In this document: piece after piece, positions 1 through 64,000 of the stretch
Layout: each line of letters starts with the position of its first letter
Numbering within the stretch: the first letter of the stretch is position 1
Notes under the pieces: model-generated
The model's input: only the letters and a program-made list of their open reading frames with translations
What the model was told of the DNA's origin: nothing
Database searches by the model: none
Origin: Pseudonocardia humida
GTDB taxonomy: Bacteria > Actinomycetota > Actinomycetes > Mycobacteriales > Pseudonocardiaceae
Length of the DNA stretch: 64,000 bases
Assembly (NCBI RefSeq): GCF_023898865.1
Contig: NZ_JAGSOV010000051.1
Span: forward strand, 1 to 64,000
Direction of reading: 5' to 3'
Made by a program: the position numbers and the translations under genes

Positions 1-30
1 GCCGCCCCCGACGCCCTCCCCCGCCCCCCC

Positions 31-52
31 CCCCGCCCCCCCGGGGGCGGGG
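31..52. terminator. GC hairpin upstream of prfA
   Basis: Perfect inverted repeat with arms CCCCGCCCCC and GGGGGCGGGG and a 2-nt loop, followed by a short C run. It sits between the window edge and the prfA start, so it may terminate the unseen upstream gene (rpmE in many actinobacteria, by recall). No U tract follows. The tract is so C/G-rich that the symmetry may be partly compositional. Confidence 0.3.
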
Positions 53-113
53 GGCCCCCCGTCCGCATGTCTGGAGCAGCGGGGTGTCGTGGAACCGGAA
101 GGAGGAGGGGCCC

Positions 114-1175
114 GTGAGTGCATCGACCGTCGACTCGGTGCTGTCCGAGCACGCTGACCTGGAGCTCCGGCTCGCCGACCCGTCCGTGCACGCCGACGCC
201 GGGCAGGCCCGCAAGCTCGGCAGGCGCTACGCCGAGCTCGACCCGATCGTCGCCGTGGCCCGCGAGCTGGCCGCCGTCCGCGACGACCACACCGCCGCCC
301 GCGAGCTGGCCGCCGAGGACCCGGCGTTCGCCGCCGAGGCCGACGAGCTGGCCGCGCGCATCCCCGAGCTGGAGACCAAGCTCGCCCGGCTGCTGGTCCC
401 GCGCGACCCGCACGACGCCGACGACCTCGTCATGGAGGTCAAGTCCGGGGAGGGCGGCGAGGAGTCCGCTCTGTTCGCCGGCGACCTCGTGCGCATGTAC
501 CTGCGCTTCGCCGAGCGCCGCGGCTGGACCACCGAGGTCCTCGACTCCGTCCCCTCCGACCTGGGCGGAGTCAAGGACATCACGCTGACCATCAAGTCGC
601 GCACCCCGACGGCCGACGGCGTCTGGTCGGCGCTGAAGTTCGAGGGCGGCGTGCACCGCGTGCAGCGGGTGCCGGTCACCGAGTCGCAGGGCCGCGTGCA
701 CACGTCCGCGGCCGGGGTCCTGGTCTACCCGGACGTCGCCGACGACGCCGAGGTCGAGATCGACGAGAAGGACCTGCGCGTCGACGTGTTCCGCTCCTCC
801 GGGCACGGCGGGCAGAGCGTCAACACCACCGACTCCGCCGTGCGGATCACCCACCTGCCCACCGGCATCGTGGTGAGCTGCCAGAACGAGCGCTCCCAGC
901 TGCAGAACAAGGCCAGGGCGATGGAGGTGCTGCGCTCGCGGCTGCAGGCGCAGGCCGAGGCCGAGGCGGCCGAGGTGGCCTCCGCCGACCGCAAGTCGCA
1001 GGTGCGCACGGTCGACCGCTCCGAGCGCATCCGCACCTACAACTTCCCGGAGAACCGGATCTCCGACCACCGCGTCGGCTACAAGGCCTACAACCTGTCG
1101 GCCGTCCTCGACGGCGAGCTCGACGGCGTCGTCGAGGCCCTCACCGCCGCCGAGCGGGCCGAAGCGGTCGGCTGA
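114..1175 (+). CDS. prfA: Peptide chain release factor 1
   Basis: Class I release factor that recognises UAA/UAG and triggers peptidyl-tRNA hydrolysis on the ribosome. The protein is 353 aa, a normal RF1 length. The catalytic GGQ is at residues 232-234 (SGHGGQSVN) and the stop-codon-reading tripeptide is PVT in [12 protein letters not shown], which marks RF1 rather than RF2. I start at GTG 114 because GGAAGGAGGAGG lies just upstream at 97-108; an in-frame ATG-type extension from 84 would bury that ribosome site. The next gene is prmC, the methyltransferase that modifies this GGQ glutamine, so substrate and enzyme are neighbours. Confidence 0.97.
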
Positions 1176-1201
1176 TCCGGCCGCCACGCCGCGTCCGGAG
1201 G

Positions 1202-1250
1202 GCCACCATCAGGACGCCGGGCGCCAGGATGGTGGCTTTCCTGACGTCCG
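1202..1250. repeat. Intergenic palindromic element, GAAAGCCAC core
   Basis: The prfA-prmC gap holds an inverted repeat GCCACCATC (1202-1210) / GATGGTGGC (1228-1236). Its right part reads GGTGGCTTTCCTGACGTCC. On the minus strand this is GTCAGGAAAGCCACC, which matches the arms of the element at 2156-2216. It probably belongs to a dispersed repeat family. It overlaps the leader of prmC, so it could also act on that message. Confidence 0.55.
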
Positions 1251-1266
1251 GGCGGGGGAGGGTGCG

Positions 1267-2145
1267 GTGAAGAGGCAGCCGCTGCGGCTGGCGCTCATGC
1301 GGGCCGAGCAGGTGCTGGCCGAGGCGGGCATCGCGACCCCGCGCGTCGACGCCGAGGTGCTCGCCGCGTCCGTGCTCGGGATCGAGCGGGGCAAGCTGCT
1401 GATGCACCCGATGGTCGAGCCCACCGCGGTCGACGAGCTGAACGCCCTGGTCGAGCGCCGGACCACCCGGGAACCGCTGCAGCACCTGCTCGGCGTCGCG
1501 GCGCTCGGCCCGGTCACGGTGGCGGTCGGGCGGGGGGTGTTCACCCCGCGCCCGGAGACCGAGCTGATGGTCGAATGGGGCCTCGCGCAGATCGCGGAGC
1601 GCCCGAGACCGCTGGTCGTCGACCTGTGCACGGGCACGGCGGCCATCGCGCTGGCCGTCGCCACCCGCAGGCCCGACGCCGTGGTGCACGCCGTCGAGGC
1701 CGACGCCGCCGCCCTGACCTGGGCCCGGCGCAACATCGCCGAGCACGTCGAGTCCGGGGGCAGCCCCGTCACGCTGCACCACGCCGACGTGCGCAGGCCC
1801 GACCTGCTGCTGGAGCTCGAGTCGCAGGTCGACCTGGTGCTCTGCAACCCGCCGTACGTACCCGACGGCGCCGTGCTGCCGCCCGAGGTCACCGACTGGG
1901 ACCCGCGCGTCGCCGTCTTCGCCGGCCCCGACGGCCTCGACGTCATCCGCCCGGTCATCGCCGCCTCCGCCGGGTTGCTGCGCTACGGCGGGGCGATGGC
2001 GATCGAGCACGACGACACCCACGGCGAGGTCGTGCCCGCGCTTCTGCGCAGGCGCAAGGTGCTCACCGACGTCGCCGAGCACCACGACCTGGCCGGTCGC
2101 CCCCGCTTCGCCACCGCCCGCCGCCGCTCGCCCGCCACCTCCTGA
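1267..2145 (+). CDS. prmC: Release factor glutamine N5-methyltransferase
   Basis: SAM-dependent enzyme (HemK/PrmC) that methylates the glutamine of the GGQ motif in RF1/RF2. The protein is 292 aa. The N-terminal helical release-factor-binding domain covers about residues 1-95. The Rossmann methyltransferase domain follows, with the SAM loop DLCTGTAAIALAVA and the diagnostic NPPY at residues 194-197 (LCNPPYVPDG). The GTG start at 1267 follows a purine-rich GGGGGAGGG. It lies downstream of prfA in the same direction, and a repeat element sits in the 91-nt gap, so cotranscription is likely but not certain. Confidence 0.95.
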   Translation: MKRQPLRLALMRAEQVLAEAGIATPRVDAEVLAASVLGIERGKLLMHPMVEPTAVDELNALVERRTTREPLQHLLGVAALGPVTVAVGRGVFTPRPETELMVEWGLAQIAERPRPLVVDLCTGTAAIALAVATRRPDAVVHAVEADAAALTWARRNIAEHVESGGSPVTLHHADVRRPDLLLELESQVDLVLCNPPYVPDGAVLPPEVTDWDPRVAVFAGPDGLDVIRPVIAASAGLLRYGGAMAIEHDDTHGEVVPALLRRRKVLTDVAEHHDLAGRPRFATARRRSPATS

Positions 2146-2155
2146 CCCCCGCCCG

Positions 2156-2216
2156 CGAGTTCGGGAAAGCCACGTTCCGGAACTGTGCGGGCAGGATCGT
2201 GGCTTTCCTGAACTCG
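2156..2216. repeat. 23-bp inverted repeat, GAAAGCCAC family
   Basis: Left arm 2156-2178 and right arm 2194-2216 are inverted copies of each other with 21 of 23 positions matching, separated by 15 nt. Each arm contains GGAAAGCCACG. The element fills most of the 125-nt gap between prmC and the Sua5 gene. It could fold as an RNA hairpin (terminator or attenuator) or be a dispersed intergenic repeat; a related half copy is at 1202-1250. Confidence 0.7.
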
Positions 2217-2270
2217 GAGGTGGGGAGGGGCGAGCGATCGGGCGAGCGGGGGCGCTCGTAGGCTCGGCCG

Positions 2271-2921
2271 GTGGCCAGCACGACGTACGACTGCTCCGAC
2301 CCGGACGACCGCACCGCCGGGCTCGCCGCCGCCGCCCGCGCCGTGCGCGCCGGCAGGCTCGTGGTGCTGCCCACCGACACCGTCTACGGCATCGGCTGCG
2401 ACGCGTTCTCCGCGACCGCCGTCGCGGCGCTGCTCAAGGCCAAGAACCGCGGCCCCGACATGCCCGTCCCCGTCCTGGTCGGCTCTTGGACCACCATCGA
2501 CGGCCTGGTCCTCGGCGTCCCCAAGACCGCCCGCGACCTGATCGAGGCCTTCTGGCCCGGCGGGCTGTCCATCGTGCTGCCGCACGCGCCGTCTCTGGCC
2601 TGGGACCTCGGCCGGACCCGCGGCACGGTGATGCTGCGGATGCCGCTGCACCCGGTGGCGCTGGAGCTGCTGCGCGACGTGGGCCCGATGGCGGTGTCCA
2701 GCGCGAACGTCTCCGGGCAGGCGCCGGCCTCCGACGCCGCGGAGGCGGAGGCGCAGCTGGGGGCGAGCGTGTCGGTGTACCTGGACGGGGGGCCGTCGGG
2801 GGAGCCGGTGGCCTCCACGGTGGTGGACCTGACCGGGGACGTGCCGCGGGTGCTGCGGGAGGGCGCGGTGTCGACGGCGGAGGTCGCCGAGGTCCTGGGC
2901 CGCGAGGTCGCCGTCGCCTGA
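2271..2921 (+). CDS. tsaC: L-threonylcarbamoyladenylate synthase (Sua5/YrdC)
   Basis: Makes threonylcarbamoyl-AMP from threonine, bicarbonate and ATP for the t6A37 modification of ANN-decoding tRNAs. The 216-aa protein is a single YrdC domain without the extra C-terminal Sua5 domain. Visible signatures are LPTDTVYGIGCDA near residue 30, the KAKNRGPDMPVPVLV segment, and the SSANVSG nucleotide-binding motif near residue 145. Start is GTG 2271. This is the equivalent of M. tuberculosis Rv1301 in conserved order after prmC. A hairpin at 2989-3022 closes the unit before the convergent TetR gene. Confidence 0.93.
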   Translation: MASTTYDCSDPDDRTAGLAAAARAVRAGRLVVLPTDTVYGIGCDAFSATAVAALLKAKNRGPDMPVPVLVGSWTTIDGLVLGVPKTARDLIEAFWPGGLSIVLPHAPSLAWDLGRTRGTVMLRMPLHPVALELLRDVGPMAVSSANVSGQAPASDAAEAEAQLGASVSVYLDGGPSGEPVASTVVDLTGDVPRVLREGAVSTAEVAEVLGREVAVA

Positions 2922-2988
2922 CGGGCTGAGCTGGTCCGGAGTTCGCTTCGGTGGCGCGGCCTGCCGGTGTTGGCGGGTGAGTGGTACG

Positions 2989-3022
2989 TCAGCGGGGTTC
3001 GGAGGGGTGGTGACCCCGCTGA
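2989..3022. terminator. Hairpin between convergent tsaC and TetR genes
   Basis: Perfect 10-bp arms TCAGCGGGGT (2989-2998) and ACCCCGCTGA (3013-3022) with a 14-nt loop, placed between two genes that end toward each other. It is a candidate bidirectional terminator without a U tract, which is common in high-GC actinobacteria. Confidence 0.5.
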
Positions 3023-3071
3023 GGTGCCGCTCGACCGATGTCGATCACCCGCGGGCGGCGCCGGCCGAGCC

Positions 3072-3746
3072 CTACGGCAGCCCGACCAGGTCGGCGAGCC
3101 GGTCGACCGCCCCGCCGAAGAACCGGGCGTGCTCGATCACGGCGTTGTGGGTCTGCCCGAACAGCTCGAAGCTGATCGCGCCGTAGATGCCGCTCCAGGC
3201 CTGGAGGGCGCGCGCCGCCACCCCGGGGGGCAGGCCGAGCTGGTCGCCGAGGCCGGGGACGAGGGTGGTGTCGGAGTCGTCGGCGATCGCGGTCACCTCG
3301 CCGCGGGCCACCCCGTCGGCGACGACGCGGCACAGCAGCAGCCCCACCCGCGTCCCGGGGGCGATGGTGGCTTCGGGGGCGGCGTAGCCGGGGACCGGGG
3401 AGCCGTAGAGCAGCGCGTACTCGTGGGGGTGCGCCACGGCCCACTCGCGGGCGGCGCGGCAGGCGGCGTGCCAGCGGCCGCGCAGGTCGTCGCGGGTGAC
3501 GGCGGCCTCGGCGCGTTCGGCGGCCTCGCCGAGCGCGTTGTAGGCGTCGAGGATGAGGGCGGTGAGCAGGTCGTCGCGGCTGGGGAAGTAGCGGTAGACC
3601 GCGGAGGAGGCCATGCCCAGCTCGCGGGCGACGGCGCGCAGGGACAGGGCGGCCGCCCCGGCGGAGGCGAGGTGCCTGCGGGCGACGTCGGCGATCTCGC
3701 GGGTCAGCTCGGCGCGCACCCGGGCGCGGGTTCCGGCAGCGGTCAT
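3072..3746 (-). CDS. TetR/AcrR family transcriptional regulator
   Basis: A 224-aa repressor-type protein. The N-terminal helix-turn-helix is clear (SLRAVARELGMASSAVYRYFPSRDDLLTAL, roughly residues 30-60). The C-terminal ligand domain contains AWSGIYGAISFELFGQ, resembling the WHG-type TetR C-terminal domain. I start at ATG 3746 (MTAAGTRARVR); a longer in-frame extension would run toward the glyA start. It is divergent from glyA with a 101-nt shared upstream region and convergent with tsaC. The regulated gene is unknown; glyA or the regulator itself are natural candidates. This gene and glyA interrupt an order otherwise shared with mycobacteria. Confidence 0.88.
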   Translation of the reverse strand: MTAAGTRARVRAELTREIADVARRHLASAGAAALSLRAVARELGMASSAVYRYFPSRDDLLTALILDAYNALGEAAERAEAAVTRDDLRGRWHAACRAAREWAVAHPHEYALLYGSPVPGYAAPEATIAPGTRVGLLLCRVVADGVARGEVTAIADDSDTTLVPGLGDQLGLPPGVAARALQAWSGIYGAISFELFGQTHNAVIEHARFFGGAVDRLADLVGLP

Positions 3747-3847
3747 CGGCCGAGTGTCGCAGATGCGCAGAGCAGTGGCAACAATCGAGAGCGGCGATCT
3801 GCGGGTTGGGACGTGCGGCGGAGGCGGCGCGAGTACGGTTGACGACC

Positions 3848-5128
3848 GTGACGACACCGTTCTGGGGCCCCGACTTCGCCGCGCTCCAGCACCAGGACCC
3901 GGAGATCGCCGGAGTGGTGCTGGACGAGCTCGAGCGCCTCCGCGGCGGGCTGCAGCTGATCGCCAGCGAGAACCTGACCAGCCCGGCGGTGCTCGCCGCG
4001 CTCGGGTCCACCCTGTCGAACAAGTACGCCGAGGGCTACCCCGGCCGCCGCTACTACGGCGGCTGCCAGGTCGTCGACCAGGCCGAGGAGATCGGCAACG
4101 CGCGGGCCAAGCAGCTCTTCGGCGCCGAGCACGTCAACCTCCAGCCGCACTCCGGCGCGCAGGCCAACTTCGCGGTCTACGCGGCGTTCGCCCAGCCCGG
4201 CGACACGGTGCTGGCGATGGACCTCAAGCAGGGCGGCCACCTGACGCACGGCAGCAAGGTCAGCTTCTCCGGCAAGTGGTTCAACGCGGTCTCCTACACG
4301 GTCCGCCAGGACACCGAGCTCATCGACTACGACCAGGTCCGCGACCTGGCCCGCGAGCACCGGCCGAAGATGATCATCGCCGGGGCCACCGCCTACCCCC
4401 GCCTGATCGACTTCGCGGCGTTCCGGGAGATCGCCGACGAGGTCGGCGCCAAGCTCATGGTCGACGCCGCCCACTTCATCGGGCTGGTGGCCGGCAAGGC
4501 CATCCCGTCGCCGGTGCCGTTCGCCGACGTCGTCACGGCGACCACGCACAAGGTCCTGCGCGGCCCCCGCGGCGGGATGGTCCTGGCCCGCGCGGAGCAC
4601 GCCAAGGCCATCGACAAGGCCGTGTTCCCGTTCTCCCAGGGCGGCCCGCTGATGCACGCCGTCGCGGCCAAGGCCGTGGCCATGCGCGAGGCGGCCCAGC
4701 CCGAGTACCAGGCCTACGCCAACCAGGTCATCGCCAACGCCCAGGCGCTCACCAAGAGCCTGGAGGCCGAGGGCATGCGGGCCGTCTCCGGCGGCACCGA
4801 CACCCACCTGGCGCTGGTCGACCTGCGTCCGATCGGGGTCACCGGCGACCAGGCCGAGAGCCGCTGCGACGCCGCCCGCATCACCCTGAACAAGAACTCC
4901 ATCCCCTACGACCCGGCCCCGCCGCTGCGCCCGTCGGGGCTGCGGGTGGGCTCGCCGAGCAGCACCACCCAGGGGATGACCGAGATCGAGATGGCCGAGG
5001 TCGGCTCGCTGCTGGGGCGGGCGGTCAAGGCCGAGCAGGGCACCCCGGCCGGCGACGCCGAGCTGGCCGCGGTGGCCGAGTCGGTCTCCGCGCTGGTGGC
5101 GCGCTTCCCGGCGTACCCGCAGGGCTGA
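3848..5128 (+). CDS. glyA: Serine hydroxymethyltransferase
   Basis: PLP enzyme interconverting serine and glycine with tetrahydrofolate, supplying one-carbon units. The 426-aa protein has the family hallmarks: LIASENLTSPAVL, NKYAEGYPGRRYYGG, QPHSGAQAN, the PLP aspartate region VDAAHFIGLVAG, and the Schiff-base lysine in TTHKVLRGPRGG. The residue after that lysine is Val where most GlyA proteins have Thr. I chose GTG 3848, giving MTTPFWGPDF; an upstream in-frame start at 3806 exists. It is followed after 13 nt by the rfe-like gene, so they may be cotranscribed. Whether this is the only glyA copy cannot be told from the window. Confidence 0.93.
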   Translation: MTTPFWGPDFAALQHQDPEIAGVVLDELERLRGGLQLIASENLTSPAVLAALGSTLSNKYAEGYPGRRYYGGCQVVDQAEEIGNARAKQLFGAEHVNLQPHSGAQANFAVYAAFAQPGDTVLAMDLKQGGHLTHGSKVSFSGKWFNAVSYTVRQDTELIDYDQVRDLAREHRPKMIIAGATAYPRLIDFAAFREIADEVGAKLMVDAAHFIGLVAGKAIPSPVPFADVVTATTHKVLRGPRGGMVLARAEHAKAIDKAVFPFSQGGPLMHAVAAKAVAMREAAQPEYQAYANQVIANAQALTKSLEAEGMRAVSGGTDTHLALVDLRPIGVTGDQAESRCDAARITLNKNSIPYDPAPPLRPSGLRVGSPSSTTQGMTEIEMAEVGSLLGRAVKAEQGTPAGDAELAAVAESVSALVARFPAYPQG

Positions 5129-5141
5129 CCACCCCCCGCCC

Positions 5142-6359
5142 GTGACCCCACCCGAGTTCGCCACCCAGCTGATCCTCCCGTTCCGGGAGTACCTGCTGGC
5201 CGGGTTCACCGCGGCGGTGATCACCTTCCTGCTGGTCGGGCCGGTGCGGGTGCTGGCGCTGCGGCTGGGCGCGGTGGCCTGGCCGCGCGGGCGCGACGTG
5301 CACGTCACCCCGACCCCGCGCTGGGGCGGGGTGGCGATGCTCGGCGGCGTCCTGGCCGGCGTCGGCATGGCCTACCAGCTGCCCGCGCTGCGGCTGGCCT
5401 TCGACTCGTTCGAGGTCATCGCGGTGATGGGGGCGGCGGCGCTGCTGGTGCTGGTCGGCGCCCTTGACGACAAGTACGACCTCGACGCGCTGACCAAGTT
5501 CGCCGGCCAGATCACCGCGGCCGGTGTGCTGGTCATCTTCGGGATCCAGCTCTACGTGTTCTACATCCCGTGGGGCGGCGGCGGGCCGGGCCCGATCTCC
5601 GGCTCGATCCTGGTGCTGGGCACCAACCAGAGCGCGCTGCTCACCGTGCTGCTCACCGTGGCGCTGGTCAACGCGATGAACTTCGTCGACGGCCTGGACG
5701 GGCTGGCCGCCGGCATCGGGATGATCGCGGCGACGGCGATCGGGCTGTTCGCCATCGGGCTGGTGCACCGGGTCGGCAACGACCCGACGGCGTACTCGCC
5801 CGCGCTGATCGCCGTCGTGCTCGCGGGGGCCTGCCTTGGCTTCCTGCCGCACAACTTCAACCCCGCGCGCATCTTCATGGGCGACTCCGGCTCGATGCTC
5901 ATCGGGCTGCTGCTGGCCGCGGCCACCACCAGCGCGTCCGGGCGGATGGCGAACACCGGGCTGGCGGGCACCGACTTCATCGGCCTGTTCGCCCCGCTGG
6001 TGGTGCTGGCCGCGGTGGGGTTCGTGCCGCTGCTCGACCTGCTGCTCGCGGTGGTGCGCCGCACCCGCAAGGGCCGAAGCCCGTTCAGCCCGGACAAGAT
6101 GCACCTGCACCACCGGATGCTGGAGATCGGCCACAGCCACCGCCGCGCGGTGCTGCTGATCTACCTGTGGGCGGGGGTGCTGGCCTTCGGCGCGGTCGCG
6201 CTGGCGCTCATCGACGACGTGTCGCTGGTGCTGTGGACGAGTGGGGCGGGGCTGCTGGTCGCGGTCATCGCTACCGTGGTGCCGAGGGAACGCCGGCGCG
6301 CGGCGGCCCGCCGCCCCGCGGGGCGGCCGCTACCCGGCGCGCCCACCGCCGGGGATTGA
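5142..6359 (+). CDS. rfe: Polyprenyl-phosphate GlcNAc-1-phosphate transferase (WecA/Rfe type)
   Basis: Integral membrane enzyme of the MraY/WecA family that transfers GlcNAc-1-P to decaprenyl phosphate, the first lipid-linked step of arabinogalactan linker-unit synthesis in mycolata and of related wall polymers. It is 405 aa with about 11 hydrophobic segments. Key motifs are DDKYDLDALTKF (Mg-binding Asp pair), NAMNFVDGLDGLAAG, NPARIFMGDSGS and HLHHRML near the C-terminus. Start is GTG 5142, 13 nt after glyA. It is the positional equivalent of Rv1302. Pseudonocardiaceae lack mycolates but do make arabinogalactan, so that role is plausible though inferred. Confidence 0.92.
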   Translation: MTPPEFATQLILPFREYLLAGFTAAVITFLLVGPVRVLALRLGAVAWPRGRDVHVTPTPRWGGVAMLGGVLAGVGMAYQLPALRLAFDSFEVIAVMGAAALLVLVGALDDKYDLDALTKFAGQITAAGVLVIFGIQLYVFYIPWGGGGPGPISGSILVLGTNQSALLTVLLTVALVNAMNFVDGLDGLAAGIGMIAATAIGLFAIGLVHRVGNDPTAYSPALIAVVLAGACLGFLPHNFNPARIFMGDSGSMLIGLLLAAATTSASGRMANTGLAGTDFIGLFAPLVVLAAVGFVPLLDLLLAVVRRTRKGRSPFSPDKMHLHHRMLEIGHSHRRAVLLIYLWAGVLAFGAVALALIDDVSLVLWTSGAGLLVAVIATVVPRERRRAAARRPAGRPLPGAPTAGD

Positions 6360-6425
6360 CGTGGAACCCTGGGCACGAGCACACGAGCGGCCGGAGACCG
6401 GCCGCGACGAGAAGCGAGGGGCACG

Positions 6426-6857
6426 ATGACCGAACCGAGCCAGGACGCGCCGCACGTGGCGTCGGTCCTCCGGCTGGCCGCGACGATGCAGCGGATCGCG
6501 CTGATCATCGCGGGCGCCACCGCCGTCATCGCCCTGGCCGTCGGGTTCGCGCTGCGCGGGGGCCCCGGCGGCATCGGCGCGGTGGTCGGCGGGGTGGTCG
6601 CGCTGGGGCTGGGCCTGCTGGGCACGGTCGTGATGGCGCGCACCGCACGGGCCACCCCGGCCGGGGTGATGGTGGGCGCGATGGCGGCGTTCGCGGGCAA
6701 GCTGCTCTTCCTGCTGGTCTTCCTGCTGCTGCTGCGCGACACCACCCTGTTCGACAACCAGGCCTTCGCGTTCACGATGCTCGCGGTGACCGTCGCCTAC
6801 ATCACCGGCGAGGTCATCGGGTTCGTCCGGGCCAAGACCCCCGTCATCGACCTCTGA
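6426..6857 (+). CDS. Small ATP-operon membrane protein (Rv1303-like)
   Basis: A 143-aa protein with four hydrophobic segments and a short charged N-terminus (MTEPSQDAPHVASVLRLA). Position between rfe and atpI/atpB is that of M. tuberculosis Rv1303. Proteins at this place are AtpI-like and thought to help ATP synthase assembly or Mg handling, but the function is not established. ATG 6426 follows GAAGCGAGGGGCACG, a usable ribosome site. It lies 66 nt after rfe, with a 192-nt gap before the next atp gene. Confidence 0.8.
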   Translation: MTEPSQDAPHVASVLRLAATMQRIALIIAGATAVIALAVGFALRGGPGGIGAVVGGVVALGLGLLGTVVMARTARATPAGVMVGAMAAFAGKLLFLLVFLLLLRDTTLFDNQAFAFTMLAVTVAYITGEVIGFVRAKTPVIDL

Positions 6858-7049
6858 CCCATCCCCCTGGGGTGTGACGTCGACCTCCTCACGGTTGACG
6901 CGACCGTTATCGATCCGTCTTCTACGACCGATAGAGCCAGGTCGGAGCGGGGTTGCGGGTGCCGCCGGGGGGCCGTCTCCGATCGGATGACCTGACAGGT
7001 AGTCGTCCCAGGTCAAGCCCCGCCAAAGTGCCTGATATGGTCCGTTCCG
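6858..7049 (+). promoter_or_regulatory. Probable atp operon promoter region
   Basis: This 192-nt gap precedes atpI and the whole ATP synthase operon. A good -35-like TTGACG is at 6895-6900, with only a poor -10 match 17-20 nt downstream. A second AT-richer patch CTGATATGG at about 7032-7040 lies just before the atpI start. Neither is a convincing full promoter; the region is proposed from position and the local drop in GC. Confidence 0.3.
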
Positions 7050-7265
7050 ATGGAGTCGGACCGTCCGCCAGGGCGCGAGCCCGTACCGCCGCCCGGCGAC
7101 GCATGGACAGCTCTGTCCTACCTGCTGTCGGGGTTCCTGCTGTTCGGGGGGATCGGCTGGGGTCTGGACCGGCTGTCGGGCACGGGGGCGTTCACGCTGA
7201 TCGGCCTGCTGGTCGGTGGGGCCGCCTCGTTGTACTTGATCTACATCAGGTACGTTAAGTCCTGA
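7050..7265 (+). CDS. atpI: ATP synthase accessory subunit AtpI/AtpZ
   Basis: A 71-aa protein with two transmembrane helices and the AtpZ-type pattern (GGIGWGLDRL in the first hairpin, TLIGLLVGGAASLYLIY in the second). It is the usual first gene of atp operons and is linked to c-ring assembly and cation supply, without being a structural subunit. Start ATG 7050. The real gene is only this short frame; a longer overlapping frame from 6953 is not supported. Confidence 0.82.
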   Translation: MESDRPPGREPVPPPGDAWTALSYLLSGFLLFGGIGWGLDRLSGTGAFTLIGLLVGGAASLYLIYIRYVKS

Positions 7266-7323
7266 TCGTCACGATTCCGCCAGGCCCGGGCCACCCGGCC
7301 GGCGGAACCGGAAGGAGCACTGG

Positions 7324-8103
7324 GTGACCATCCTGGCCACCGCCCCCAGTCCGGGCTTCGACGCACCCGGGGTCGAGGACTTCAACCTGCCGCCGATCTT
7401 CGGCGACGTCACGAAGCCGGTCCTGCAGTTCGTGCTCGCTGCCGTCCTGGTGTGGGCGTTCTTCACGATCACGGCGCGACGGCCGCAACTCGTGCCCGGC
7501 AAGGCGCAGTTCCTCGGCGAGTCGTTCCACGGGATCGTCCGCAACGCGATCGCACGCGACAACATCGGGCACGACTACCTCAAGTACGTGCCCTACCTGA
7601 CCACGTTGTTCGCCTTCATCCTGGTGAACAACCTCTTCGGGATCATCCCGCTCATCCAGTTCCCGTCGTTCTCCCACCCGGGCATGGCCTACGCGCTGGC
7701 CGCCATGTCGTGGCTGATCTACAACGCGATCGGGATCCGGAAGCACGGCTTCGGCGGCTACCTGCGGGTGTCGACCTGGCCGGCCGGCGTGCCGTGGTGG
7801 GTGCGGATCATCCTGACCCCGATCGAGTTCCTGTCGAACATCATCCTGCGGCCGGTCACGCTGTCGCTGCGACTGTTCGGCAACATGTTCGCCGGCCACC
7901 TCCTGCTGCTGGTGTTCATCCTCGGTGGCGAGTACATGCTGCTGCACTCCGAGTCGCTCGTGGTGAACCTGCTCTCCCCGTTCGCGTTCGCGATGGGCAT
8001 CGTCTTCACCTTCTTCGAGGCCTTCATCCAGGTGGTGCAGGCCTACGTGTTCACCATCCTCACGGCGTCCTACATCGGCACCGTGCTCGCCGACGACCAC
8101 TAG
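7324..8103 (+). CDS. atpB: ATP synthase Fo subunit a
   Basis: Stator membrane subunit forming the proton half-channels against the c-ring. It is 259 aa with 5-6 transmembrane segments. The essential arginine is in [16 protein letters not shown], and the helix [25 protein letters not shown] near the C-terminus is typical. GTG 7324 is preceded by GGAAGGAG with good spacing. Confidence 0.97.
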
Positions 8104-8174
8104 GTCGTCCCGCCTCCCCCCGTACTGAGGGTCCGCCGGGACGCACCGCGGACCGAACGAAAGGAAAGTTTGCA

Positions 8175-8393
8175 ATGGTTCTCGGTAACCTGAACGTCGT
8201 CGGTTACGGCCTCGCCGCCATCGGCCCGGGCATCGGCGTGGGCATCGTCTTCGCCGCCTTCATCAACGGCGTCGCCCGCCAGCCGGAGGCCCGCGGCCAG
8301 CTGCAGGGCATCGCGTTCATCGGCATGGCGCTGTCCGAGGCGCTCGCGATCCTGGGCCTGGTCCTCGCCTTCGCGTTGCCCTACCAGGTGTGA
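8175..8393 (+). CDS. atpE: ATP synthase Fo subunit c
   Basis: Proton-carrying ring subunit, 72 aa, two transmembrane helices joined by the polar loop ARQPEARGQ that contacts gamma and epsilon. The ion-binding carboxylate is Glu55 ([11 protein letters not shown]). The first helix carries the glycine-rich [10 protein letters not shown] packing motif. ATG 8175 follows AAAGGAAAG. Around Glu55 the sequence differs from the mycobacterial bedaquiline site: Leu and Ala where M. tuberculosis has Ala63 and Tyr64 (alignment by eye). Confidence 0.97.
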
Positions 8394-8431
8394 CCAAGCC
8401 CGGCAGCCGGTCGTAGGCCGAGGAGACAGCC

Positions 8432-9004
8432 ATGACCACCCAGATCACCATCCTCGCGGCCGAGGAGCTCAACCCCCTCGTCCCGCACTGGTCCGAGATC
8501 ATCGTCGGCACCATCGCGTTCATCCTGCTCTTCCTGGTGCTGCGCCGGACCGCCTTCCCGCAGTTCGAGCGGATCTACGCCGAGCGCACCGACAAGATCG
8601 AGGGCGGGCTGAAGCGGGCCGAGGAGGCCCAGGAGCACGCCCAGGCCCTCAAGCAGCAGTACGAGGACCAGCTGGCCGGGCTGCGCGCGGAGGCCGCGCG
8701 CATCCGCGACGACGCCCGCGCCGAGGGCCAGCAGATCAAGGCCGAGCTGCGGGCGGAGGCCGAGGCCGAGGCCGCGCGCATCCGCCAGCGCGGCGAGGAG
8801 CAGATCTCCGCGGCCCGCGAGCAGGCCGTGCGCGAGCTGCGCGGTGAGATCGGTGGGCTGTCCGTTCAGCTGGCCGAGCGCATCGTCGGCGAGTCGCTGG
8901 CCGACCCGGCGCGCCGGTCGGCCACGGTCGACTCGTTCCTGGCCGAGCTCGACCAGCTGGCGCCGCGCCGCGAGCAGGCGACCCCGGCCGGCGGAGCGAG
9001 CTGA
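8432..9004 (+). CDS. atpF: ATP synthase Fo subunit b
   Basis: Peripheral stalk subunit, 190 aa. One transmembrane helix near residues 20-40 (IIVGTIAFILLFLVLRR) is followed by a long charged coiled coil rich in Ala, Glu and Arg that reaches F1. ATG 8432 follows GAGGAGACAGCC. Its stop overlaps the start of atpH by one base (TGATG), indicating translational coupling. Confidence 0.96.
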   Translation: MTTQITILAAEELNPLVPHWSEIIVGTIAFILLFLVLRRTAFPQFERIYAERTDKIEGGLKRAEEAQEHAQALKQQYEDQLAGLRAEAARIRDDARAEGQQIKAELRAEAEAEAARIRQRGEEQISAAREQAVRELRGEIGGLSVQLAERIVGESLADPARRSATVDSFLAELDQLAPRREQATPAGGAS

Positions 9005-9882
9005 TGGCGCTGGCCCTGTCCGCGTCGAGCCGGGAGGCGCTGGCCGCCGCCGGTGCCCGGCTCGACGAGGTCATCGACAGCAGCCACACCGGGCCCGTCG
9101 CCAGGATCGGCGAGAAGGTCGGCGTCACCACCGGCCCGGGCACGTTGGCCCAGCTGGGCGACGAGCTGTTCGCGTTCACCCGGCTGCTCGCCGAGCAGCC
9201 CGCGGTGCGCCGCCTGCTCGGCGACGCGACCGCCCCGGAGGCGTCCCGCGTGCAGCTGGCCGAGCGGCTGGTCGGCGGGCAGCTCTCCGACACCACCATG
9301 GACATGGTCCGGGTGCTGGTGTCGGCGCGCTGGTCGCGCAGCCTCGACCTGCTCGACGCGGCCGAGGCGCTGGCTCGCCGGGCGACCCTGGGCCCCGCCG
9401 AGAAGGACGGCAGCCTCGACGACGTCGAGGACGAGCTGTTCCGCTTCGGCCGGGTGCTCGACCGCGAGCCGCAGCTGAGCACGCTGCTGTCCGACCGCGC
9501 CACCCCCGAGCAGGGCCGCATCGGCCTGCTCGACCAGGTGCTGGCCGGTCGGACGTCCGCGGTGGCGACGGCGCTGCTGCAGCAGTCGGTGCGGCTGCCC
9601 CGCGGGCGCCACATGGACGAGGTGGCCGAGGAGCTGGCCGATCTGGCCGCGGAGCGCCGCGAGCGCTACGTCGCCCGGGTGGCCACCGCGGTGGCGCTGA
9701 CCCCCGAGCAGGAGTCCCGGCTCACCGAATCGCTGACCCGGCTCTACGGCCGACCGATGTCGCTGCACGTCGAGCTGGACGAGGGCCTGCTGGGCGGGCT
9801 CGTCGTGCGGGTCGGCGGCGAGGTCATCGACGGTAGCGTGGCGGGCAGGCTGGCCGCCGCCCGTCGCGCTCTGCCGAGCTGA
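9004..9882 (+). CDS. atpH: ATP synthase F1 subunit delta
   Basis: Connects the b stalk to the top of F1. At 292 aa it is about 100 residues longer than enterobacterial delta; the extra N-terminal part is usual for actinobacteria. It is not the b-delta fusion found in mycobacteria, because a separate atpF precedes it. The C-terminal domain with [24 protein letters not shown] and [16 protein letters not shown] is the conserved delta signature. Confidence 0.95.
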
Positions 9883-9928
9883 CCGCTGCCGGAACCCGTA
9901 CCCCACGAACAAGAAGGAACCGACAGCC

Positions 9929-11584
9929 ATGACAGAGCTGACGATCTCCTCCGAGGAGATCCGGAGCGCGATCTCGAGCTACGTGTCGTCGCTCAGCACG
10001 GAGACCTCCCGCGAGGAGGTCGGCACGGTCACCGACACCGGTGACGGCATCGCCCACGTCGAGGGCCTGCCCTCGGTCATGACCAACGAGCTGCTGGAGT
10101 TCGAGGGCGGCGTGCTGGGCGTGGCGCTGAACCTCGACCAGCACGACATCGGTGCGGTCGTCCTCGGCCCGTACGCGGGTATCGAGGAGGGCCAGCAGGT
10201 CCGCCGCACCAACGACATCCTCTCGGTGCCGGTCGGCGACGGCTACCTCGGCCGCGTGGTCGACCCGTTGGGCGCCCCGATCGACGGCCTGGGCGAGGTC
10301 CAGGCCGACGAGCGGCGCGTGCTGGAGCTGCAGGCCGCCACGGTGGTCCAGCGCCAGAGCGTGAGCGAGTCGCTGGAGACCGGTATCAAGGCCATCGACG
10401 CGATGACGCCGATCGGCCGCGGCCAGCGCCAGCTGATCATCGGCGACCGCAAGACCGGCAAGACCGCGGTCTGCGTCGACACGATCATCAACCAGAAGGC
10501 CAACTGGGAGAGCGGCGACCCGGCCAAGCAGGTCCGCTGCATCTACGTCGCGATCGGGCAGAAGGGCTCCACGATCGCCGGCATCCGGCAGTCGCTGGAG
10601 GACGCAGGCGCGCTGGAGTACACGACGATCGTCGCGGCCCCGGCCTCGGACCCGGCCGGGTTCAAGTGGCTGGCCCCCTACACCGGCTCGGCCATCGGCC
10701 AGCACTGGATGTACCAGGGCAACCACGTCCTGATCGTCTTCGACGACCTGTCCAAGCAGGCCGAGGCCTACCGCGCGATCTCGCTGCTGCTGCGCCGTCC
10801 CCCGGGCCGCGAGGCCTACCCGGGCGACGTCTTCTACTTGCACTCCCGGCTGCTGGAGCGCTGCGCGAAGCTGTCCGACGAGCTCGGCGGCGGCTCGATG
10901 ACCGGTCTGCCGATCATCGAGACCAAGGCCAACGACGTGTCGGCCTACATCCCGACGAACGTCATCTCGATCACCGACGGCCAGGTCTTCCTGGAGTCCG
11001 ACCTGTTCAACCAGGGCGTCCGGCCGGCGATCAACGTCGGCATCTCGGTGTCGCGCGTGGGTGGTTCCGCCCAGATCCGGGCCATGCGCCAGGTGTCGGG
11101 CTCGCTGCGCCTCGACCTGTCGCAGTACCGCGAGCTGGAGTCCTTCGCCGCGTTCGGCTCCGACCTCGACGCCGCATCGGCGGCGGCGCTGGGCCGGGGC
11201 AGCCGGCTGGTCGAGCTGCTCAAGCAGCCGCAGTACCAGCCGCAGCCGGTGCAGGAGCAGGTCGTCTCGCTGTGGCTGGGCACCTCGGGCAAGCTCGACT
11301 CGGTCCCGGTCGCCGACGTCCGCAAGTTCGAGTCGGAGTTCCTCGACCACGTGCGCCGCAACGAGGAGGGCGCGCTGGGCGAGATCCGCGACACCGGCAA
11401 GCTCTCCGACGACAACATCGAGCGGCTCACCCGGGTCGTCAAGGAGTTCAAGGAGGGCTTCACCGCCTCCGACGGCTCCTCGGTGGTGCCGAAGGAGGCC
11501 CAGGCCGAGGCCCTGGACGAGGACGACGTCGACCAGGAGACCGTCAAGGTCAACAAGCCGGCTCCCTCCAAGAGCGCGGGTTAG
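9929..11584 (+). CDS. atpA: ATP synthase F1 subunit alpha
   Basis: Non-catalytic nucleotide-binding subunit of the alpha3beta3 hexamer, 551 aa. The P-loop is GDRKTGKT at residues 172-179. The signature [17 protein letters not shown] and the arginine finger lie in the C-terminal half. ATG 9929 follows AAGAAGGAACCGAC. The C-terminal ~40 residues are an acidic, lysine-containing tail of the actinobacterial type. Confidence 0.97.
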
Positions 11585-11594
11585 GCGGTAGGTC

Positions 11595-14017
<2,423 letters not shown>

Positions 14018-14019
14018 CG

Positions 14020-14403
14020 TTGGCTGAGATGACGGTCGACCTGGTCGCGGTCGAGCGGAAGATCTGGTCGGGCCAGGCCTCCTTCGTGCTCGCCAGCACC
14101 ACCGAGGGCGAGATCGGCGTCATGCCCGGGCACGAGCCCACCCTCGCCCAGCTCGACGACGCCGCCGTCGTGCGCGTCGACGGCACCGACGGCAGCAAGA
14201 CCACGCTGGCGGTGCACGGCGGCTTCCTGCACGTCACCCCGGACGGGGTGACCGTGCTGGCCGAGTTCGCCGAGCTGTCCGAGGAGATCGACGTGTCGCG
14301 GGCCCGTGATGCCCTGCGCCGCGCCGAGGGCGAGGGCGCCGAGGGTGCGGCCGCGGCGGAGCGGGCGAACGTGCGGCTGAGAGCCGCCGGCGCGGCCGAG
14401 TAG
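14020..14403 (+). CDS. atpC: ATP synthase F1 subunit epsilon
   Basis: Central stalk subunit that couples and partly inhibits the enzyme, 127 aa. The N-terminal beta sandwich includes EGEIGVMPGHEPTLAQL and GGFLHVTPDGVTVLAE. The C-terminal helical part is short and Ala/Glu-rich. I use TTG 14020, 2 nt after the atpD stop, with GAGCAGGG upstream; ATG 14029 (MTVDLVAVERK) is an equally possible start. Confidence 0.94.
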   Translation: MAEMTVDLVAVERKIWSGQASFVLASTTEGEIGVMPGHEPTLAQLDDAAVVRVDGTDGSKTTLAVHGGFLHVTPDGVTVLAEFAELSEEIDVSRARDALRRAEGEGAEGAAAAERANVRLRAAGAAE

Positions 14404-14414
14404 CCGAGGCGGCG

Positions 14415-14891
14415 GTGCAGGCGTCGGCGGTGGTCATCACCATCGTGCTGGTGTGCGCCTGTCTGTGCCTCGGGTACCTGGCCTACCGCAGGCTGACGTT
14501 GATGCGGGGCGGCGGCGTGGACGTGTGTCTGCGCCGCCGTTCGGCGTTCGTGGGCCGGTTGGGCGAGCGCACGCTGGCCAAGGACACCTCGGCGGGCTGG
14601 CACTTCGGCGTCGGCCGCTACCGGGGCGACCAGCTGGCCTGGTTCCGGCTGACCAGCTTCCGCCCCGGCGCCTCCGTGGTGCTCGACCGCACCGAGCTGG
14701 AGATCGTCGACCGCAGGCCGCCGACGGCCGCGGAGAGCTACGCCATCCCCACCGCCGACGTCGTGCTGGACTGCCGCATCGGCGAGGTCGTCATCGAGCT
14801 GGCGATGGCGCCGGGGGTGCTGACCGGCTTCCTGTCCTGGCTGGAGTCGGCCCCGCCCGGCCGCAGCACCGGCTACCGCCAAGCCTCCTGA
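14415..14891 (+). CDS. DUF2550 single-pass membrane protein
   Basis: A 158-aa protein with one N-terminal hydrophobic segment (VVITIVLVCACLCLGYLAY) and a soluble domain containing GWHFGVGRYRGDQLAWFRL. It matches the conserved actinobacterial family found right after atpC (Rv1312 in M. tuberculosis). Function unknown. Start GTG 14415 is 11 nt after atpC, so it is probably the last gene of the atp operon. It converges on the DASS transporter with a 4-nt gap. Confidence 0.85.
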   Translation: MQASAVVITIVLVCACLCLGYLAYRRLTLMRGGGVDVCLRRRSAFVGRLGERTLAKDTSAGWHFGVGRYRGDQLAWFRLTSFRPGASVVLDRTELEIVDRRPPTAAESYAIPTADVVLDCRIGEVVIELAMAPGVLTGFLSWLESAPPGRSTGYRQAS

Positions 14892-14895
14892 CCGC

Positions 14896-16500
14896 TCAGG
14901 CGCCCAGGCCGAGCAGGCCGACCATCAGCGGCAGGACGACGATGATCAAGATCGCGCCGAGCACGTCGAAGCTCGCCCCGGACCGGATCATCGTCGTGAT
15001 CGGGACCGCGCCGGAGCCGTAGACCACGGCGTTCTGCGGCGTCGAGACCGGCAGCATGAACCCGAACGAGGCGGCGAACGTGGCGGCCAGCGCGGGCACG
15101 AACGGGTTCACCCCGGCGGCCACGGCGACCGGGATCACGATCGGCACCACGACCGCGGCGGAGGCGGTGTTGCTCGTCGTCTCCGAGACGATGATCGCCA
15201 GCACCACCGCGAAGATCGTGATGGCCAGGGTGCTGGTGAGGCCGAGCCCGTCGGACACGGCGTTGCCCAGCCGCTCGGCCAGCCCGGTGGCGGCGAGCAG
15301 GCCGCCGAAGATGATCCCGGTGCCGAACAGCACGATCGTGCCCCAGTCGATCTCCGCGGCGTCGCGCCAGCGCAGCGTGAACTCCCGGGCCCGCCAGTCG
15401 ATGGGCAGCAGGTAGAGCAGCGACGCGCCGAGCACGGCGACCATGCCCTCGTCGAGGCGGTCGCTGACCGCGCCGTAGAGGTCGGACTCGTTCCCGGCGA
15501 CCAGGGCGACCACGCCGGGCAGGATCCACAGGAACACGGTGACCCCGAAGGCGACCAGCGTGTTCTTCTCGGCGCGCGACAGCGGACCCATGTCGGCGCG
15601 CTGCTCGGCGATGTAGTCCTCGACCCCGTCGATGCGGCGCAGCTCCGGGCGGTTGAGCAGCAGCAGGACCGCGGCCAGCGCCAGGAACATGAGCAGGCAG
15701 ATCGGCACGGCCGCGGCCATCCACTGGGCGAAGGTGATGGTCTCGCCCGTGGCCTCCTCGATGAGCCCGCGGCCGATCAGGTTGGGCGGGCTGCCGACCG
15801 GGGTGAGCAGGCCGCCGACGCTGGCCCCGTAGGCCAGCATCAGCATGATCGCCGCACCGACCCGCAGCCGCAGCGGGTCGAAGTCCGCGGCCACCATCCC
15901 GCGCTCCTGCAGCAGCTTGGCGATCACCCCGAGGATGCCCAGCGCCGTGGGCAGCAGCATGGCGACGGTGGCCGTGTTGGACACGAACGCCGAGAGCAGC
16001 GCGGTGATCGCACCGAACGCGATGATCACGCCGTAGGTCGACCGCCCGACCCGGGGCAGCGACAGGATCCGGAAGGCGAACCGCCGGGCGAGCCCGTGCT
16101 TGAGCATCGCCTGGGCCAGGATGAACGCCCCGATGAAGGTGAAGATCGTCGACGAGCCGAACCGGGCCAGCACGTCGTCGGCCGGCTCGACCTGCAGGAA
16201 GACGATCACCGCGACGCCGATCAGGCCACCGATCGGGATCGGCACCGCCTCGGTCACCCACAGCACGATCACCCCGAGCAGCACCGCGGCCAGCGACTGC
16301 TGGGCCGGCTCCAGCCCGAGCGGCAGCAGCAGGAAGACGATCGTCACCGCCGGGGCCAGGAACAGCCCGACCGTGCGCCGCCCCCGCTCGAACCGCTCCT
16401 CGGCGGGGGAGAGCTGCTGCTCTCCCAGGCTGCGGTAGGTGGCGTGGCCCAGCAGGGCCGCGTCGACATCGGTGCGGGTCGGCTCGCTGTCGGTCGCCAT
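14896..16500 (-). CDS. DASS (SLC13) family anion/dicarboxylate transporter
   Basis: A 534-aa membrane protein with about 12 hydrophobic segments. Both family SNT motifs are visible: VSNTATVAMLLP in the first half and TSNTASAAVVVPI in the second, plus TPVGSPPNLIGRG and SFGFMLPVSTPQNAVVYGSG. This is the VcINDY-type fold that moves dicarboxylates, citrate or sulfate with sodium. The substrate cannot be set from sequence. ATG 16500. It lies at the end of the atp region, where mycobacteria have other genes, so it is a lineage-specific insertion. Confidence 0.9.
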   Translation of the reverse strand: MATDSEPTRTDVDAALLGHATYRSLGEQQLSPAEERFERGRRTVGLFLAPAVTIVFLLLPLGLEPAQQSLAAVLLGVIVLWVTEAVPIPIGGLIGVAVIVFLQVEPADDVLARFGSSTIFTFIGAFILAQAMLKHGLARRFAFRILSLPRVGRSTYGVIIAFGAITALLSAFVSNTATVAMLLPTALGILGVIAKLLQERGMVAADFDPLRLRVGAAIMLMLAYGASVGGLLTPVGSPPNLIGRGLIEEATGETITFAQWMAAAVPICLLMFLALAAVLLLLNRPELRRIDGVEDYIAEQRADMGPLSRAEKNTLVAFGVTVFLWILPGVVALVAGNESDLYGAVSDRLDEGMVAVLGASLLYLLPIDWRAREFTLRWRDAAEIDWGTIVLFGTGIIFGGLLAATGLAERLGNAVSDGLGLTSTLAITIFAVVLAIIVSETTSNTASAAVVVPIVIPVAVAAGVNPFVPALAATFAASFGFMLPVSTPQNAVVYGSGAVPITTMIRSGASFDVLGAILIIVVLPLMVGLLGLGA

Positions 16501-16585
16501 GGATCAAGGGTGACACCGATCACGGCGCGAACGCCAACGCTGGCCGACGTGCCTCCGGTCCGGTTGGTCCGATCGTCGTACGCGC

Positions 16586-17173
16586 TCAGCGCCCGGCACG
16601 GCCTGCGGGGCCGCCGGGCCGCCAGAGGACGTCACCGGCCGGGTTGGCCACGCGGCCGAGGATGAACAGCAGGTCGCTGAGGCGGTTGAGGTACTTCGCG
16701 GTGAGCGGGTTGGTGCGCTCGGCGTCCCGCTCCAGCAGGGCCCACACCGACCGCTCCGCGCGCCGGGTGACGGTCCGCGCGACGTGCAGGTACGCCGCGC
16801 CCGGCGTCCCGCCCGGCAGGATGAACGAGTCGAGCTTGGGCAGGCCCTCGTTGAACTCGTCGCACCAGCCCTCGAGGCGGGTCACGTAGTCCTCGGTGAC
16901 CCGCAGCGGCGGGTACTCCGGATCGGGGACGATCGGGGCGCACAGGTCGGCGCCGACGTCGAACAGGTCGTTCTGCACCTGCCGCAGGGGGACCAGCACG
17001 TCGTCGGCGAGGCCGCCGACGGTGACCGCCACCCCGACGGCCGCGTTGGTCTCGTCGGTGTCGGCGTAGGCCGCGAGCCGGACGTCGGTCTTGGCGACCC
17101 GGCTGAAGTCGCCGAGCCCGGTCGTCCCGTCGTCGCCGGTCTTGGTGTAGATCCTGGTCAGGTGCACGGCCAT
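16586..17173 (-). CDS. Cob(I)alamin adenosyltransferase (PduO type)
   Basis: Transfers the adenosyl group of ATP to cob(I)alamin to make coenzyme B12, and in MMAB-type systems hands it to acyl-CoA mutases. The protein is 195 aa. Motifs: TKTGDDGTTGLGD at the N-terminus (ATP binding), DSFILPGGTPGAAYLHVARTVTRRAER in the middle, and YLNRLSDLLFILGRVAN at the end. It is the positional equivalent of Rv1314c. Ecm (23.4 kb) and MeaB (39.9 kb) in the same window are its expected users. ATG 17173. Confidence 0.94.
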   Translation of the reverse strand: MAVHLTRIYTKTGDDGTTGLGDFSRVAKTDVRLAAYADTDETNAAVGVAVTVGGLADDVLVPLRQVQNDLFDVGADLCAPIVPDPEYPPLRVTEDYVTRLEGWCDEFNEGLPKLDSFILPGGTPGAAYLHVARTVTRRAERSVWALLERDAERTNPLTAKYLNRLSDLLFILGRVANPAGDVLWRPGGPAGRAGR

Positions 17174-17198
17174 GGGGCCAGCCTAGGTCGGCCGGGCC

Positions 17199-17939
17199 TC
17201 AGGCGTTCGCTCCGGAGTCGACGAGCAGCGCCGCGCCGGTGATCGTGCGCCCGCCCTCGCCGGCCAGGTGCGCGACGGTGGCGGCCACGTCGTCGGCGGT
17301 CTGGAAGGCGCCCAACGCCGTGCGGGCGCGCTGCGCGTCGGCGTCCGGGCCGTCGGCGGGGTTCATGTCGGTGTCGGTCGAGCCGGGGTGCACGACGTTC
17401 ACGGTGATGCCGCGGGGGCCGAGGTCGTGGGCCAGGCCGCGGCTGAGCCCGGTGAGCGCGGCCTTCGACATCGAGTACAGCGCGATGCCGGGCTGGCCGG
17501 CGCGCTCGGCGAGGTTGCTGCCGATGGAGATGATCCGGCCGCCGGGCCCCATGTGCCGCGAGGCGGCCTGGGCGGCGGTGAAGGCGGCGCCGACGTGGAT
17601 GGCCAGCACGCGGTCGAGCTCGTCGCGCCCGACCTCCTCGAACGGGCCGTACGGGAACACCCCGGCGTTGTTGACCAGTACGTCGAGGCGTCCGAGGCGG
17701 GCGGCGGTGTCGTCCACGGCACGCGCGACGGCGGCGGTGTCGGCGCTGTCGGCGCGCAGCGCCAGGCCCCGCCGCCCGGTCCGCTCGATCGCCGCGACCA
17801 CCGCGGCGGCCCGGTCGTCGGCGGTGAGGTAGGTGATGGCCACGTCGGCGCCGTCGGCGGCGAGCCGCAGGGCGATGGCCGCGCCGATGCCGCGGCTGCC
17901 GCCGGTCACGAGGGCCACGCGGCCGGTCAGGTCGGACAT
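17199..17939 (-). CDS. SDR family NAD(P)-dependent oxidoreductase
   Basis: Classical short-chain dehydrogenase, 246 aa. Cofactor loop TGGSRGIG near residue 12, NNAG in the centre, catalytic Ser region IISIGSNLAE and YSMSK as the YxxxK. The N-terminal acidic/basic pattern does not settle NADH versus NADPH. Start ATG 17939 has AGAAAGGA upstream; a longer frame to 18041 overlaps the divergent regulator and is rejected. It shares a 53-nt region with the divergent TetR gene carrying a palindrome, so it is the likely target of that regulator. Substrate unknown. Confidence 0.9.
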   Translation of the reverse strand: MSDLTGRVALVTGGSRGIGAAIALRLAADGADVAITYLTADDRAAAVVAAIERTGRRGLALRADSADTAAVARAVDDTAARLGRLDVLVNNAGVFPYGPFEEVGRDELDRVLAIHVGAAFTAAQAASRHMGPGGRIISIGSNLAERAGQPGIALYSMSKAALTGLSRGLAHDLGPRGITVNVVHPGSTDTDMNPADGPDADAQRARTALGAFQTADDVAATVAHLAGEGGRTITGAALLVDSGANA

Positions 17940-17949
17940 GTCCGATCCT

Positions 17950-17971
17950 TTCTGTAGGGGTCGATACAGAA
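17950..17971. promoter_or_regulatory. Operator-like palindrome between SDR and TetR
   Basis: Perfect 7-bp arms TTCTGTA (17950-17956) and TACAGAA (17965-17971) with an 8-nt spacer. A third TACAGAA half-site starts at 17997, inside the first codons of the regulator. A -10-like TATCCT is at 17981-17986 for the regulator. The layout fits autoregulation and control of the SDR gene by the TetR protein. Confidence 0.6.
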
Positions 17972-17992
17972 CATAGCCGCTATCCTTAGCGA

Positions 17993-18607
17993 GTGCTACA
18001 GAAAAGGGGGCGGCCGCGCGGCTTCGACCGCGACGCGGCACTGCAGCGGGCCATGGAGGTCTTCTGGGAGCACGGCTACGAGGGCACCTCGATCGCCGAC
18101 CTCACCGCGGCCATGGACGTCCGCCCGCCGAGCCTCTACGCCGCCTTCGGCAGCAAGGAGGAGCTCTTCCGGGAGGCCGTGGCGCGCTACGAGGAGATCG
18201 AGGGCGGACCGCCCCTGCGGGCCCTGCGCGAGGCGCCGACCGCCCTGGCGGGCATCGAGGCCCTGCTGCGGGCGAACGTGGCCGACTACACCGACCCGGC
18301 GAAGCCGAAGGGCTGCATGGTCGTCCTGGCCGCCACCACCTACACGCCCTCGACCGAGGGCGTCCGGGACTTCCTCGCCGAGCAGCGCCGGGGGTCCACC
18401 GCCGCCGTCCACGACCGGCTCGTCGCCGGCCGGGCCGCCGGGGACGTGCCGCCTGGCGCCGACATCCGGGGGCTCGCCGCGTACGTCACGTCGGTGCAGT
18501 TCGGGATGTCCCTGCAGGCCCGGGACGGTGCGAGCGCCGAGGAGCTGTCGACCGTCGTCGACCTCGCGGTGCTCGCCTGCGCGCAGCGGCTCCGGCCGCT
18601 GCAGTGA
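17993..18607 (+). CDS. TetR/AcrR family transcriptional regulator
   Basis: A 204-aa regulator. The N-terminal segment [34 protein letters not shown] and [24 protein letters not shown] are a standard TetR DNA-binding domain of the subfamily that often controls a neighbouring SDR. The GTG start at 17993 places the protein start within a repeated half-site. It is divergent from the SDR gene. Its stop is 31 nt before the murA start. Confidence 0.88.
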
Positions 18608-18638
18608 CGGACGGGGCGGGGGGATAGCGTCGCGAGTC

Positions 18639-19907
18639 GTGGCACAGCATTTTGCGGTGGGCGGAGGCGCCCGCCTGGTCGGCTCGGTGGACGTGGTCGG
18701 CGCCAAGAACAGCGTCCTGAAGCTGATGGCCGCGGCGCTGCTCGCCGAGGGCACGACGACGCTCACCAACTGCCCGGAGATCCTGGACGTGCCGCTGATG
18801 GCCGACGTCCTGCGCAGCCTGGGCTGCACGGTCGAGGTCGACGGCGGCACCGTCACCATCGACGTGCCGGCCGAACCGGGCAACCAGGCCGACTACAAGT
18901 CGGTGTCCAAGCTGCGGGCCTCGGTGTGCGTGCTCGGGCCCCTGGTCGCGCGGTGCCGGCGGGCCGTCGTGCCGCTGCCCGGCGGCGACGCCATCGGCTC
19001 GCGCCCCCTGGACATGCACCAGGCCGGCCTGCGCAAGCTCGGCGCGACCACCGAGATCGAGCACGGCCGCGTGGTGGCCCAGGCCGACGAGCTGCGCGGC
19101 GCCCAGATCTGGCTCGACTTCCCCAGCGTCGGCGCCACCGAGAACATCCTGATGGCCGCCGTGCTCGCCGACGGCGCCACGGTGATCGACAACGCCGCCC
19201 GCGAGCCGGAGATCGTCGACCTCTGCACGATGCTGCAGCAGATGGGCGCCAAGATCGACGGCGTCGGCTCGTCCACGCTGACCGTCAACGGCGTCGCCGA
19301 GCTGGCGCCCACCGAGCACCGCGTGATCGGCGACCGGATCGTCGGTGCCACCTGGGGCTTCGCCGCGGCGATGACCCGCGGCCAGGTGACCGTGCGCGGC
19401 ATCGACCCGCACCACATCGACCTCGTGCTGGACAAGCTGCGCAGCGCGGGCGCGCAGACCGACATCGCCGCGGACGAGTTCACCGTGACCATGGACGGCA
19501 GGCCGCAGGCCGTCGACTTCGTGACGCTGCCCTACCCCGGCTTCGCCACCGACCTGCAGCCGATGGCGATCGCGCTGTCCGCGGTGGCCGAGGGCACCTC
19601 GATGATCACCGAGAACGTGTTCGAGTCGCGCTTCCGGTTCGTCGACGAGATGGTCCGGCTCGGCGCCGACGCCCGCACCGACGGCCACCACGCCGTCATC
19701 CGCGGTGTGGAGCGGCTGTCCAGCGCCCCGGTGTGGGCCAGCGACATCCGCGCGGGGGCCGGGCTCGTGCTGGCCGCCCTGTGCGCCGACGGCCAGACCG
19801 AGGTCTGGGACGTCGAGCACATCGACCGCGGCTACCCGCGCTTCGTGGAGAACCTGCGCGGCCTGGGCGCCGACATCTCCCGGGTGACGACCGACCCGGA
19901 GCGCTGA
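18639..19907 (+). CDS. murA: UDP-GlcNAc 1-carboxyvinyltransferase (MurA, Asp117 type)
   Basis: First committed step of peptidoglycan synthesis: PEP plus UDP-GlcNAc to enolpyruvyl-UDP-GlcNAc. The 422-aa protein starts at GTG 18639 ([13 protein letters not shown]) with [20 protein letters not shown] as the first substrate loop. The active-site loop reads [17 protein letters not shown]: residue 117 is Asp, where most bacteria have the fosfomycin-alkylated Cys. M. tuberculosis MurA also has Asp117, which makes it insensitive to fosfomycin. The codon is GAC at 18987-18989. Equivalent of Rv1315. Confidence 0.97.
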
Positions 19908-19919
19908 GGGCAGCGGCTG

Positions 19920-19949
19920 CCCCTGGTGCACCCCCGTGGTCACCAGGGG
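19920..19949. terminator. Hairpin between convergent murA and redoxin genes
   Basis: Perfect 9-bp arms CCCCTGGTG (19920-19928) and CACCAGGGG (19941-19949), 12-nt loop, 12 nt after the murA stop. It is a candidate bidirectional terminator. Confidence 0.55.
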
Positions 19950-20003
19950 TGCGGACCGCTCACGCCAGGACGCCGCCGGCGACGGCGACGATCGCGGCCA
20001 GGC

Positions 20004-20606
20004 TCACGGTTGCGGCTCCGGGTGGCCTGCCGGGCGCCGGGCCCGCGCGGCCAGCCGCAGCAGGTCCTCGACCGACCACTGGTCGTAGACGTGCTCGCCG
20101 TAGTGGGCGGCGGCCACGCGCCCGTCGGCGTCGATCAGGAAGTCGGCCGGCAGACCGGTGCGCCCGCCGTGCGGCCGGGCCGCCGGCGCCCGCTCCCGGC
20201 CGCGGGCGACGGTCCAGGCGGCCCGCGCGACGGCCCGCGCGATCGGCGCCCACGCCCGGGGATCGAGCAGCGCGCGCGGGGCCGACTCCACACCGAACTC
20301 CCGGTACAGCCGCTTGTCCGGATCGGCGACGACGGCGAACGGGAGACCGGCCACGTGCTCGCGCAGCTCGTCGGCCGGGGAGTGGAAGACCACGACCTCG
20401 CGGATCCCGGCCGCGGTGATCTCCGCGTGCCGCACCACCACCGAGCGCAGGTGCAGGTTGCACACCGGGCAGCCGGCGAACCGGCGGAACTGCAGGTGGA
20501 CCAGGTGCTCTCCGTCCGGCAGCGCGACCGGCACGCCATCGACGCCCGCCAGCGCCCGCGGCGCGACGACGGCTCCGACTGCGATCCGGCCCGATCGGGT
20601 GCTCAT
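20004..20606 (-). CDS. Peroxiredoxin-like thioredoxin-fold protein
   Basis: A 200-aa AhpC/TSA-like protein. It has a CxxC active site in FRRFAGCPVCNLHLRS and the downstream segment FHSPADELREHVAGLPFAVVADPDKRLYREFGVE typical of redoxins. A basic insertion follows, and the C-terminal strand is GLPADFLIDADGRVAAAHYG. It probably acts as a thiol peroxidase or reductase in the cytoplasm; no signal peptide. ATG 20606. It is divergent from a TetR gene with a 14-bp palindrome between them, so expression is likely under that regulator. Confidence 0.82.
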   Translation of the reverse strand: MSTRSGRIAVGAVVAPRALAGVDGVPVALPDGEHLVHLQFRRFAGCPVCNLHLRSVVVRHAEITAAGIREVVVFHSPADELREHVAGLPFAVVADPDKRLYREFGVESAPRALLDPRAWAPIARAVARAAWTVARGRERAPAARPHGGRTGLPADFLIDADGRVAAAHYGEHVYDQWSVEDLLRLAARARRPAGHPEPQP

Positions 20607-20621
20607 GCGACCTCCGTAGGT

Positions 20622-20659
20622 GTACGCGATACGCCAACGATGTTAGGCGTATCGCGTAC
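20622..20659. promoter_or_regulatory. 14-bp inverted repeat operator, redoxin/TetR
   Basis: Perfect arms GTACGCGATACGCC (20622-20635) and GGCGTATCGCGTAC (20646-20659) with a 10-nt spacer, inside the 66-nt divergent gap. Each arm is itself a near palindrome around GTA-N5-TAC, so two TetR dimers could bind side by side. It overlaps the expected promoters of both genes. Confidence 0.72.
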
Positions 20660-20672
20660 GCTGTCAACCGCC

Positions 20673-21284
20673 ATGCCACGCCCCCGCTCGCTGACCCCCA
20701 CCCAGCTGGCCACCGCGGCCCTCGCCGTCATCGACCGCGAGGGCCTGGCCGGGCTGACCATGCGGGCCGTCGCGACCCAGCTGGGCACGAGCACGATGGC
20801 GCTCTACCGCTACGTGCACGACCGCCGCGAACTGGAGGCGCTGGTGGTCGAGCTGGTGCTGGACGCCGTCGACACGACCCCGCCCCCGGGCGGGACGGAC
20901 TGGCGCGAGCGCGTCCGGGCCATGGTCGGCAGGGTGCGCGCCGCCGCCGCCGCCCACCCCGAGATCGTCCCGCTGACGCTCACCCACCGGCACAGCTCGC
21001 CCAGCCTGATGCGGTGGTCGGAGACCGTGCTCGCCGTCCTCGCCGAGGGCGGCCTCGGCGGCCGTCACCGCGCCATCGCCCTGCGCTGCCTGCTCGGATA
21101 CGTCATCGGCGCGATCCAGCTGGAGCACCTGGGACCGCTGACCGGCGCCGGCACCGCCGCCATGGCCGCGCTGCCGCAGGCGCAGTTCCCCCACCTGGCC
21201 GACACCGCCGGCCACGCCCGCTCGATCGGCGCCGACGAGGAGTTCGACGGCGGTCTCGACGTCCTGCTGCGCGGACTGTCCTGA
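20673..21284 (+). CDS. TetR family regulator with TetR_C-type ligand domain
   Basis: A 203-aa protein. HTH region TMRAVATQLGTSTMALYRYVHDRRELEALVVELVLD is the TetR/TetR_C class, related in form to the tetracycline repressor. ATG 20673 (MPRPRSLTPTQLATAAL). It is divergent from the redoxin gene across a strong palindrome, so it most likely represses itself and the redoxin gene. Inducer unknown. Confidence 0.87.
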   Translation: MPRPRSLTPTQLATAALAVIDREGLAGLTMRAVATQLGTSTMALYRYVHDRRELEALVVELVLDAVDTTPPPGGTDWRERVRAMVGRVRAAAAAHPEIVPLTLTHRHSSPSLMRWSETVLAVLAEGGLGGRHRAIALRCLLGYVIGAIQLEHLGPLTGAGTAAMAALPQAQFPHLADTAGHARSIGADEEFDGGLDVLLRGLS

Positions 21285-21433
21285 GTGTCCGGTCCGCCCG
21301 GGCCCTCGCTGGCAGGGCTGCCGGCGGCGTTCGGGCTAGGGCATCACCGGGGGAGAACCCCCAGCACGTTCAGTGGCTACCCGGATGGGTTCGACCGGTC
21401 GCCGCCGTGACGCTGGGGCGCGTGGAGAACTGG

Positions 21434-22099
21434 ATGATGTCGCTGCTCGGGGCGCTGGACGCGATCCCGTTCTGGCAGCTCTGCCTCATCGTCGGGGTCA
21501 TGCTCGTGCTGGAGACCACCGTGCTCGTCGGGCTGGTCACGCCCGGCGAGGTGGTGCTGCTGGCCGCGGCGACGACGGTGGGCAGCGCGGGGGAGTACGC
21601 GGTGATGGTCACGGTGGCGGCCGGGGCGAGCCTCGCCGGGCAGACCGGCGGCTACCTGATCGGGCGGCGGTTCGGCGGTCGGATCCGGGGGTCGTGGGCC
21701 GGGCGGAAGATCGGGGAGCCGCACTGGGTGCGCGCCGAGGGGGTGCTGCGCGGCGGGGCCGGGCGGGCGATCGTCGGGTCGCGGTTCCTGGCGGTCGCGC
21801 ACTCGCTGGTCCCGGTGATCGCCGGGACGCTGCGGATGCAACTGCGCCGGTTCGCGCCCTACACCGCGCTCGGCGCGGTGCTGTGGGGGCTGGTCTACGT
21901 CGGGCTGGGCAGCGCGGCGTCGGCCGCGGTGCGGCACTCCGCGCACCTGATCGGTCCGGTCTTCACCGGCGTGCTGGTCGCGGTCGTCGTCGTGGTGCTG
22001 ATCGTCCGAGCGGTGCGGCGGTCGCGCCGGGAGGCCGCGGTGCCGACGTCACCGCCTGTCACACCGGCCGTGCCCACCGGGCGGACGCCCGCGCCGTGA
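21434..22099 (+). CDS. DedA family membrane protein
   Basis: A 221-aa protein with about five hydrophobic segments. Family signatures are VGLVTPGEVVLLAAATTVG, the GGYLIGRRFGGR segment, and GGAGRAIVGSRFLAVAHSLVPVIAGTLRM with the conserved Arg and Pro. DedA proteins are thought to flip polyprenyl phosphate or phospholipids and affect envelope homeostasis. I start at ATG 21434 because GGAG lies 6 nt before it; in-frame GTG starts at 21407 and 21422 are alternatives. Confidence 0.85.
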   Translation: MMSLLGALDAIPFWQLCLIVGVMLVLETTVLVGLVTPGEVVLLAAATTVGSAGEYAVMVTVAAGASLAGQTGGYLIGRRFGGRIRGSWAGRKIGEPHWVRAEGVLRGGAGRAIVGSRFLAVAHSLVPVIAGTLRMQLRRFAPYTALGAVLWGLVYVGLGSAASAAVRHSAHLIGPVFTGVLVAVVVVVLIVRAVRRSRREAAVPTSPPVTPAVPTGRTPAP

Positions 22100-22157
22100 T
22101 CACTCCGTGACCTCGTGAAGGCTGCATGAAACGGCCCGTCGGTGGGAACTCCCGCCC

Positions 22158-22979
22158 GTGACCAGTGCAGCCCAGAGTGCCAACCAGAACGCGCAGCAGG
22201 CTGCGCGCAGCCGCCCGGTGAAGATCGGGGCCCGGATCGGGATCCTCGCCTACGGCATCACCCACCTCCTGATCGGCTGGCTCGCCCTGCAGATCGCCTT
22301 CGGCCAGGGCGGTGAGCAGGCCAACCAGAACGGCGCGTTCCAGACCATCTCCGAGCAGCCGTTCGGCAAGTTCCTGCTGTGGGTGCTGGTCGTCGGGTTC
22401 ATCGCCGCCGCGCTGTGGCGCACGGAGCAGGCCATCTGGGGCTACTCCTACGTCGACGACAAGAAGAAGCAGGTCCGCAAGAAGGGCGTCAGCGCCGCGA
22501 AGGCCGTCCTGTTCGTGATCCTGGCCTTCCTGGCCGGGCGCACGGCCATGGGCAGCGGCGGCGGGGGCGGCCAGCAGCAGCAGGCAACCGCAGGCGTGCT
22601 GGGCCTGCCGGGCGGGCAGTTCCTGGTCGGGCTGGCCGGCCTGATCGTCATCGGGGTCGGCGTCTACAAGATCGTCCGCGGCTGGAAGACCAAGTTCACC
22701 GAGGACATGGATCTTCCGTCGGACCAGAAGTCCCGCCAGCTCGCCATCCGCACCGGCCAGGCCGGCTACATCGGCCGCGGCGTCGCCACCGCCATCGTCG
22801 GCGTCCTGGTCGTGCTGGCCGCCGTGCGGTTCAACCCCGGTGAGTCCGCCGGTCTCGACGCCGCGCTGAAGACGCTGGCCCAGCAGCCGTTCGGGCCCTA
22901 CCTGCTGATCCTGGTCGCGCTGGGCTTCATCTGCTTCGGCGTGTTCAGCTTCTTCGACGCCCGCTACCACCGCGTCTGA
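22158..22979 (+). CDS. DUF1206 family membrane protein
   Basis: A 273-aa protein with six hydrophobic segments in three repeated units. Each unit begins with an Arg/Gly pattern (GARIGILAYGITHLLIGWLAL; later QAGYIGRGVATAIVGVLVV), and each ends near a QPFG sequence (SEQPFGKFLLW and AQQPFGPYLLI). This internal repetition is the DUF1206 hallmark. A Gly/Gln-rich linker (GSGGGGGQQQQ) separates units 1 and 2. Function unknown. GTG 22158. It ends 3 nt before the convergent small gene. Confidence 0.85.
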   Translation: MTSAAQSANQNAQQAARSRPVKIGARIGILAYGITHLLIGWLALQIAFGQGGEQANQNGAFQTISEQPFGKFLLWVLVVGFIAAALWRTEQAIWGYSYVDDKKKQVRKKGVSAAKAVLFVILAFLAGRTAMGSGGGGGQQQQATAGVLGLPGGQFLVGLAGLIVIGVGVYKIVRGWKTKFTEDMDLPSDQKSRQLAIRTGQAGYIGRGVATAIVGVLVVLAAVRFNPGESAGLDAALKTLAQQPFGPYLLILVALGFICFGVFSFFDARYHRV

Positions 22980-22982
22980 GCG

Positions 22983-23312
22983 CTACTCCAGGGCACCCCT
23001 GCTCAGCACCACCCGGGCGTTCACCAGGTCCCGGTGGAAGACGAGCAGCCGGTAGCCGCCCTCGACGCGGCCCACCGTCGCCCTGATCCCCGCCTCCCGG
23101 AGCCGGTCGCGCAGCACCTGCGCGGCCGGCTCCGTCGGTACCCGGGACACCTCCTCGAGCAGGCCGTCGCCGGTGGGGTCGTCGGGGTCGGCGATCCGCG
23201 GACCGGGCTGGTCGCGGCCGGTGCCGAACGTCCAGCGCAGCCCGAGGACCAGCAGCCCCAGCACCATCATCCCGCCGAAGAGGACGAAGAAGCGGGTCGC
23301 CTGGTCAGCCAC
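22983..23312 (-). CDS. Single-pass membrane protein with DUF2007-like domain
   Basis: A 109-aa protein: one transmembrane helix (FFVLFGGMMVLGLLVLGLRW) and a small soluble domain, VPTEPAAQVLRDRLREAGIRATVGRVEGGYRLLVF, that resembles the putative signal-transducing DUF2007 fold. GTG 23312. It is divergent from ecm across 132 nt. Function unknown; the family match is by eye. Confidence 0.65.
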   Translation of the reverse strand: MADQATRFFVLFGGMMVLGLLVLGLRWTFGTGRDQPGPRIADPDDPTGDGLLEEVSRVPTEPAAQVLRDRLREAGIRATVGRVEGGYRLLVFHRDLVNARVVLSRGALE

Positions 23313-23444
23313 CCGGTCATTGTCCGCCCGCGACGGCGGCCCCGCTCCCCGCGAGGTGTGACGGGCGATCCATTCGTGCCGGTCACGGACCTACGCGCCA
23401 GTAGCATGGTTTACCACGCAGCCCCCCAATGGCGGAGGTGTCCG

Positions 23445-25445
23445 GTGCCGTACCCGAGCGACCGCGAGCGAGACCGACCCTGGGTGATCCGGACCTACGC
23501 CGGGCACTCCTCCGCGGAGAAGTCCAACGCGCTCTACCGGCGCAACCTGGCCAAGGGCCAGACCGGGCTGTCGGTGGCGTTCGACCTGCCCACCCAGACC
23601 GGCTACGACCCCGACGACGAGCTGGCCAAGGGCGAGGTCGGCAAGGTCGGGGTGCCGGTCAGCCACATCGGCGACATGCGCACCCTGTTCGACGGCATCT
23701 CGATGGCCGACGCGAACACGTCGATGACCATCAACGCGCCGGCCATGTGGCTGCTGGCGCTCTACGTCGCCGTCGCCGACGAGAACGGCGCCGACCGCAC
23801 CCGGCTGGCCGGCACGACGCAGAACGACATCGTCAAGGAGTACCTCTCGCGCGGCACGTACGTCTTCCCGCCCGGCCCGAGCATGCGGCTGATCACCGAC
23901 ATGGTCGCCTGGTCGGTCACCGAGCTGCCGCGCTGGAACCCGATCAACATCTGCAGCTACCACCTGCAGGAGGCCGGGGCGACGCCCGAGCAGGAGCTGG
24001 CCTACGCGCTCTGCACCGCCATCGCCGTCCTGGACTCGGTGCGCGACTCCGGCCAGGTGCCCCCGGAGCGCTTCGGCGACGTCGTCGGGCGCATCTCGTT
24101 CTTCGTCAACGCCGGGCTGCGCTTCGTCGAGGAGATGTGCAAGATGCGGGCCTTCGCCCGCCTCTGGGACGACATCACCCGCGAGCGCTACGGCGTGCAG
24201 GACCCCAAGCAGCGGCGCATGCGCTACGGCGTCCAGGTCAACTCCCTCGGCCTGACCGAGGCCCAGCCCGAGAACAACGTCCAGCGGATCGTGCTGGAGA
24301 TGCTGGCCGTCACACTCTCCCGCGACGCCCGCGCCCGCGCCGTGCAGCTCCCGACCTGGAACGAGGCGCTGGGCCTGCCCCGGCCGTGGGACCAGCAGTG
24401 GGCGCTGCGGATGCAGCAGGTGCTGGCCTACGAGACCGACCTGCTGGAGTACGAGGACCTGTTCGCCGGCAGCCACGTCGTCGAGGCGAAGGTCGCCGAG
24501 CTGGTCGAGGGCGCCCGCGCCGAGATCGACCGGGTCCAGGAGATGGGCGGCGCGGTGGCCGCCGTCGAGTCCGGGTACATGAAGGGCAGGCTGGTCACCT
24601 CGCTGGCCGAGCAGCGCCGGGCCATGGAGTCGGGGCGCACCGTCGTCGTCGGGGTCAACCGCTTCGAGACGACCGAGCCCAGCCCGCTGCAGGCCGAGGG
24701 CGCCGCGGCGATCGAGACCGTCGACCCCGCCACCGAGGCGGCCGCGATCGAGGCCGTGCGGGCGTGGCGGGCCGGGCGCGACGCGGCCACCGTGCAGAGC
24801 GCCCTGGACGCGCTGCGCGACGCGGCCAAGACCGACGCCAACCTGATGGAAGCCTCGCTGACCTGCGCCCGCGCCGGCGTCACCACCGGCGAGTGGGCCG
24901 GCGTGCTGCGCGCGGTGTTCGGCGAGTTCCGGGCCCCGACCGGCGTCTCGGCCGCCGTCGTCGGGGCCGACGGCGACGCCGCCACCGAGATGGGCGCCGT
25001 CCGCGACCGGGTCCGCGCCGCGGGCGAGGAGATCGGCTCCAAGCTGCGCATGCTGGTCGGCAAGCCCGGCCTCGACGGCCACTCCAACGGCGCCGAGCAG
25101 GTCGCCGTGCGCGCCCGCGACGTCGGCTTCGAGGTGGTCTACCAAGGCATCCGGCTGACGCCCTCGCAGATCGTCGCCGCCGCGGTGCAGGAGGGCGTGC
25201 ACGTGGTGGGGCTGTCGGTGCTGTCCGGCTCGCACCTGGAGGTCGTGCCGGCCGTGGTCGACGGCCTGCGCGCCGCGGGCGCCGACGACGTCCCGGTGGT
25301 CGTCGGCGGGATCATCCCGCCCGAGGACGCCGCCGTCCTGCGGGAGCGCGGCGTCGCCGCGGTGTTCACGCCCAAGGACTACCGGCTGACCGAGATGATG
25401 GGCGCCATCGTCGACCTGGTGCTGGCCGCCCACCGCGAGAGCTAG
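23445..25445 (+). CDS. ecm: Ethylmalonyl-CoA mutase
   Basis: Adenosylcobalamin-dependent conversion of (2R)-ethylmalonyl-CoA to (2S)-methylsuccinyl-CoA. A single 666-aa chain holds both the mutase barrel and the C-terminal B12 domain. The B12 His motif is DGHSNG, with D544 and H546. The N-terminus reads WVIRTYAGHSSAEKSNALYR. By recall, RTYAGHS-SNALYR followed by LAKGQTGLSVAFDLPTQTGYD marks Ecm (formerly MeaA), whereas methylmalonyl-CoA mutases have RQYAGF. GTG 23445 is 6 nt after GGAGG (23434-23438); longer frames upstream are not supported. Methylmalonyl-CoA or isobutyryl-type substrates are the alternatives, less likely. Confidence 0.9.
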   Translation: MPYPSDRERDRPWVIRTYAGHSSAEKSNALYRRNLAKGQTGLSVAFDLPTQTGYDPDDELAKGEVGKVGVPVSHIGDMRTLFDGISMADANTSMTINAPAMWLLALYVAVADENGADRTRLAGTTQNDIVKEYLSRGTYVFPPGPSMRLITDMVAWSVTELPRWNPINICSYHLQEAGATPEQELAYALCTAIAVLDSVRDSGQVPPERFGDVVGRISFFVNAGLRFVEEMCKMRAFARLWDDITRERYGVQDPKQRRMRYGVQVNSLGLTEAQPENNVQRIVLEMLAVTLSRDARARAVQLPTWNEALGLPRPWDQQWALRMQQVLAYETDLLEYEDLFAGSHVVEAKVAELVEGARAEIDRVQEMGGAVAAVESGYMKGRLVTSLAEQRRAMESGRTVVVGVNRFETTEPSPLQAEGAAAIETVDPATEAAAIEAVRAWRAGRDAATVQSALDALRDAAKTDANLMEASLTCARAGVTTGEWAGVLRAVFGEFRAPTGVSAAVVGADGDAATEMGAVRDRVRAAGEEIGSKLRMLVGKPGLDGHSNGAEQVAVRARDVGFEVVYQGIRLTPSQIVAAAVQEGVHVVGLSVLSGSHLEVVPAVVDGLRAAGADDVPVVVGGIIPPEDAAVLRERGVAAVFTPKDYRLTEMMGAIVDLVLAAHRES

Positions 25446-26318
25446 ACGGGGAGCCGGGCGACCGGTCGGACGAGAGCGGGTTTCGTGCCGCTTGGCGGGA
25501 CGAGGCCGCTCTCGCACCGTCCCGCTGGGCCAACCCGTCCAGGTGAGCGAACGGCGCCCTCGCCCAACTGGGCTGGGCGGACGCGCCACTCGCTCGCCGG
25601 GTGGGACGAGAGTCGCTCTCGCGCCCCGGCGATCCGGCGCGCAGCGCCGCGAGCCGGGCGAGGCACGGGGCGCGCAGCGCCCACCTCACCCCGGAAGTGC
25701 TCCCCTGCTGGAGCTGGGGTCCTCACCGGAGGTGCCGCCGGAGGCGCCCTGAACAGGTGGCTGTCGTGGGCGACGCGCTCAGCTCAACCCCGAGGCCCAG
25801 CTCAGTGACGGTGAAGAGCGCCTCCGGCGGCGCCTGCGCGGCGGGCGACCTCTGATCGGGCAGGGGCCTCGGGAGAGGAGTGGCGCTACGCGCCCACCAG
25901 GGCTCCGCCTTCGGCGCTCACCCCGCCGCCCCGCCTCGCGGCGCTGGCGCACCACCGCGGCGGGACGAGCGCGACTTTCGTCCGGCCCGGCGGGACGAGA
26001 GCGACTTTCGTCTCGCCCGGCGGGACGAGAGCCACTCTCGTTCGCGGCGGGCTCGGCGAAGGAGGCCGGGGGAGTGGCGCGAGAGTGGCTTTCGTCCCGC
26101 CCAGTCGGACGAGAGCCACTCTCGTCCGACCCCAGAGCGAGAGGGCCTCTCGCCCAACCTGCTCGGGCGACAGCGCCACTCGCTCAACCTCGACGAGCCC
26201 CGCGCTCCCGCGGAGCCGAGCGAGCGGCGCGCTCACCCCACCGCGCTGGGCGAGTGCGCCGTTCGCTCGGCCCGTGGCCGTAGGACGCCGCCGACCAGGC
26301 CGAGACCGCCGGGACCGC
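25446..26318. repeat. Intergenic array of short diverged palindromes
   Basis: This 873-nt convergent gap between ecm and the repeat-protein gene contains no credible gene. Two related motif types recur. Type A is GACGAGAG-N3-4-CTYTCGTC, seen near 25468, 25496, 25601, 25962, 25992, 26022, 26079 and 26105, plus a diverged copy at 26135. Type B is GAGCGA-N-GCGCC-N-TCGCYC in either strand, near 25543, 25577, 26164, 26217 and 26247. The copy at 26105-26129 has perfect 11-bp arms (TCGGACGAGAG) and a 3-nt loop. Open frames across the region are low-complexity Arg/Ser/Glu shadows of the repeats. The central stretch from about 25630 to 25955 is GC-rich with fewer clear units. Confidence 0.75.
25961..26050. 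repeat. 30-bp tandem repeat, three units
   Basis: Units start at 25961, 25991 and 26021. Each begins CGGGACGAG, carries a type A palindrome (CGACTTTCGTC in the first), and is joined by a GGCCCGG/CGCCCGG linker. The exact 30-bp step suggests local duplication within the palindrome array. Confidence 0.75.
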
Positions 26319-27278
26319 TCAGTCTTCGGCGTCGGCGGCCTCTTCCTTCTCCTCGCCGCGGCGGCGCAGCATGCGGAAGCCGGGGATGCCCTGGATGGCC
26401 AGGCGGGTGTCCTTGAGGACGTCGAGCAGTTCGTGCACGTCCGGGCCGACCCGGTCGAGGGTGGCCAGGATCGGCATGATGTCGGTCGTCATGTGGTCGG
26501 CCAGCTTGGGCAGGTGGTCGACCAGCCGGACGGCGGCGTCGATCTCGGCCCGGGAGAACTCGTTCACGAACGCGGTGGCCAGCGGGGCGGCCTTCTCGGC
26601 GATCGGCTCGTAGACCGCGAGCATCTCCCCGGCCTTCCCGGTGAGCTCGCCCGCGCGCCCCACCAGCACGCCGGCCCGGTCGGCGACGCCGGAGGCGCTG
26701 TCGACGATCCCGGCCGCGTCGGTGGCGACGGTGTCGACGCGGGAGACGAGGGCGGTGGCGTTCCCGGCCACCGTGTCGACGCGGGAGACGAGTTCGCCCG
26801 CGCTGTCGGCCACGCCGTTGACGCGGGAGACGAGTTCGCCCGCGCTGTCGGCCACGCCGTTGACGCGGGAGACCAGTTCGCCCGCGCTGTCGGCGACCCC
26901 GTCGACGCGGGCGACCAGCCCGGCGGCGTCGCCCGCCACGGCGTCGACCCTGGCGATCAGGCCGGAGGCCGTCCCGGCGACGCCCTGCACCTCGTCGATC
27001 AGCGGCCGGATCCGGTCGACCGCCTCGCGCACGCCGTCGACGAGCGTGTCGACCGTGCCGACCAGGGAGTCGACGGTGCCGATGAGGGAGTCGATCGTGC
27101 CGAGCAGGGTGGTGATCCGCCGGACGAGCCCGTCGGCGTCGTCGAGCAGCCCGGTGACGCGCTTGGGCAGCTCCGCGACCACCCCGACGGCCTCGTCGGT
27201 CCAGCCCAGCACCGCGCGGGCTCCCTGCACGAGGTCGGACGGGCTGACCCACACGGGCAGCCCCGCGATGCGCACCAT
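26319..27278 (-). CDS. Amphipathic tandem-repeat coiled-coil protein
   Basis: A 319-aa protein not recognised as a known enzyme. The N-terminus (VWVSPSDLVQGARAVLGWTDEAV) leads into an extended helical repeat region at about residues 60-200. There 14-residue units such as DSAGELVSRVNGVA recur; two consecutive units are identical at DNA level (42 nt each, 26781-26822 and 26823-26864). The pattern of hydrophobic positions is amphipathic, like apolipoprotein or phasin helices. A basic-acidic tail (RRRGEEKEEAADAED) ends it. No signal peptide. ATG 27278. The gene lies among acyl-CoA metabolism genes, so a storage-granule or membrane-surface role is conceivable but unproven. Confidence 0.8.
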   Translation of the reverse strand: MVRIAGLPVWVSPSDLVQGARAVLGWTDEAVGVVAELPKRVTGLLDDADGLVRRITTLLGTIDSLIGTVDSLVGTVDTLVDGVREAVDRIRPLIDEVQGVAGTASGLIARVDAVAGDAAGLVARVDGVADSAGELVSRVNGVADSAGELVSRVNGVADSAGELVSRVDTVAGNATALVSRVDTVATDAAGIVDSASGVADRAGVLVGRAGELTGKAGEMLAVYEPIAEKAAPLATAFVNEFSRAEIDAAVRLVDHLPKLADHMTTDIMPILATLDRVGPDVHELLDVLKDTRLAIQGIPGFRMLRRRGEEKEEAADAED

Positions 27279-27377
27279 CCCCCCATCCTGGCCCGTCGGG
27301 ATGGCGGGCGCCCGTCGGCCCGCGGCGTGTCCGGGTCGCGACGGGGCGGCGGGCGCGTGCGGCCGTCCGGAGCAGCC

Positions 27378-28151
27378 CTAGTCGGGCCAGACCGGTCGGC
27401 GCTTCTCCAGGAAGCTCGCCATGCCCTCGCGCGCTCCGGGGCTCTGCGACATCGACGCCATCACCTCGACGGCGATCGCGTAGGCGTCGGCCTCGGGCCG
27501 GTCGAGCTGGGCGTAGAGGGTCTGCTTGCCGACGCCCTTGCCGAACCGGCTGCCCCGGGTGGCCCGGGCCAGCAGCTCGTCGGTGCGGGCGTCGAGGTCG
27601 GCGTCGGGAACGACGTAGTTGATGAGGCCCCACTCGGCGGCCGTCGCCGCGTCGACGGGGTCGCCGGTCAGCGCCATCTCCATGAGCCGCTTGCGGCCGA
27701 TGTTGCGGGCCACGGGCACGGCGGGGGTGTGGCAGAACCAGCCCGCCTTGCCGCCGGGCAGCGCGAACGCGGCCGACTCGGCGGCCACGGCGAGGTCGCA
27801 GGAGGCGACCAGCTGGCAGCCCGCGGCGGTGGCGATGGCCTGGACCTTGGCGACGACGACCTGCGGGACCTGTTCGATCGTCTGCATCACCCGGGTGCAC
27901 AGGCGAAGCAGGTCGCGCACGCCGGCGAGGTCGCGCGCGGCGACGTCGGCGAAGTCGTGGCCCGCGGAGAACGCCTTGCCCTCGGCGGCCAGCACGATGC
28001 CGGTGGCGTCGGACGCGCCCGCGGCCTCGAAGGCGTGCAGCAGCTCGCGCAGGTGCGGCTCGGACAGTGCGTTGCGCCGTTCCGGCCGGTTCATGGTGAT
28101 CCGGACCGTGTCGCCGTCCTGCTTGACCAGCAGGTGCTCGTAGTCGCCCAC
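27378..28151 (-). CDS. Enoyl-CoA hydratase/isomerase family protein, ECHDC3-like
   Basis: Crotonase-fold protein of 257 aa. The oxyanion-hole region is present (AFSAGHDFAD), but the segment that normally carries the two catalytic glutamates reads AAGCQLVASCDLAVAAESAAFALPGGKAGWF. Gln replaces the first Glu and the PEI-type second Glu is absent. AAGCQLVASCD with FCHTPAV is the pattern I recall for ECHDC3-type proteins, whose activity is poorly defined. So a straight enoyl-CoA hydratase function should not be assumed. Start GTG 28151 (VGDYEHLLV) follows GAGGG closely. It is divergent from the TetR-P450 operon across 64 nt. Confidence 0.87.
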   Translation of the reverse strand: MGDYEHLLVKQDGDTVRITMNRPERRNALSEPHLRELLHAFEAAGASDATGIVLAAEGKAFSAGHDFADVAARDLAGVRDLLRLCTRVMQTIEQVPQVVVAKVQAIATAAGCQLVASCDLAVAAESAAFALPGGKAGWFCHTPAVPVARNIGRKRLMEMALTGDPVDAATAAEWGLINYVVPDADLDARTDELLARATRGSRFGKGVGKQTLYAQLDRPEADAYAIAVEVMASMSQSPGAREGMASFLEKRRPVWPD

Positions 28152-28215
28152 CCCTCGACGGTAGCCCGTCCCGAGCGGTCTTGTCCCGATCCGATCGGCG
28201 GGGTAGCGTGACTCT

Positions 28216-28923
28216 ATGACCGAAAGGACCGATCTGGTCAAGCCGTCGGACGTGCGGCTGGAGCGCGTGCTCGACGCGGCGGCCGAGCTGCTCCTGCGGT
28301 GGGGCTACCAGAAGGTCACCATCGACGAGGTCGCCCGCCAGGCCGGCATCGGCAAGGGCACGGTCTACCTGCACTTCCCGAACAAGGAGGCGCTGTTCCT
28401 GACGGTGCTGCTGCGCGCGCAGTGGCGCAGCCTCGCGCCGATCATCGGCCGGATCCGGGACGACGCCGCCGAGGCGCTGCCGTCGCGGGTGCTGCGGACC
28501 GGCTACCTCCAGGTGGCGGCCGACCCGGTGCTGCGCGCGCTGTACCTCGGCGATGCCGAGGTGCTCGGTCGGCTGACCCACGAGGCCGCGCACACCCTCG
28601 GTGCGCTCGCCGAGCTGCGCCGCCGGGCGCTGCGCGACCACATCGCGCTGCTGCGCGAGGCCGGCTGCCTGCGCACGGACCTGGACGTCGACGCGCAGGT
28701 GCACGTCCTGCAGGCCGTCGGCATCGGCTTCTTCTTCATCGACACGCTGCCGGGATCACCCGTGGAGCAGGCGGTCCGGGCGGACCTGCTGGCCGGCACC
28801 GTCTCGGCCGCGCTCGAAGTGCCGGACCCGCCGCTGGACGCGGTCCCGGTGGAGGCGGTCATCGCCCTCTACACACCCGTGCTCGACCAGTTCCGCGAGG
28901 AGTGGCGCCGCCGCGTCCGGTGA
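28216..28923 (+). CDS. TetR/AcrR family regulator upstream of a P450
   Basis: A 235-aa regulator with HTH VTIDEVARQAGIGKGTVYLHFPNKEALFLTVLLR. The ligand domain is long and Leu/Ala-rich. ATG 28216. The P450 gene begins 31 nt after its stop in the same direction, so they are probably one transcript, with the regulator controlling itself, the P450 and perhaps the divergent crotonase gene. No clear palindrome was found in the 64-nt divergent gap. Confidence 0.88.
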   Translation: MTERTDLVKPSDVRLERVLDAAAELLLRWGYQKVTIDEVARQAGIGKGTVYLHFPNKEALFLTVLLRAQWRSLAPIIGRIRDDAAEALPSRVLRTGYLQVAADPVLRALYLGDAEVLGRLTHEAAHTLGALAELRRRALRDHIALLREAGCLRTDLDVDAQVHVLQAVGIGFFFIDTLPGSPVEQAVRADLLAGTVSAALEVPDPPLDAVPVEAVIALYTPVLDQFREEWRRRVR

Positions 28924-28954
28924 CCCCGCCGGCGGAGCCAGTCAGGAGGAGACC

Positions 28955-30175
28955 ATGACCACCGCGACCGGACCGAACATCCTCGACCCGGCCCTCATCG
29001 CCGACCCGTACGGCGGCTACGGCGCGCTGCGGGAGGAGGCGCCGGTGCTGCGCGGGCAGGCCCCGGACGGCAGCCCCGCCTGGTACGTCACCCGCCAGGA
29101 CGAGGTGCGCGCGGTGCTGTCGGACCCGCGGTTCGTCAACGACCCCGACTCGGTGCCCGGTGAGACCACCGACGTACGCCGGCGGCTGATGGCCTCGATC
29201 GGGCTGAGCGACGAGCTGACCGGCTACATCACCGACTCCATCCTCGACCGCGACGGCGCCGAGCACACCCGGCTGCGCAAGCTGGTGTCGCGGGCGTTCA
29301 CCGTGCGCCGGGTGGCCGAGCTGCGCCCGCGGGTCGAGGCGATCGCCGCCGACCTGCTCGACCGGCTGCCCGAGCGCGCCGACCTGATGGCCGGCTACGC
29401 CTACCCGCTGCCGATCACGGTGATCTGCGAGCTGGTCGGGGTCGGCGAGGGCGACCGGCACCGGTGGCGGGAGTGGGCCACGCAGCTGTTCTCCATGGAC
29501 CGGAAGAACTTCCCGACCGCGATCCGGGACATGGTGGCGCACTGCAAGGACCTGATCGCGGCCCGGCGGGCGGATCCGCGCGACGACCTGCTGACCGGGC
29601 TCATCCAGGCCCGCGAGGACGACGGCGACCAGCTCTCCGAGACCGAGATGGTCACGATGGTGCTCACCCTGGTGCTGGCCGGGCACGAGACCACCGCGCA
29701 CCTGGTCGGCAACGGCGTGCAGGCCCTGCTCACCCACCCCGACCAGCTGCGACTGCTGCGCGAGCGTCCCGAGCTGTGGCCGGGCGCGGTGCACGAGCTG
29801 ATGCGCTGGACCGGGCCGGTGCTGGTCACCCGCATCCGCTACGCCCGCGAGGACGTCGAGCTGGGCGGGGCGCGCATCGCCGCCGGCGACGCCGTGCAGA
29901 CGATCCTCGTCTCGGCCAACCGCGACCCGCGCGCCTACGACGACCCGGACCGGTTCGACGTCACCCGCCGCCCGGCCGGGCGCGGCGAGGGGCACGTCGG
30001 GTTCGGGCACGGCGCGCACTACTGCCTGGGCGCCGCGCTGGCCCGGCAGGAGGGCGAGATCGCGCTGCGGGCGCTGTTCGACCGGTTCCCCGACCTGGCG
30101 CTGGACTCCGCCGAGCCGGAGTGGGAGCCGATGCCCTCGATGCGCCGGCTCGCCCGCCTCCCCGTCCGCCACTGA
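28955..30175 (+). CDS. Cytochrome P450
   Basis: Soluble bacterial class I P450, 406 aa, cytoplasmic. I-helix oxygen-activation motif AGHETT, K-helix ExxR in HELMRW, and heme loop FGHGAHYCLGAALAR with the iron-ligand cysteine at residue 357. The overall form resembles CYP107/CYP105-like actinobacterial monooxygenases. ATG 28955 with AGGAGGA at 28944-28950. No ferredoxin or reductase gene is adjacent, so redox partners come from elsewhere. Substrate unknown. Confidence 0.94.
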   Translation: MTTATGPNILDPALIADPYGGYGALREEAPVLRGQAPDGSPAWYVTRQDEVRAVLSDPRFVNDPDSVPGETTDVRRRLMASIGLSDELTGYITDSILDRDGAEHTRLRKLVSRAFTVRRVAELRPRVEAIAADLLDRLPERADLMAGYAYPLPITVICELVGVGEGDRHRWREWATQLFSMDRKNFPTAIRDMVAHCKDLIAARRADPRDDLLTGLIQAREDDGDQLSETEMVTMVLTLVLAGHETTAHLVGNGVQALLTHPDQLRLLRERPELWPGAVHELMRWTGPVLVTRIRYAREDVELGGARIAAGDAVQTILVSANRDPRAYDDPDRFDVTRRPAGRGEGHVGFGHGAHYCLGAALARQEGEIALRALFDRFPDLALDSAEPEWEPMPSMRRLARLPVRH

Positions 30176-30176
30176 G

Positions 30177-30222
30177 GTCGTGCGTGGAAGTGGGTGCCCC
30201 GGCACCCGCTTTCACGCACGAC
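30177..30222. terminator. 22-bp stem hairpin between P450 and NUDIX genes
   Basis: Left arm 30177-30198 and right arm 30201-30222 pair over 22 positions, with two G-U pairs in RNA and a 2-nt loop. It begins 2 nt after the P450 stop and its right arm overlaps the last codons of the convergent NUDIX gene. Position and strength fit a bidirectional terminator; the absence of a U tract and the length also fit a mobile intergenic palindrome. Confidence 0.7.
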
Positions 30223-30748
30223 GCAGGCGGAGCAGGAGGTAGGCGGCGAGGGTCTGCGCGTCGACGACCTCCGAGCGGCGCACCATGTCCTCGAACTCGG
30301 CGACGGTGAACCAGCCGGCGCGCATGTCCTGCTCGGTGTGCTCGCGGGCCAGCGCGCCGGTGCTCAGCTCGGTGGCCAGGAAGACGTGCTCGCGCTGGCT
30401 GGTCAGACCAGGGGCGATGTCGAGGTGGCCGAGCAGCTCCATCCGCCCGGCCACCAGCCCGGTCTCCTCGGCCAGCTCCCGGGCGGCCAGCTCGGCCGGG
30501 TCGAGTTCGGCCCGGTCGGGCGCGGTGCCCATCGGGAACTCCCAGCGCCGCGCCCCCACCGGGTAGCGGAACTGCTCGACCAGGTGCAGCCGGTCCCCGT
30601 CCAGCGGGATCACCACCGCCGCCGTGGGCTTGTCGACCACGCCGAAGATTCCCCGCGTGCCGTCGGCCCGGCGCACGTCGTCCTCGCGGACGGTCATCCA
30701 CGGGTTGGCGTAGACCTGGCGGGTGTTGAGCGTCTCCACGCCGTCCAC
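30212..30748 (-). CDS. NUDIX hydrolase, ADP-ribose pyrophosphatase-like
   Basis: A 178-aa protein with the substrate-domain start VYANPWMTVREDDV and a Nudix box spanning GTAPDRAELDPAELAARELAEETGL. The REL-EE part is intact; the spacing between the first Gly and the first Glu is one or more residues longer than the usual consensus. LVEQFRYPVGARRWEFPMG is typical of ADP-sugar hydrolases. GTG 30748. It converges with the P450 gene and is divergent from nucS with a 56-nt gap. Confidence 0.86.
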   Translation of the reverse strand: MDGVETLNTRQVYANPWMTVREDDVRRADGTRGIFGVVDKPTAAVVIPLDGDRLHLVEQFRYPVGARRWEFPMGTAPDRAELDPAELAARELAEETGLVAGRMELLGHLDIAPGLTSQREHVFLATELSTGALAREHTEQDMRAGWFTVAEFEDMVRRSEVVDAQTLAAYLLLRLRRA

Positions 30749-30804
30749 GGTGCCCGCCCGCCCCGCGCCGGTGACCGCCGGGGGGCCGCTCTAGGGTCGG
30801 GGCC

Positions 30805-31464
30805 GTGCGCCTCGTCATCGCCCGCTGCCAGGTCGACTACGTCGGCCGGCTCACCGCCCACCTGCCGATGGCGCCGCGGTTGCTGCTGGTCAAGTCGGAC
30901 GGGTCGGTCAGCATCCACGCCGACGACCGGGCCTACAAGCCGCTGAACTGGATGAGCCCGCCCTGCTGGCTCGAGGAGCAGCCCGGCGTGTGGACGGTGC
31001 GCAACAAGGCCGACGAGTCGCTGGTGATCACCATCGACGAGGTGCTGCACGACACCAGCCACGAGCTCGGCGTCGACCCCGGCCTGGTCAAGGACGGCGT
31101 CGAGGCGCACCTGCAGGAGCTGCTGGCCGCCCACCCGACGGCGCTGGGCGAGGGCTACACGCTGGTGCGCCGCGAGTACATGACCGCGATCGGCCCGGTC
31201 GACCTGCTCTGCAGGGACGCCACCGGCCGCAGCGTCGCGGTGGAGATCAAGCGGCGCGGCGAGATCGACGGCGTCGAGCAGCTCACCCGCTACCTCGAGC
31301 TGATGAACCGCGACCCGCTGCTGGCCCCGGTGGCCGGGGTGTTCGCCGCCCAGCAGATCAAGCCGCAGGCCCGCACGCTGGCCGAGGACCGCGGCATCCG
31401 CTGCGTCGTCGTCGACTACGACGCACTGCGCGGCACCGAGTCCACGGACCTGCGGCTGTTCTGA
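30805..31464 (+). CDS. nucS: Mismatch-specific endonuclease NucS/EndoMS
   Basis: Endonuclease that cuts both strands at G-T, G-G and T-T mismatches and provides non-canonical mismatch repair in actinobacteria lacking MutS/MutL. The 219-aa protein has an N-terminal DNA-binding half ([21 protein letters not shown]). The C-terminal RecB-like nuclease half has [10 protein letters not shown] and [20 protein letters not shown] (D, E, K catalytic residues). It ends in DLRLF, the type of C-terminal tail reported to bind the beta clamp. GTG 30805. Equivalent of Rv1321. Confidence 0.96.
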
Positions 31465-31475
31465 CACCGCCCGAT

Positions 31476-31542
31476 CCCGTCGAGAACGAACCTGTCGTCA
31501 TTTTGGACCGGTCCAAACGACAACGAGTTCGTTCTCGACGGG
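31476..31542. repeat. 67-nt nested palindrome downstream of nucS
   Basis: Outer arms of 16 nt match perfectly: CCCGTCGAGAACGAAC at 31476-31491 and its complement at 31527-31542. The centre is a perfect 16-bp palindrome TTTGGACCGGTCCAAA (31502-31517), and TGTCGT/ACGACA pairs lie between. The whole folds as one long hairpin with small internal bulges. It starts 11 nt after nucS and ends 79 nt before the hydroxyacyl-CoA dehydrogenase start. Confidence 0.75.
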
Positions 31543-31621
31543 GCGGTCCCGGTCACAGGAGGGCTGGTCGCCGGGGGTGGGGATGCGAGGATGGTCCATC
31601 CCCAACGGCGGAGGTGGACGC

Positions 31622-33406
31622 GTGGCACGCGAGTTCCGGAAGGTCGGCGTGGTCGGCCTGGGCACCATGGGTGCGGGCATCGTCGAGGTGTTCGCCCGCA
31701 ACGGGCTGCAGGTCGTCGCGGTCGACGTGGACAGCACCGCCGTCGAGCGCGGGCGCAACCACCTGGAGACATCCACGGCGCGCGCGGTCGAGCGCGGCAA
31801 GCTGACCGCGGAGGGCGCCGCCGAGCTGCTCGGCCGGATCACCACCAGCACGTCCCTGCAGGACATGGCCGACGCCGACCTGGTGATCGAGGCCGTGCCG
31901 GAGAGCCTGGAGCTCAAGGCCGAGGTGTTCGCCACGCTGGACAAGGTGTGCCGGCCCGAGGTGATCCTGGCGTCGAACACGTCCTCGCTGTCGGTCACCG
32001 AGCTGTCGGTGCGCACCGGCCGCCCCGGCCGCGTCGTCGGCATGCACTTCTTCAACCCGGCCCCGGTGCAGAAGCTGGTCGAGCTGGTCCGCACGGTCGT
32101 CACCGAGCAGGACGTCATCGACGACCTCAAGGACTTCGCGGCCACCCTGGACAAGGTGCCGGTCGTCATCGGCGACCGGGCGGGCTTCATCGCCAACGCC
32201 CTGCTGTTCGGCTACCTCAACCACGCCGCCCGGATGTTCGAGTCGCGCTACGCCAGCCGCGAGGACCTCGACGCCGCCATGCGCTACGGCTGCGGCTACC
32301 CCATGGGTCCGCTGGCCCTGCTCGACCTGATCGGGCTGGACACCAGCTACGAGATCCTCGACACGATGTACAAGCAGTCGCGCAACCAGGCGCACGCCCC
32401 GGCGCCCGTGCTCAAGCAGATGATCACCGCCGGGCTGCTGGGCCGGAAGTCCGGGCGCGGCTTCTACACCTACGACGGCCCGCACAGCTCCAAGGTCGTG
32501 CCCGACGCCCTCACCCCCGACCAGGCGCTGCCCTCCGACGTCGCGCTGCGCGACGTGGCCCGCGTCGGTGTGGTCGGCACCGGCACCATGGCCGCGGGCA
32601 TCGTCGAGGTGCTGGCCAAGGCCGGGCTCGACGTCGTCTTCCGCGGCCGCAGCAGGTCCAAGGTGGACGCGACGCTGGCCGGGCTGCGCAAGTCGCTGGA
32701 GAAGTCGGTGGTCCGCGGCCGGCTCACCGAGGCCGACCGCGACGCCGCGCTGGCCCGCATCACCGGCACCACCGACCTGGAGGACTTCGCCCGGGCCGAC
32801 CTGGTCATCGAGGCCGTCGCCGAGGACCTGGACGTCAAGCGGGCGGTGTTCGCCGCGCTCGACGAGGTCTGCAGGCCCGGCGCGATCCTGGCCACCACGA
32901 CGTCGTCGCTGCCGGTCGTCGAGTGCGCCGTCGCGACCTCGCGCCCGCAGGACGTGCTGGGCCTGCACTTCTTCAACCCCGCCCCGGCCATGAAGCTGGT
33001 CGAGGTGGTCTCCACGATCACCACCGCGCCGGACGCCACCGCCACCGGCATCGCGCTCTGCCACCGGCTGGGCAAGGTGCCGGTGACCTGCGGCGACCGG
33101 GCCGGCTTCATCGTCAACGCGCTGCTGTTCCCGTACCTGAACGACGCCGTGAAGATGCTCGAGGCCCACTACGCCACCGCCGACGACATCGACGCCGCCA
33201 TGAAGACCGGCTGCGCCCTGCCGATGGGCCCGTTCGAGCTGCTCGACGTCGTCGGACTGGACGTCTCGCTGGCCATCGAGCGCTCGCTCTACCTGGAGTT
33301 CCGCGAGTCCGGCCTGGCCCCGGCCCCGCTGCTGGAGCACCTGGTGACCGCGGGCAGGCTGGGCCGCAAGACCGGGCACGGCTTCCGCGACTACGCCGCC
33401 CGGTAG
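31622..33406 (+). CDS. Double-module 3-hydroxyacyl-CoA dehydrogenase
   Basis: NAD(P)-dependent (S)-3-hydroxybutyryl/acyl-CoA dehydrogenase, 594 aa, made of two full modules in tandem. Module 1 (about residues 1-290) has GVVGLGTMGAGIVEVFARNG, MHFFNPAPVQKLVELV and YPMGPLALLDLIGLD. Module 2 (about 300-594) has GVVGTGTMAAGIVEVLAKAG, LHFFNPAPAMKLVEVV and LPMGPFELLDVVGLD. Both keep the catalytic His of HFFNPAP. Single-module enzymes are about 280-300 aa, so this is an internal duplication or fusion known from actinobacteria. GTG 31622 is 7 nt after GGAGG (31610-31614). In context it would act between the thiolase and Ccr. Confidence 0.93.
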   Translation: MAREFRKVGVVGLGTMGAGIVEVFARNGLQVVAVDVDSTAVERGRNHLETSTARAVERGKLTAEGAAELLGRITTSTSLQDMADADLVIEAVPESLELKAEVFATLDKVCRPEVILASNTSSLSVTELSVRTGRPGRVVGMHFFNPAPVQKLVELVRTVVTEQDVIDDLKDFAATLDKVPVVIGDRAGFIANALLFGYLNHAARMFESRYASREDLDAAMRYGCGYPMGPLALLDLIGLDTSYEILDTMYKQSRNQAHAPAPVLKQMITAGLLGRKSGRGFYTYDGPHSSKVVPDALTPDQALPSDVALRDVARVGVVGTGTMAAGIVEVLAKAGLDVVFRGRSRSKVDATLAGLRKSLEKSVVRGRLTEADRDAALARITGTTDLEDFARADLVIEAVAEDLDVKRAVFAALDEVCRPGAILATTTSSLPVVECAVATSRPQDVLGLHFFNPAPAMKLVEVVSTITTAPDATATGIALCHRLGKVPVTCGDRAGFIVNALLFPYLNDAVKMLEAHYATADDIDAAMKTGCALPMGPFELLDVVGLDVSLAIERSLYLEFRESGLAPAPLLEHLVTAGRLGRKTGHGFRDYAAR

Positions 33407-33450
33407 CCGGCCCCGGCCCGACCACCACCGGATCGCTACCGTTTCCGCTC

Positions 33451-33759
33451 GTGCCCCGCTCCAACCGGCCCCGGCGGGGTCGCCCCGACCCGCGCGACCG
33501 CGGCGTCCCCGACCGCCCCCTCGGCGGGGTGGCGCCGACCCGCCGGGAGAGCGGCCCCGACGGCGACTGGCTGGTGCGCCCGGTGCCGGGATCGGGCGCG
33601 GTCAAGGCGTACCGCTGCCCCGGGTGCGACCAGACGATCGCCCCGGGCACGGCGCACCTCGTGAGCTGGCCGGACGACGGCCCGGTGACGGAGCGTCGGC
33701 ACTGGCACACCGCGTGCTGGGCGGCGAGGGGCCGCCGCAGGCCCGGCGGACGGTGGTGA
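33451..33759 (+). CDS. Small zinc-ribbon protein
   Basis: A 102-aa basic protein: N-terminal Arg/Pro-rich tail, then a metal-binding-like core with CPGC (YRCPGCDQTIAPGTAHLV) and HWHTACW at the C-terminal end, giving a CxxC-Hx-HxxC set. Such short proteins are common in actinobacteria, often mislabelled ATP/GTP-binding. Function unknown. GTG 33451, 44 nt after the dehydrogenase gene. It is read in a different frame from the large overlapping shadow frame of that gene. Confidence 0.75.
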   Translation: MPRSNRPRRGRPDPRDRGVPDRPLGGVAPTRRESGPDGDWLVRPVPGSGAVKAYRCPGCDQTIAPGTAHLVSWPDDGPVTERRHWHTACWAARGRRRPGGRW

Positions 33760-33790
33760 CGGGCGCGGCACCGACCCGCGCCCGACTGGT

Positions 33791-33837
33791 ACGAGTGCGG
33801 CTGTCGGTGCGCCGGAGCGCACGAGAGCCGCGCTCGT
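33791..33837. terminator. Two-stage hairpin between convergent genes
   Basis: Outer arms ACGAGTGCGGCT (33791-33802) and AGCCGCGCTCGT (33826-33837) pair with one G-U. The inner stem GTGCGC (33807-33812) / GCGCAC (33817-33822) has a 4-nt loop. It lies between the zinc-ribbon gene and the end of the convergent DivIVA-like gene. Probably a bidirectional terminator. Confidence 0.6.
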
Positions 33838-33843
33838 CGCGGG

Positions 33844-36463
33844 TCAGCGGCGGGTTGCGCCTGCGGCCGAGCGCCGCCGGGGGCGGGGCGCCGGCTGCGG
33901 GTCGGACGGCCTGTCCGATGGTGGGTCGGCCGCCGTGGCGTCGCCGCGGTCCGCGACCGCGAGCTCGGTGGTGGCGGCGGAGTCGTCGGCCGGGGTGTCG
34001 GTGCGCTCCGGGGTCGGCGGCTCCTCCGGACCGGTGGCCGACTTCGGGCGCCTGGTCGACCCGGAGCGGGCGGTCGTGCGGGCGGGCCGGGCCGGGCCGG
34101 GCTGGTCGGCCGCCGGCGGGCGCACCGCCTCGAACCGGACCGTCAGCTCGGCGCTGTGCGACTCGGCCTGGGCGGCCGGAGCCGCGGGGCGCGCGGTCGG
34201 GCTGGGGCGCCGCGGGGCCGCGGCGCGGGCCGCCTGCGGGGTGTCGGCCTCGGGCTGAGCAGGGGTGGGCCGGTCCTTCGCGGCGGCCGCGCGCCGGGAC
34301 GGGGCGCCTGCCGAGCGGGCGGGGGGCCGCGGACGGGCGGGCTGCGGGGCGTCGGGTTGGCGCGGGGACCGGCCGACCTCGACGGCGGGGACCGGACGGC
34401 GGGACGCGCCCGACCGGCCACCCGCGCGGGAGTCGCTGCCGCGACGGGCCGGCGCGGCCGCGCCCGGGCGCTGCGCGGACGCGTCGGCCTGGGTGCCGGG
34501 TCGTGTGGGCGCGGCGCTCGCGGGGCTCACCGCGCTGAGGCGCTCGGTCGGGCTGTCGACGGCAGGGCCGCCGGTCTCCACGCTCGCGGCGAGCTTCGGC
34601 TCCTCGTCCGTGCGGGCGTCTGGCGACGTGGGTGTCGACGCGGCGGTGTCCGGTGCCCCCGGTTCGGGGGTGGCCGACTCCGGCGCGCTGTCGGCGCGGA
34701 GAGACGTCGTCGGCGGCTGGTCCGACGCGGTGCGCACCACCGAGGAGGGACGCTCTGGAGCGGAGGTCGGGCGTTCGTCGGTCGGGATCGGAGCGGGAGA
34801 GCTCGCCGGGTCGTCGGCGGCAGCCCGGTCGGCCGAGGCCGCGACGGACCGTGTGTGCTCGCGGGTGCTGCTCCCCGATGCCGTCTTCCGCGGGCCGGGG
34901 ACCGGTGCGGCCGGGGCAGGGCTGGGCTGGGCGGCCCGGGCCGGTTGGTCGGACGGCGCTGGTGCCGGTGCTGGTGCGGAAGGCGCGGCCTTCTGCTCGG
35001 GGGCGGCCGGGGCCGGGCTCTCGGTCGTGGCCTTCGCCGCCGGTGCGGCCGGGGTGGACTGCGGCGATGTGGAGGCTGCGCCGGGCTGCGGCGCGGCTGT
35101 CGCGGGCCGGTGGGCGGGCGGGTTCGGCTGCTGGGCGGCCGGAGCAGGCTCGGCCGAGACGGGCTGCTCGGCGGAGATGGGCTGCTGGGCAGCCGGAGCA
35201 GGCTCGGTGGAGTCGGGCTGCTCGGCGGCCGGGGGCGGCGTGGCGGCCGCGGGCTTGGCCTCGGTGGCAGCGGGCTTCGCCTCGGGGGTAGGGGACTTCG
35301 ACTCGGGGGCCGCGGGCTTCGCCTCGGGGGCCGCGGACTTCGCCTCGGGGGCCGCGGGCTTCGACCCTTCCACAGCGGACTTCGCCTGCGGGACTGCGGG
35401 CTTCGCCTCGGGGTCGGTGGTCGGGGCCGGGCTGGCAGGCGCCTTCGCCGTCGTCGGGCCGGGCTGCGGAGCCGGAGCCGGGCTGCCGGTGGCCTTCGTC
35501 GCCGTCATCGGGCTGGGCTGTGGGGCCGGAGCCGGAGCCGGAGCCGGAGCCGAGGCCGCGCTGTCGGTGGCCTTCGCCGTCGTCGGCGGGCCGGACTTCG
35601 GGGCCGGAGCCCGCTCAGCGGCCGAGGTCGCCGCCAGGACCGCGTCCTCGTCGGGCAGGGGGTCGAGGCCGGCGAGGGTGCCTTCGATCGACCGGCGGGC
35701 GTGGTCGAGCTGGTCGCTGACGCGGCCGCGCAGGGTGCGCAGCTCGATGAGGGCGCGCTCGGCGGCGCCGACGATCTGCCTCGCCTCGGCCTGGGCCTCG
35801 GCGATGGTGGCGCGGGCGGCCGCGCTCGCCTCGGCGCGCTCGCGCTCGATGTCGGTGCGGGCGCGCCGACGCTCCGCCGCCCCCACGGCCAGCGCCTCCG
35901 CGCCGACGCTCCGCGGCCAGCTCGGCGAGCGCCTCGGAGCGGCGCTGGTCCATGGCGATGGTGAAGTCCTCGTCGACCAGCCGGCGGGCCGCCTCGGCGG
36001 CTTCGGCGACGCGGGTCTGCTCGTCGGCGTCGAGCCGGGACTGGCGGGCGGCCTCGGCCACGACCTCGTCGGCCTGCGCCTTGGCGGTGGCCAGGATCTG
36101 CGCGGCCTGGCGCTCGGTCTCGCGCCTGCGGTCCTCGACCTCGGTCTCGGCCCTGGCCAGCATGCCGGCGACCTCGTCCTCGGCCATCCGCACCATCGAC
36201 CGCATGCGCTCGCTCATGCCCTGGACGCTCTGCGGGGGGCTCAGCAGCGAACGGACCTGCGATCGCAGCCGTTCGGACCGGGCGCGTGCCTCGTCCAGCT
36301 CATGGGCGAGCTGCGCCGACTGATCCACCGCGGCGTCGCGGTCGTGCACCAGGATGCGCATCTCGGCCTCGACCCTGCGCAGGTGCCGCTCGACTTGCGC
36401 CTGGTCGTAGCCCTTCCGGACCACGGTGAACCCGGACGACGCCGCAGCGGGGTCTGGTGGCAT
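33844..36463 (-). pseudogene. DivIVA-like coiled-coil protein, frameshifted
   Basis: The N-terminal frame (36463 to about 35900, 188 codons) begins FTVVRKGYDQAQVERHLRRVEAEM, a DivIVA/Wag31-type start. It continues as a charged coiled coil up to EALAELAAERRR, then loses sense (Arg/Gly/His-rich). The C-terminal frame resumes as EALAVGAAERRRARTDIERERAE, with more coiled coil to about GTLAGLDPLPDEDA, then some 600 residues of Ala/Pro/Lys/Glu repeats (PEAKPAAPEAK type). Removing one base at 35899 joins them into about 872 aa. The break lies in diverged 37-bp tandem copies sharing the exact 15-mer GCGCCGACGCTCCGC (35863 and 35900). It could be a sequencing indel, a real lesion, or a switch. Start taken at ATG 36463; GTG 36472 is also in frame. 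Confidence 0.7.
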
Positions 36464-36505
36464 GCGGGCCACCGTACCCCGGAGGCGTGAGGCCCCGCGG
36501 GTGAC

Positions 36506-36530
36506 GCGGAGCGCGGTGAGCGCGCTCCGC
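36506..36530. terminator. Hairpin downstream of ccr
   Basis: Perfect 10-bp arms GCGGAGCGCG (36506-36515) and CGCGCTCCGC (36521-36530) with a 5-nt loop, 17 nt past the ccr stop on the minus strand. It is the likely terminator of ccr, separating it from the DivIVA-like gene. Confidence 0.6.
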
Positions 36531-36547
36531 AGCCGCCGCGCCCGTGG

Positions 36548-37879
36548 TCACACCCCCCGAAACCGGTTGATCCCCCGCAGGTGGCGCTCCCGCTTGCCCG
36601 GGTCGGTGACGCCGAGGCCCTCCCGCGGGGCCAGCGCCAGCACGCCGATCTTGCCCTGGTGGCTGTTGGTGTGCACGTCCATCGCGGCCTGGCCGGTCTC
36701 GGCCAGCGGGTACACCTTGGAGACGGTGGGGTGGACCATGCCCTTGTCGACGAGCCGGTTGGCCTCGAACGACTCGCGGTAGTTGGCGAAGTGCGAGCCG
36801 ATGATCCGCTTGAGGTTCATCCAGAGGTAGCGGTTGTCGTAGCTGTGCTCGAAGCCCGACGTCGAGGCGCAGGTGACGATGGTGCCGCCGCGGCGGGCCA
36901 CGTAGACGCTGGCGCCGAAGGTCTCCCGGCCGGGGTGCTCGAACACGATGTCGGGGTCCTCGCCGCCGGTGAGCTCGCGGATGCGCGAGCCGAAGCGCTT
37001 CCACTCCGTCGGGTCCTGGGTGTGCTCGTCCTTCCAGAAGCGGTAGCCGTCCGCGCTCCGGTCGATGATCAGTTCGGCGCCCATCTGGCGGCAGATCTCG
37101 GCCTTGGCCGGCGAGGACACCACGCAGATCGGGATCGCGCCGCCGTTCAGCGCGAACTGGGTGGCGTAGGAGCCGAGGCCGCCGGAGGCGCCCCAGATCA
37201 GCACGACGTCACCCTGCTTCATGCACGCGCCGTTGCGCGACACCAGCTGCCGGTACGCCGTGGAGTTGACCAGGCCGGGGCTGGCGGCCTCCTCCCAGGT
37301 GAGGTGGGCGGGCTTGGGCATCAGCTGGTTGGACTTGACCAGGGCCAGCTCGGCCAGCCCGCCGAAGTTGGTCTCGAAGCCCCAGATCCGCTGCTCGGAG
37401 TCCATCATCGTGTCGCTGTGGCCGTCGGGGCTCTCCAGCTCCACCGAGAGGCAGTGCGCGACGACGCGGTCGCCGGGCTTCCACGCGTTCACCCCCGGCC
37501 CGGTGCGCACGACGACGCCGGCCAGGTCGGAGCCGACGACGTGGTAGGGCAGGTCGTGGCGCTTGGTGAGCGGGGAGACGCGGCCGTAGCGGCGCAGGAA
37601 GCCGAACGTGGACACCGGCTCGAAGATCGACGTCCAGACGGTGTTGTAGTTGATGGCGCTGGCCATCACGGCGACCAGCGCCTCGCCGGGGCCCAGCTCG
37701 GGGGTCGCGACCTCGTCGAGGTGCAGGCTCTTGCGCGGGTCCTTGTCGCGCGTGGGCATGCCGGAGAACATCTCGGCCTCGTCGGCGTGCACGGTGATGC
37801 CGCGGTAGTGCTCGGGGACCGGGAGCGAGCCCACGGCGTCGAGCTGGTCGGCGAGGATGGCGTCGAGGATCTCCTGCAC
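36548..37879 (-). CDS. ccr: Crotonyl-CoA carboxylase/reductase
   Basis: Reductive carboxylation of crotonyl-CoA with NADPH and CO2 to (2S)-ethylmalonyl-CoA; the key enzyme of the ethylmalonyl-CoA pathway and a source of ethylmalonyl extender units. 443 aa, MDR fold. Features: SAINYNTVWTSIFEP (CO2-pocket Asn), WGFETNFGGLAELALVK (the Phe-Glu pair), nucleotide loop WGASGGLGSYATQFAL, and IIGSHFANYRE (pocket His), all kept as in characterised Ccr by recall. GTG 37879, with GGAGG about 9 nt upstream. A palindromic site lies about 70-95 nt upstream. Monocistronic by its own terminator. Confidence 0.96.
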   Translation of the reverse strand: MQEILDAILADQLDAVGSLPVPEHYRGITVHADEAEMFSGMPTRDKDPRKSLHLDEVATPELGPGEALVAVMASAINYNTVWTSIFEPVSTFGFLRRYGRVSPLTKRHDLPYHVVGSDLAGVVVRTGPGVNAWKPGDRVVAHCLSVELESPDGHSDTMMDSEQRIWGFETNFGGLAELALVKSNQLMPKPAHLTWEEAASPGLVNSTAYRQLVSRNGACMKQGDVVLIWGASGGLGSYATQFALNGGAIPICVVSSPAKAEICRQMGAELIIDRSADGYRFWKDEHTQDPTEWKRFGSRIRELTGGEDPDIVFEHPGRETFGASVYVARRGGTIVTCASTSGFEHSYDNRYLWMNLKRIIGSHFANYRESFEANRLVDKGMVHPTVSKVYPLAETGQAAMDVHTNSHQGKIGVLALAPREGLGVTDPGKRERHLRGINRFRGV

Positions 37880-37945
37880 GGCTGGGCCTCCGGTGGTGCT
37901 CGTCGCTGCGTGGTCTCCGCCAGATGCTTGCTATCCCGAACAAGT

Positions 37946-37974
37946 GGCGGTTACTGCGCAGTATGGTAACCGCC
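37946..37974. promoter_or_regulatory. Operator-like palindrome upstream of ccr
   Basis: Inverted repeat GGCGGTTAC (37946-37954) / GTAACCGCC (37966-37974) with 11-nt spacer, overlapping a perfect 12-bp palindrome TACTGCGCAGTA (37952-37963). It lies 67-95 nt before the ccr start codon on the minus strand, in a local AT-richer patch. The regulator is not identified; TetR-type and CcrR-like proteins are candidates. Confidence 0.55.
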
Positions 37975-38058
37975 GCCGGTCCGGCGGTCGCCCCGCTGAA
38001 TCGTGCCGGGTGACGAGGGCCACTACCGTGCGCCGCAGCACGCGCCCCGCGAGCGGCC

Positions 38059-38538
38059 TCAGTGCGCCGCCGCGGGCTCGACCAGCTCGACCAGGACGCC
38101 ACCGGCGTCCTTCGGGTGCACGAAGTTGATCCGCGAGCCCGCCGTGCCCCGGCGCGGCTCGTCGTAGAGCAGGCGCAGGCCCTTCGCCCGCAGTGCCGCC
38201 GACACGGCCTCGACGTCGGCGACCCGGTAGGCGAGCTGCTGGATGCCGGGGCCGTTGCGGTCGATGAACTTGCCGATGGCCGAATCGGCGCGCAGCGGGG
38301 CCAGCAGCTGGACGGCGGCGCCGCCGATGCCACCGGGCGCGGACAGCATCGCCTCGCGCACGCCCTGCTCCTCGTTGACCTCTTCGTGGGTGACCGCCAG
38401 GCCCAGCGTCGAGGCGTACCACTCGATGGCCGCGTCGAGGTCGGGGACGGCGATGCCGACGTGGTCGACGCCGAGCACGCCCGGCTCGGCCAGTGCCTGG
38501 ACGGTGGAGTCGGACCCGGTACCCGCGTGATCGGCCAT
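38059..38538 (-). CDS. mce: Methylmalonyl/ethylmalonyl-CoA epimerase
   Basis: VOC-fold metalloenzyme that interconverts (2S) and (2R) forms of methylmalonyl- or ethylmalonyl-CoA, linking Ccr product to Ecm substrate. 159 aa. Motifs: VDHVGIAVPDLDAAIEWY, NEEQGVREAMLSAPG, GGAAVQLLAP, GPGIQQLAYRVADVEA, LYDEPRRGTAGSRINFVHPKDAGGVLVELVEP. The family-typical HH of GxHHxAF is QQ here, so one expected metal-ligand His is Gln; mycobacterial Rv1322A-type proteins share this as I recall. ATG 38538. Transcribed toward ccr with a 179-nt gap, divergent from the thiolase gene. Confidence 0.92.
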   Translation of the reverse strand: MADHAGTGSDSTVQALAEPGVLGVDHVGIAVPDLDAAIEWYASTLGLAVTHEEVNEEQGVREAMLSAPGGIGGAAVQLLAPLRADSAIGKFIDRNGPGIQQLAYRVADVEAVSAALRAKGLRLLYDEPRRGTAGSRINFVHPKDAGGVLVELVEPAAAH

Positions 38539-38565
38539 GGGCGGGAATGTAGTGGCCGTGGTCGG

Positions 38566-38581
38566 TCACGCCCTGGCGTGA
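38566..38581. promoter_or_regulatory. Palindrome in mce/thiolase divergent region
   Basis: TCACGCC (38566-38572) and GGCGTGA (38575-38581) with a 2-nt spacer, in the 155-nt divergent region. It resembles a binding site for a dimeric regulator and could co-control both genes. No match to a known regulator motif is claimed. Confidence 0.45.
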
Positions 38582-38693
38582 ATCGATGCCTGTGCGCCGC
38601 GTCACGACCGGGACGGGCCTTCGACCAGGCAACATGGGCGTGACCGCCAGGTATCGTCGAACGGCTCTCGCCACCGCCGCCGCAGGAGGAACC

Positions 38694-39887
38694 GTGTCCG
38701 GATCGGTCATCGTCGCCGGAGCTCGCACCCCGATGGGGCGCCTGCTGGGCCAGCTCAAGGACTTCACCGGCGCGCAGCTGGGCGGTGTGGCCATCAAGGC
38801 CGCGCTGGAGCGGGCGGGCGTGTCGCCCGACCAGGTCGACTACGTGATCATGGGCCAGGTGCTCACCGCGGGCGCCGGGCAGATCCCGGCGCGGCAGGCC
38901 GCCGTGGCCGCCGGCATCGGCATGGACGTGCCCGCGCTGACCGTCAACAAGGTGTGCCTGTCCGGGCTGAACGCCATCGCCCTGGCCGACCAGCTCATCC
39001 GCGCGGGCGAGTGCGAGATCGTGGTGGCCGGCGGGCAGGAGTCGATGACGCAGGCGCCGCACCTGCTGGCGAAGTCGCGCGCGGGCTTCAAGTACGGCGA
39101 CGTGACCATGACCGACCACATGGCCTACGACGGACTGCACGACTCGTTCGACCAGGTGTCGATGGGCGCCTCGACCGAGAAGCACAACGCGCGCTACGAG
39201 CTGACCCGCGCCGAGCAGGACGAGTTCGCCGCGGCCTCGCACCAGCGGGCGGGCAAGGCCATCGCGGGCGGGCTGTTCGCCGAGGAGATCGCGCCGGTGC
39301 ACGTGCCCCAGCGCAAGGGCGACCCGGTGGTGGTCGACAGCGACGAGGGCGTGCGGCCGGACACCACCGCCGAGACCCTCGGCAAGCTGCGCCCGGCCTT
39401 CTCCGCCGACGGCACGATCACCGCGGGCTCCTCGTCGCCGATCAGCGACGGCGCCGCCGCGGTGGTGGTGATGAGCCGGGCCAAGGCCGAGGAGCTCGGG
39501 CTGACCTGGCTGGCCGAGATCGGAGCGCAGGGCATGGTGGCCGGGCCGGACGACTCCAGCCTGCACGAGCAGCCGGCCAACGCGATCGCCGCCGCCTGCC
39601 GCAAGGAGGGCATCGAGGCCGCCGACCTGGACGTCATCGAGATCAACGAGGCCTTCGCCGCGGTGGGCGTGGTGTCGACCCGCAAGCTCGGCGTCGACCC
39701 GGAGAAGGTGAACCCGAACGGCGGCGCGATCGCCCTCGGGCACCCGATCGGCGCCTCCGGGGCGCGGCTGGCGCTGCACCTGGCGCTGGAGCTCAAGCGG
39801 CGCGGCGGCGGTGTCGGCGCGGCGGCCCTGTGCGGCGGCGGCGGCCAGGGCGACGCCCTGATCCTCCGAGTGCCGGCGGCCGGCTGA
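38694..39887 (+). CDS. Acetyl-CoA C-acetyltransferase (thiolase)
   Basis: Condenses two acetyl-CoA to acetoacetyl-CoA or cleaves 3-ketoacyl-CoA. 397 aa. Nucleophile Cys88 in [24 protein letters not shown] near the C-terminus and the final [12 protein letters not shown] with the base Cys. GTG 38694 directly follows AGGAGGA (38684-38690); the longer upstream frame is rejected. It matches the position of fadA4 (Rv1323). In this window it would start the acetyl-CoA to crotonyl-CoA route. meaB follows after 27 nt in the same direction. Confidence 0.94.
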
Positions 39888-39914
39888 GCCGCGGCGACGT
39901 CCCCACTCCCGCCC

Positions 39915-40889
39915 GTGGCGCGCCGCACCGATGTCGCCGGGCTGGTGCGGCGCGCGCTCGACGGCGAGCAACTGGCCGTGGCCCGGCTGATCTCGCTGGT
40001 CGAGGACGCCGGCCCGGGGCTGCGGGAGGCGGCCGCGGCGCTGGCCCCGCACACCGGGCGCGCGCACGTGGTGGGCCTGACCGGGCCGCCAGGGGTCGGG
40101 AAGTCGACCACGACGTCGGCGCTGGTGTCGGCCCTGCGGGCGGACGGCAGGCGGGTCGGCGTGCTGGCCGTTGACCCCTCCTCGCCGTTCACCGGCGGGG
40201 CGCTGCTGGGCGACCGCGTGCGGATGGCCGAGCACACCACCGACCCGGGGGTGTTCATCCGGTCGATGGCGACCCGCGGGCACCTGGGCGGGCTGGCCTG
40301 GTCGACCCCGCAGGCGCTGCGCGTGCTCGACGCCGCGGGCTGCGACGTCGTGCTGGTGGAGACGGTCGGCGTGGGGCAGTCCGAAGTGGACGTCGTGGCG
40401 CTGGCCGACACGACGGTGGTGCTGCTGGCCCCGGGGATGGGCGACGGCGTGCAGGCGGCCAAGGCCGGCATCCTCGAGGTGGCCGACGTGTTCGTGGTGA
40501 ACAAGGCCGACCGCGACGGCGCCGACCGCGCCGTGCGGGAGCTGCGCCAGATGCTGTCGATGGGCCACCGGGACGCCGCCGACGGGTGGACGCCGCCGGT
40601 GGTGCCGACGGTGGCCACCCGGGCCGACGGCGTGGCCGACCTGGCGGCCGCCCTGGACGAGCACCGCGCGCACCTCGACGCCGGCGACGGCCGCGAGCGC
40701 AGGCGGCTGGCCAGGGCGCGGGCCGAGATCGAGGCGCTGGCCCTCGACGCCGTGCGCGTGCGGATCGGCGACCTGCGCGGCTCGGTGGCGCTGCCGGAAC
40801 TGGCCAAGCGCATGGTGGCCGGTGAGCTGGACCCCTACCGGGCCGCCGACGAGCTGGTCGGGGCGGTGCGGCCCGACCCGTCGCGGTGA
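39915..40889 (+). CDS. meaB: MeaB/ArgK family G-protein chaperone of B12 mutases
   Basis: GTPase that protects and repairs adenosylcobalamin acyl-CoA mutases. 324 aa. P-loop GLTGPPGVGKSTTT, metal/switch region VLAVDPSSPFTGGALLGDRVRM, and guanine motif NKADRDGAD. The C-terminal helical part matches the MeaB dimer domain. GTG 39915, probably cotranscribed with the thiolase gene. Its likely client in the window is Ecm, 15 kb away; a methylmalonyl-CoA mutase elsewhere is possible too. Confidence 0.94.
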   Translation: MARRTDVAGLVRRALDGEQLAVARLISLVEDAGPGLREAAAALAPHTGRAHVVGLTGPPGVGKSTTTSALVSALRADGRRVGVLAVDPSSPFTGGALLGDRVRMAEHTTDPGVFIRSMATRGHLGGLAWSTPQALRVLDAAGCDVVLVETVGVGQSEVDVVALADTTVVLLAPGMGDGVQAAKAGILEVADVFVVNKADRDGADRAVRELRQMLSMGHRDAADGWTPPVVPTVATRADGVADLAAALDEHRAHLDAGDGRERRRLARARAEIEALALDAVRVRIGDLRGSVALPELAKRMVAGELDPYRAADELVGAVRPDPSR

Positions 40890-40969
40890 TCCACTCCGGT
40901 CGGTGGTGGTCGTTATGCTCCCCCCGTCGAACGCCCTGGTCAGCGGTGGGCGCACGAGGAGGCGACACG

Positions 40970-42460
40970 GTGACGACATCACGACACCCGCAGGCGGGTG
41001 GGGACACCGGCGCCACCGGTGGCGGGAAGCAGGTCCTGCGGGTCGAGGCGAACGGCATCAACGTGATCGCGGACGCCGAGCGCAAGGGCAGGCCGAGGGA
41101 CCTTTTCTGGCCGTGGTTCGCGGCCAACATCTCGGTCTTCGGGATCAGCTACGGGGCGTTCACCCTGGCCTTCGGCATCTCGTTCGCGCAGGCGCTCGTC
41201 GTCGGCGTGGTCGGGATCGTGTTCTCGTTCCTGCTGTGCGGCTTCGTCGCGCTGGCCGGGAAGCGCGGCTCGGCGCCCACGATGGTGCTCAGCCGGGCCG
41301 CGTTCGGCGTGCGCGGGAACCGGGTGCCCGCGGCGATCTCCTGGCTGCTCACCGTCGGCTGGGAGACGGCGCTGACCATCCTGGCCACGCTGGCCACGGC
41401 CACCGTGTTCGAGCGGATGGGCTGGGGTGGGGGCACCCCGGTGCAGCTGATCGCACTGGTCGTGGTGGCGGGGCTGGTGATCGCCGCGGGCGTGCTGGGC
41501 TTCGACACCATCATGCGGCTGCAGACCGTCATCACGATCGTGACCGCGGTGCTGACCGTGGTGTACGTGGTGCTGGTGGCCGGCGGCATCGACTGGGCCG
41601 CCGTGTCGGCCCTGCCGAGCGGCTCGACCCAGCAGGTGATCGGCGCGCTGATCTTCCTGGCCACCGGCTTCGGCCTGGGCTGGGTGAACCTGGCCGCGGA
41701 CTACTCGCGCTACCTGCCGCGCTCGGTCTCCGCGGCCGGGGTGGTGGCCTGGACGACGATCGCCGCCTCCATCGCCCCGATCGTGCTGCTGGTGCTCGGC
41801 CTGCTGCTGGCCGGCTCCTCGGCCGAGCTCAGCGAGAACCTGGCGGCCGACCCGGTGGGCGCGCTGGCCGAGGCGGTGCCGACGTGGTTCCTGCTGCCGT
41901 TCGTGCTGACGGCCGTGCTCGGCCTGGTCGGCGGGGCGGTGCTGGACATCTACTCGTCCGGCCTGGCGCTGATGGCCACCGGGCTGCGGATCCCGCGCCC
42001 GGTCGCGGCGCTGGTGGACGGCCTGATCATGGTGGCGGGCACGGTGTACGTGGTCTTCGTCGCGCAGGACTTCCTCGGGCAGTTCACCGGGTTCCTGATC
42101 ACGCTCGGCGTGCCGGTGGCCGCGTGGTGCGGGATCGTGCTGGCCGACATCGCGCTGCGCAGGCGCGACTACGACGAGGAGGACCTGTTCGACCCGGCCG
42201 GCCGCTACGGCGACGTGCGGCTGATGCCGATCCTGCTGCTGGCCGTGTGCGCCTTCATCGGGTGGGGCCTGGTGACCAACTCGGCGGCGGGCTGGCTGTC
42301 GTGGCAGGGCTACCTGCTCGGGCCGTTCGGCCTGGGCGGCCCGGAGGGCGACTGGGCCTACGCGAACCTCGGGGTGTTCGTCTCGCTGGCGCTGGGCTTC
42401 CTGGTGACCTTCGTGGGCGGGCGCGCCGCCGTGCGCGCCCAGGAGCGGCGCGCCGGCTGA
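40970..42460 (+). CDS. NCS1 family nucleobase/cation permease
   Basis: A 496-aa transporter with about 12 hydrophobic segments. RPRDLFWPWFAANISVFGISYGAF is the typical NCS1 start, followed by GKRGSAPTMVLSRAAFGVRGN and GFGLGWVNLAADYSRYLPR. It resembles purine/cytosine permeases; allantoin, hydantoin or thiamine cannot be excluded. GTG 40970 follows CGAGGAGG (40955-40962). A 14-nt gap separates its end from the convergent XRE gene. Confidence 0.88.
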   Translation: MTTSRHPQAGGDTGATGGGKQVLRVEANGINVIADAERKGRPRDLFWPWFAANISVFGISYGAFTLAFGISFAQALVVGVVGIVFSFLLCGFVALAGKRGSAPTMVLSRAAFGVRGNRVPAAISWLLTVGWETALTILATLATATVFERMGWGGGTPVQLIALVVVAGLVIAAGVLGFDTIMRLQTVITIVTAVLTVVYVVLVAGGIDWAAVSALPSGSTQQVIGALIFLATGFGLGWVNLAADYSRYLPRSVSAAGVVAWTTIAASIAPIVLLVLGLLLAGSSAELSENLAADPVGALAEAVPTWFLLPFVLTAVLGLVGGAVLDIYSSGLALMATGLRIPRPVAALVDGLIMVAGTVYVVFVAQDFLGQFTGFLITLGVPVAAWCGIVLADIALRRRDYDEEDLFDPAGRYGDVRLMPILLLAVCAFIGWGLVTNSAAGWLSWQGYLLGPFGLGGPEGDWAYANLGVFVSLALGFLVTFVGGRAAVRAQERRAG

Positions 42461-42474
42461 GCCCACCGCGGCGC

Positions 42475-43644
42475 TCACGTCGCCCGCCCCGTCGGGAGGG
42501 GGCGCGCGAGGCGCCCGGCGACGCGCGCCGAGCCGATGCCGGTGGCCAGCTCGCGGGCCGTCGCGGCGTGCTCGGCGGCGAGGGCGGGCTCGGCCTCGCC
42601 CAGCACGCGCGCGAGGTCGGCGTGGACGGCGGCGCGGTGGCGCACCGAGCGCTGCGGGACGTCGAGGGCGCGGTGCAGCGGCGCGGCGGCGGCCCGGTCG
42701 CCCAGCTCGGCCAGCGCGTGGCCGTGCCAGCGGTGCACGTCGGCCACGTCGATGCGCAGCCCCGGTAGCGGGGTGACCACGTCGACGACCTCGCTCCACC
42801 GGTGCCGCGCGTCGTCGATGGCGCGGGTGGCGGCCGCCCGGTCGCCCGCGGCCGCGGCGGCCACGGCCATCGCCCCGGCCAACCGGACCTCCGCGGTGCT
42901 GCCGGCGCCGGGCGCCGCGCTGCCCAGGAGCGCGACGGCGGCGGCCGGCTCGCCCGCGTCGACCAGGACCTCGGCCTGACCGGCGACGGCCGCCGCGACG
43001 GCCTCCGGGACGGCGGCCTCGCGGGCCGCGGCCAGTGAGCGGTCGTAGCGGCGCCAGGCCAGGTCGTGGTGGCCGCGGTCGAGCGACTGGGCGGCGCCCA
43101 GCGCCGCCGCGGCGGAAAGCACCGCGGCCAGGCCGGCCCGCGGCCCGGGGTCGACCGCGTGCGCCACGATCTCGGACAGGCGCTCGATCTGCGCGTCGAC
43201 CAGCGCGCCTGCCCCGGCCGCGCCCAGCTCGTCGTCGAGCCGTGCGGCCGCGGCGAGCTGGTCCCACCACGGGGCGGCGCCGGCCCGGGCGGCGGCCGCG
43301 GCCTCGGCGAGCGCGGTGCGCAGCCGACCGGGGCCGTCGGCGTCGGGGATGTCGGCGCCGTGCGCGGCGAGGCCGAGCTCCGCGGCCGGGCGGCCGTACA
43401 GCTCGGTGAGCAGCTCCCGGTAGGGCGGGTCGGGCAGGGCGTGGCCGTTCTCCCAGCGCGACAGCTGGGTCTTCAGGCTGGCCGCGGCGGCGACCGGGGC
43501 CCCGCGCTCCCGGCCCAGCGCGGCGAGCCGGCGGGCGGCCTCGCTCTGGGACCAACCGCGGGCCGACCGGGCCGCGCGCAGGGCCGTCACGGTCGGCTCT
43601 CCGCCCGGTGCTGGCCCGCGGCGGGGCGGTCGGGTGCGCGTCAT
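42475..43644 (-). CDS. XRE-type regulator with TPR-like sensor domain
   Basis: A 389-aa protein. N-terminal helix-turn-helix at about residues 20-80 (VTALRAARSARGWSQSEAARRLAALG, SLKTQLSRWENGHALPDPPYRELLTELYG). The remainder is Ala-rich helical repeats of TPR type, as in actinobacterial regulators that bind peptides or small signals. ATG 43644; a longer frame to 43821 is rejected because it overlaps the divergent small gene. A TTGACA -35-like box for it is at 43674-43679 on the minus strand. Target unknown; the divergent small gene is the neighbour. Confidence 0.83.
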   Translation of the reverse strand: MTRTRPPRRGPAPGGEPTVTALRAARSARGWSQSEAARRLAALGRERGAPVAAAASLKTQLSRWENGHALPDPPYRELLTELYGRPAAELGLAAHGADIPDADGPGRLRTALAEAAAAARAGAAPWWDQLAAAARLDDELGAAGAGALVDAQIERLSEIVAHAVDPGPRAGLAAVLSAAAALGAAQSLDRGHHDLAWRRYDRSLAAAREAAVPEAVAAAVAGQAEVLVDAGEPAAAVALLGSAAPGAGSTAEVRLAGAMAVAAAAAGDRAAATRAIDDARHRWSEVVDVVTPLPGLRIDVADVHRWHGHALAELGDRAAAAPLHRALDVPQRSVRHRAAVHADLARVLGEAEPALAAEHAATARELATGIGSARVAGRLARPLPTGRAT

Positions 43645-43725
43645 GGACCCAGGGTGTCGGTGCTCGGCCGTACTGTCAACTGCGTTGCCGCAACAGGCGT
43701 CAACAGCGATCGACGAGGAGAGGCC

Positions 43726-43917
43726 ATGGATCCGACGACGTGCTCGGTGTGCGTGCTGGCCGGCTCGATGGGTGGCGCGGTGGCCGGGCTGTGCGCCGCC
43801 CGGCGGCGGGCGCGCTGGCACGCCCGGGGGCGGGAGCGCGGGCGGACGGGTCGGACGTGGCCGGGCGGCCGCGCCCGTCCGCGACCTCCCGGGGAGGGCG
43901 GCGATGCGGACGTGTGA
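43726..43917 (+). CDS. Small hypothetical protein
   Basis: A 63-aa reading frame with a strong ribosome site GAGGAGAGG ending 3 nt before ATG 43726. It has a short N-terminal Cys/Gly hydrophobic stretch (CSVCVLAGSMGGAVAGLC) then an Arg-rich tail. The N-terminal CxxC and weak hydrophobicity suggest a small membrane-associated or metal-binding peptide; no family is recognised. It is divergent from the XRE gene, a typical layout for a small effector controlled by such a regulator. The upstream palindrome GTTGC-C-GCAAC lies near 43684-43694. Confidence 0.5.
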   Translation: MDPTTCSVCVLAGSMGGAVAGLCAARRRARWHARGRERGRTGRTWPGGRARPRPPGEGGDADV

Positions 43918-43937
43918 TCAGCCGGGGCGGGCCGTGG

Positions 43938-44441
43938 TCAGTGGAAGTCGCCCGCGGCGTGGCGCACCTTGCCGAGCAGTTCGGTCAGCTGGGCCTGCTC
44001 CGCGCCGTCGAGCCCGGTCATGCCGAAGCCGACCGCGGTCACCGCCCTGGTCGCCTGCTCCATGCGGCCGGTGCCGTCCTCGGTGATCTCGACGAGGGTC
44101 GCCCGCCGGTCGGTGGGGTGCGGGATCCGCCGGACCAGGCCGTCGGCCTGCAGGCGGTCGACGATGTTGGTGACGCTGGTCGGGTGCAGCTGCAGCCGCT
44201 CGCCCATCGTCCGCATCGGCAGCCGGCCCGTGCGCGAGAACGTCAGCAGCACGAGGGCCTCGTAGCGGGCGAAGGTCAGCCCGTGCGGGCGCAGGATCGC
44301 GTCCACGGACGAGAGCAGGATCTGCTGCACGCGCATGACGCTGGTGACGGCGGCCATGGTCGTCGCGGGACCGATCCGCTCCGACCACAGCGACGCTGCC
44401 CGCAGGATCGGATCGAACGGCAGCGGGTCTCGCGGCGTCAT
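43938..44441 (-). CDS. MarR family transcriptional regulator
   Basis: A 167-aa winged-helix protein. Core [48 protein letters not shown] is the MarR recognition helix and wing with the conserved DRR. The end of the protein is a dimerisation helix. ATG 44441; the longer frame to 44531 runs into the divergent gene. Divergent from the thiamine-binding-like gene across 70 nt, so that gene may be its target. Confidence 0.9.
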
Positions 44442-44511
44442 GAGCTGCGACGTTAGCAGTGCCGGGCGCGCACCTCGCGCACCCGGCGCGGACTGGGGCA
44501 GGCTGGCGGCC

Positions 44512-44859
44512 ATGCTCATCGCCTTCAGCATCGCTCCCTCGGGTGCCTACCCCGACGCCGACGGGGACAGCGTCGGCGACGTCGTCGCCGACGCCGTCCG
44601 GGTGGTCCGCGAGTCGGGCCTGCCCAACGAGACGACGGCCATGTTCACCACGATCGAGGCCCCGACCTGGGAGGAGGGGATGGACGTCGTCCGGCGGGCG
44701 GTGGAGGCCGTGCAGGCCAGGGCGCCGCGGGTGAGCCTGGTGCTCAAGGCCGACATCCGCCCGGGCCACACCGGCCAGCTGACGGCGAAGGTCGAGCGGG
44801 TCGAGCAGGCGCTGCGCCGGGGCGGCCCGGCGGAGGGCGGGGACGCAGCCGGCGGCTGA
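44512..44859 (+). CDS. MTH1187-type thiamine-binding (DUF77) protein
   Basis: A 115-aa protein with IAFSIAPSG at the start, [41 protein letters not shown] in the middle and [12 protein letters not shown] near the end, matching the small ferredoxin-like DUF77/YkoF-type proteins that bind thiamine. Role in thiamine handling is inferred from family only. ATG 44512. The Gly/Ala-rich tail is not conserved. Divergent from the MarR gene. Confidence 0.82.
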
Positions 44860-44960
44860 TCGGTCGGTCGCGTCGGCGGGGTCGGCCGGGCCCGTCCGGT
44901 CAGCCGGCGGGCCGGGTCGGGCGGGTCCGTCCGCCGGCTCATGGGTCTGCGAGGACCGCC

Positions 44961-44998
44961 GCGGCCCGGGCGCGCCGTCGTGGCGCCGCCCGGGCCGC
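44961..44998. terminator. Hairpin between convergent small genes
   Basis: Arms GCGGCCCGGGCG (44961-44972) and CGCCCGGGCCGC (44987-44998) pair perfectly, with an inner CGCC/GGCG extension and a short loop. It lies between the thiamine-binding-like gene and the convergent membrane protein gene, 19 nt from the latter's stop. Candidate bidirectional terminator. Confidence 0.55.
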
Positions 44999-45017
44999 CG
45001 ACCGGCCGGTCCGGCGG

Positions 45018-45311
45018 TCAGCCCAGGGCGATGACCAGCGTGTAGAAGAACACGCCGATCAGGATCGCGGCCGCGCCCAGCCAGATGCCGATCTTGGCCT
45101 GCTTCGGCGGCGCGGTGCGGCGCAGCGCGGTCACGCCCAGGCCGACGGCGGTGGCGCCGACCACCCAGCCCGCGATCGAGATCGGGCTGACCACGAGTGC
45201 CACGATCCCGACGATCATGGCGATCTTGCCCAGGGTCGGGCTCTCGTTGCGGGCCGTCTTGCGGCGGGCGTCGCCGACCAGCCGGTCTGCGACGGTGTTG
45301 TCCGAGCTCAT
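45018..45311 (-). CDS. Two-TM DUF4190-like membrane protein
   Basis: A 97-aa protein with a charged N-terminus (about 30 residues) and two hydrophobic helices (KIAMIVGIVALVVSPISIAGWVVG and IGIWLGAAAILIGVFFYTLVIAL) flanking a basic loop RRTAPPKQAK. The form is like DUF4190 small membrane proteins of unknown role. ATG 45311 with GAAGGAAC upstream. The shared 263-nt upstream region with the next gene contains GACCG-TT-CGGTC near 45365. Confidence 0.72.
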   Translation of the reverse strand: MSSDNTVADRLVGDARRKTARNESPTLGKIAMIVGIVALVVSPISIAGWVVGATAVGLGVTALRRTAPPKQAKIGIWLGAAAILIGVFFYTLVIALG

Positions 45312-45496
45312 GGCAGTTCCTTCGGTGAGGGACGCCGCGCGCGGGCGCGGGTCGGCACGCTCAGCGACCGTTCGGTCACTCGCCTGCTCAACGAGCCCGG
45401 TCCGGTCGCGGTGCTCCGCCGGTCCGGTGATCGTCGGGCGGCGATCCGCCGGTCGGGCCGCTCCGCCGTGTGCGCACCGTCACCGCCGTCCGGACC

Positions 45497-45526
45497 TCGA
45501 CCGGATTTACTCGGACGTCCTACATT
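45497..45526 (+). promoter_or_regulatory. Candidate promoter of SCO6745-like gene
   Basis: TCGACC (45497-45502) and TACATT (45521-45526) with an 18-nt spacer, 48 nt before the ATG at 45575, in the AT-richest part of the divergent gap. The -35 is a weak match, so this is a proposal only. Confidence 0.3.
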
Positions 45527-45574
45527 CCTCGGGGTGTGGCGGCGGCGGTGCGGCCACCCTGCGGAGGAGGACCC

Positions 45575-46456
45575 ATGCCAGACCAGGACGTCCCCCGGGC
45601 CCGGCGGATGTGGCAGGCGCTGGAGCCCGTCCACGCGGTCACCTACTTCGCCCCTGAGCCGCAGGCGGCCTGCCAGGAGCTCGGCACCAAGGGCTTCTGG
45701 ATGAGCTACTTCGCCCAGCGCGCCGCACCGCTGGGCGCGGCGCCCCCCGAGCTGGTCACGGCCCTGTTCTACAACTTCCACCCGCAGCTGGTCGCCAGGG
45801 CGGTGCCGGACGTCTGGGCGGTGGCCCCGCCGGGGCGGTTCCTGCAGGTGCGGCTGACCGCGGTGGACGCCGTGCTGCGCCGCCTGCTCGGGCCGGAGGC
45901 GATCGGGTCGGCCGCGGTCGCCGAGGCCGCCGGGATCGCCAGGGCGGCGGCCGAGTCGGCGCCGACGGCCGGCCGGGCGCTCGCCGCGGCCAACCGCGCC
46001 CTCGACTGGCCCGAGCCCGCCCACCTCGTGCTCTGGCACGCCCAGACCGTGCTGCGCGAGCACCGCGGCGACGGGCACGTCGCGGCCCTGCTGACCGCGG
46101 GGCTCGACCCGGCCGAGGCGCTCGTCCTGTTCACCGCCGACACCGGCCTGGGCATGGACTGGATGCGGACGCGGCGCGGCTGGCCGGAAGCGGAGTGGGC
46201 CGCCGCCGTCGAGCGCCTCACCGACCGCGGGCTGGTCGGCGGCGACGGCGGGGAGGACATCACCGACGAGGGGCGGGCGCTGCGTGCCGAGGTCGAGGCG
46301 CACACCGACGCCCTCGCCGACGTGCCGTGGGGCGAGGTCGGCGACGCGCGGGCGCAGCGCGTCGTCGAGCTGACCGGGCCGCTGGTCGCGGCGATCGTGG
46401 CCGGCGGCGGGTTCCTCGACCGCAACCCGATGGGTCTGCCCCGACCGGCCGGCTGA
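45575..46456 (+). CDS. SCO6745/SalK-like family protein
   Basis: A 293-aa helical protein. Start RARRMWQALEPVHAVTYFAPEPQAACQELGTKGFWMSYFAQRAAPLG is characteristic of the actinobacterial SCO6745 family, often annotated SalK-like. The second half looks like a winged-helix (WPEAEWAAAVERLTDRGLV). Biochemical role unknown; SalK homologues were noted near salinomycin-type clusters, but nothing here supports an antibiotic role. ATG 45575 follows GGAGGAGG (45563-45570) precisely. Confidence 0.8.
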   Translation: MPDQDVPRARRMWQALEPVHAVTYFAPEPQAACQELGTKGFWMSYFAQRAAPLGAAPPELVTALFYNFHPQLVARAVPDVWAVAPPGRFLQVRLTAVDAVLRRLLGPEAIGSAAVAEAAGIARAAAESAPTAGRALAAANRALDWPEPAHLVLWHAQTVLREHRGDGHVAALLTAGLDPAEALVLFTADTGLGMDWMRTRRGWPEAEWAAAVERLTDRGLVGGDGGEDITDEGRALRAEVEAHTDALADVPWGEVGDARAQRVVELTGPLVAAIVAGGGFLDRNPMGLPRPAG

Positions 46457-46528
46457 GCGGGGTTCGCGACCCGCGCCGGGAGCGGACGTCCCGCGACGCG
46501 GCCCGCCCCGGCGTGCCAGGATGGATGC

Positions 46529-47506
46529 GTGTCCCGACCGAACTCCCGTCAGGCGGCCCCGGCGGCCGCGATGGCCCTGGCCGGCGCGGTCGACCTGGCC
46601 GCGGTGAAGGCCCGATCCGAGGCGGCCGCGGCCGCCGCCGCGCGCGCCGCGCAGGCGCCGCAGACGAGCGACGGCGGTCCCGACGGCGCGTCGCCGTTCG
46701 TCGTCGACGTCACCGAGGAGACGTTCCAGGCCGAGGTCCTCGAGCGCTCCCTGCAGGTCCCGGTCGTCGTCGACCTGTGGGCCGAGTGGTGCGGCCCGTG
46801 CAAGCAGCTGTCCCCGGTGCTGGAGCGGATGGCCGCGGCGGCCAACGGCGCCTGGGTGCTGGCCAAGGTCGACGTCGACGCCAACCCCCGCATCGCCCAG
46901 GCGTTCCAGGTCCAGTCCATACCCATGGTGATGGCCGTCGTGGGCGGGCAGCCCGTCGACGGGTTCAACGGCGCCCTGCCCGAGCCGCAGGTCCGCGAGT
47001 GGATCACGCGGCTGCTGGACGCGCTGCGCGACCGCATGCCCGCCATCCGGCAGGCCGAGGAGGGCGCGCAGGGCGGCGAGCCGGTCGAGGAGCCGGAGGA
47101 CCCGCGCTTCACCGCGGCCGAGGACGCGCTCGAGCGCGGCGACTACCCCGCAGCCGAGGCCGCCTACCAGCAGATCCTCGCCGTCGAGCCGGCGAACGAG
47201 CAGGCCAAGGCGGCGCTGGGGCAGGTGCGCTTCCTGGCCCGCGCCGAGCGGGCCGACCCGGCGGCCGTCGGTCGTGCCGACGCGGCCCCCGACGACGTCG
47301 ACGCGCAACTGGCCGCGTCCGACGCCGAGGTGGCCGTCGACTCCGTGGAGGCCGCCTTCGACCGGCTCGTCTCCACCGTCGCCCGCACCTCGGGCGACGA
47401 CCGCGACCGGGTGCGCGAGCACCTCGTCGGGCTGTTCGAGCTTTTCGCGCCGGACGACCCGCGGGTCGCCAAGGCTCGGCGCTCGCTCGCGCGCGCGTTG
47501 TTCTGA
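46529..47506 (+). CDS. Thioredoxin-TPR protein (CnoX/YbbN-like)
   Basis: A 325-aa protein: Ala-rich N-terminal ~60 residues, a thioredoxin domain (residues ~65-165) with active site [15 protein letters not shown] and cis-Pro region QSIPMVMAV, then TPR-like helices to the end. The family acts as co-chaperone/holdase and redox protector of client proteins. WCGPC is intact, so redox activity is expected. Equivalent of Rv1324 in conserved order after the thiolase. GTG 46529. A strong hairpin follows its stop. Confidence 0.9.
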
Positions 47507-47519
47507 CCGTCCTCCCGGG

Positions 47520-47545
47520 CCCGGCCGGCGGCACCGCCGGCCGGG
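47520..47545. terminator. Hairpin between thioredoxin and metallopeptidase genes
   Basis: Perfect 12-bp arms CCCGGCCGGCGG (47520-47531) and CCGCCGGCCGGG (47534-47545) with a 2-nt loop, filling the convergent gap and abutting the stop of the metallopeptidase gene. Likely a bidirectional terminator. Confidence 0.7.
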
Positions 47546-48904
47546 TCAGGAGGCCAGGCAGGCGGTGGAGCCCTCCAGCACGCCGGACCGGAACTGCGCG
47601 ACGCGCTCGAAGCCGTACTCGTCGGGCGGCGACTCGCCGTCGGTGTCGCGGGCGGCCCAGCTGTCGGTGAGCAGCACGGTGATGGCCTCGTCGAGGTCGC
47701 CCGGCGACAGCGAGAAGTCGCCGACGGGGTCGATGAGCCGGCTCGTGTAGGCGCCGGCCAGGCAGAGCGCGGTCTCGCTGGCCGGTGTTCCGGTCGTGGG
47801 CTCCCCGGCCGCGTCGAGGGCGGCGAGCGCGTAGCGGCTGGCCAGCAGGGTGCCGGTGGCGTAGTCGCCGAGCTGCTCGTGCAGCACGGCCAGCTCCTGG
47901 CGGTCGATCGAGATCGTGTCGTCGTCCGGGCAGAACCGGGTGGGGCCCTGCGCCTCGAGGTCGTCGGTGTCGCAGGAGAGCGGCTCGCCGATCGTGGGCG
48001 GGACGAACCCGGGGACCAGGGAGCCGAACCACTCGCCCGCGTCGGTCTCGACGGCGTCGATCAGGTCGGTCAGCGGGAGGTTGCCGCCGCGGGCGAGGTC
48101 GGCCGCCGAGCCGAACCGGCGCTGGGTGAACTGCCGGTTGTCCAGGGTCATCTCCGCGCAGCGCACCGCGCCCTCGACGAAGCCGTCCTGGAAGGCGGAG
48201 ACGCGGTCGAACGCGTTGCCGTGCGCGCCCTCGTCGTCCGGGGCGACGCCCAGCGGGTCGCGGAAGCCGACCAGTGCGAGCATCGCGTCGTCCAGCTCGA
48301 CCTGGCCCATCGGCAGGCCCGGGATCGAGCGCTCGCGCAGCTGCGCGACGGCCATGCCGGCGTAGCAGTCGGCCTGGGCCTCCAGCAGGATCGTCGGGTA
48401 CTGCGCGGGGGAGCGGGCCTGCAGCTCGTCGAGCCCGAGCCTGCTCTGCACCGCGTGGCCGATCTCGTGGGCCAGCACCACGGTCACGCCGGCCTGGCCG
48501 AAGCGCTCGCTCAGGTCGGGCAGCAGGCCGTCGGCGTCCCAGGCGATGGCGTCGGCCGAGGGGCAGTAGAAGGCCTGGCCGACGACCTCGGAGATGTTGC
48601 GCACGCACGGCGGCTGGTCGGTGCGGGGGTCGTCGGTGTGGACCGGGACGGTGATCGCGATGTCCCGCCACGGCTCGTCGAACGACCGGGGGAACTCGTC
48701 GCGCCAGATCTCCTGGACGGCCCGGACCGCGGCCGTGCCCAGCTCGATCTCCTCCTGGGTGGGCGTCTGCCCGACCCCGGAGGTACCGCCGGCGGCGGCG
48801 ACCGCGCGCCCCGGGACGACCTGGGTGCACCCCGCCACTGCGGTGAACGCGAGCGCCAGAGCGGCTGCGGCGGTCACCGGGCGGAGTCGGGCGGGGCTGC
48901 GCAC
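47546..48904 (-). CDS. Secreted zinc metallopeptidase lipoprotein
   Basis: A 452-aa protein starting at GTG 48904 with a lipoprotein signal (RSPARLRPVTAAAALALAFTAVAGC, lipobox AVAGC; Cys about residue 26). The peptidase domain has VVLAHEIGHAVQSRLG (HExxH) and, about 30 residues on, EAQADCYAGMAVAQL supplying the third acidic ligand, as in the YpfJ/neutral zinc metallopeptidase family. Preceding FYCPSADAIAWD is also family-typical. A longer frame to 48958 would spoil the signal peptide. Anchored outside the membrane; substrate unknown. Confidence 0.9.
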   Translation of the reverse strand: MRSPARLRPVTAAAALALAFTAVAGCTQVVPGRAVAAAGGTSGVGQTPTQEEIELGTAAVRAVQEIWRDEFPRSFDEPWRDIAITVPVHTDDPRTDQPPCVRNISEVVGQAFYCPSADAIAWDADGLLPDLSERFGQAGVTVVLAHEIGHAVQSRLGLDELQARSPAQYPTILLEAQADCYAGMAVAQLRERSIPGLPMGQVELDDAMLALVGFRDPLGVAPDDEGAHGNAFDRVSAFQDGFVEGAVRCAEMTLDNRQFTQRRFGSAADLARGGNLPLTDLIDAVETDAGEWFGSLVPGFVPPTIGEPLSCDTDDLEAQGPTRFCPDDDTISIDRQELAVLHEQLGDYATGTLLASRYALAALDAAGEPTTGTPASETALCLAGAYTSRLIDPVGDFSLSPGDLDEAITVLLTDSWAARDTDGESPPDEYGFERVAQFRSGVLEGSTACLAS

Positions 48905-48984
48905 GCACCAATCATGCCCCCGGTCGTGCGCCGCCGGGGGAGGGGCTCCGACACCCACCGGTACCGCGGATACCGTGGATTACC

Positions 48985-50391
48985 GTGCCGTCGATCGACC
49001 CGCCCCGCTCCGCGACCGGGGACACCCCCGCCGTCAACGCTCCGACCAGCACGGCTGCCGTCGGGACGGGTTCCGGTGAGGGCGTCGGGACCCCCGGCCC
49101 GACCGGCGACGATGATCGTCCGCGCGACGTGAACCCGCCAGGTGGTGGAAAAACGCCCCGCAGCGCGTGGTCGGGTGCTCCGGCGAGGGTGACGGCCTGG
49201 CTGCTGGTGGCCGCGGCGCTGGTCACGACCGTCGTGCTCACCCTGCGTCACCCGGACGCCCTGGTGACGCTCCTGCCGTCACCGGACATGCACGAGCTGC
49301 ACGTCGACTTCGACACCTTCCGCTTCTCCGCGGTCGCGCTGGCCCAGGGCGGCGACATCTACGCCACCCCGGCCAAGCTGCCCAACCTCAACCCGCCGCT
49401 GCTGTCGGTGCTGCTGCTGCCCTTCGCCGGGCTCGACGCGCTCACCGGGTACCGGATCTTCGCCGCCCTCATGCTGCTGACCACGCTGGTCTCGCTGCTC
49501 GCCGTCGCCCGCGAGCTGCGGCTGCGCCCGGTGGTCCAGGTGGGCGCGGCGCTGGCCGTGCTGGCCTCGTCGCCGCTGCACGGCACGCTGGTGCTCGGGC
49601 AGATCTACCCGCTGCTGCTGGCCGCGATGGTGGCCGGCTGGATCGCCGAGCGGCGCGGGCGGCCGGTGCCCGCCGCGGTGCTCTACGGCGTCGCAGTCGC
49701 GCTGAAGCCCTCGCTGGCCCCGGTGTTGCTGCTGCCCGCGGTGCAGCTCCGCTGGTCGGCGCTGCGCGCGGGCATCGCCTCCGCCGCGGTGGCCACCCTG
49801 GTCGGGGTGCTGGCCGCCGGGCCGTCCAGCGCGTTCGCCTGGCTGCACCTGGCCCTCGACCAGGTCGCCCCGGAAGTCCCGGACAACGCCTCGCTGCCCG
49901 GTCTGGTCGCCCGGTTCGGCCTGCCCTCCACGCTGGGCACCGCGCTCGGGGCGGCCGTACTGGTCGGCACCCTGGCCTGGTGCGGCTACCACCGGGACCG
50001 GGTCGACCCGGCGGGCACCGCGCCGTGGGCGGTGCTGGCCGCGGGGCTGCTGCTGGCCCCCATCGCCTGGCACAACTACCTGATGCTGCTGTGGCCGGGC
50101 GTGCTGGTCCTGGTCGCGCTCGGGCGCGGGTCGGCGGCCGCCGCCGCGCTGGCGGTGGCCGTCGTGCCCGTGTCGTGGGCGGCCGAGTGGCCGCCGGAGA
50201 GCGTCGGCCCGGCCGTGTCGGCCGTGGCCGGGTCCCTGTACTGCGCGATCCTGCTGGGCTACTGGTTCCTGCTGCTGTCGTCGGCGCGCGGCTCGTCGTC
50301 GTCGCCGCGGGGCGACGAGCCGTTCTCCGGGCGCAGCGACGGGCGCCAGCCGGTCGAGGTCGGCCCCTCCGACGGGCGCGTCCCCGGCTGA
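48985..50391 (+). CDS. GT87 (DUF2029) polyprenol-sugar glycosyltransferase
   Basis: A 468-aa membrane protein: Pro/Gly-rich cytoplasmic N-terminus (~65 residues), then about 10 transmembrane helices. Between helices 1 and 2 the extracytoplasmic loop has [24 protein letters not shown], the GT87/GT-C type loop with catalytic Asp. Members use polyprenyl-phosphate-mannose or -arabinose to extend lipoglycans and wall glycans. Exact substrate unknown. GTG 48985. Its 3' end overlaps the 3' end of convergent glgB by 133 nt. Confidence 0.84.
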
Positions 50392-53300
50392 GCCGGGCCC
50401 TCCGTCGTCGGCTCGTCCGGCTCGGCCGTGCCGAACCGCCGCCACGGCGTGTACGAGTTGCCCGCCCTCGGCGCCGGGCCGTCGTCGACGGCCTCGGTCC
50501 GCGGCTCCACCGCGGTCGCCGGCTCCGCCTCCGGTGCCGCCCCGGGCGCCGGGTCGGTGGCCGCCGCCCCAGGAGCCGCCGGCTCCGCGCCGACCGGGGC
50601 GACCGCTTCGGCCTCCGTGGCCGGGGCGGGCCCCGCGGTGTCGGCGGCAGCCTCCGGCGGCCGGGCCCAGGACCGGGTCTGCGCTGCGACCCCGGCGGCC
50701 TCCTCGGCCTCGGTCGGGGTCGTGACGCCCGGCTCCTCGGCCGCCGGACCGTCGTCGGCGGTCTCCTCGACCGCGGGCGGTGCCTCGTCGGCGACCGTGG
50801 CCTCGGCCTCGGCCTCGGCCTCGTCCTCGGCGTCGGACCCGGTGGGCACGGCCGTCGCGGGCTCGGCCTCGACCGGGCGCACCTCGTCCTCGACGACGGG
50901 CGTCGGGCGCTCGACCGGCTCGGTGGCGGTGCCGGTGGGGCCGTCGGGCTCCAGGTCGCCCAGCGGCGGCACGATCGGGATCGGGCCGGTCGGCGTGTCG
51001 TCGGCGAGGACGACGTCCTCCCCGGGCCGCGGCGCGCCGGTGGCGGTGGCGGGCGCCACGACCAGCCGGTCGGTCGCGCCGGCCGGGTCGCCCGCGGTGC
51101 CGGTACCCGTATCGGCGGCCGGACCGGCCTCGGCGGGCACCGGGATCCGGTCGGTGGCCGCGGCACCCGCCGTGGCCGGCGGGGCCTGGGCGGCGTCGGT
51201 GTCCAGCGCCGACTCGCCCGCCGGCTCCGCGTCCGGGCCGGACTCGGTGACCCCGGCCCCCGGACGCGCCTGCTCGACGGCCGCGACGACCGCGGCGGTA
51301 CCGGGCAGCTCGCCCGCCCCGGCGCGCGCCTCGGCCTCGGTGGGCACGTCCTCGCGGGTGGCGGTGGCGATGGCCGCGGAGCGCCGCACCGCGCCCTCGT
51401 AGGGCTCCGGCACGAGCCACAGCACGCCCGACGGCGGCAGCTGCAGCACCGCGGACGCGGGCCGGCCGTGCCACATCGTACGCTCGGCCTCGACCGCGCC
51501 GAAGTTGCCGACCCCCGACCCGCCGTACACGTCGGCGTCGGTGTTGACGACCTCGCGCCAGCGCCCGGCGAACGGCAGTCCGACGCGGTAGTCGCGCTTC
51601 GGGGTGCCGGAGAAGTTCGCGACGCAGGCCAGCACGACCGGCTTGCCGTCGGCGTCGACGCCGTGGCGCAGGAAGCTGAGCACGTTGCCCGCGGCGTCGT
51701 TGGCGTCGATCCAGGAGAAGCCGTCCGGGGTGGTGTCGCGCGTCCACAGCGCGGGGTTGGCCCGGTAGGCCCGGTTCAGGTCGCCGACCAGCGACTTGAT
51801 CCCGGCGTGCAGCGGGTCCTCCAGCAGGTGCCAGTCCAGCGAGCGCGACTCGGACCACTCGCGCTCCTGGCCGAACTCGCCGCCCTGGAACAGCAGCTGC
51901 TTGCCGGGGTGGGCCCACATGAACGCCAGCAGCGCGCGCACGCCCGCGGCCTTGTTCCAGGCGTCGCCGGGCATCCGCTCCCACAGCGAACCCTTGCCGT
52001 GCACGACCTCGTCGTGCGAGAGGGGCAGCACGTAGTTCTCGCTGAAGGCGTACATCAGCGAGAACGTCATCTGGTTGTGGTGGTAGCCCCGGTAGACCGG
52101 GTCGCGCCCGATGTAGTCGAGCGTGTCGTGCATCCAGCCCATGTTCCACTTCAGCCCGAAGCCCAGCCCGCCCAGGTGGGTGGGCCGCGAGACGCCCGGC
52201 CACGCCGTGGACTCCTCGGCGATGGTCATCGCGCCGGGGTGGTGGCGGTAGACGAGCGCGTTCATCTCCTGCAGGAACGCCACGGCGTCCAGGTTCTCCC
52301 GGCCGCCGTGGATGTTGGGCAGCCACTGCCCCTCCGGGCGGGAGTAGTCCAGGTAGAGCATCGAGGCGACGGCGTCGACCCGCAGCCCGTCGATGTGGAA
52401 CTCGTCGAGCCAGTACAGCGCGTTGGCGACGAGGAAGTTGCGCACCTCGCGGCGGCCGAAGTCGAACACGAGCGTGCCCCAGTCGGGCTGCTCGCCGCGG
52501 CGCGGGTCGGCGTGCTCGTAGAGCGGGGTGCCGTCGAACTTGGCCAGCGCCCACTCGTCGCGGGGGAAGTGCGCGGGCACCCAGTCGACGATGACGCCGT
52601 AGCCGTGCTGGTGCAGGTGGTCGACGAAGTAGCGGAAGTCGTCGGGGCTGCCGAAGCGCGACGTCGGCGCGTAGTACGAGGTGACCTGGTATCCCCACGA
52701 CCCGCCGAACGGGTGCTCGGCCACCGGCAGCAGCTCGACGTGGGTGAAGCCGGTCTCGTCGAGGTAGTCGACGAGCTGGTGGGCCATGTCGCGGTAGCTG
52801 AGCCCGAGCCGCCACGACCCGAGGTGCACCTCGTAGACGCTCATCGGCTCGGCGTGCGCCTGCCGCCCGGCCCGTGCCCGCATCCACTCCTGGTCGCCCC
52901 ACTCGTGGGTGGACACGTGCACGACGGACGCGGTGGCCGGCGGCATCTCGGTGGCGAAGGCCATCGGGTCGGCCTTGTCGCGCCAGCGCCCGTCCTGGCC
53001 CAGGATCCGGAACTTGTAGCGGGTGCCCGGCTCGATGCCGGGGATGAACAGCTCCCACACGCCGGCGCTGCCGAGCGCGCGCATCGGGTGCGCCCAGCCC
53101 GACCAGCCGTCGAAGTCGCCGGTGACGCGCACGCCCTGCGCGGTCGGGGCCCACACGGCGAAGCTGGTGCCGGTGACCGGCCCGGCCGGCGTGTCGTAGC
53201 GGCGGATGTGCGCGCCCAGCACGTCCCACAGCCGCTCGTGGCGGCCCTCGCTGATGAGGTGCAGGTCGACCTCGCCGAGCGTCGGTAGCCAGCGGTAGGG

Positions 53301-53633
53301 GTCGTCGACGATGTCGACGCGCTCGCCGTAGCGCACGGCCAGCCGGTAGTCGGCGGGCGGGCCGGGGACGACGCCGGAGAACAGCCCGGCCTCGTGCACC
53401 CGCACCAGGGGGAAGCCCTGGCCGCCCTCGCGGACGACGTGCACCTCGTCGGCGTGCGGGCGCAGCGCCCGGATGACCGTGCCGGTGGGGTGGGGGTGCG
53501 CGCCGAGCACCGAGTGGGGGTCGTGATGGGCGCCGCCCAGGAGGCGGTCCACTGTCGCCGGATCGGGCGGGCACGCGTCGACCGGTTGGTCCAGGGTCTG
53601 GGTCGGGTTGTCCTCGCGATCCACGCAAGGCAC
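50259..53633 (-). CDS. glgB: 1,4-alpha-glucan branching enzyme with long C-terminal tail
   Basis: Introduces alpha-1,6 branches into glycogen or alpha-glucan. 1124 aa: the catalytic enzyme occupies about residues 1-740 (typical GlgB about 730), then roughly 380 residues of Ala/Pro/Glu/Thr-rich acidic, probably disordered sequence. Catalytic points: [15 protein letters not shown] (nucleophile Asp), MTIAEEST (acid Glu), [13 protein letters not shown] (third Asp), and [18 protein letters not shown] ending the folded part. The N-terminal CBM48 region is present ([23 protein letters not shown]). GTG 53633 start; GTG 53624 is close by. The tail overlaps the convergent GT87 gene. Equivalent of Rv1326c without the tail. 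Confidence 0.95.
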
Positions 53634-53676
53634 CCTATTGCGCCAGGTCCATGGTCGCCGAGCCTGGCCGCAACGA

Positions 53677-54228
53677 TCAGGCCGCTGTTCGCCCGGTAGG
53701 GGAGTCCTCCGGCGCCGTCCCCGGCCCCAGCGCGGCGGCCAGTTGCACCAGCCCCCGCGAGGTCTGGCTCTTCACGGTCCCCACCCCGATCCCGAGCAGC
53801 GCGGCGACGTCGCGTTCGGGCAGGTCGTAGCCGAAGCGCAGCAGCACGCAGGCGCGCCGGCGGGCGGGCAGGCCGGCGAGGGCCGCGCGGACCGCGACGA
53901 GGGCGACCGGGTCGGGCCCGGGGGCGCCCGCCGCCGCGGCGCCGAGCACCTCCAGCGACCGCCGTTCGCGCACGCGGCGGCGCACCCGGGTCGCGGCGAG
54001 GTTGCGCATGATGCGCCGCACGTAGGCCAGCGGGTGGTCGAGCGAGCGGATCCGGTCCCACTGCCGCCACGCGGCGAGCACGGTGTCCCCGGTGAGGTCG
54101 TCGGCCGCGCCGTCCTCGGCGAGCCGGCGGGCGAGCCGGTCGAGCTCGCCGCGGTGGCGCGCGAAGAAGACCTCGAACTCCGCGCCGCGCACACCCGGCA
54201 CACGCGCCGCCGCGGGGCGGCGGTTCAC
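53677..54228 (-). CDS. ECF-type (SigE-like) sigma factor
   Basis: A 183-aa sigma-70 family protein. Region 2: [43 protein letters not shown]. Region 4: [48 protein letters not shown] 54228 starts 2 nt after the pectate lyase stop, so the two are probably translationally coupled; an inner GTG start is possible. glgB follows 43 nt downstream. No anti-sigma gene is adjacent. The target promoters are unknown. Confidence 0.88.
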
Positions 54229-54230
54229 CC

Positions 54231-54998
54231 TCAGGAGACCGTGCAGCTCACACCGTCGGGCTCGGTGCCGACCAGCTCGGGCTCGTCGCCGGTGTCGTTG
54301 CCGAGGAACAGCTCGCACAGGTCGACGTCGTCGTCGGTGTCGAGGGTGATGCCCGACAGCGTGGCCCGGTCGCCCAGGTTGGTGTTCACCCCGGCCACCG
54401 CGGTGACCTCACCGCGCACGACGATGTCGCTGATCACCGCGGTGCGGGCGAACTGGGTGGAGCAGTTGCCGCAGGAGCGGTAGACCTTGCCGACGTCGGC
54501 GAACTCCATGTTGCGGATGATCATCGTGCCGGCGCCGTTGTGCTGGAACACCTTGTCCGACGCCAGGAACGCGCCGCCGTTCTCGATCGTCACCACGGTG
54601 TCCGCCGAGTCGCCGACGGCGGTGAGCGCGTCCTCCCCGACGTCGATCCACCACACGTTGTCCAGTGTGCAGCTGCCCAGGCAGTGGATGCCGTCGTCGC
54701 CGGGCGCGCCGATGAGCACGTTGCGCACGACGCCGCCGTCGGCCACCTCGAACAGCGGGTCCTGGCCCTCGTCCTGCCCGCCGTCGCCGACGCCGGAGAA
54801 CTGCTGCAGCCCGCCGTCGAACTCGCCGTCGACCACGATCGTCTCGGCCACCGCGACCTGCCCGGTCGCCGCGGGCGGGCCGTCGCCCACCGCGGCACCG
54901 GCCACGGCGCTCAGGCCGACGAGCGAGCCGCCCAGCAGGGCCGCCACCGTGGTGATCTTGGCCACGGCGGTCAGCCGGGCGCGTGCCTGTCGGGACAT
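54231..54998 (-). CDS. Secreted pectate lyase, PL3 family
   Basis: A 255-aa exported protein: Sec-type signal (residues 1-35, VAKITTVAALLGGSLVGLSAVAGAA), then a compact beta-helix. The family signature DKVFQHNGAGTMIIRNMEFADVGKVYRSCGNC is present, including the conserved Lys and Arg and paired cysteines. WWIDVGEDALTAVG is the calcium/acidic region. The enzyme cleaves polygalacturonate by beta-elimination, suggesting plant-derived carbon use. ATG 54998 with AAGGAC upstream. The longer frame to 55457 is rejected. Directly upstream of the sigma factor gene. Confidence 0.9.
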   Translation of the reverse strand: MSRQARARLTAVAKITTVAALLGGSLVGLSAVAGAAVGDGPPAATGQVAVAETIVVDGEFDGGLQQFSGVGDGGQDEGQDPLFEVADGGVVRNVLIGAPGDDGIHCLGSCTLDNVWWIDVGEDALTAVGDSADTVVTIENGGAFLASDKVFQHNGAGTMIIRNMEFADVGKVYRSCGNCSTQFARTAVISDIVVRGEVTAVAGVNTNLGDRATLSGITLDTDDDVDLCELFLGNDTGDEPELVGTEPDGVSCTVS

Positions 54999-55197
54999 GG
55001 GGGGAGTCCTTCGATCGGGTGGGTCCGCGCCGAGGGCCGCGCGGTGGGCGCCCGGCCGGGCGCCCCACCGACCGGTCGACCGGCGCGCCGGAAAGGTTGC
55101 CCGCGGGTGCTGTCGTGATCGGACAGCGCCTTCCGAGAGGGGTGCGGGTGGCCTCCCGGTGTCCCGGGTGCGGCACGCTGCAAGGCACGATGGGGCC

Positions 55198-56445
55198 GTG
55201 GTGAACGGGCCGGAGGACGCGTCGGACGGGTTACTGATCGCGGCCACCCCGGCCGAGCACGCCGACGACGATCGCCGCTCGCTCGTGCTGCCCGGCTCCG
55301 GCGAGCGGCTGCTGCACGCCGACCTGCACAACCACACCCTCCTGTCGGACGGCGCCGGCCGCCCGGAGGACGCCTTCGGGTCGATGCGCGCTGCCGGGCT
55401 CGACGTCGCGGCGCTCACCGACCACGCCCACGGCCCGAGCGTGTCCAGGCTGACCATCGACGACGCCGACTGGCACTACCTCGGCGAGCTGGCCGAGGCC
55501 GCCGACGAGCCCGGCGCGTTCGTCGCGATCCGCGGCTTCGAGTGGACCAGCCCGACCCTCGGGCACATGAACGTGTGGGGCGGCCGGCACTGGACCCGCC
55601 CGCTCCCGCTGGCCGCCGACGGCGCCCGCCGCGGCTACGCGGTGCCCGCGGGCCCGCCGGAGGACCCGACCGCCGTCGCCGCCTTCTACGACTGGCTGCA
55701 CGCCGACGCCGACGACGCCGCCGGGGGCGGCAGCGACGCGCTGGTGTCGTTCAACCACCCCGGCCGCGAGCGCGCCCGCTTCGGCCGCTTCCGCTTCGAC
55801 GGGCGGATCGTCGAGCGGGTGGTCGGGCTGGAGATGTTCAACCGCGGCGACGACTACCTGTTCGAGCGGGTCGACGTCGGGGGCACGTCACCGCTGGTCG
55901 AATGCCTGGACTCGGGCTGGCGGGTCGGCCTGATCGGGGTCACCGACGAGCACTCCCCGCACTGGGGCTTCCCGCCCGACCTGGGCCGCACCGGCATCTG
56001 GTCGCGCGGCCTGGACCGGGCCTCCGTGCGCGAGGCGATGCTGCGCAGGCGACTGTTCGCGACCCGGGAGCGGGGACTGCGCGTCGACGCCGTCGCGCAC
56101 ACGGCGGCCGGACCGCGGCCGATGGGGTCGCGGGTCGAGCACGAGCGCGGCGACCTGCGCTTCGAGCTCGACGTGCACGGCGCGGCCTGGACCGGGCGCA
56201 CGGTGCGGGTGCAGGTGCTGCAGACCGGGGCGCCGCTGCCGGTGGTCGTCGCGGAGACCGAGGTGGTGGTGCCGGAGGCGGGGACCTCCGCGGTCGTCGC
56301 GCCGGTCGACCGCGGCGACGGGAACTGGGTGGTGCTGCGGGTGACGGACCCTGGAGAGCGGGGCGACCCGCGGGCGCGGCGGTTCCCGGGCTACCGCTCG
56401 GCCGGGCGCGCCGTGGCGTACCTCAGCCCGTTCTTCCTCGGGTGA
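55198..56445 (+). CDS. PHP-domain (CehA/McbA-like) metal hydrolase
   Basis: A 415-aa protein. The PHP motif HADLHNHTLLSDGAGRPEDAF and AALTDHAHGPSV carries the metal-binding His/Asp set; SFNHPGRE and GVTDEHSPHWGF supply further ligands. The CehA/McbA group contains ester/amide and phosphoester hydrolases. The C-terminal ~110 residues form a beta-rich domain. Substrate unknown. Start at tandem GTG codons 55198/55201. Divergent from the pectate lyase across 199 nt; convergent with the GNAT gene. Confidence 0.86.
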   Translation: MVNGPEDASDGLLIAATPAEHADDDRRSLVLPGSGERLLHADLHNHTLLSDGAGRPEDAFGSMRAAGLDVAALTDHAHGPSVSRLTIDDADWHYLGELAEAADEPGAFVAIRGFEWTSPTLGHMNVWGGRHWTRPLPLAADGARRGYAVPAGPPEDPTAVAAFYDWLHADADDAAGGGSDALVSFNHPGRERARFGRFRFDGRIVERVVGLEMFNRGDDYLFERVDVGGTSPLVECLDSGWRVGLIGVTDEHSPHWGFPPDLGRTGIWSRGLDRASVREAMLRRRLFATRERGLRVDAVAHTAAGPRPMGSRVEHERGDLRFELDVHGAAWTGRTVRVQVLQTGAPLPVVVAETEVVVPEAGTSAVVAPVDRGDGNWVVLRVTDPGERGDPRARRFPGYRSAGRAVAYLSPFFLG

Positions 56446-56468
56446 TCAGGGCTGGACTCGTTCGCGCC

Positions 56469-56939
56469 TCAGCCCAACCGCCGCTCGAAGCACACCGACA
56501 GGTCCGACCCGGCGTAGGGCCCGAAGAGCGGGATCTCGGTGTAGCCCTCTCGCCGGTAGAAGCGCTGGGCGTCGGGCTGCGCGGTGCCCGTCTCCAGGCG
56601 CAGCGTCGTCCACCCGCGCTCCCCGGCGGCCGCCTCCAGGGCGCGCAGGACGGCGGTGGCGACGCCGGAGCCGCGCGACGGCGGCGTGACGTACATGCGC
56701 TTGACCTCGGCCGAGGTCTCGTCGAGGCGGCGCAGCGCGCCGCAGGCGACGGGCTCGCCCCCGGCGTCGATGGCGACGACGAACAGGTCGATGTCCTCGG
56801 CGGAGGGCGCCGTGCCGGGCTCGTGGTCGTCGGAGCCGTAGCGGGCGTCGAGCTCGGCGCGCTGGGCCGCGCGCAGGGCGACGCCAGCCGGGTCGTCCCA
56901 GTGGCGCTGCTCGACGGTCCAGGTGGAGGGGCCGCTCAC
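56469..56939 (-). CDS. GNAT family N-acetyltransferase
   Basis: A 156-aa acetyltransferase. Acetyl-CoA site VKRMYVTPPSRGSGVATAVLRALEAAAGERGW with the RGSG pyrophosphate loop, then LETGTAQPDAQRFYRREGYTEI. The GTG start at 56939 overlaps the mak stop by 4 nt (GTGA), so it is coupled to the treS-mak operon. Substrate unknown; a link to trehalose metabolism is only positional. Confidence 0.9.
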   Translation of the reverse strand: MSGPSTWTVEQRHWDDPAGVALRAAQRAELDARYGSDDHEPGTAPSAEDIDLFVVAIDAGGEPVACGALRRLDETSAEVKRMYVTPPSRGSGVATAVLRALEAAAGERGWTTLRLETGTAQPDAQRFYRREGYTEIPLFGPYAGSDLSVCFERRLG

Positions 56940-58336
56940 CGCTGGACGGAGTCGGCGTCCGTGGTGAGGCGGCGGATCACGGCGAGGGGGATGTCGACCC
57001 AGGTCGGGCGGCTGCGGGTCTCGTAGAGGACCTGGTAGACCGCCTTGTCGAGCTCGAAGGCGCGCAGCAGGGCGGAGTGCTCGCGGGGGTCGAGGCCCGA
57101 GCGCAGGGTGTAGCCGTCGCAGAAGGCGGAGCGGTTGCGCTCGCACCACTCGTTGGCCCGCCAGACGAGCTGGGAGTCCTGGTCGAGCTCCGGCGGGGCC
57201 GAGGGGTCCCACTGCAGCAACTGGTGGAACGCGGCGTAGTTGAACGAGAAGAGCATGCCGACGACGTCGCGCAGGGCCGAGTCGGGCCGGACGCGCTCGG
57301 CGTGGCTCGCCGACGGCTCGCCCTCGAAGTCGATGACCAGCCAGCCGGTCGGGGTGCGCAGGGTCTGGCCCAGGTGCAGGTCGCCGTGGACGCGCTGGAC
57401 GGGGATCGCGGAGCCGAGGTCGGCGACGGCGTCGTAGGCGGCGCGGATGGCGTCGACGTGCGGTTCCAGGACGGTCATCTCCCCGGCGATCGCCGAGAGC
57501 CGCCGGTGCCACCCGGCGGCCAGGTCGCGCGGGTCGCCGTCGCCGGTGCCCAGGGCCCGGCGCAGTTCGTCGTGCACGACGGCGACGGTCTCGCCCAGCC
57601 GGGACGCCTCGCCCGCGAAGTCGCCACCGACCTCGTCGGCGCGCAGGTCGGCCTCGGCGAGCAGGTCGCGCACGCTGGCCAGGGCCATCCGCCAGCCGTC
57701 TGCGGAGTTCGCCGCGAAGTCCTGGACCATGGCCAGGGTGGCGGGCTCGCCGTCCAGCTCGCCCTCGATGGCGCCCTGCAGGGCGGCCACCTCGGTGCTG
57801 TCGACCGAGCGCAGGGCCCGGTGCAGCTCCAGGTCGGGATTCAGGCCGGGGGCCACCCGGCGGAACAGCTTGAGGATCAGCTGCTCGCCCCAGGAGACCG
57901 AGGTGTTGGACTGCTCGACGCCCAGCACCCGGCCCGAGTAGTCGGTGTCCAGGCGGGCGTCGGGCTCCGGGACGAACGCGATCGGGCCGATCCGGCGGCC
58001 CTCGCGGATCGAGGTGAGCAGCCAGTCGGTGACCTCGGGGTCGCCGAGCCCGTCGTAGGCGAGGAGGTCGCCGACGCGGCCGATCTCGTGGTGCTGCAGC
58101 TCGCCGCGCAGGTGCTCCCGGCGCCCGACCATCACCTGGTAGTGCTGCTCCGGGGAGCCGTCGTCGAACCGCACCGCGAGGATCACCTGGTCGAGCAGGG
58201 GCTCGCCGTCGGTCAGCAGCGGCGTCGACGAGTGCACGGCGACCGCGCCCACCGGGCGTCCCTTGGCCGCGAACCAGCGCTGCTGGGGCAGCCAGTACTC
58301 GAGGAGAGCGGGGAGCTCGTGGTTCAGCGCGGTCAC
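56936..58336 (-). CDS. mak: Maltokinase
   Basis: Phosphorylates maltose to maltose-1-phosphate, the GlgE donor. 466 aa, aminoglycoside-kinase-like fold with an N-terminal cap (LPALLEYWLPQQRWFAAKGRPV). Catalytic loop VHGDLHLGQ and the metal Asp in LVIDFEGEPSASHAERV are intact. GTG 58336 follows GGAGGGCAGGAC. It lies 158 nt downstream of treS on the same strand: the TreS-Mak pair is the standard trehalose-to-M1P module. The frame is open much farther upstream, but that part is a shadow of treS. Confidence 0.95.
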   Translation of the reverse strand: MTALNHELPALLEYWLPQQRWFAAKGRPVGAVAVHSSTPLLTDGEPLLDQVILAVRFDDGSPEQHYQVMVGRREHLRGELQHHEIGRVGDLLAYDGLGDPEVTDWLLTSIREGRRIGPIAFVPEPDARLDTDYSGRVLGVEQSNTSVSWGEQLILKLFRRVAPGLNPDLELHRALRSVDSTEVAALQGAIEGELDGEPATLAMVQDFAANSADGWRMALASVRDLLAEADLRADEVGGDFAGEASRLGETVAVVHDELRRALGTGDGDPRDLAAGWHRRLSAIAGEMTVLEPHVDAIRAAYDAVADLGSAIPVQRVHGDLHLGQTLRTPTGWLVIDFEGEPSASHAERVRPDSALRDVVGMLFSFNYAAFHQLLQWDPSAPPELDQDSQLVWRANEWCERNRSAFCDGYTLRSGLDPREHSALLRAFELDKAVYQVLYETRSRPTWVDIPLAVIRRLTTDADSVQR

Positions 58337-58494
58337 GTCCTGCCCTCCAGGCGAGCATCGGGAACGGGTGGTGACCGCCGCCGGACGGGTGCCGACGGCG
58401 GTGCGACGAGCGTTGATCCCGACAGTAGCCGTGATCGGCCGGTTTCTCGGGTTGGAGCGGTGCGGGTCGGCCCGGTCGGGGCCGGGCACCCCCG

Positions 58495-60279
<1,785 letters not shown>

Positions 60280-60731
60280 GGAGGTATCTGGTCCCTACCT
60301 GACGGGGGCGAGGGGCATCGGGCGGACCGGTCCCGCCGGCGGGTCGTCCCGGCCGCGCGGCGGACTCCGGCCGCCGGCGCAAAGCGTAGCTCTGATTCCG
60401 CGGATCCGGTGGTCGAGAGCGGAGAAGGCCCCCGCGGCGCCCCGCGCCGTGACAAGATCGTTCTCACGTCCGGGTCACGTGGCGTCACGGACGGGTGGCC
60501 GGTGCAATTGCAGCAGGCCAGCGCGCCGACATCGGAGCGATCCGGCGGGCGGGGGGTGCCGCCGCGCGTGCTCGTCCGTGCCGCCGCCGAGCGTCCCGGA
60601 GATCGAATGGAGATCGACTCCGGGGCGTGCGGGGCGCTGCCCCGGGGCCACGTTCCGTCACCACGACAGACGAGCCGGCCACCTTCCGGTGGCCGGCTCG
60701 TCACGTGGATTTCCCGCGGGTCGGACTAGAA
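60280..60731. other. Intergenic region upstream of treS
   Basis: A 452-nt gap between treS and the serine hydrolase gene, both on the minus strand. No credible gene: open frames here are short, Arg/Pro-rich and without ribosome sites. It should hold the treS promoter, but no clear -10/-35 pair was found. The hairpin at 60669-60702 lies at its distal end and belongs to the serine hydrolase gene. Confidence 0.6.
60669..60702. terminator. 15-bp hairpin terminator of serine hydrolase gene
   Basis: Perfect arms GACGAGCCGGCCACC (60669-60683) and GGTGGCCGGCTCGTC (60688-60702), loop TTCC, 29 nt past the stop of the minus-strand serine hydrolase gene. Strong stem, no U tract. Confidence 0.72.
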
Positions 60732-62804
60732 CTAGTACTGGGCGCCGAAGCCCAGCATGTGGAAGGCGAAGGCGATCCAGAGCACCACGGCGGTGGCCAG
60801 GACCAGCGCGACGGCCCACAGCCGCGACGCCCACCGGCGCCCGCGCCGGAAGGTCAGCACGGCGTTGCCCGCCGCCGCCACCAGCGCGGCGACGAAGACT
60901 ACGGAGCTCAGCGCCAGCAGCGTCTGGACCAGCGGATCGAAGGCGTCGGTCAGCGCTCCGGTGAGCATCGCGTTCAGCGTGAGCACCCAGCCCGCCAGCA
61001 CGACGAGCACGGCCAGGGCCGCGAGCCTGCTCACCCGGTACCCCAGCCGCGGCACGCCGGACAGCTCGGCGCTCGCCCCGTAGCGCCTGCGCAGGAGGAC
61101 GGCGCCGGGCCACATCAGCACCGTCAGCACCAGCACCGCGAGGCTCGCGTAGAGCAGCGGCAGCAGCAGCGCCGACGACCTGGCGGCCGGGGTGCGCTCC
61201 CACACCAGGAACGGCGCGGCCATGTCCACCGAGAACCGCACCACCTCGCCGTCCTCGATGACGGCCGCGAGCCGCTCGTGGCTGTCGAGGTCCTGCCAGA
61301 CGAAGGGTTCGACCTCGACCCAGCGCCGGGGCTGCCCGGCCGCGCCCGGCAGCACCGGGGCCACCAGCTCGCCGTCCGGCCCGACCGACACGCTCACCTG
61401 GCCCAGCAGGTCGGTGAGGGCGAGGAAGTTGGAGTCGCTGCGCCGCGAGCTGCTCCAGTTGCCCGCCATCAGCGCGGCGTGCTCGGCCGAGGTCCCCGGC
61501 TCCACGCGGTCGGCGGTCAGCGCGGGGCCCGGGAAGTAGCGGTCGGCGAACTCGGTGAACAGCCGCGTCCGCAGGACGCCCGCCGCGCCGTCCCTGCCGG
61601 TGCTGTTCATCACCACGTACAGGCCGGTGTCCTCGGCGGTGAACAGGTGCAGCGCCGAGTGGAATGCGTTGGTGTCGCCGCCGTGCCCGATGACCTCGCG
61701 GCCGTTGATGTTCGACTCGAAGAACCCCAGCCGCATCCGGTTCAGCGGCGGCACCGTGTCCAGCGCGGTGTCGTGCATCTCGCGGGCGGTCTCGGCGCGC
61801 AGGATCCGCTGCCCGTCGAGCTCGCCGTCCTGCAGGTGGGCGAGCATGAACCTGGCCATGTCGGCGGGCGCGGACGACATCGAGCCCGCCGGCGACATGC
61901 CGACCAGCTCGAACGGGATGGGCGAGGCGGAGGCCACCAGGTAGCCGCGGGACATCGAGGCGGCCATGGCCGCGGGCAGCGGCTGCTCGAACGTGGAGTC
62001 GCGCATGCCCAGCGGGTCGAAGACGTGCTTCTGGGCGTACTCGGCGAACGGCTCCCCGGACACGCGCTCCACGACGTAGCCGGCCAGGGCCGTCGCGTAG
62101 TTGGAGTAGGCGGGGGTGGTGCCCGCGGCGTAGATGCGCTCCGGGACCCAGTGGCGCAGGATCTCGTCGTAGGGCGGCACCGGGTTGCCCTCCACGCCGA
62201 TGAGGTTGCGGACCTGCTCCTCGAACCCGGCGGTGTGGGTCATGATCGTGCGCATGGTGACCGGGCCGCCGTCGCGCTCCGGCACCTGGAAGTCGAGGTA
62301 GGTGTTGATGTCGGCGTCCAGGTCGATGGTGCCCTGCTCGACCTGCTGCATCACGGCCGTCCAGGTGACCAGCTTGGACACCGACCCCGGCCGGAACAGC
62401 GTCCGCGCCGGGTCGACCGGGGTCCGGGCGGCCACGTCGGCCAGGCCGAACCCGCGCTGGGTCACCACCTCGCCGTCGCGCACCACGACGACCGCCGCCC
62501 CGGCGATGTCGCTGGTGGCCAGCGCGGTGGGCAGGAACCCGTCGAGCCAGGCGTCGACGTCGGCGGGGGTCAGCTCGCGCGGCTGACCGGCGACGACGGC
62601 CGACCCCGTCGGAGCGGGGACCTCCGTCGCGAGCCCGCTGCCGAACGCCGGGCCGAGCGACGTGGCCAGCGTCGACACCACCGACACGACGACGGCGACG
62701 GCGCCCCAGAGCACCCATCTCGACCACCGGGGCTCCGGTGGGGCGGCGGAGTGCCGGACCGGCCTGGTCCGTTCCTCGTGCGGTGCGGTGGTGCCGATGT
62801 TCAC
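60732..62804 (-). CDS. Membrane-bound class C beta-lactamase-like serine hydrolase
   Basis: A 690-aa protein. N-terminal cytoplasmic segment and one TM helix (WVLWGAVAVVVSVVSTLATSLG), then an extracytoplasmic penicillin-binding/beta-lactamase fold. Motifs: SxxK in FRPGSVSKLVTW, YxN in PAYSNYATAL, HGG in EVIGHGGDTNAF. The last ~140 residues have about four TM helices. Such proteins are esterases, D-aminopeptidases or peptidoglycan hydrolases rather than true beta-lactamases. Substrate unknown. GTG 62804 follows GGGAGC. Confidence 0.9.
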   Translation of the reverse strand: MNIGTTAPHEERTRPVRHSAAPPEPRWSRWVLWGAVAVVVSVVSTLATSLGPAFGSGLATEVPAPTGSAVVAGQPRELTPADVDAWLDGFLPTALATSDIAGAAVVVVRDGEVVTQRGFGLADVAARTPVDPARTLFRPGSVSKLVTWTAVMQQVEQGTIDLDADINTYLDFQVPERDGGPVTMRTIMTHTAGFEEQVRNLIGVEGNPVPPYDEILRHWVPERIYAAGTTPAYSNYATALAGYVVERVSGEPFAEYAQKHVFDPLGMRDSTFEQPLPAAMAASMSRGYLVASASPIPFELVGMSPAGSMSSAPADMARFMLAHLQDGELDGQRILRAETAREMHDTALDTVPPLNRMRLGFFESNINGREVIGHGGDTNAFHSALHLFTAEDTGLYVVMNSTGRDGAAGVLRTRLFTEFADRYFPGPALTADRVEPGTSAEHAALMAGNWSSSRRSDSNFLALTDLLGQVSVSVGPDGELVAPVLPGAAGQPRRWVEVEPFVWQDLDSHERLAAVIEDGEVVRFSVDMAAPFLVWERTPAARSSALLLPLLYASLAVLVLTVLMWPGAVLLRRRYGASAELSGVPRLGYRVSRLAALAVLVVLAGWVLTLNAMLTGALTDAFDPLVQTLLALSSVVFVAALVAAAGNAVLTFRRGRRWASRLWAVALVLATAVVLWIAFAFHMLGFGAQY

Positions 62805-62975
62805 GGGTAGCTCCCGACTCAGGACGTCGTGCGGTCTCGGCTGCCCCGCGAACGGCCGCGCGGCCGGGGGAGACGGGGCAGCACCTGGTCGCAGACCCTG
62901 CCGCAGCCGGGCCCGGGCGTCGTCGGGCCGACGGACGATCTCGCGGGTCCTCCGCGGGGAGGGGAGCCGGGGCCG

Positions 62976-62997
62976 GGGTCCTCCCCGAGGAGGACCC
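62976..62997. terminator. Hairpin terminator of two-component operon
   Basis: Perfect 9-bp arms GGGTCCTCC (62976-62984) and GGAGGACCC (62989-62997), loop CCGA, beginning 6 nt after the response regulator stop on the minus strand. Confidence 0.65.
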
Positions 62998-63003
62998 GGC
63001 CGC

Positions 63004-63672
63004 TCACCGGCGGGGCGTGACCAGCCCCGTCTCGTAGGCGAGCACGACCGCCTGCACCCGGTCGCGCAGCCCGAGCTTGGCCAGCACCCGGCCGACGTGG
63101 GTCTTGACCGTCGTCTCGCCGACCACCAGCCGCTCGGCGATCTCGCCGTTGGACAGGCCCTCGGCCACGAGCAGCAGGACCTCGTGCTCGCGGGAGGTCA
63201 GCAGGCCCGGTGGCGGGGCCTGCTGCGCCTGCGCGACGCCGCGCCGGGCGAAGTCGTCCAGCAGCCGCCTGGTGATCACCGGGGAGAGCATCGCCTGGCC
63301 CTGGGCCACCACCCGCACGGCGTTGACCAGCTCCGGTGCCGGCGCGTCCTTGAGCAGGAAGCCGCTGGCCCCGGCCCGCAGCGCCTCGTAGACCAGCTCG
63401 TCGGCGTCGAAGGTGGTCAGGATGACGACCTTGGCGGGGTCGTCCTCGGCGACCAGCCGGCCGGTCGCGGTGATGCCGTCGGTGCCGGGCATCCGCACGT
63501 CCATCAGCACGACGTCGGGGCGGGTCCGGCGGGCCGCCCGGACGGCCTCGGCGCCGTCGTCGGCCTCCCCGACGACCTCCAGGCCGTCCTCCGAGTCGAT
63601 GATCATCGCCAGGCCGGCCCGCATCAGGCGCTGGTCGTCGGCGATCAGGACCCGCAGCGGCCGCCCGCTCAC
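63004..63672 (-). CDS. NarL/LuxR family response regulator
   Basis: A 222-aa two-component regulator. Receiver domain (RVLIADDQRLMRAGL, phosphoacceptor Asp in DVVLMDVRMPGTDG, TTFDADELVYEALRAGASGFLLKDAP) and LuxR HTH (LTSREHEVLLLVAEGLSNGEIAERLVVGETTVKTHVGRVLAKLG). GTG 63672 overlaps the sensor kinase stop by 4 nt. Controlled genes unknown; the serine hydrolase gene just downstream could be one. Confidence 0.95.
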   Translation of the reverse strand: MSGRPLRVLIADDQRLMRAGLAMIIDSEDGLEVVGEADDGAEAVRAARRTRPDVVLMDVRMPGTDGITATGRLVAEDDPAKVVILTTFDADELVYEALRAGASGFLLKDAPAPELVNAVRVVAQGQAMLSPVITRRLLDDFARRGVAQAQQAPPPGLLTSREHEVLLLVAEGLSNGEIAERLVVGETTVKTHVGRVLAKLGLRDRVQAVVLAYETGLVTPRR

Positions 63673-64000
63673 GCGCGACCCCCGGCGACGGGTGCGCCGT
63701 CCTCGACGGCGGCGGGAGCGGCCACCGGGATGCGCGCGTCGAGCCGGAAGCCGTCCGGGCCGGCGCGGACGTCGAGGTGGCCGCCGCGGGCGCGCACCCG
63801 CTCCCGCAGCCCGAGCAGGCCGTGGCCGGGCGGGCCGGTGCGGGGCCGCGGCACCCCGGCGCCCGGCCCGTCGTCGTGGACGACCACGCGCACCTCGTCG
63901 GGCCCGGCGGTCACCCCGACCCGGGCCCGGGTGCGCCCGGCGTGGCGCAGCGCGTTGGTCAGCGCCTCCTGCACGACCCGGTACACGGTCAGGCCGACCG
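63669..64000 (-). CDS. Sensor histidine kinase, C-terminal part
   Basis: Partial: the N-terminal part, including the sensor and phosphoacceptor His, lies beyond the window. Visible is the HATPase_c domain of the HisKA_3/NarX class: VYRVVQEALTNALRHAGRTRARVGV (N box), VHDDGPGAGV (G1) and GHGLLGLRERVRARGGHLDV (G2). Forms a pair with the response regulator through a 4-nt overlap. Confidence 0.92.
   Translation of the reverse strand, partial: VGLTVYRVVQEALTNALRHAGRTRARVGVTAGPDEVRVVVHDDGPGAGVPRPRTGPPGHGLLGLRERVRARGGHLDVRAGPDGFRLDARIPVAAPAAVEDGAPVAGGRA

Follow-up and report, generated by a model that had tools for sequence, protein, structure and literature searches.

A mosaic island of palindromic, putatively REPIN-like repeats between two convergent genes of Pseudonocardia humida

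Organization of the ecm-DUF948 intergenic region

The window analyzed in this study is the whole 64,000-nt stretch of Pseudonocardia humida DNA. In this window a B12-dependent acyl-CoA mutase gene and a DUF948-like repeat-protein gene converge on a non-coding gap of 873 nt. The name ecm (ethylmalonyl-CoA mutase) for the mutase gene was taken from the initial annotation. The genes and the features of the gap are listed below, with the strand where one applies.

23034-25445, plus strand: B12-dependent acyl-CoA mutase gene (Pfam MM_CoA_mutase and B12-binding); the codon-usage gene caller places its start at 23445
25446-26318: whole non-coding island, 873-nt gap from the mutase stop (25445) to the stop of the DUF948-like gene (26319)
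25469-25487: type-1 palindromic unit with 2 mismatches (motif match)
25545-25595: type-2 inverted pair, REPIN-like, units 25545-25565 and 25575-25595, one hairpin of -31.0 kcal/mol
25605-25623: type-1 unit with 2 mismatches (motif match and unit scan)
25626-25962, plus strand: composite core with modules A, B and C starting at about 25628, 25703 and 25860; dispersed repeat
25964-26042: three type-1 units at exact 30-nt spacing, starts 25964, 25994 and 26024
26078-26126: two type-1 units at 30-nt spacing, starts 26078 and 26108
26135-26185: type-2 pair, starts 26135 and 26165, fold of -30.0 kcal/mol
26218-26268: type-2 inverted pair, REPIN-like 51-nt hairpin, starts 26218 and 26248, -40.5 kcal/mol
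26319-27278, minus strand: DUF948-like repeat-protein gene (Pfam DUF948)

The coding region of the DUF948-like gene itself holds 42-nt tandem repeats at positions 26733-26948 of the window.

The initial annotation had described the gap as a dense array of two palindrome families without a supported gene. The density was borne out: 13 near-palindromes were found by scan, neighbours lie 28-30 nt apart inside clusters, the clusters sit on both sides of the core at 25626-25962, and a degenerate 14th unit could be read by eye from about 25499. Units of type 1 form a nearly perfect palindrome (GACGAGAGnnnCTCTCGTC) and follow one another head to tail, and type 2 consists of GAGCGAnnGGCGCnnTCGCCC and its reverse complement, occurring as pairs that are mostly inverted. 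Because both fit CGAnnGnnnCnnTCG, the two types are treated here as variants of one unit and the division into two families was given up. The description as a palindrome array also holds only in part, since the stretch from 25626 to 25962 is a different dispersed repeat with inverted repeats of its own. With up to three mismatches, motif 1 had nine matches in the 64-kb window, eight of them inside the gap; dinucleotide shuffling gives an expectation of 1.29 (sd 1.20) for the window. Motif 2 at three mismatches was not above chance across the window (16 matches versus 11.95 expected, with 17 of 100 shuffles reaching 16); its exact and one-mismatch copies in the window all fall within the gap. 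On both strands, the fold of the whole gap was more stable than those of 30 mononucleotide shuffles (z of -12.4 and -9.7).

Four open reading frames that overlap the gap lacked a Pfam match and the codon-usage caller placed no gene there, by which a coding gene was ruled out. An Rfam search of the region returned nothing near the gathering score, only two weak, chance-like miRNA matches, and no classical intrinsic terminator (GC hairpin plus U-tract) was predicted in 25300-26500. A second convergent gap of the window (33407-33843, 437 nt) has a single relaxed core pair at about 33792-33838, which may be a decayed member of this palindrome family.

Copy number and spacing in the P. humida genome

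The genome of P. humida (8.29 Mb in 129 contigs) contains 25 exact motif-1 sites, 75 at up to one mismatch and 121 core pairs at 30-nt spacing, with a count of zero in the reversed-pattern control for each; the conservation of the core letters CGAnnGnnnCnnTCG is built in, being set by the search pattern. Spacing was left free in 849 kb of the genome, taken from contigs with motif matches already known and thus not an unbiased sample of density. In these 849 kb, 36 core pairs lay at 30 nt, 17 at 60 nt and at most four at any other distance, and 160 cores were found against 14 in the reversed control, in which no two cores came within 70 nt of each other. Allowing one mismatch, 57 pairs were distributed over 13 gaps and one stretch end and none was in a called gene, about 85% of the scanned sequence being coding. 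The motif is thus above chance in the genome, biased to intergenic DNA and clustered, and the region is not a decayed gene, so that neither outcome named by the initial annotation as refuting its reading was found.

A BLAST search of the island against its own genome gave 209 matching pieces at E values up to 0.001, and the gaps holding island elements are 241-2006 nt long. Several contigs of this genome (for example C16, C52, C54, C60, C64, C83, C88 and C103) begin within a few hundred bases of the repeats, so assembly breaks probably hide further copies in the draft.

Taxonomic distribution

The core-pair pattern was detected in 53 of 62 Pseudonocardia genomes, that of P. humida included, and was missing from the other nine. 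Five or more pair matches were present in 39 of the 62, with a maximum of 192; counts of one or two per genome may be chance. Some genomes had matches to the reversed pattern too (up to 2 across the genus, and 11 against 4 forward in one genome of the family). In the genomes with listed copies, the element is mostly one inverted pair of 45 nt. A stricter tandem form, searched in 84,980 species genomes, a set that may omit near relatives of the window, was found in 57 stretches, all from Pseudonocardia or Amycolatopsis xylanica. Across the family (own genus included) 85 of 249 genomes have the general pattern, and the genera with high counts include one with matches in all 15 genomes (11-96), another with eight of 16 (15-118) and a third represented by a single genome with 206. 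Among 197 other genomes of the phylum, 12 matched at a chance-like one to three copies, and the copies listed were not palindromic by eye.

Carriage on plasmids or phages was considered and dropped, there being no BLAST match. At least 120 stretches of viral contigs had the pattern; none of the 82 examined among the matches listed was palindromic, and they were taken as chance. The top-ranked matches of a search of the open-access literature, which leaves most subscription journals outside, contained no report of such palindromes in Pseudonocardia or the family.

The inverted pair and its paired changes

The pair element is a 45-nt inverted pair with a 20-bp stem and a 5-nt loop. Genome G152 has 20 dispersed pair copies of near-identical sequence with unrelated flanks, and 38 of its 43 half-units are listed as 19 complete pairs, two more having a partner with more mismatches and three being without a listed partner. 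Covariation was assessed in an alignment of 22 rows (21 genomes and A. xylanica, one copy each), hand-chosen and mostly picked as clear palindromes, in which the long hairpin had 93.9% of cells paired and 89 cells changed on both sides. Its covariation score was 0.516 versus at most 0.123 for slid controls, and the alternative of two small hairpins scored 0.126 with slid controls of up to 0.188. The observed number of pairs changed on both sides was reached by 45 of 500 shuffles, and the observed changed-cell count and covariation score by none of 500. In copies that were not hand-picked, the fraction of free positions pairing was 0.74 in G152, 0.73 in G168 and 0.675 in other genomes (29 copies from 28 loci, with P. 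humida and G152 left out), against 0.03-0.31 for slid controls. These values indicate that the sequence turns over between genomes while the pairing stays; inverted-repeat-templated repair can mimic such compensatory change.

Long-range pairing was weaker in P. humida (0.46) and in the P. lacus group (0.61). Direct identity between neighbouring units was 0.70-0.71 in both, and in the P. lacus group pairing within units (0.69) exceeded the long-range pairing. Thus, tandem arrays of symmetric units appear to have been added in these genomes to an older inverted pair, which we hold to be the older form because of its wide spread. Of the 26 gaps in A. xylanica (L047-L102), 20 contain two pairs at 30 nt, an arrangement suggestive of unit triplets.

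Modules of the composite core

In a comparison of 39 gap sequences, the window included, at least one core module was present in 32. All five modules (A, D, B, E and C) occurred in four gap sequences; the copy in the window consists of A, B and C, and its D and E are missing at points where a full copy (L246) has CCCCTGC or GCAGGGG in direct repeat, a pattern compatible with their deletion in the window copy as well as with nested insertion in the others. Island cores contain additional inverted-repeat modules with CCCCTGC and GCAGGGG as their boundaries (modules B, D and E in the L246 gap of contig C7), and a piece of module B of about 50 nt recurs alone in several gaps of P. humida and in P. 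lacus loci.

Comparison with P. lacus and other relatives

Over 3001 nt, a sister genome of the same genus (G169) matches a contig of P. lacus H11425 without a difference. In P. lacus the genes that flank the island overlap by 4 nt, compared with the 873-nt gap in P. humida, and because of this overlap the island is most simply read as a gain, by insertion or expansion, in the P. humida lineage, the copy most likely having arisen after the split from P. lacus. Thirty ecm loci were fetched, in 12 of which the DUF948 gene was not found. Among 17 relatives with both genes, the gap measured -4 to 103 nt in 12 and 738-995 nt, without the core, in five; these longer gaps are taken to hold another gene, judging from the printed starts.

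At a second island of P. humida (1153 nt), P. lacus has about 12 nt between the aligned blocks. Other contig comparisons with P. lacus, made from gaps between aligned blocks, gave shared sites, sites specific to P. humida and sites specific to P. lacus. Three elements in aligned DNA of G168 and G180 were absent from G180, a decayed half there, and shared with divergence, respectively. Such site differences between species argue against fixed inheritance of all copies at orthologous sites.

Placement relative to genes

A total of 138 resolved gaps, pooled from A. xylanica, P. lacus and allied contigs, G152, G168, P. humida, G042 and G275, were classified as 71 convergent, 56 tandem and 11 divergent. 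Excluded from this set were 24 pairs at stretch ends and three in called genes, and no locus was counted twice across the stretches of A. xylanica, the P. lacus group, G152, G168 and P. humida. Against a census of 766 gene pairs in the P. humida genome (148 convergent, 474 tandem and 144 divergent), the odds ratio was 4.4 for convergent and 0.37 for divergent gaps, in a pooled set that is not phylogenetically independent, with a null from P. humida only and genes called by our own script. In tandem gaps the elements were nearer the upstream stop than the downstream start in 42 of 56 cases. The median distance to the stop for convergent elements was 13 nt in A. xylanica, 23.5 in G152, 25 in G168, 43.5 in the P. 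lacus group and 113.5 in P. humida. Ten of 12 convergent gaps in G042 and G275 are only 55-105 nt long, the 14 convergent gaps of A. xylanica are 66-152 nt long, and three of 44 pairs in G152 and G168 lie inside called genes. Known REPs have the same placement near 3' ends, often between convergent genes (text available from PMC3733652). From the placement, the transcription-insulating role proposed for the island in the initial annotation is plausible.

In the flanks of the G152 elements (L283-L302), C prevails ahead of the hairpin and G behind it (C-G skew 0.38 and -0.33). Whichever strand is transcribed, the RNA therefore has a C-rich segment leading into the hairpin, as would be expected of Rho loading sites.

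Search for a mobilizing enzyme

The REP-associated transposases were sought through Y1_Tnp (PF01797), the domain of RAYT, and the association with transposases was tested with this domain only. Y1_Tnp was present in five of 62 Pseudonocardia genomes and two of 43 genomes of element-bearing genera, and was not found in the element-rich assemblies of few contigs (G162, G175, G168 and G042). The only Y1_Tnp of P. humida scored 132 bits with the IS200/IS605 model (cut-off 55) and 28.2 with the RAYT model (cut-off 80), and it adjoins TnpB, which identifies it as an IS200/IS605 transposase. On the rarity of Y1_Tnp and the identity of this copy, a RAYT link to the elements was rejected. The proposal of a REP-type cluster was thus upheld for architecture, copy number, intergenic bias and 3'-end placement and failed for the transposase expected with it.

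Neither a mobilizing enzyme nor a target-site duplication was found; in G152, the one genome inspected by eye for this, the flanks continue as an inverted, not a direct, repeat. A search of G152 for an autonomous parent, an insertion sequence ending in the palindrome halves as a MITE of a DDE transposon would require, found none, and no half-units lay a few kb apart there.

Relation to known repeats and terminators

REP, BIME and REPIN sequences have been described as short imperfect palindromes that form inverted pairs and one hairpin, occur in tens to hundreds of intergenic copies, and have lineage-specific variants and higher-order clusters (accessible text of PMC3116915 and PMC3733652). 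For REPINs, sequencing reads reportedly include putative transposition intermediates (PMC3116915). The elements studied here share with REPs and BIMEs their extragenic location, high copy number, 21-nt units (the criterion being a palindrome of 20-40 nt) and position after 3' ends with a preference for convergent and tandem gaps, and with REPINs the two inverted units forming one hairpin. They differ from REPINs in being without a cognate RAYT, and from REPs and REPINs generally in their fixed 30-nt period, their host, an actinobacterial family, and, in the P. humida lineage, the addition of tandem arrays of symmetric units and a composite core. In aligned copies inspected by eye there was no constant unpaired tag outside the stem, unlike in the GTAG and CGTC superfamilies of REPs. 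For CGTC-tagged REPs no dedicated transposase is known, according to the part of PMC3733652 consulted. Their dimers are common, as here, and the letters CGTC stand at the ends of type-1 units, but inside the paired stem and not as an unpaired tag. By word, the accessible text of PMC3733652 holds no 'Actinobacteria', Streptomyces, Mycobacterium, Frankia or prefix 'Saccharo', and that of PMC2817692 and PMC6006769 has no match for actinobacterial REPs or RAYTs.

Intrinsic terminators of many bacteria reportedly need no U-tract (PMC8355165, text in part). Our elements resemble bidirectional or clustered-hairpin intrinsic terminators in having clustered hairpins shortly after stops, and differ from these terminators in being a dispersed multi-copy sequence conserved within a genome.

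Origin and possible function of the island

From the observed dispersal, intergenic bias, architecture, paired changes, presence and absence between species and lack of Y1_Tnp, we infer a mechanism of mobility and a function at transcript ends: the elements are probably a mobile, RAYT-independent REPIN-like family whose hairpins would act at transcript ends in both directions and which has grown here into a mosaic island. The island would be a BIME-like cluster, mosaic in make-up, built from a dispersed REP/REPIN-like palindrome found in the Pseudonocardia family. As its ancestral element we propose the 45-nt inverted pair, made of imperfect palindromes with a 30-nt spacing, which can fold in either strand into a single hairpin of about 20 bp. 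This element may spread within genomes by an activity other than a RAYT transposase and be retained chiefly behind stop codons, most of all in convergent gaps, in which the symmetric hairpin could end or protect both transcripts as a two-way terminator, an insulator or a barrier to exonucleases. In the P. humida lineage and P. lacus, the units would have turned symmetric and expanded to tandem 30-nt arrays, which other inverted-repeat modules would have joined. Against the role at transcript ends stand the pairs of P. humida that are far from stops and the lack of a predicted U-tract terminator in the gap; the 3'-end placement might also reflect that other positions do not tolerate insertions. 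A broader version, which we put forward tentatively, is that one REPIN-like palindrome is shared by the family (Pseudonocardia, Amycolatopsis and related genera), its architecture fixed and its sequence replaced genome by genome, and that it may be moved by a non-RAYT enzyme and co-opted as a two-way terminator.

Less likely, and yet the strongest of the alternatives, is that the elements are selfish or neutral REPIN-like repeats without a host function, which accumulate after stops as selection removes the others and build islands by nested insertion and tandem slippage. The patchy copy number among congeners (0 to 192 pairs), the near-identical dispersed copies in G152, the presence and absence between sisters, and the P. 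humida gaps of 241-2006 nt with mosaic modules and arrays far from stops all speak for this reading; pairing kept despite sequence turnover and the tight placement in A. xylanica and G042/G275 are not required of neutral repeats. This neutral or selfish account is strongest for the large islands of P. humida, because these lie far from stops.

A platform for a nucleoid protein or regulator, with CGAnnGnnnCnnTCG as an operator-like palindrome of 15 bp recurring at intervals of about three helical turns, would account for the symmetric core and for the 30-nt spacing that emerged when spacing was left free; we regard it as improbable, as in the copies listed the letters inside and between units differ from genome to genome, nine of the 62 genomes of the genus have no elements, and divergent gaps, where promoters lie, are depleted. 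Mobilization as classical RAYT-dependent REPINs, for which architecture, copy number and placement would speak, is largely refuted by the scarcity of Y1_Tnp (five of 62 and two of 43 genomes) and by the IS200/IS605 copy beside TnpB, and is by far the least probable reading, which would now need a RAYT so divergent that PF01797 misses it.

If the elements are indeed a RAYT-independent REPIN-like family, their interest is twofold. REPINs are regarded as tied to RAYT transposases, and a large family of REPIN architecture without RAYT, turning over between sister species and present in several genera of antibiotic-producing actinomycetes, would point to a second spreading route for miniature palindromes. 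Because the elements lie after stop codons, they also allow a direct test, in a high-GC group, of whether REP-like sequences serve as terminators or insulators, a question of long standing.
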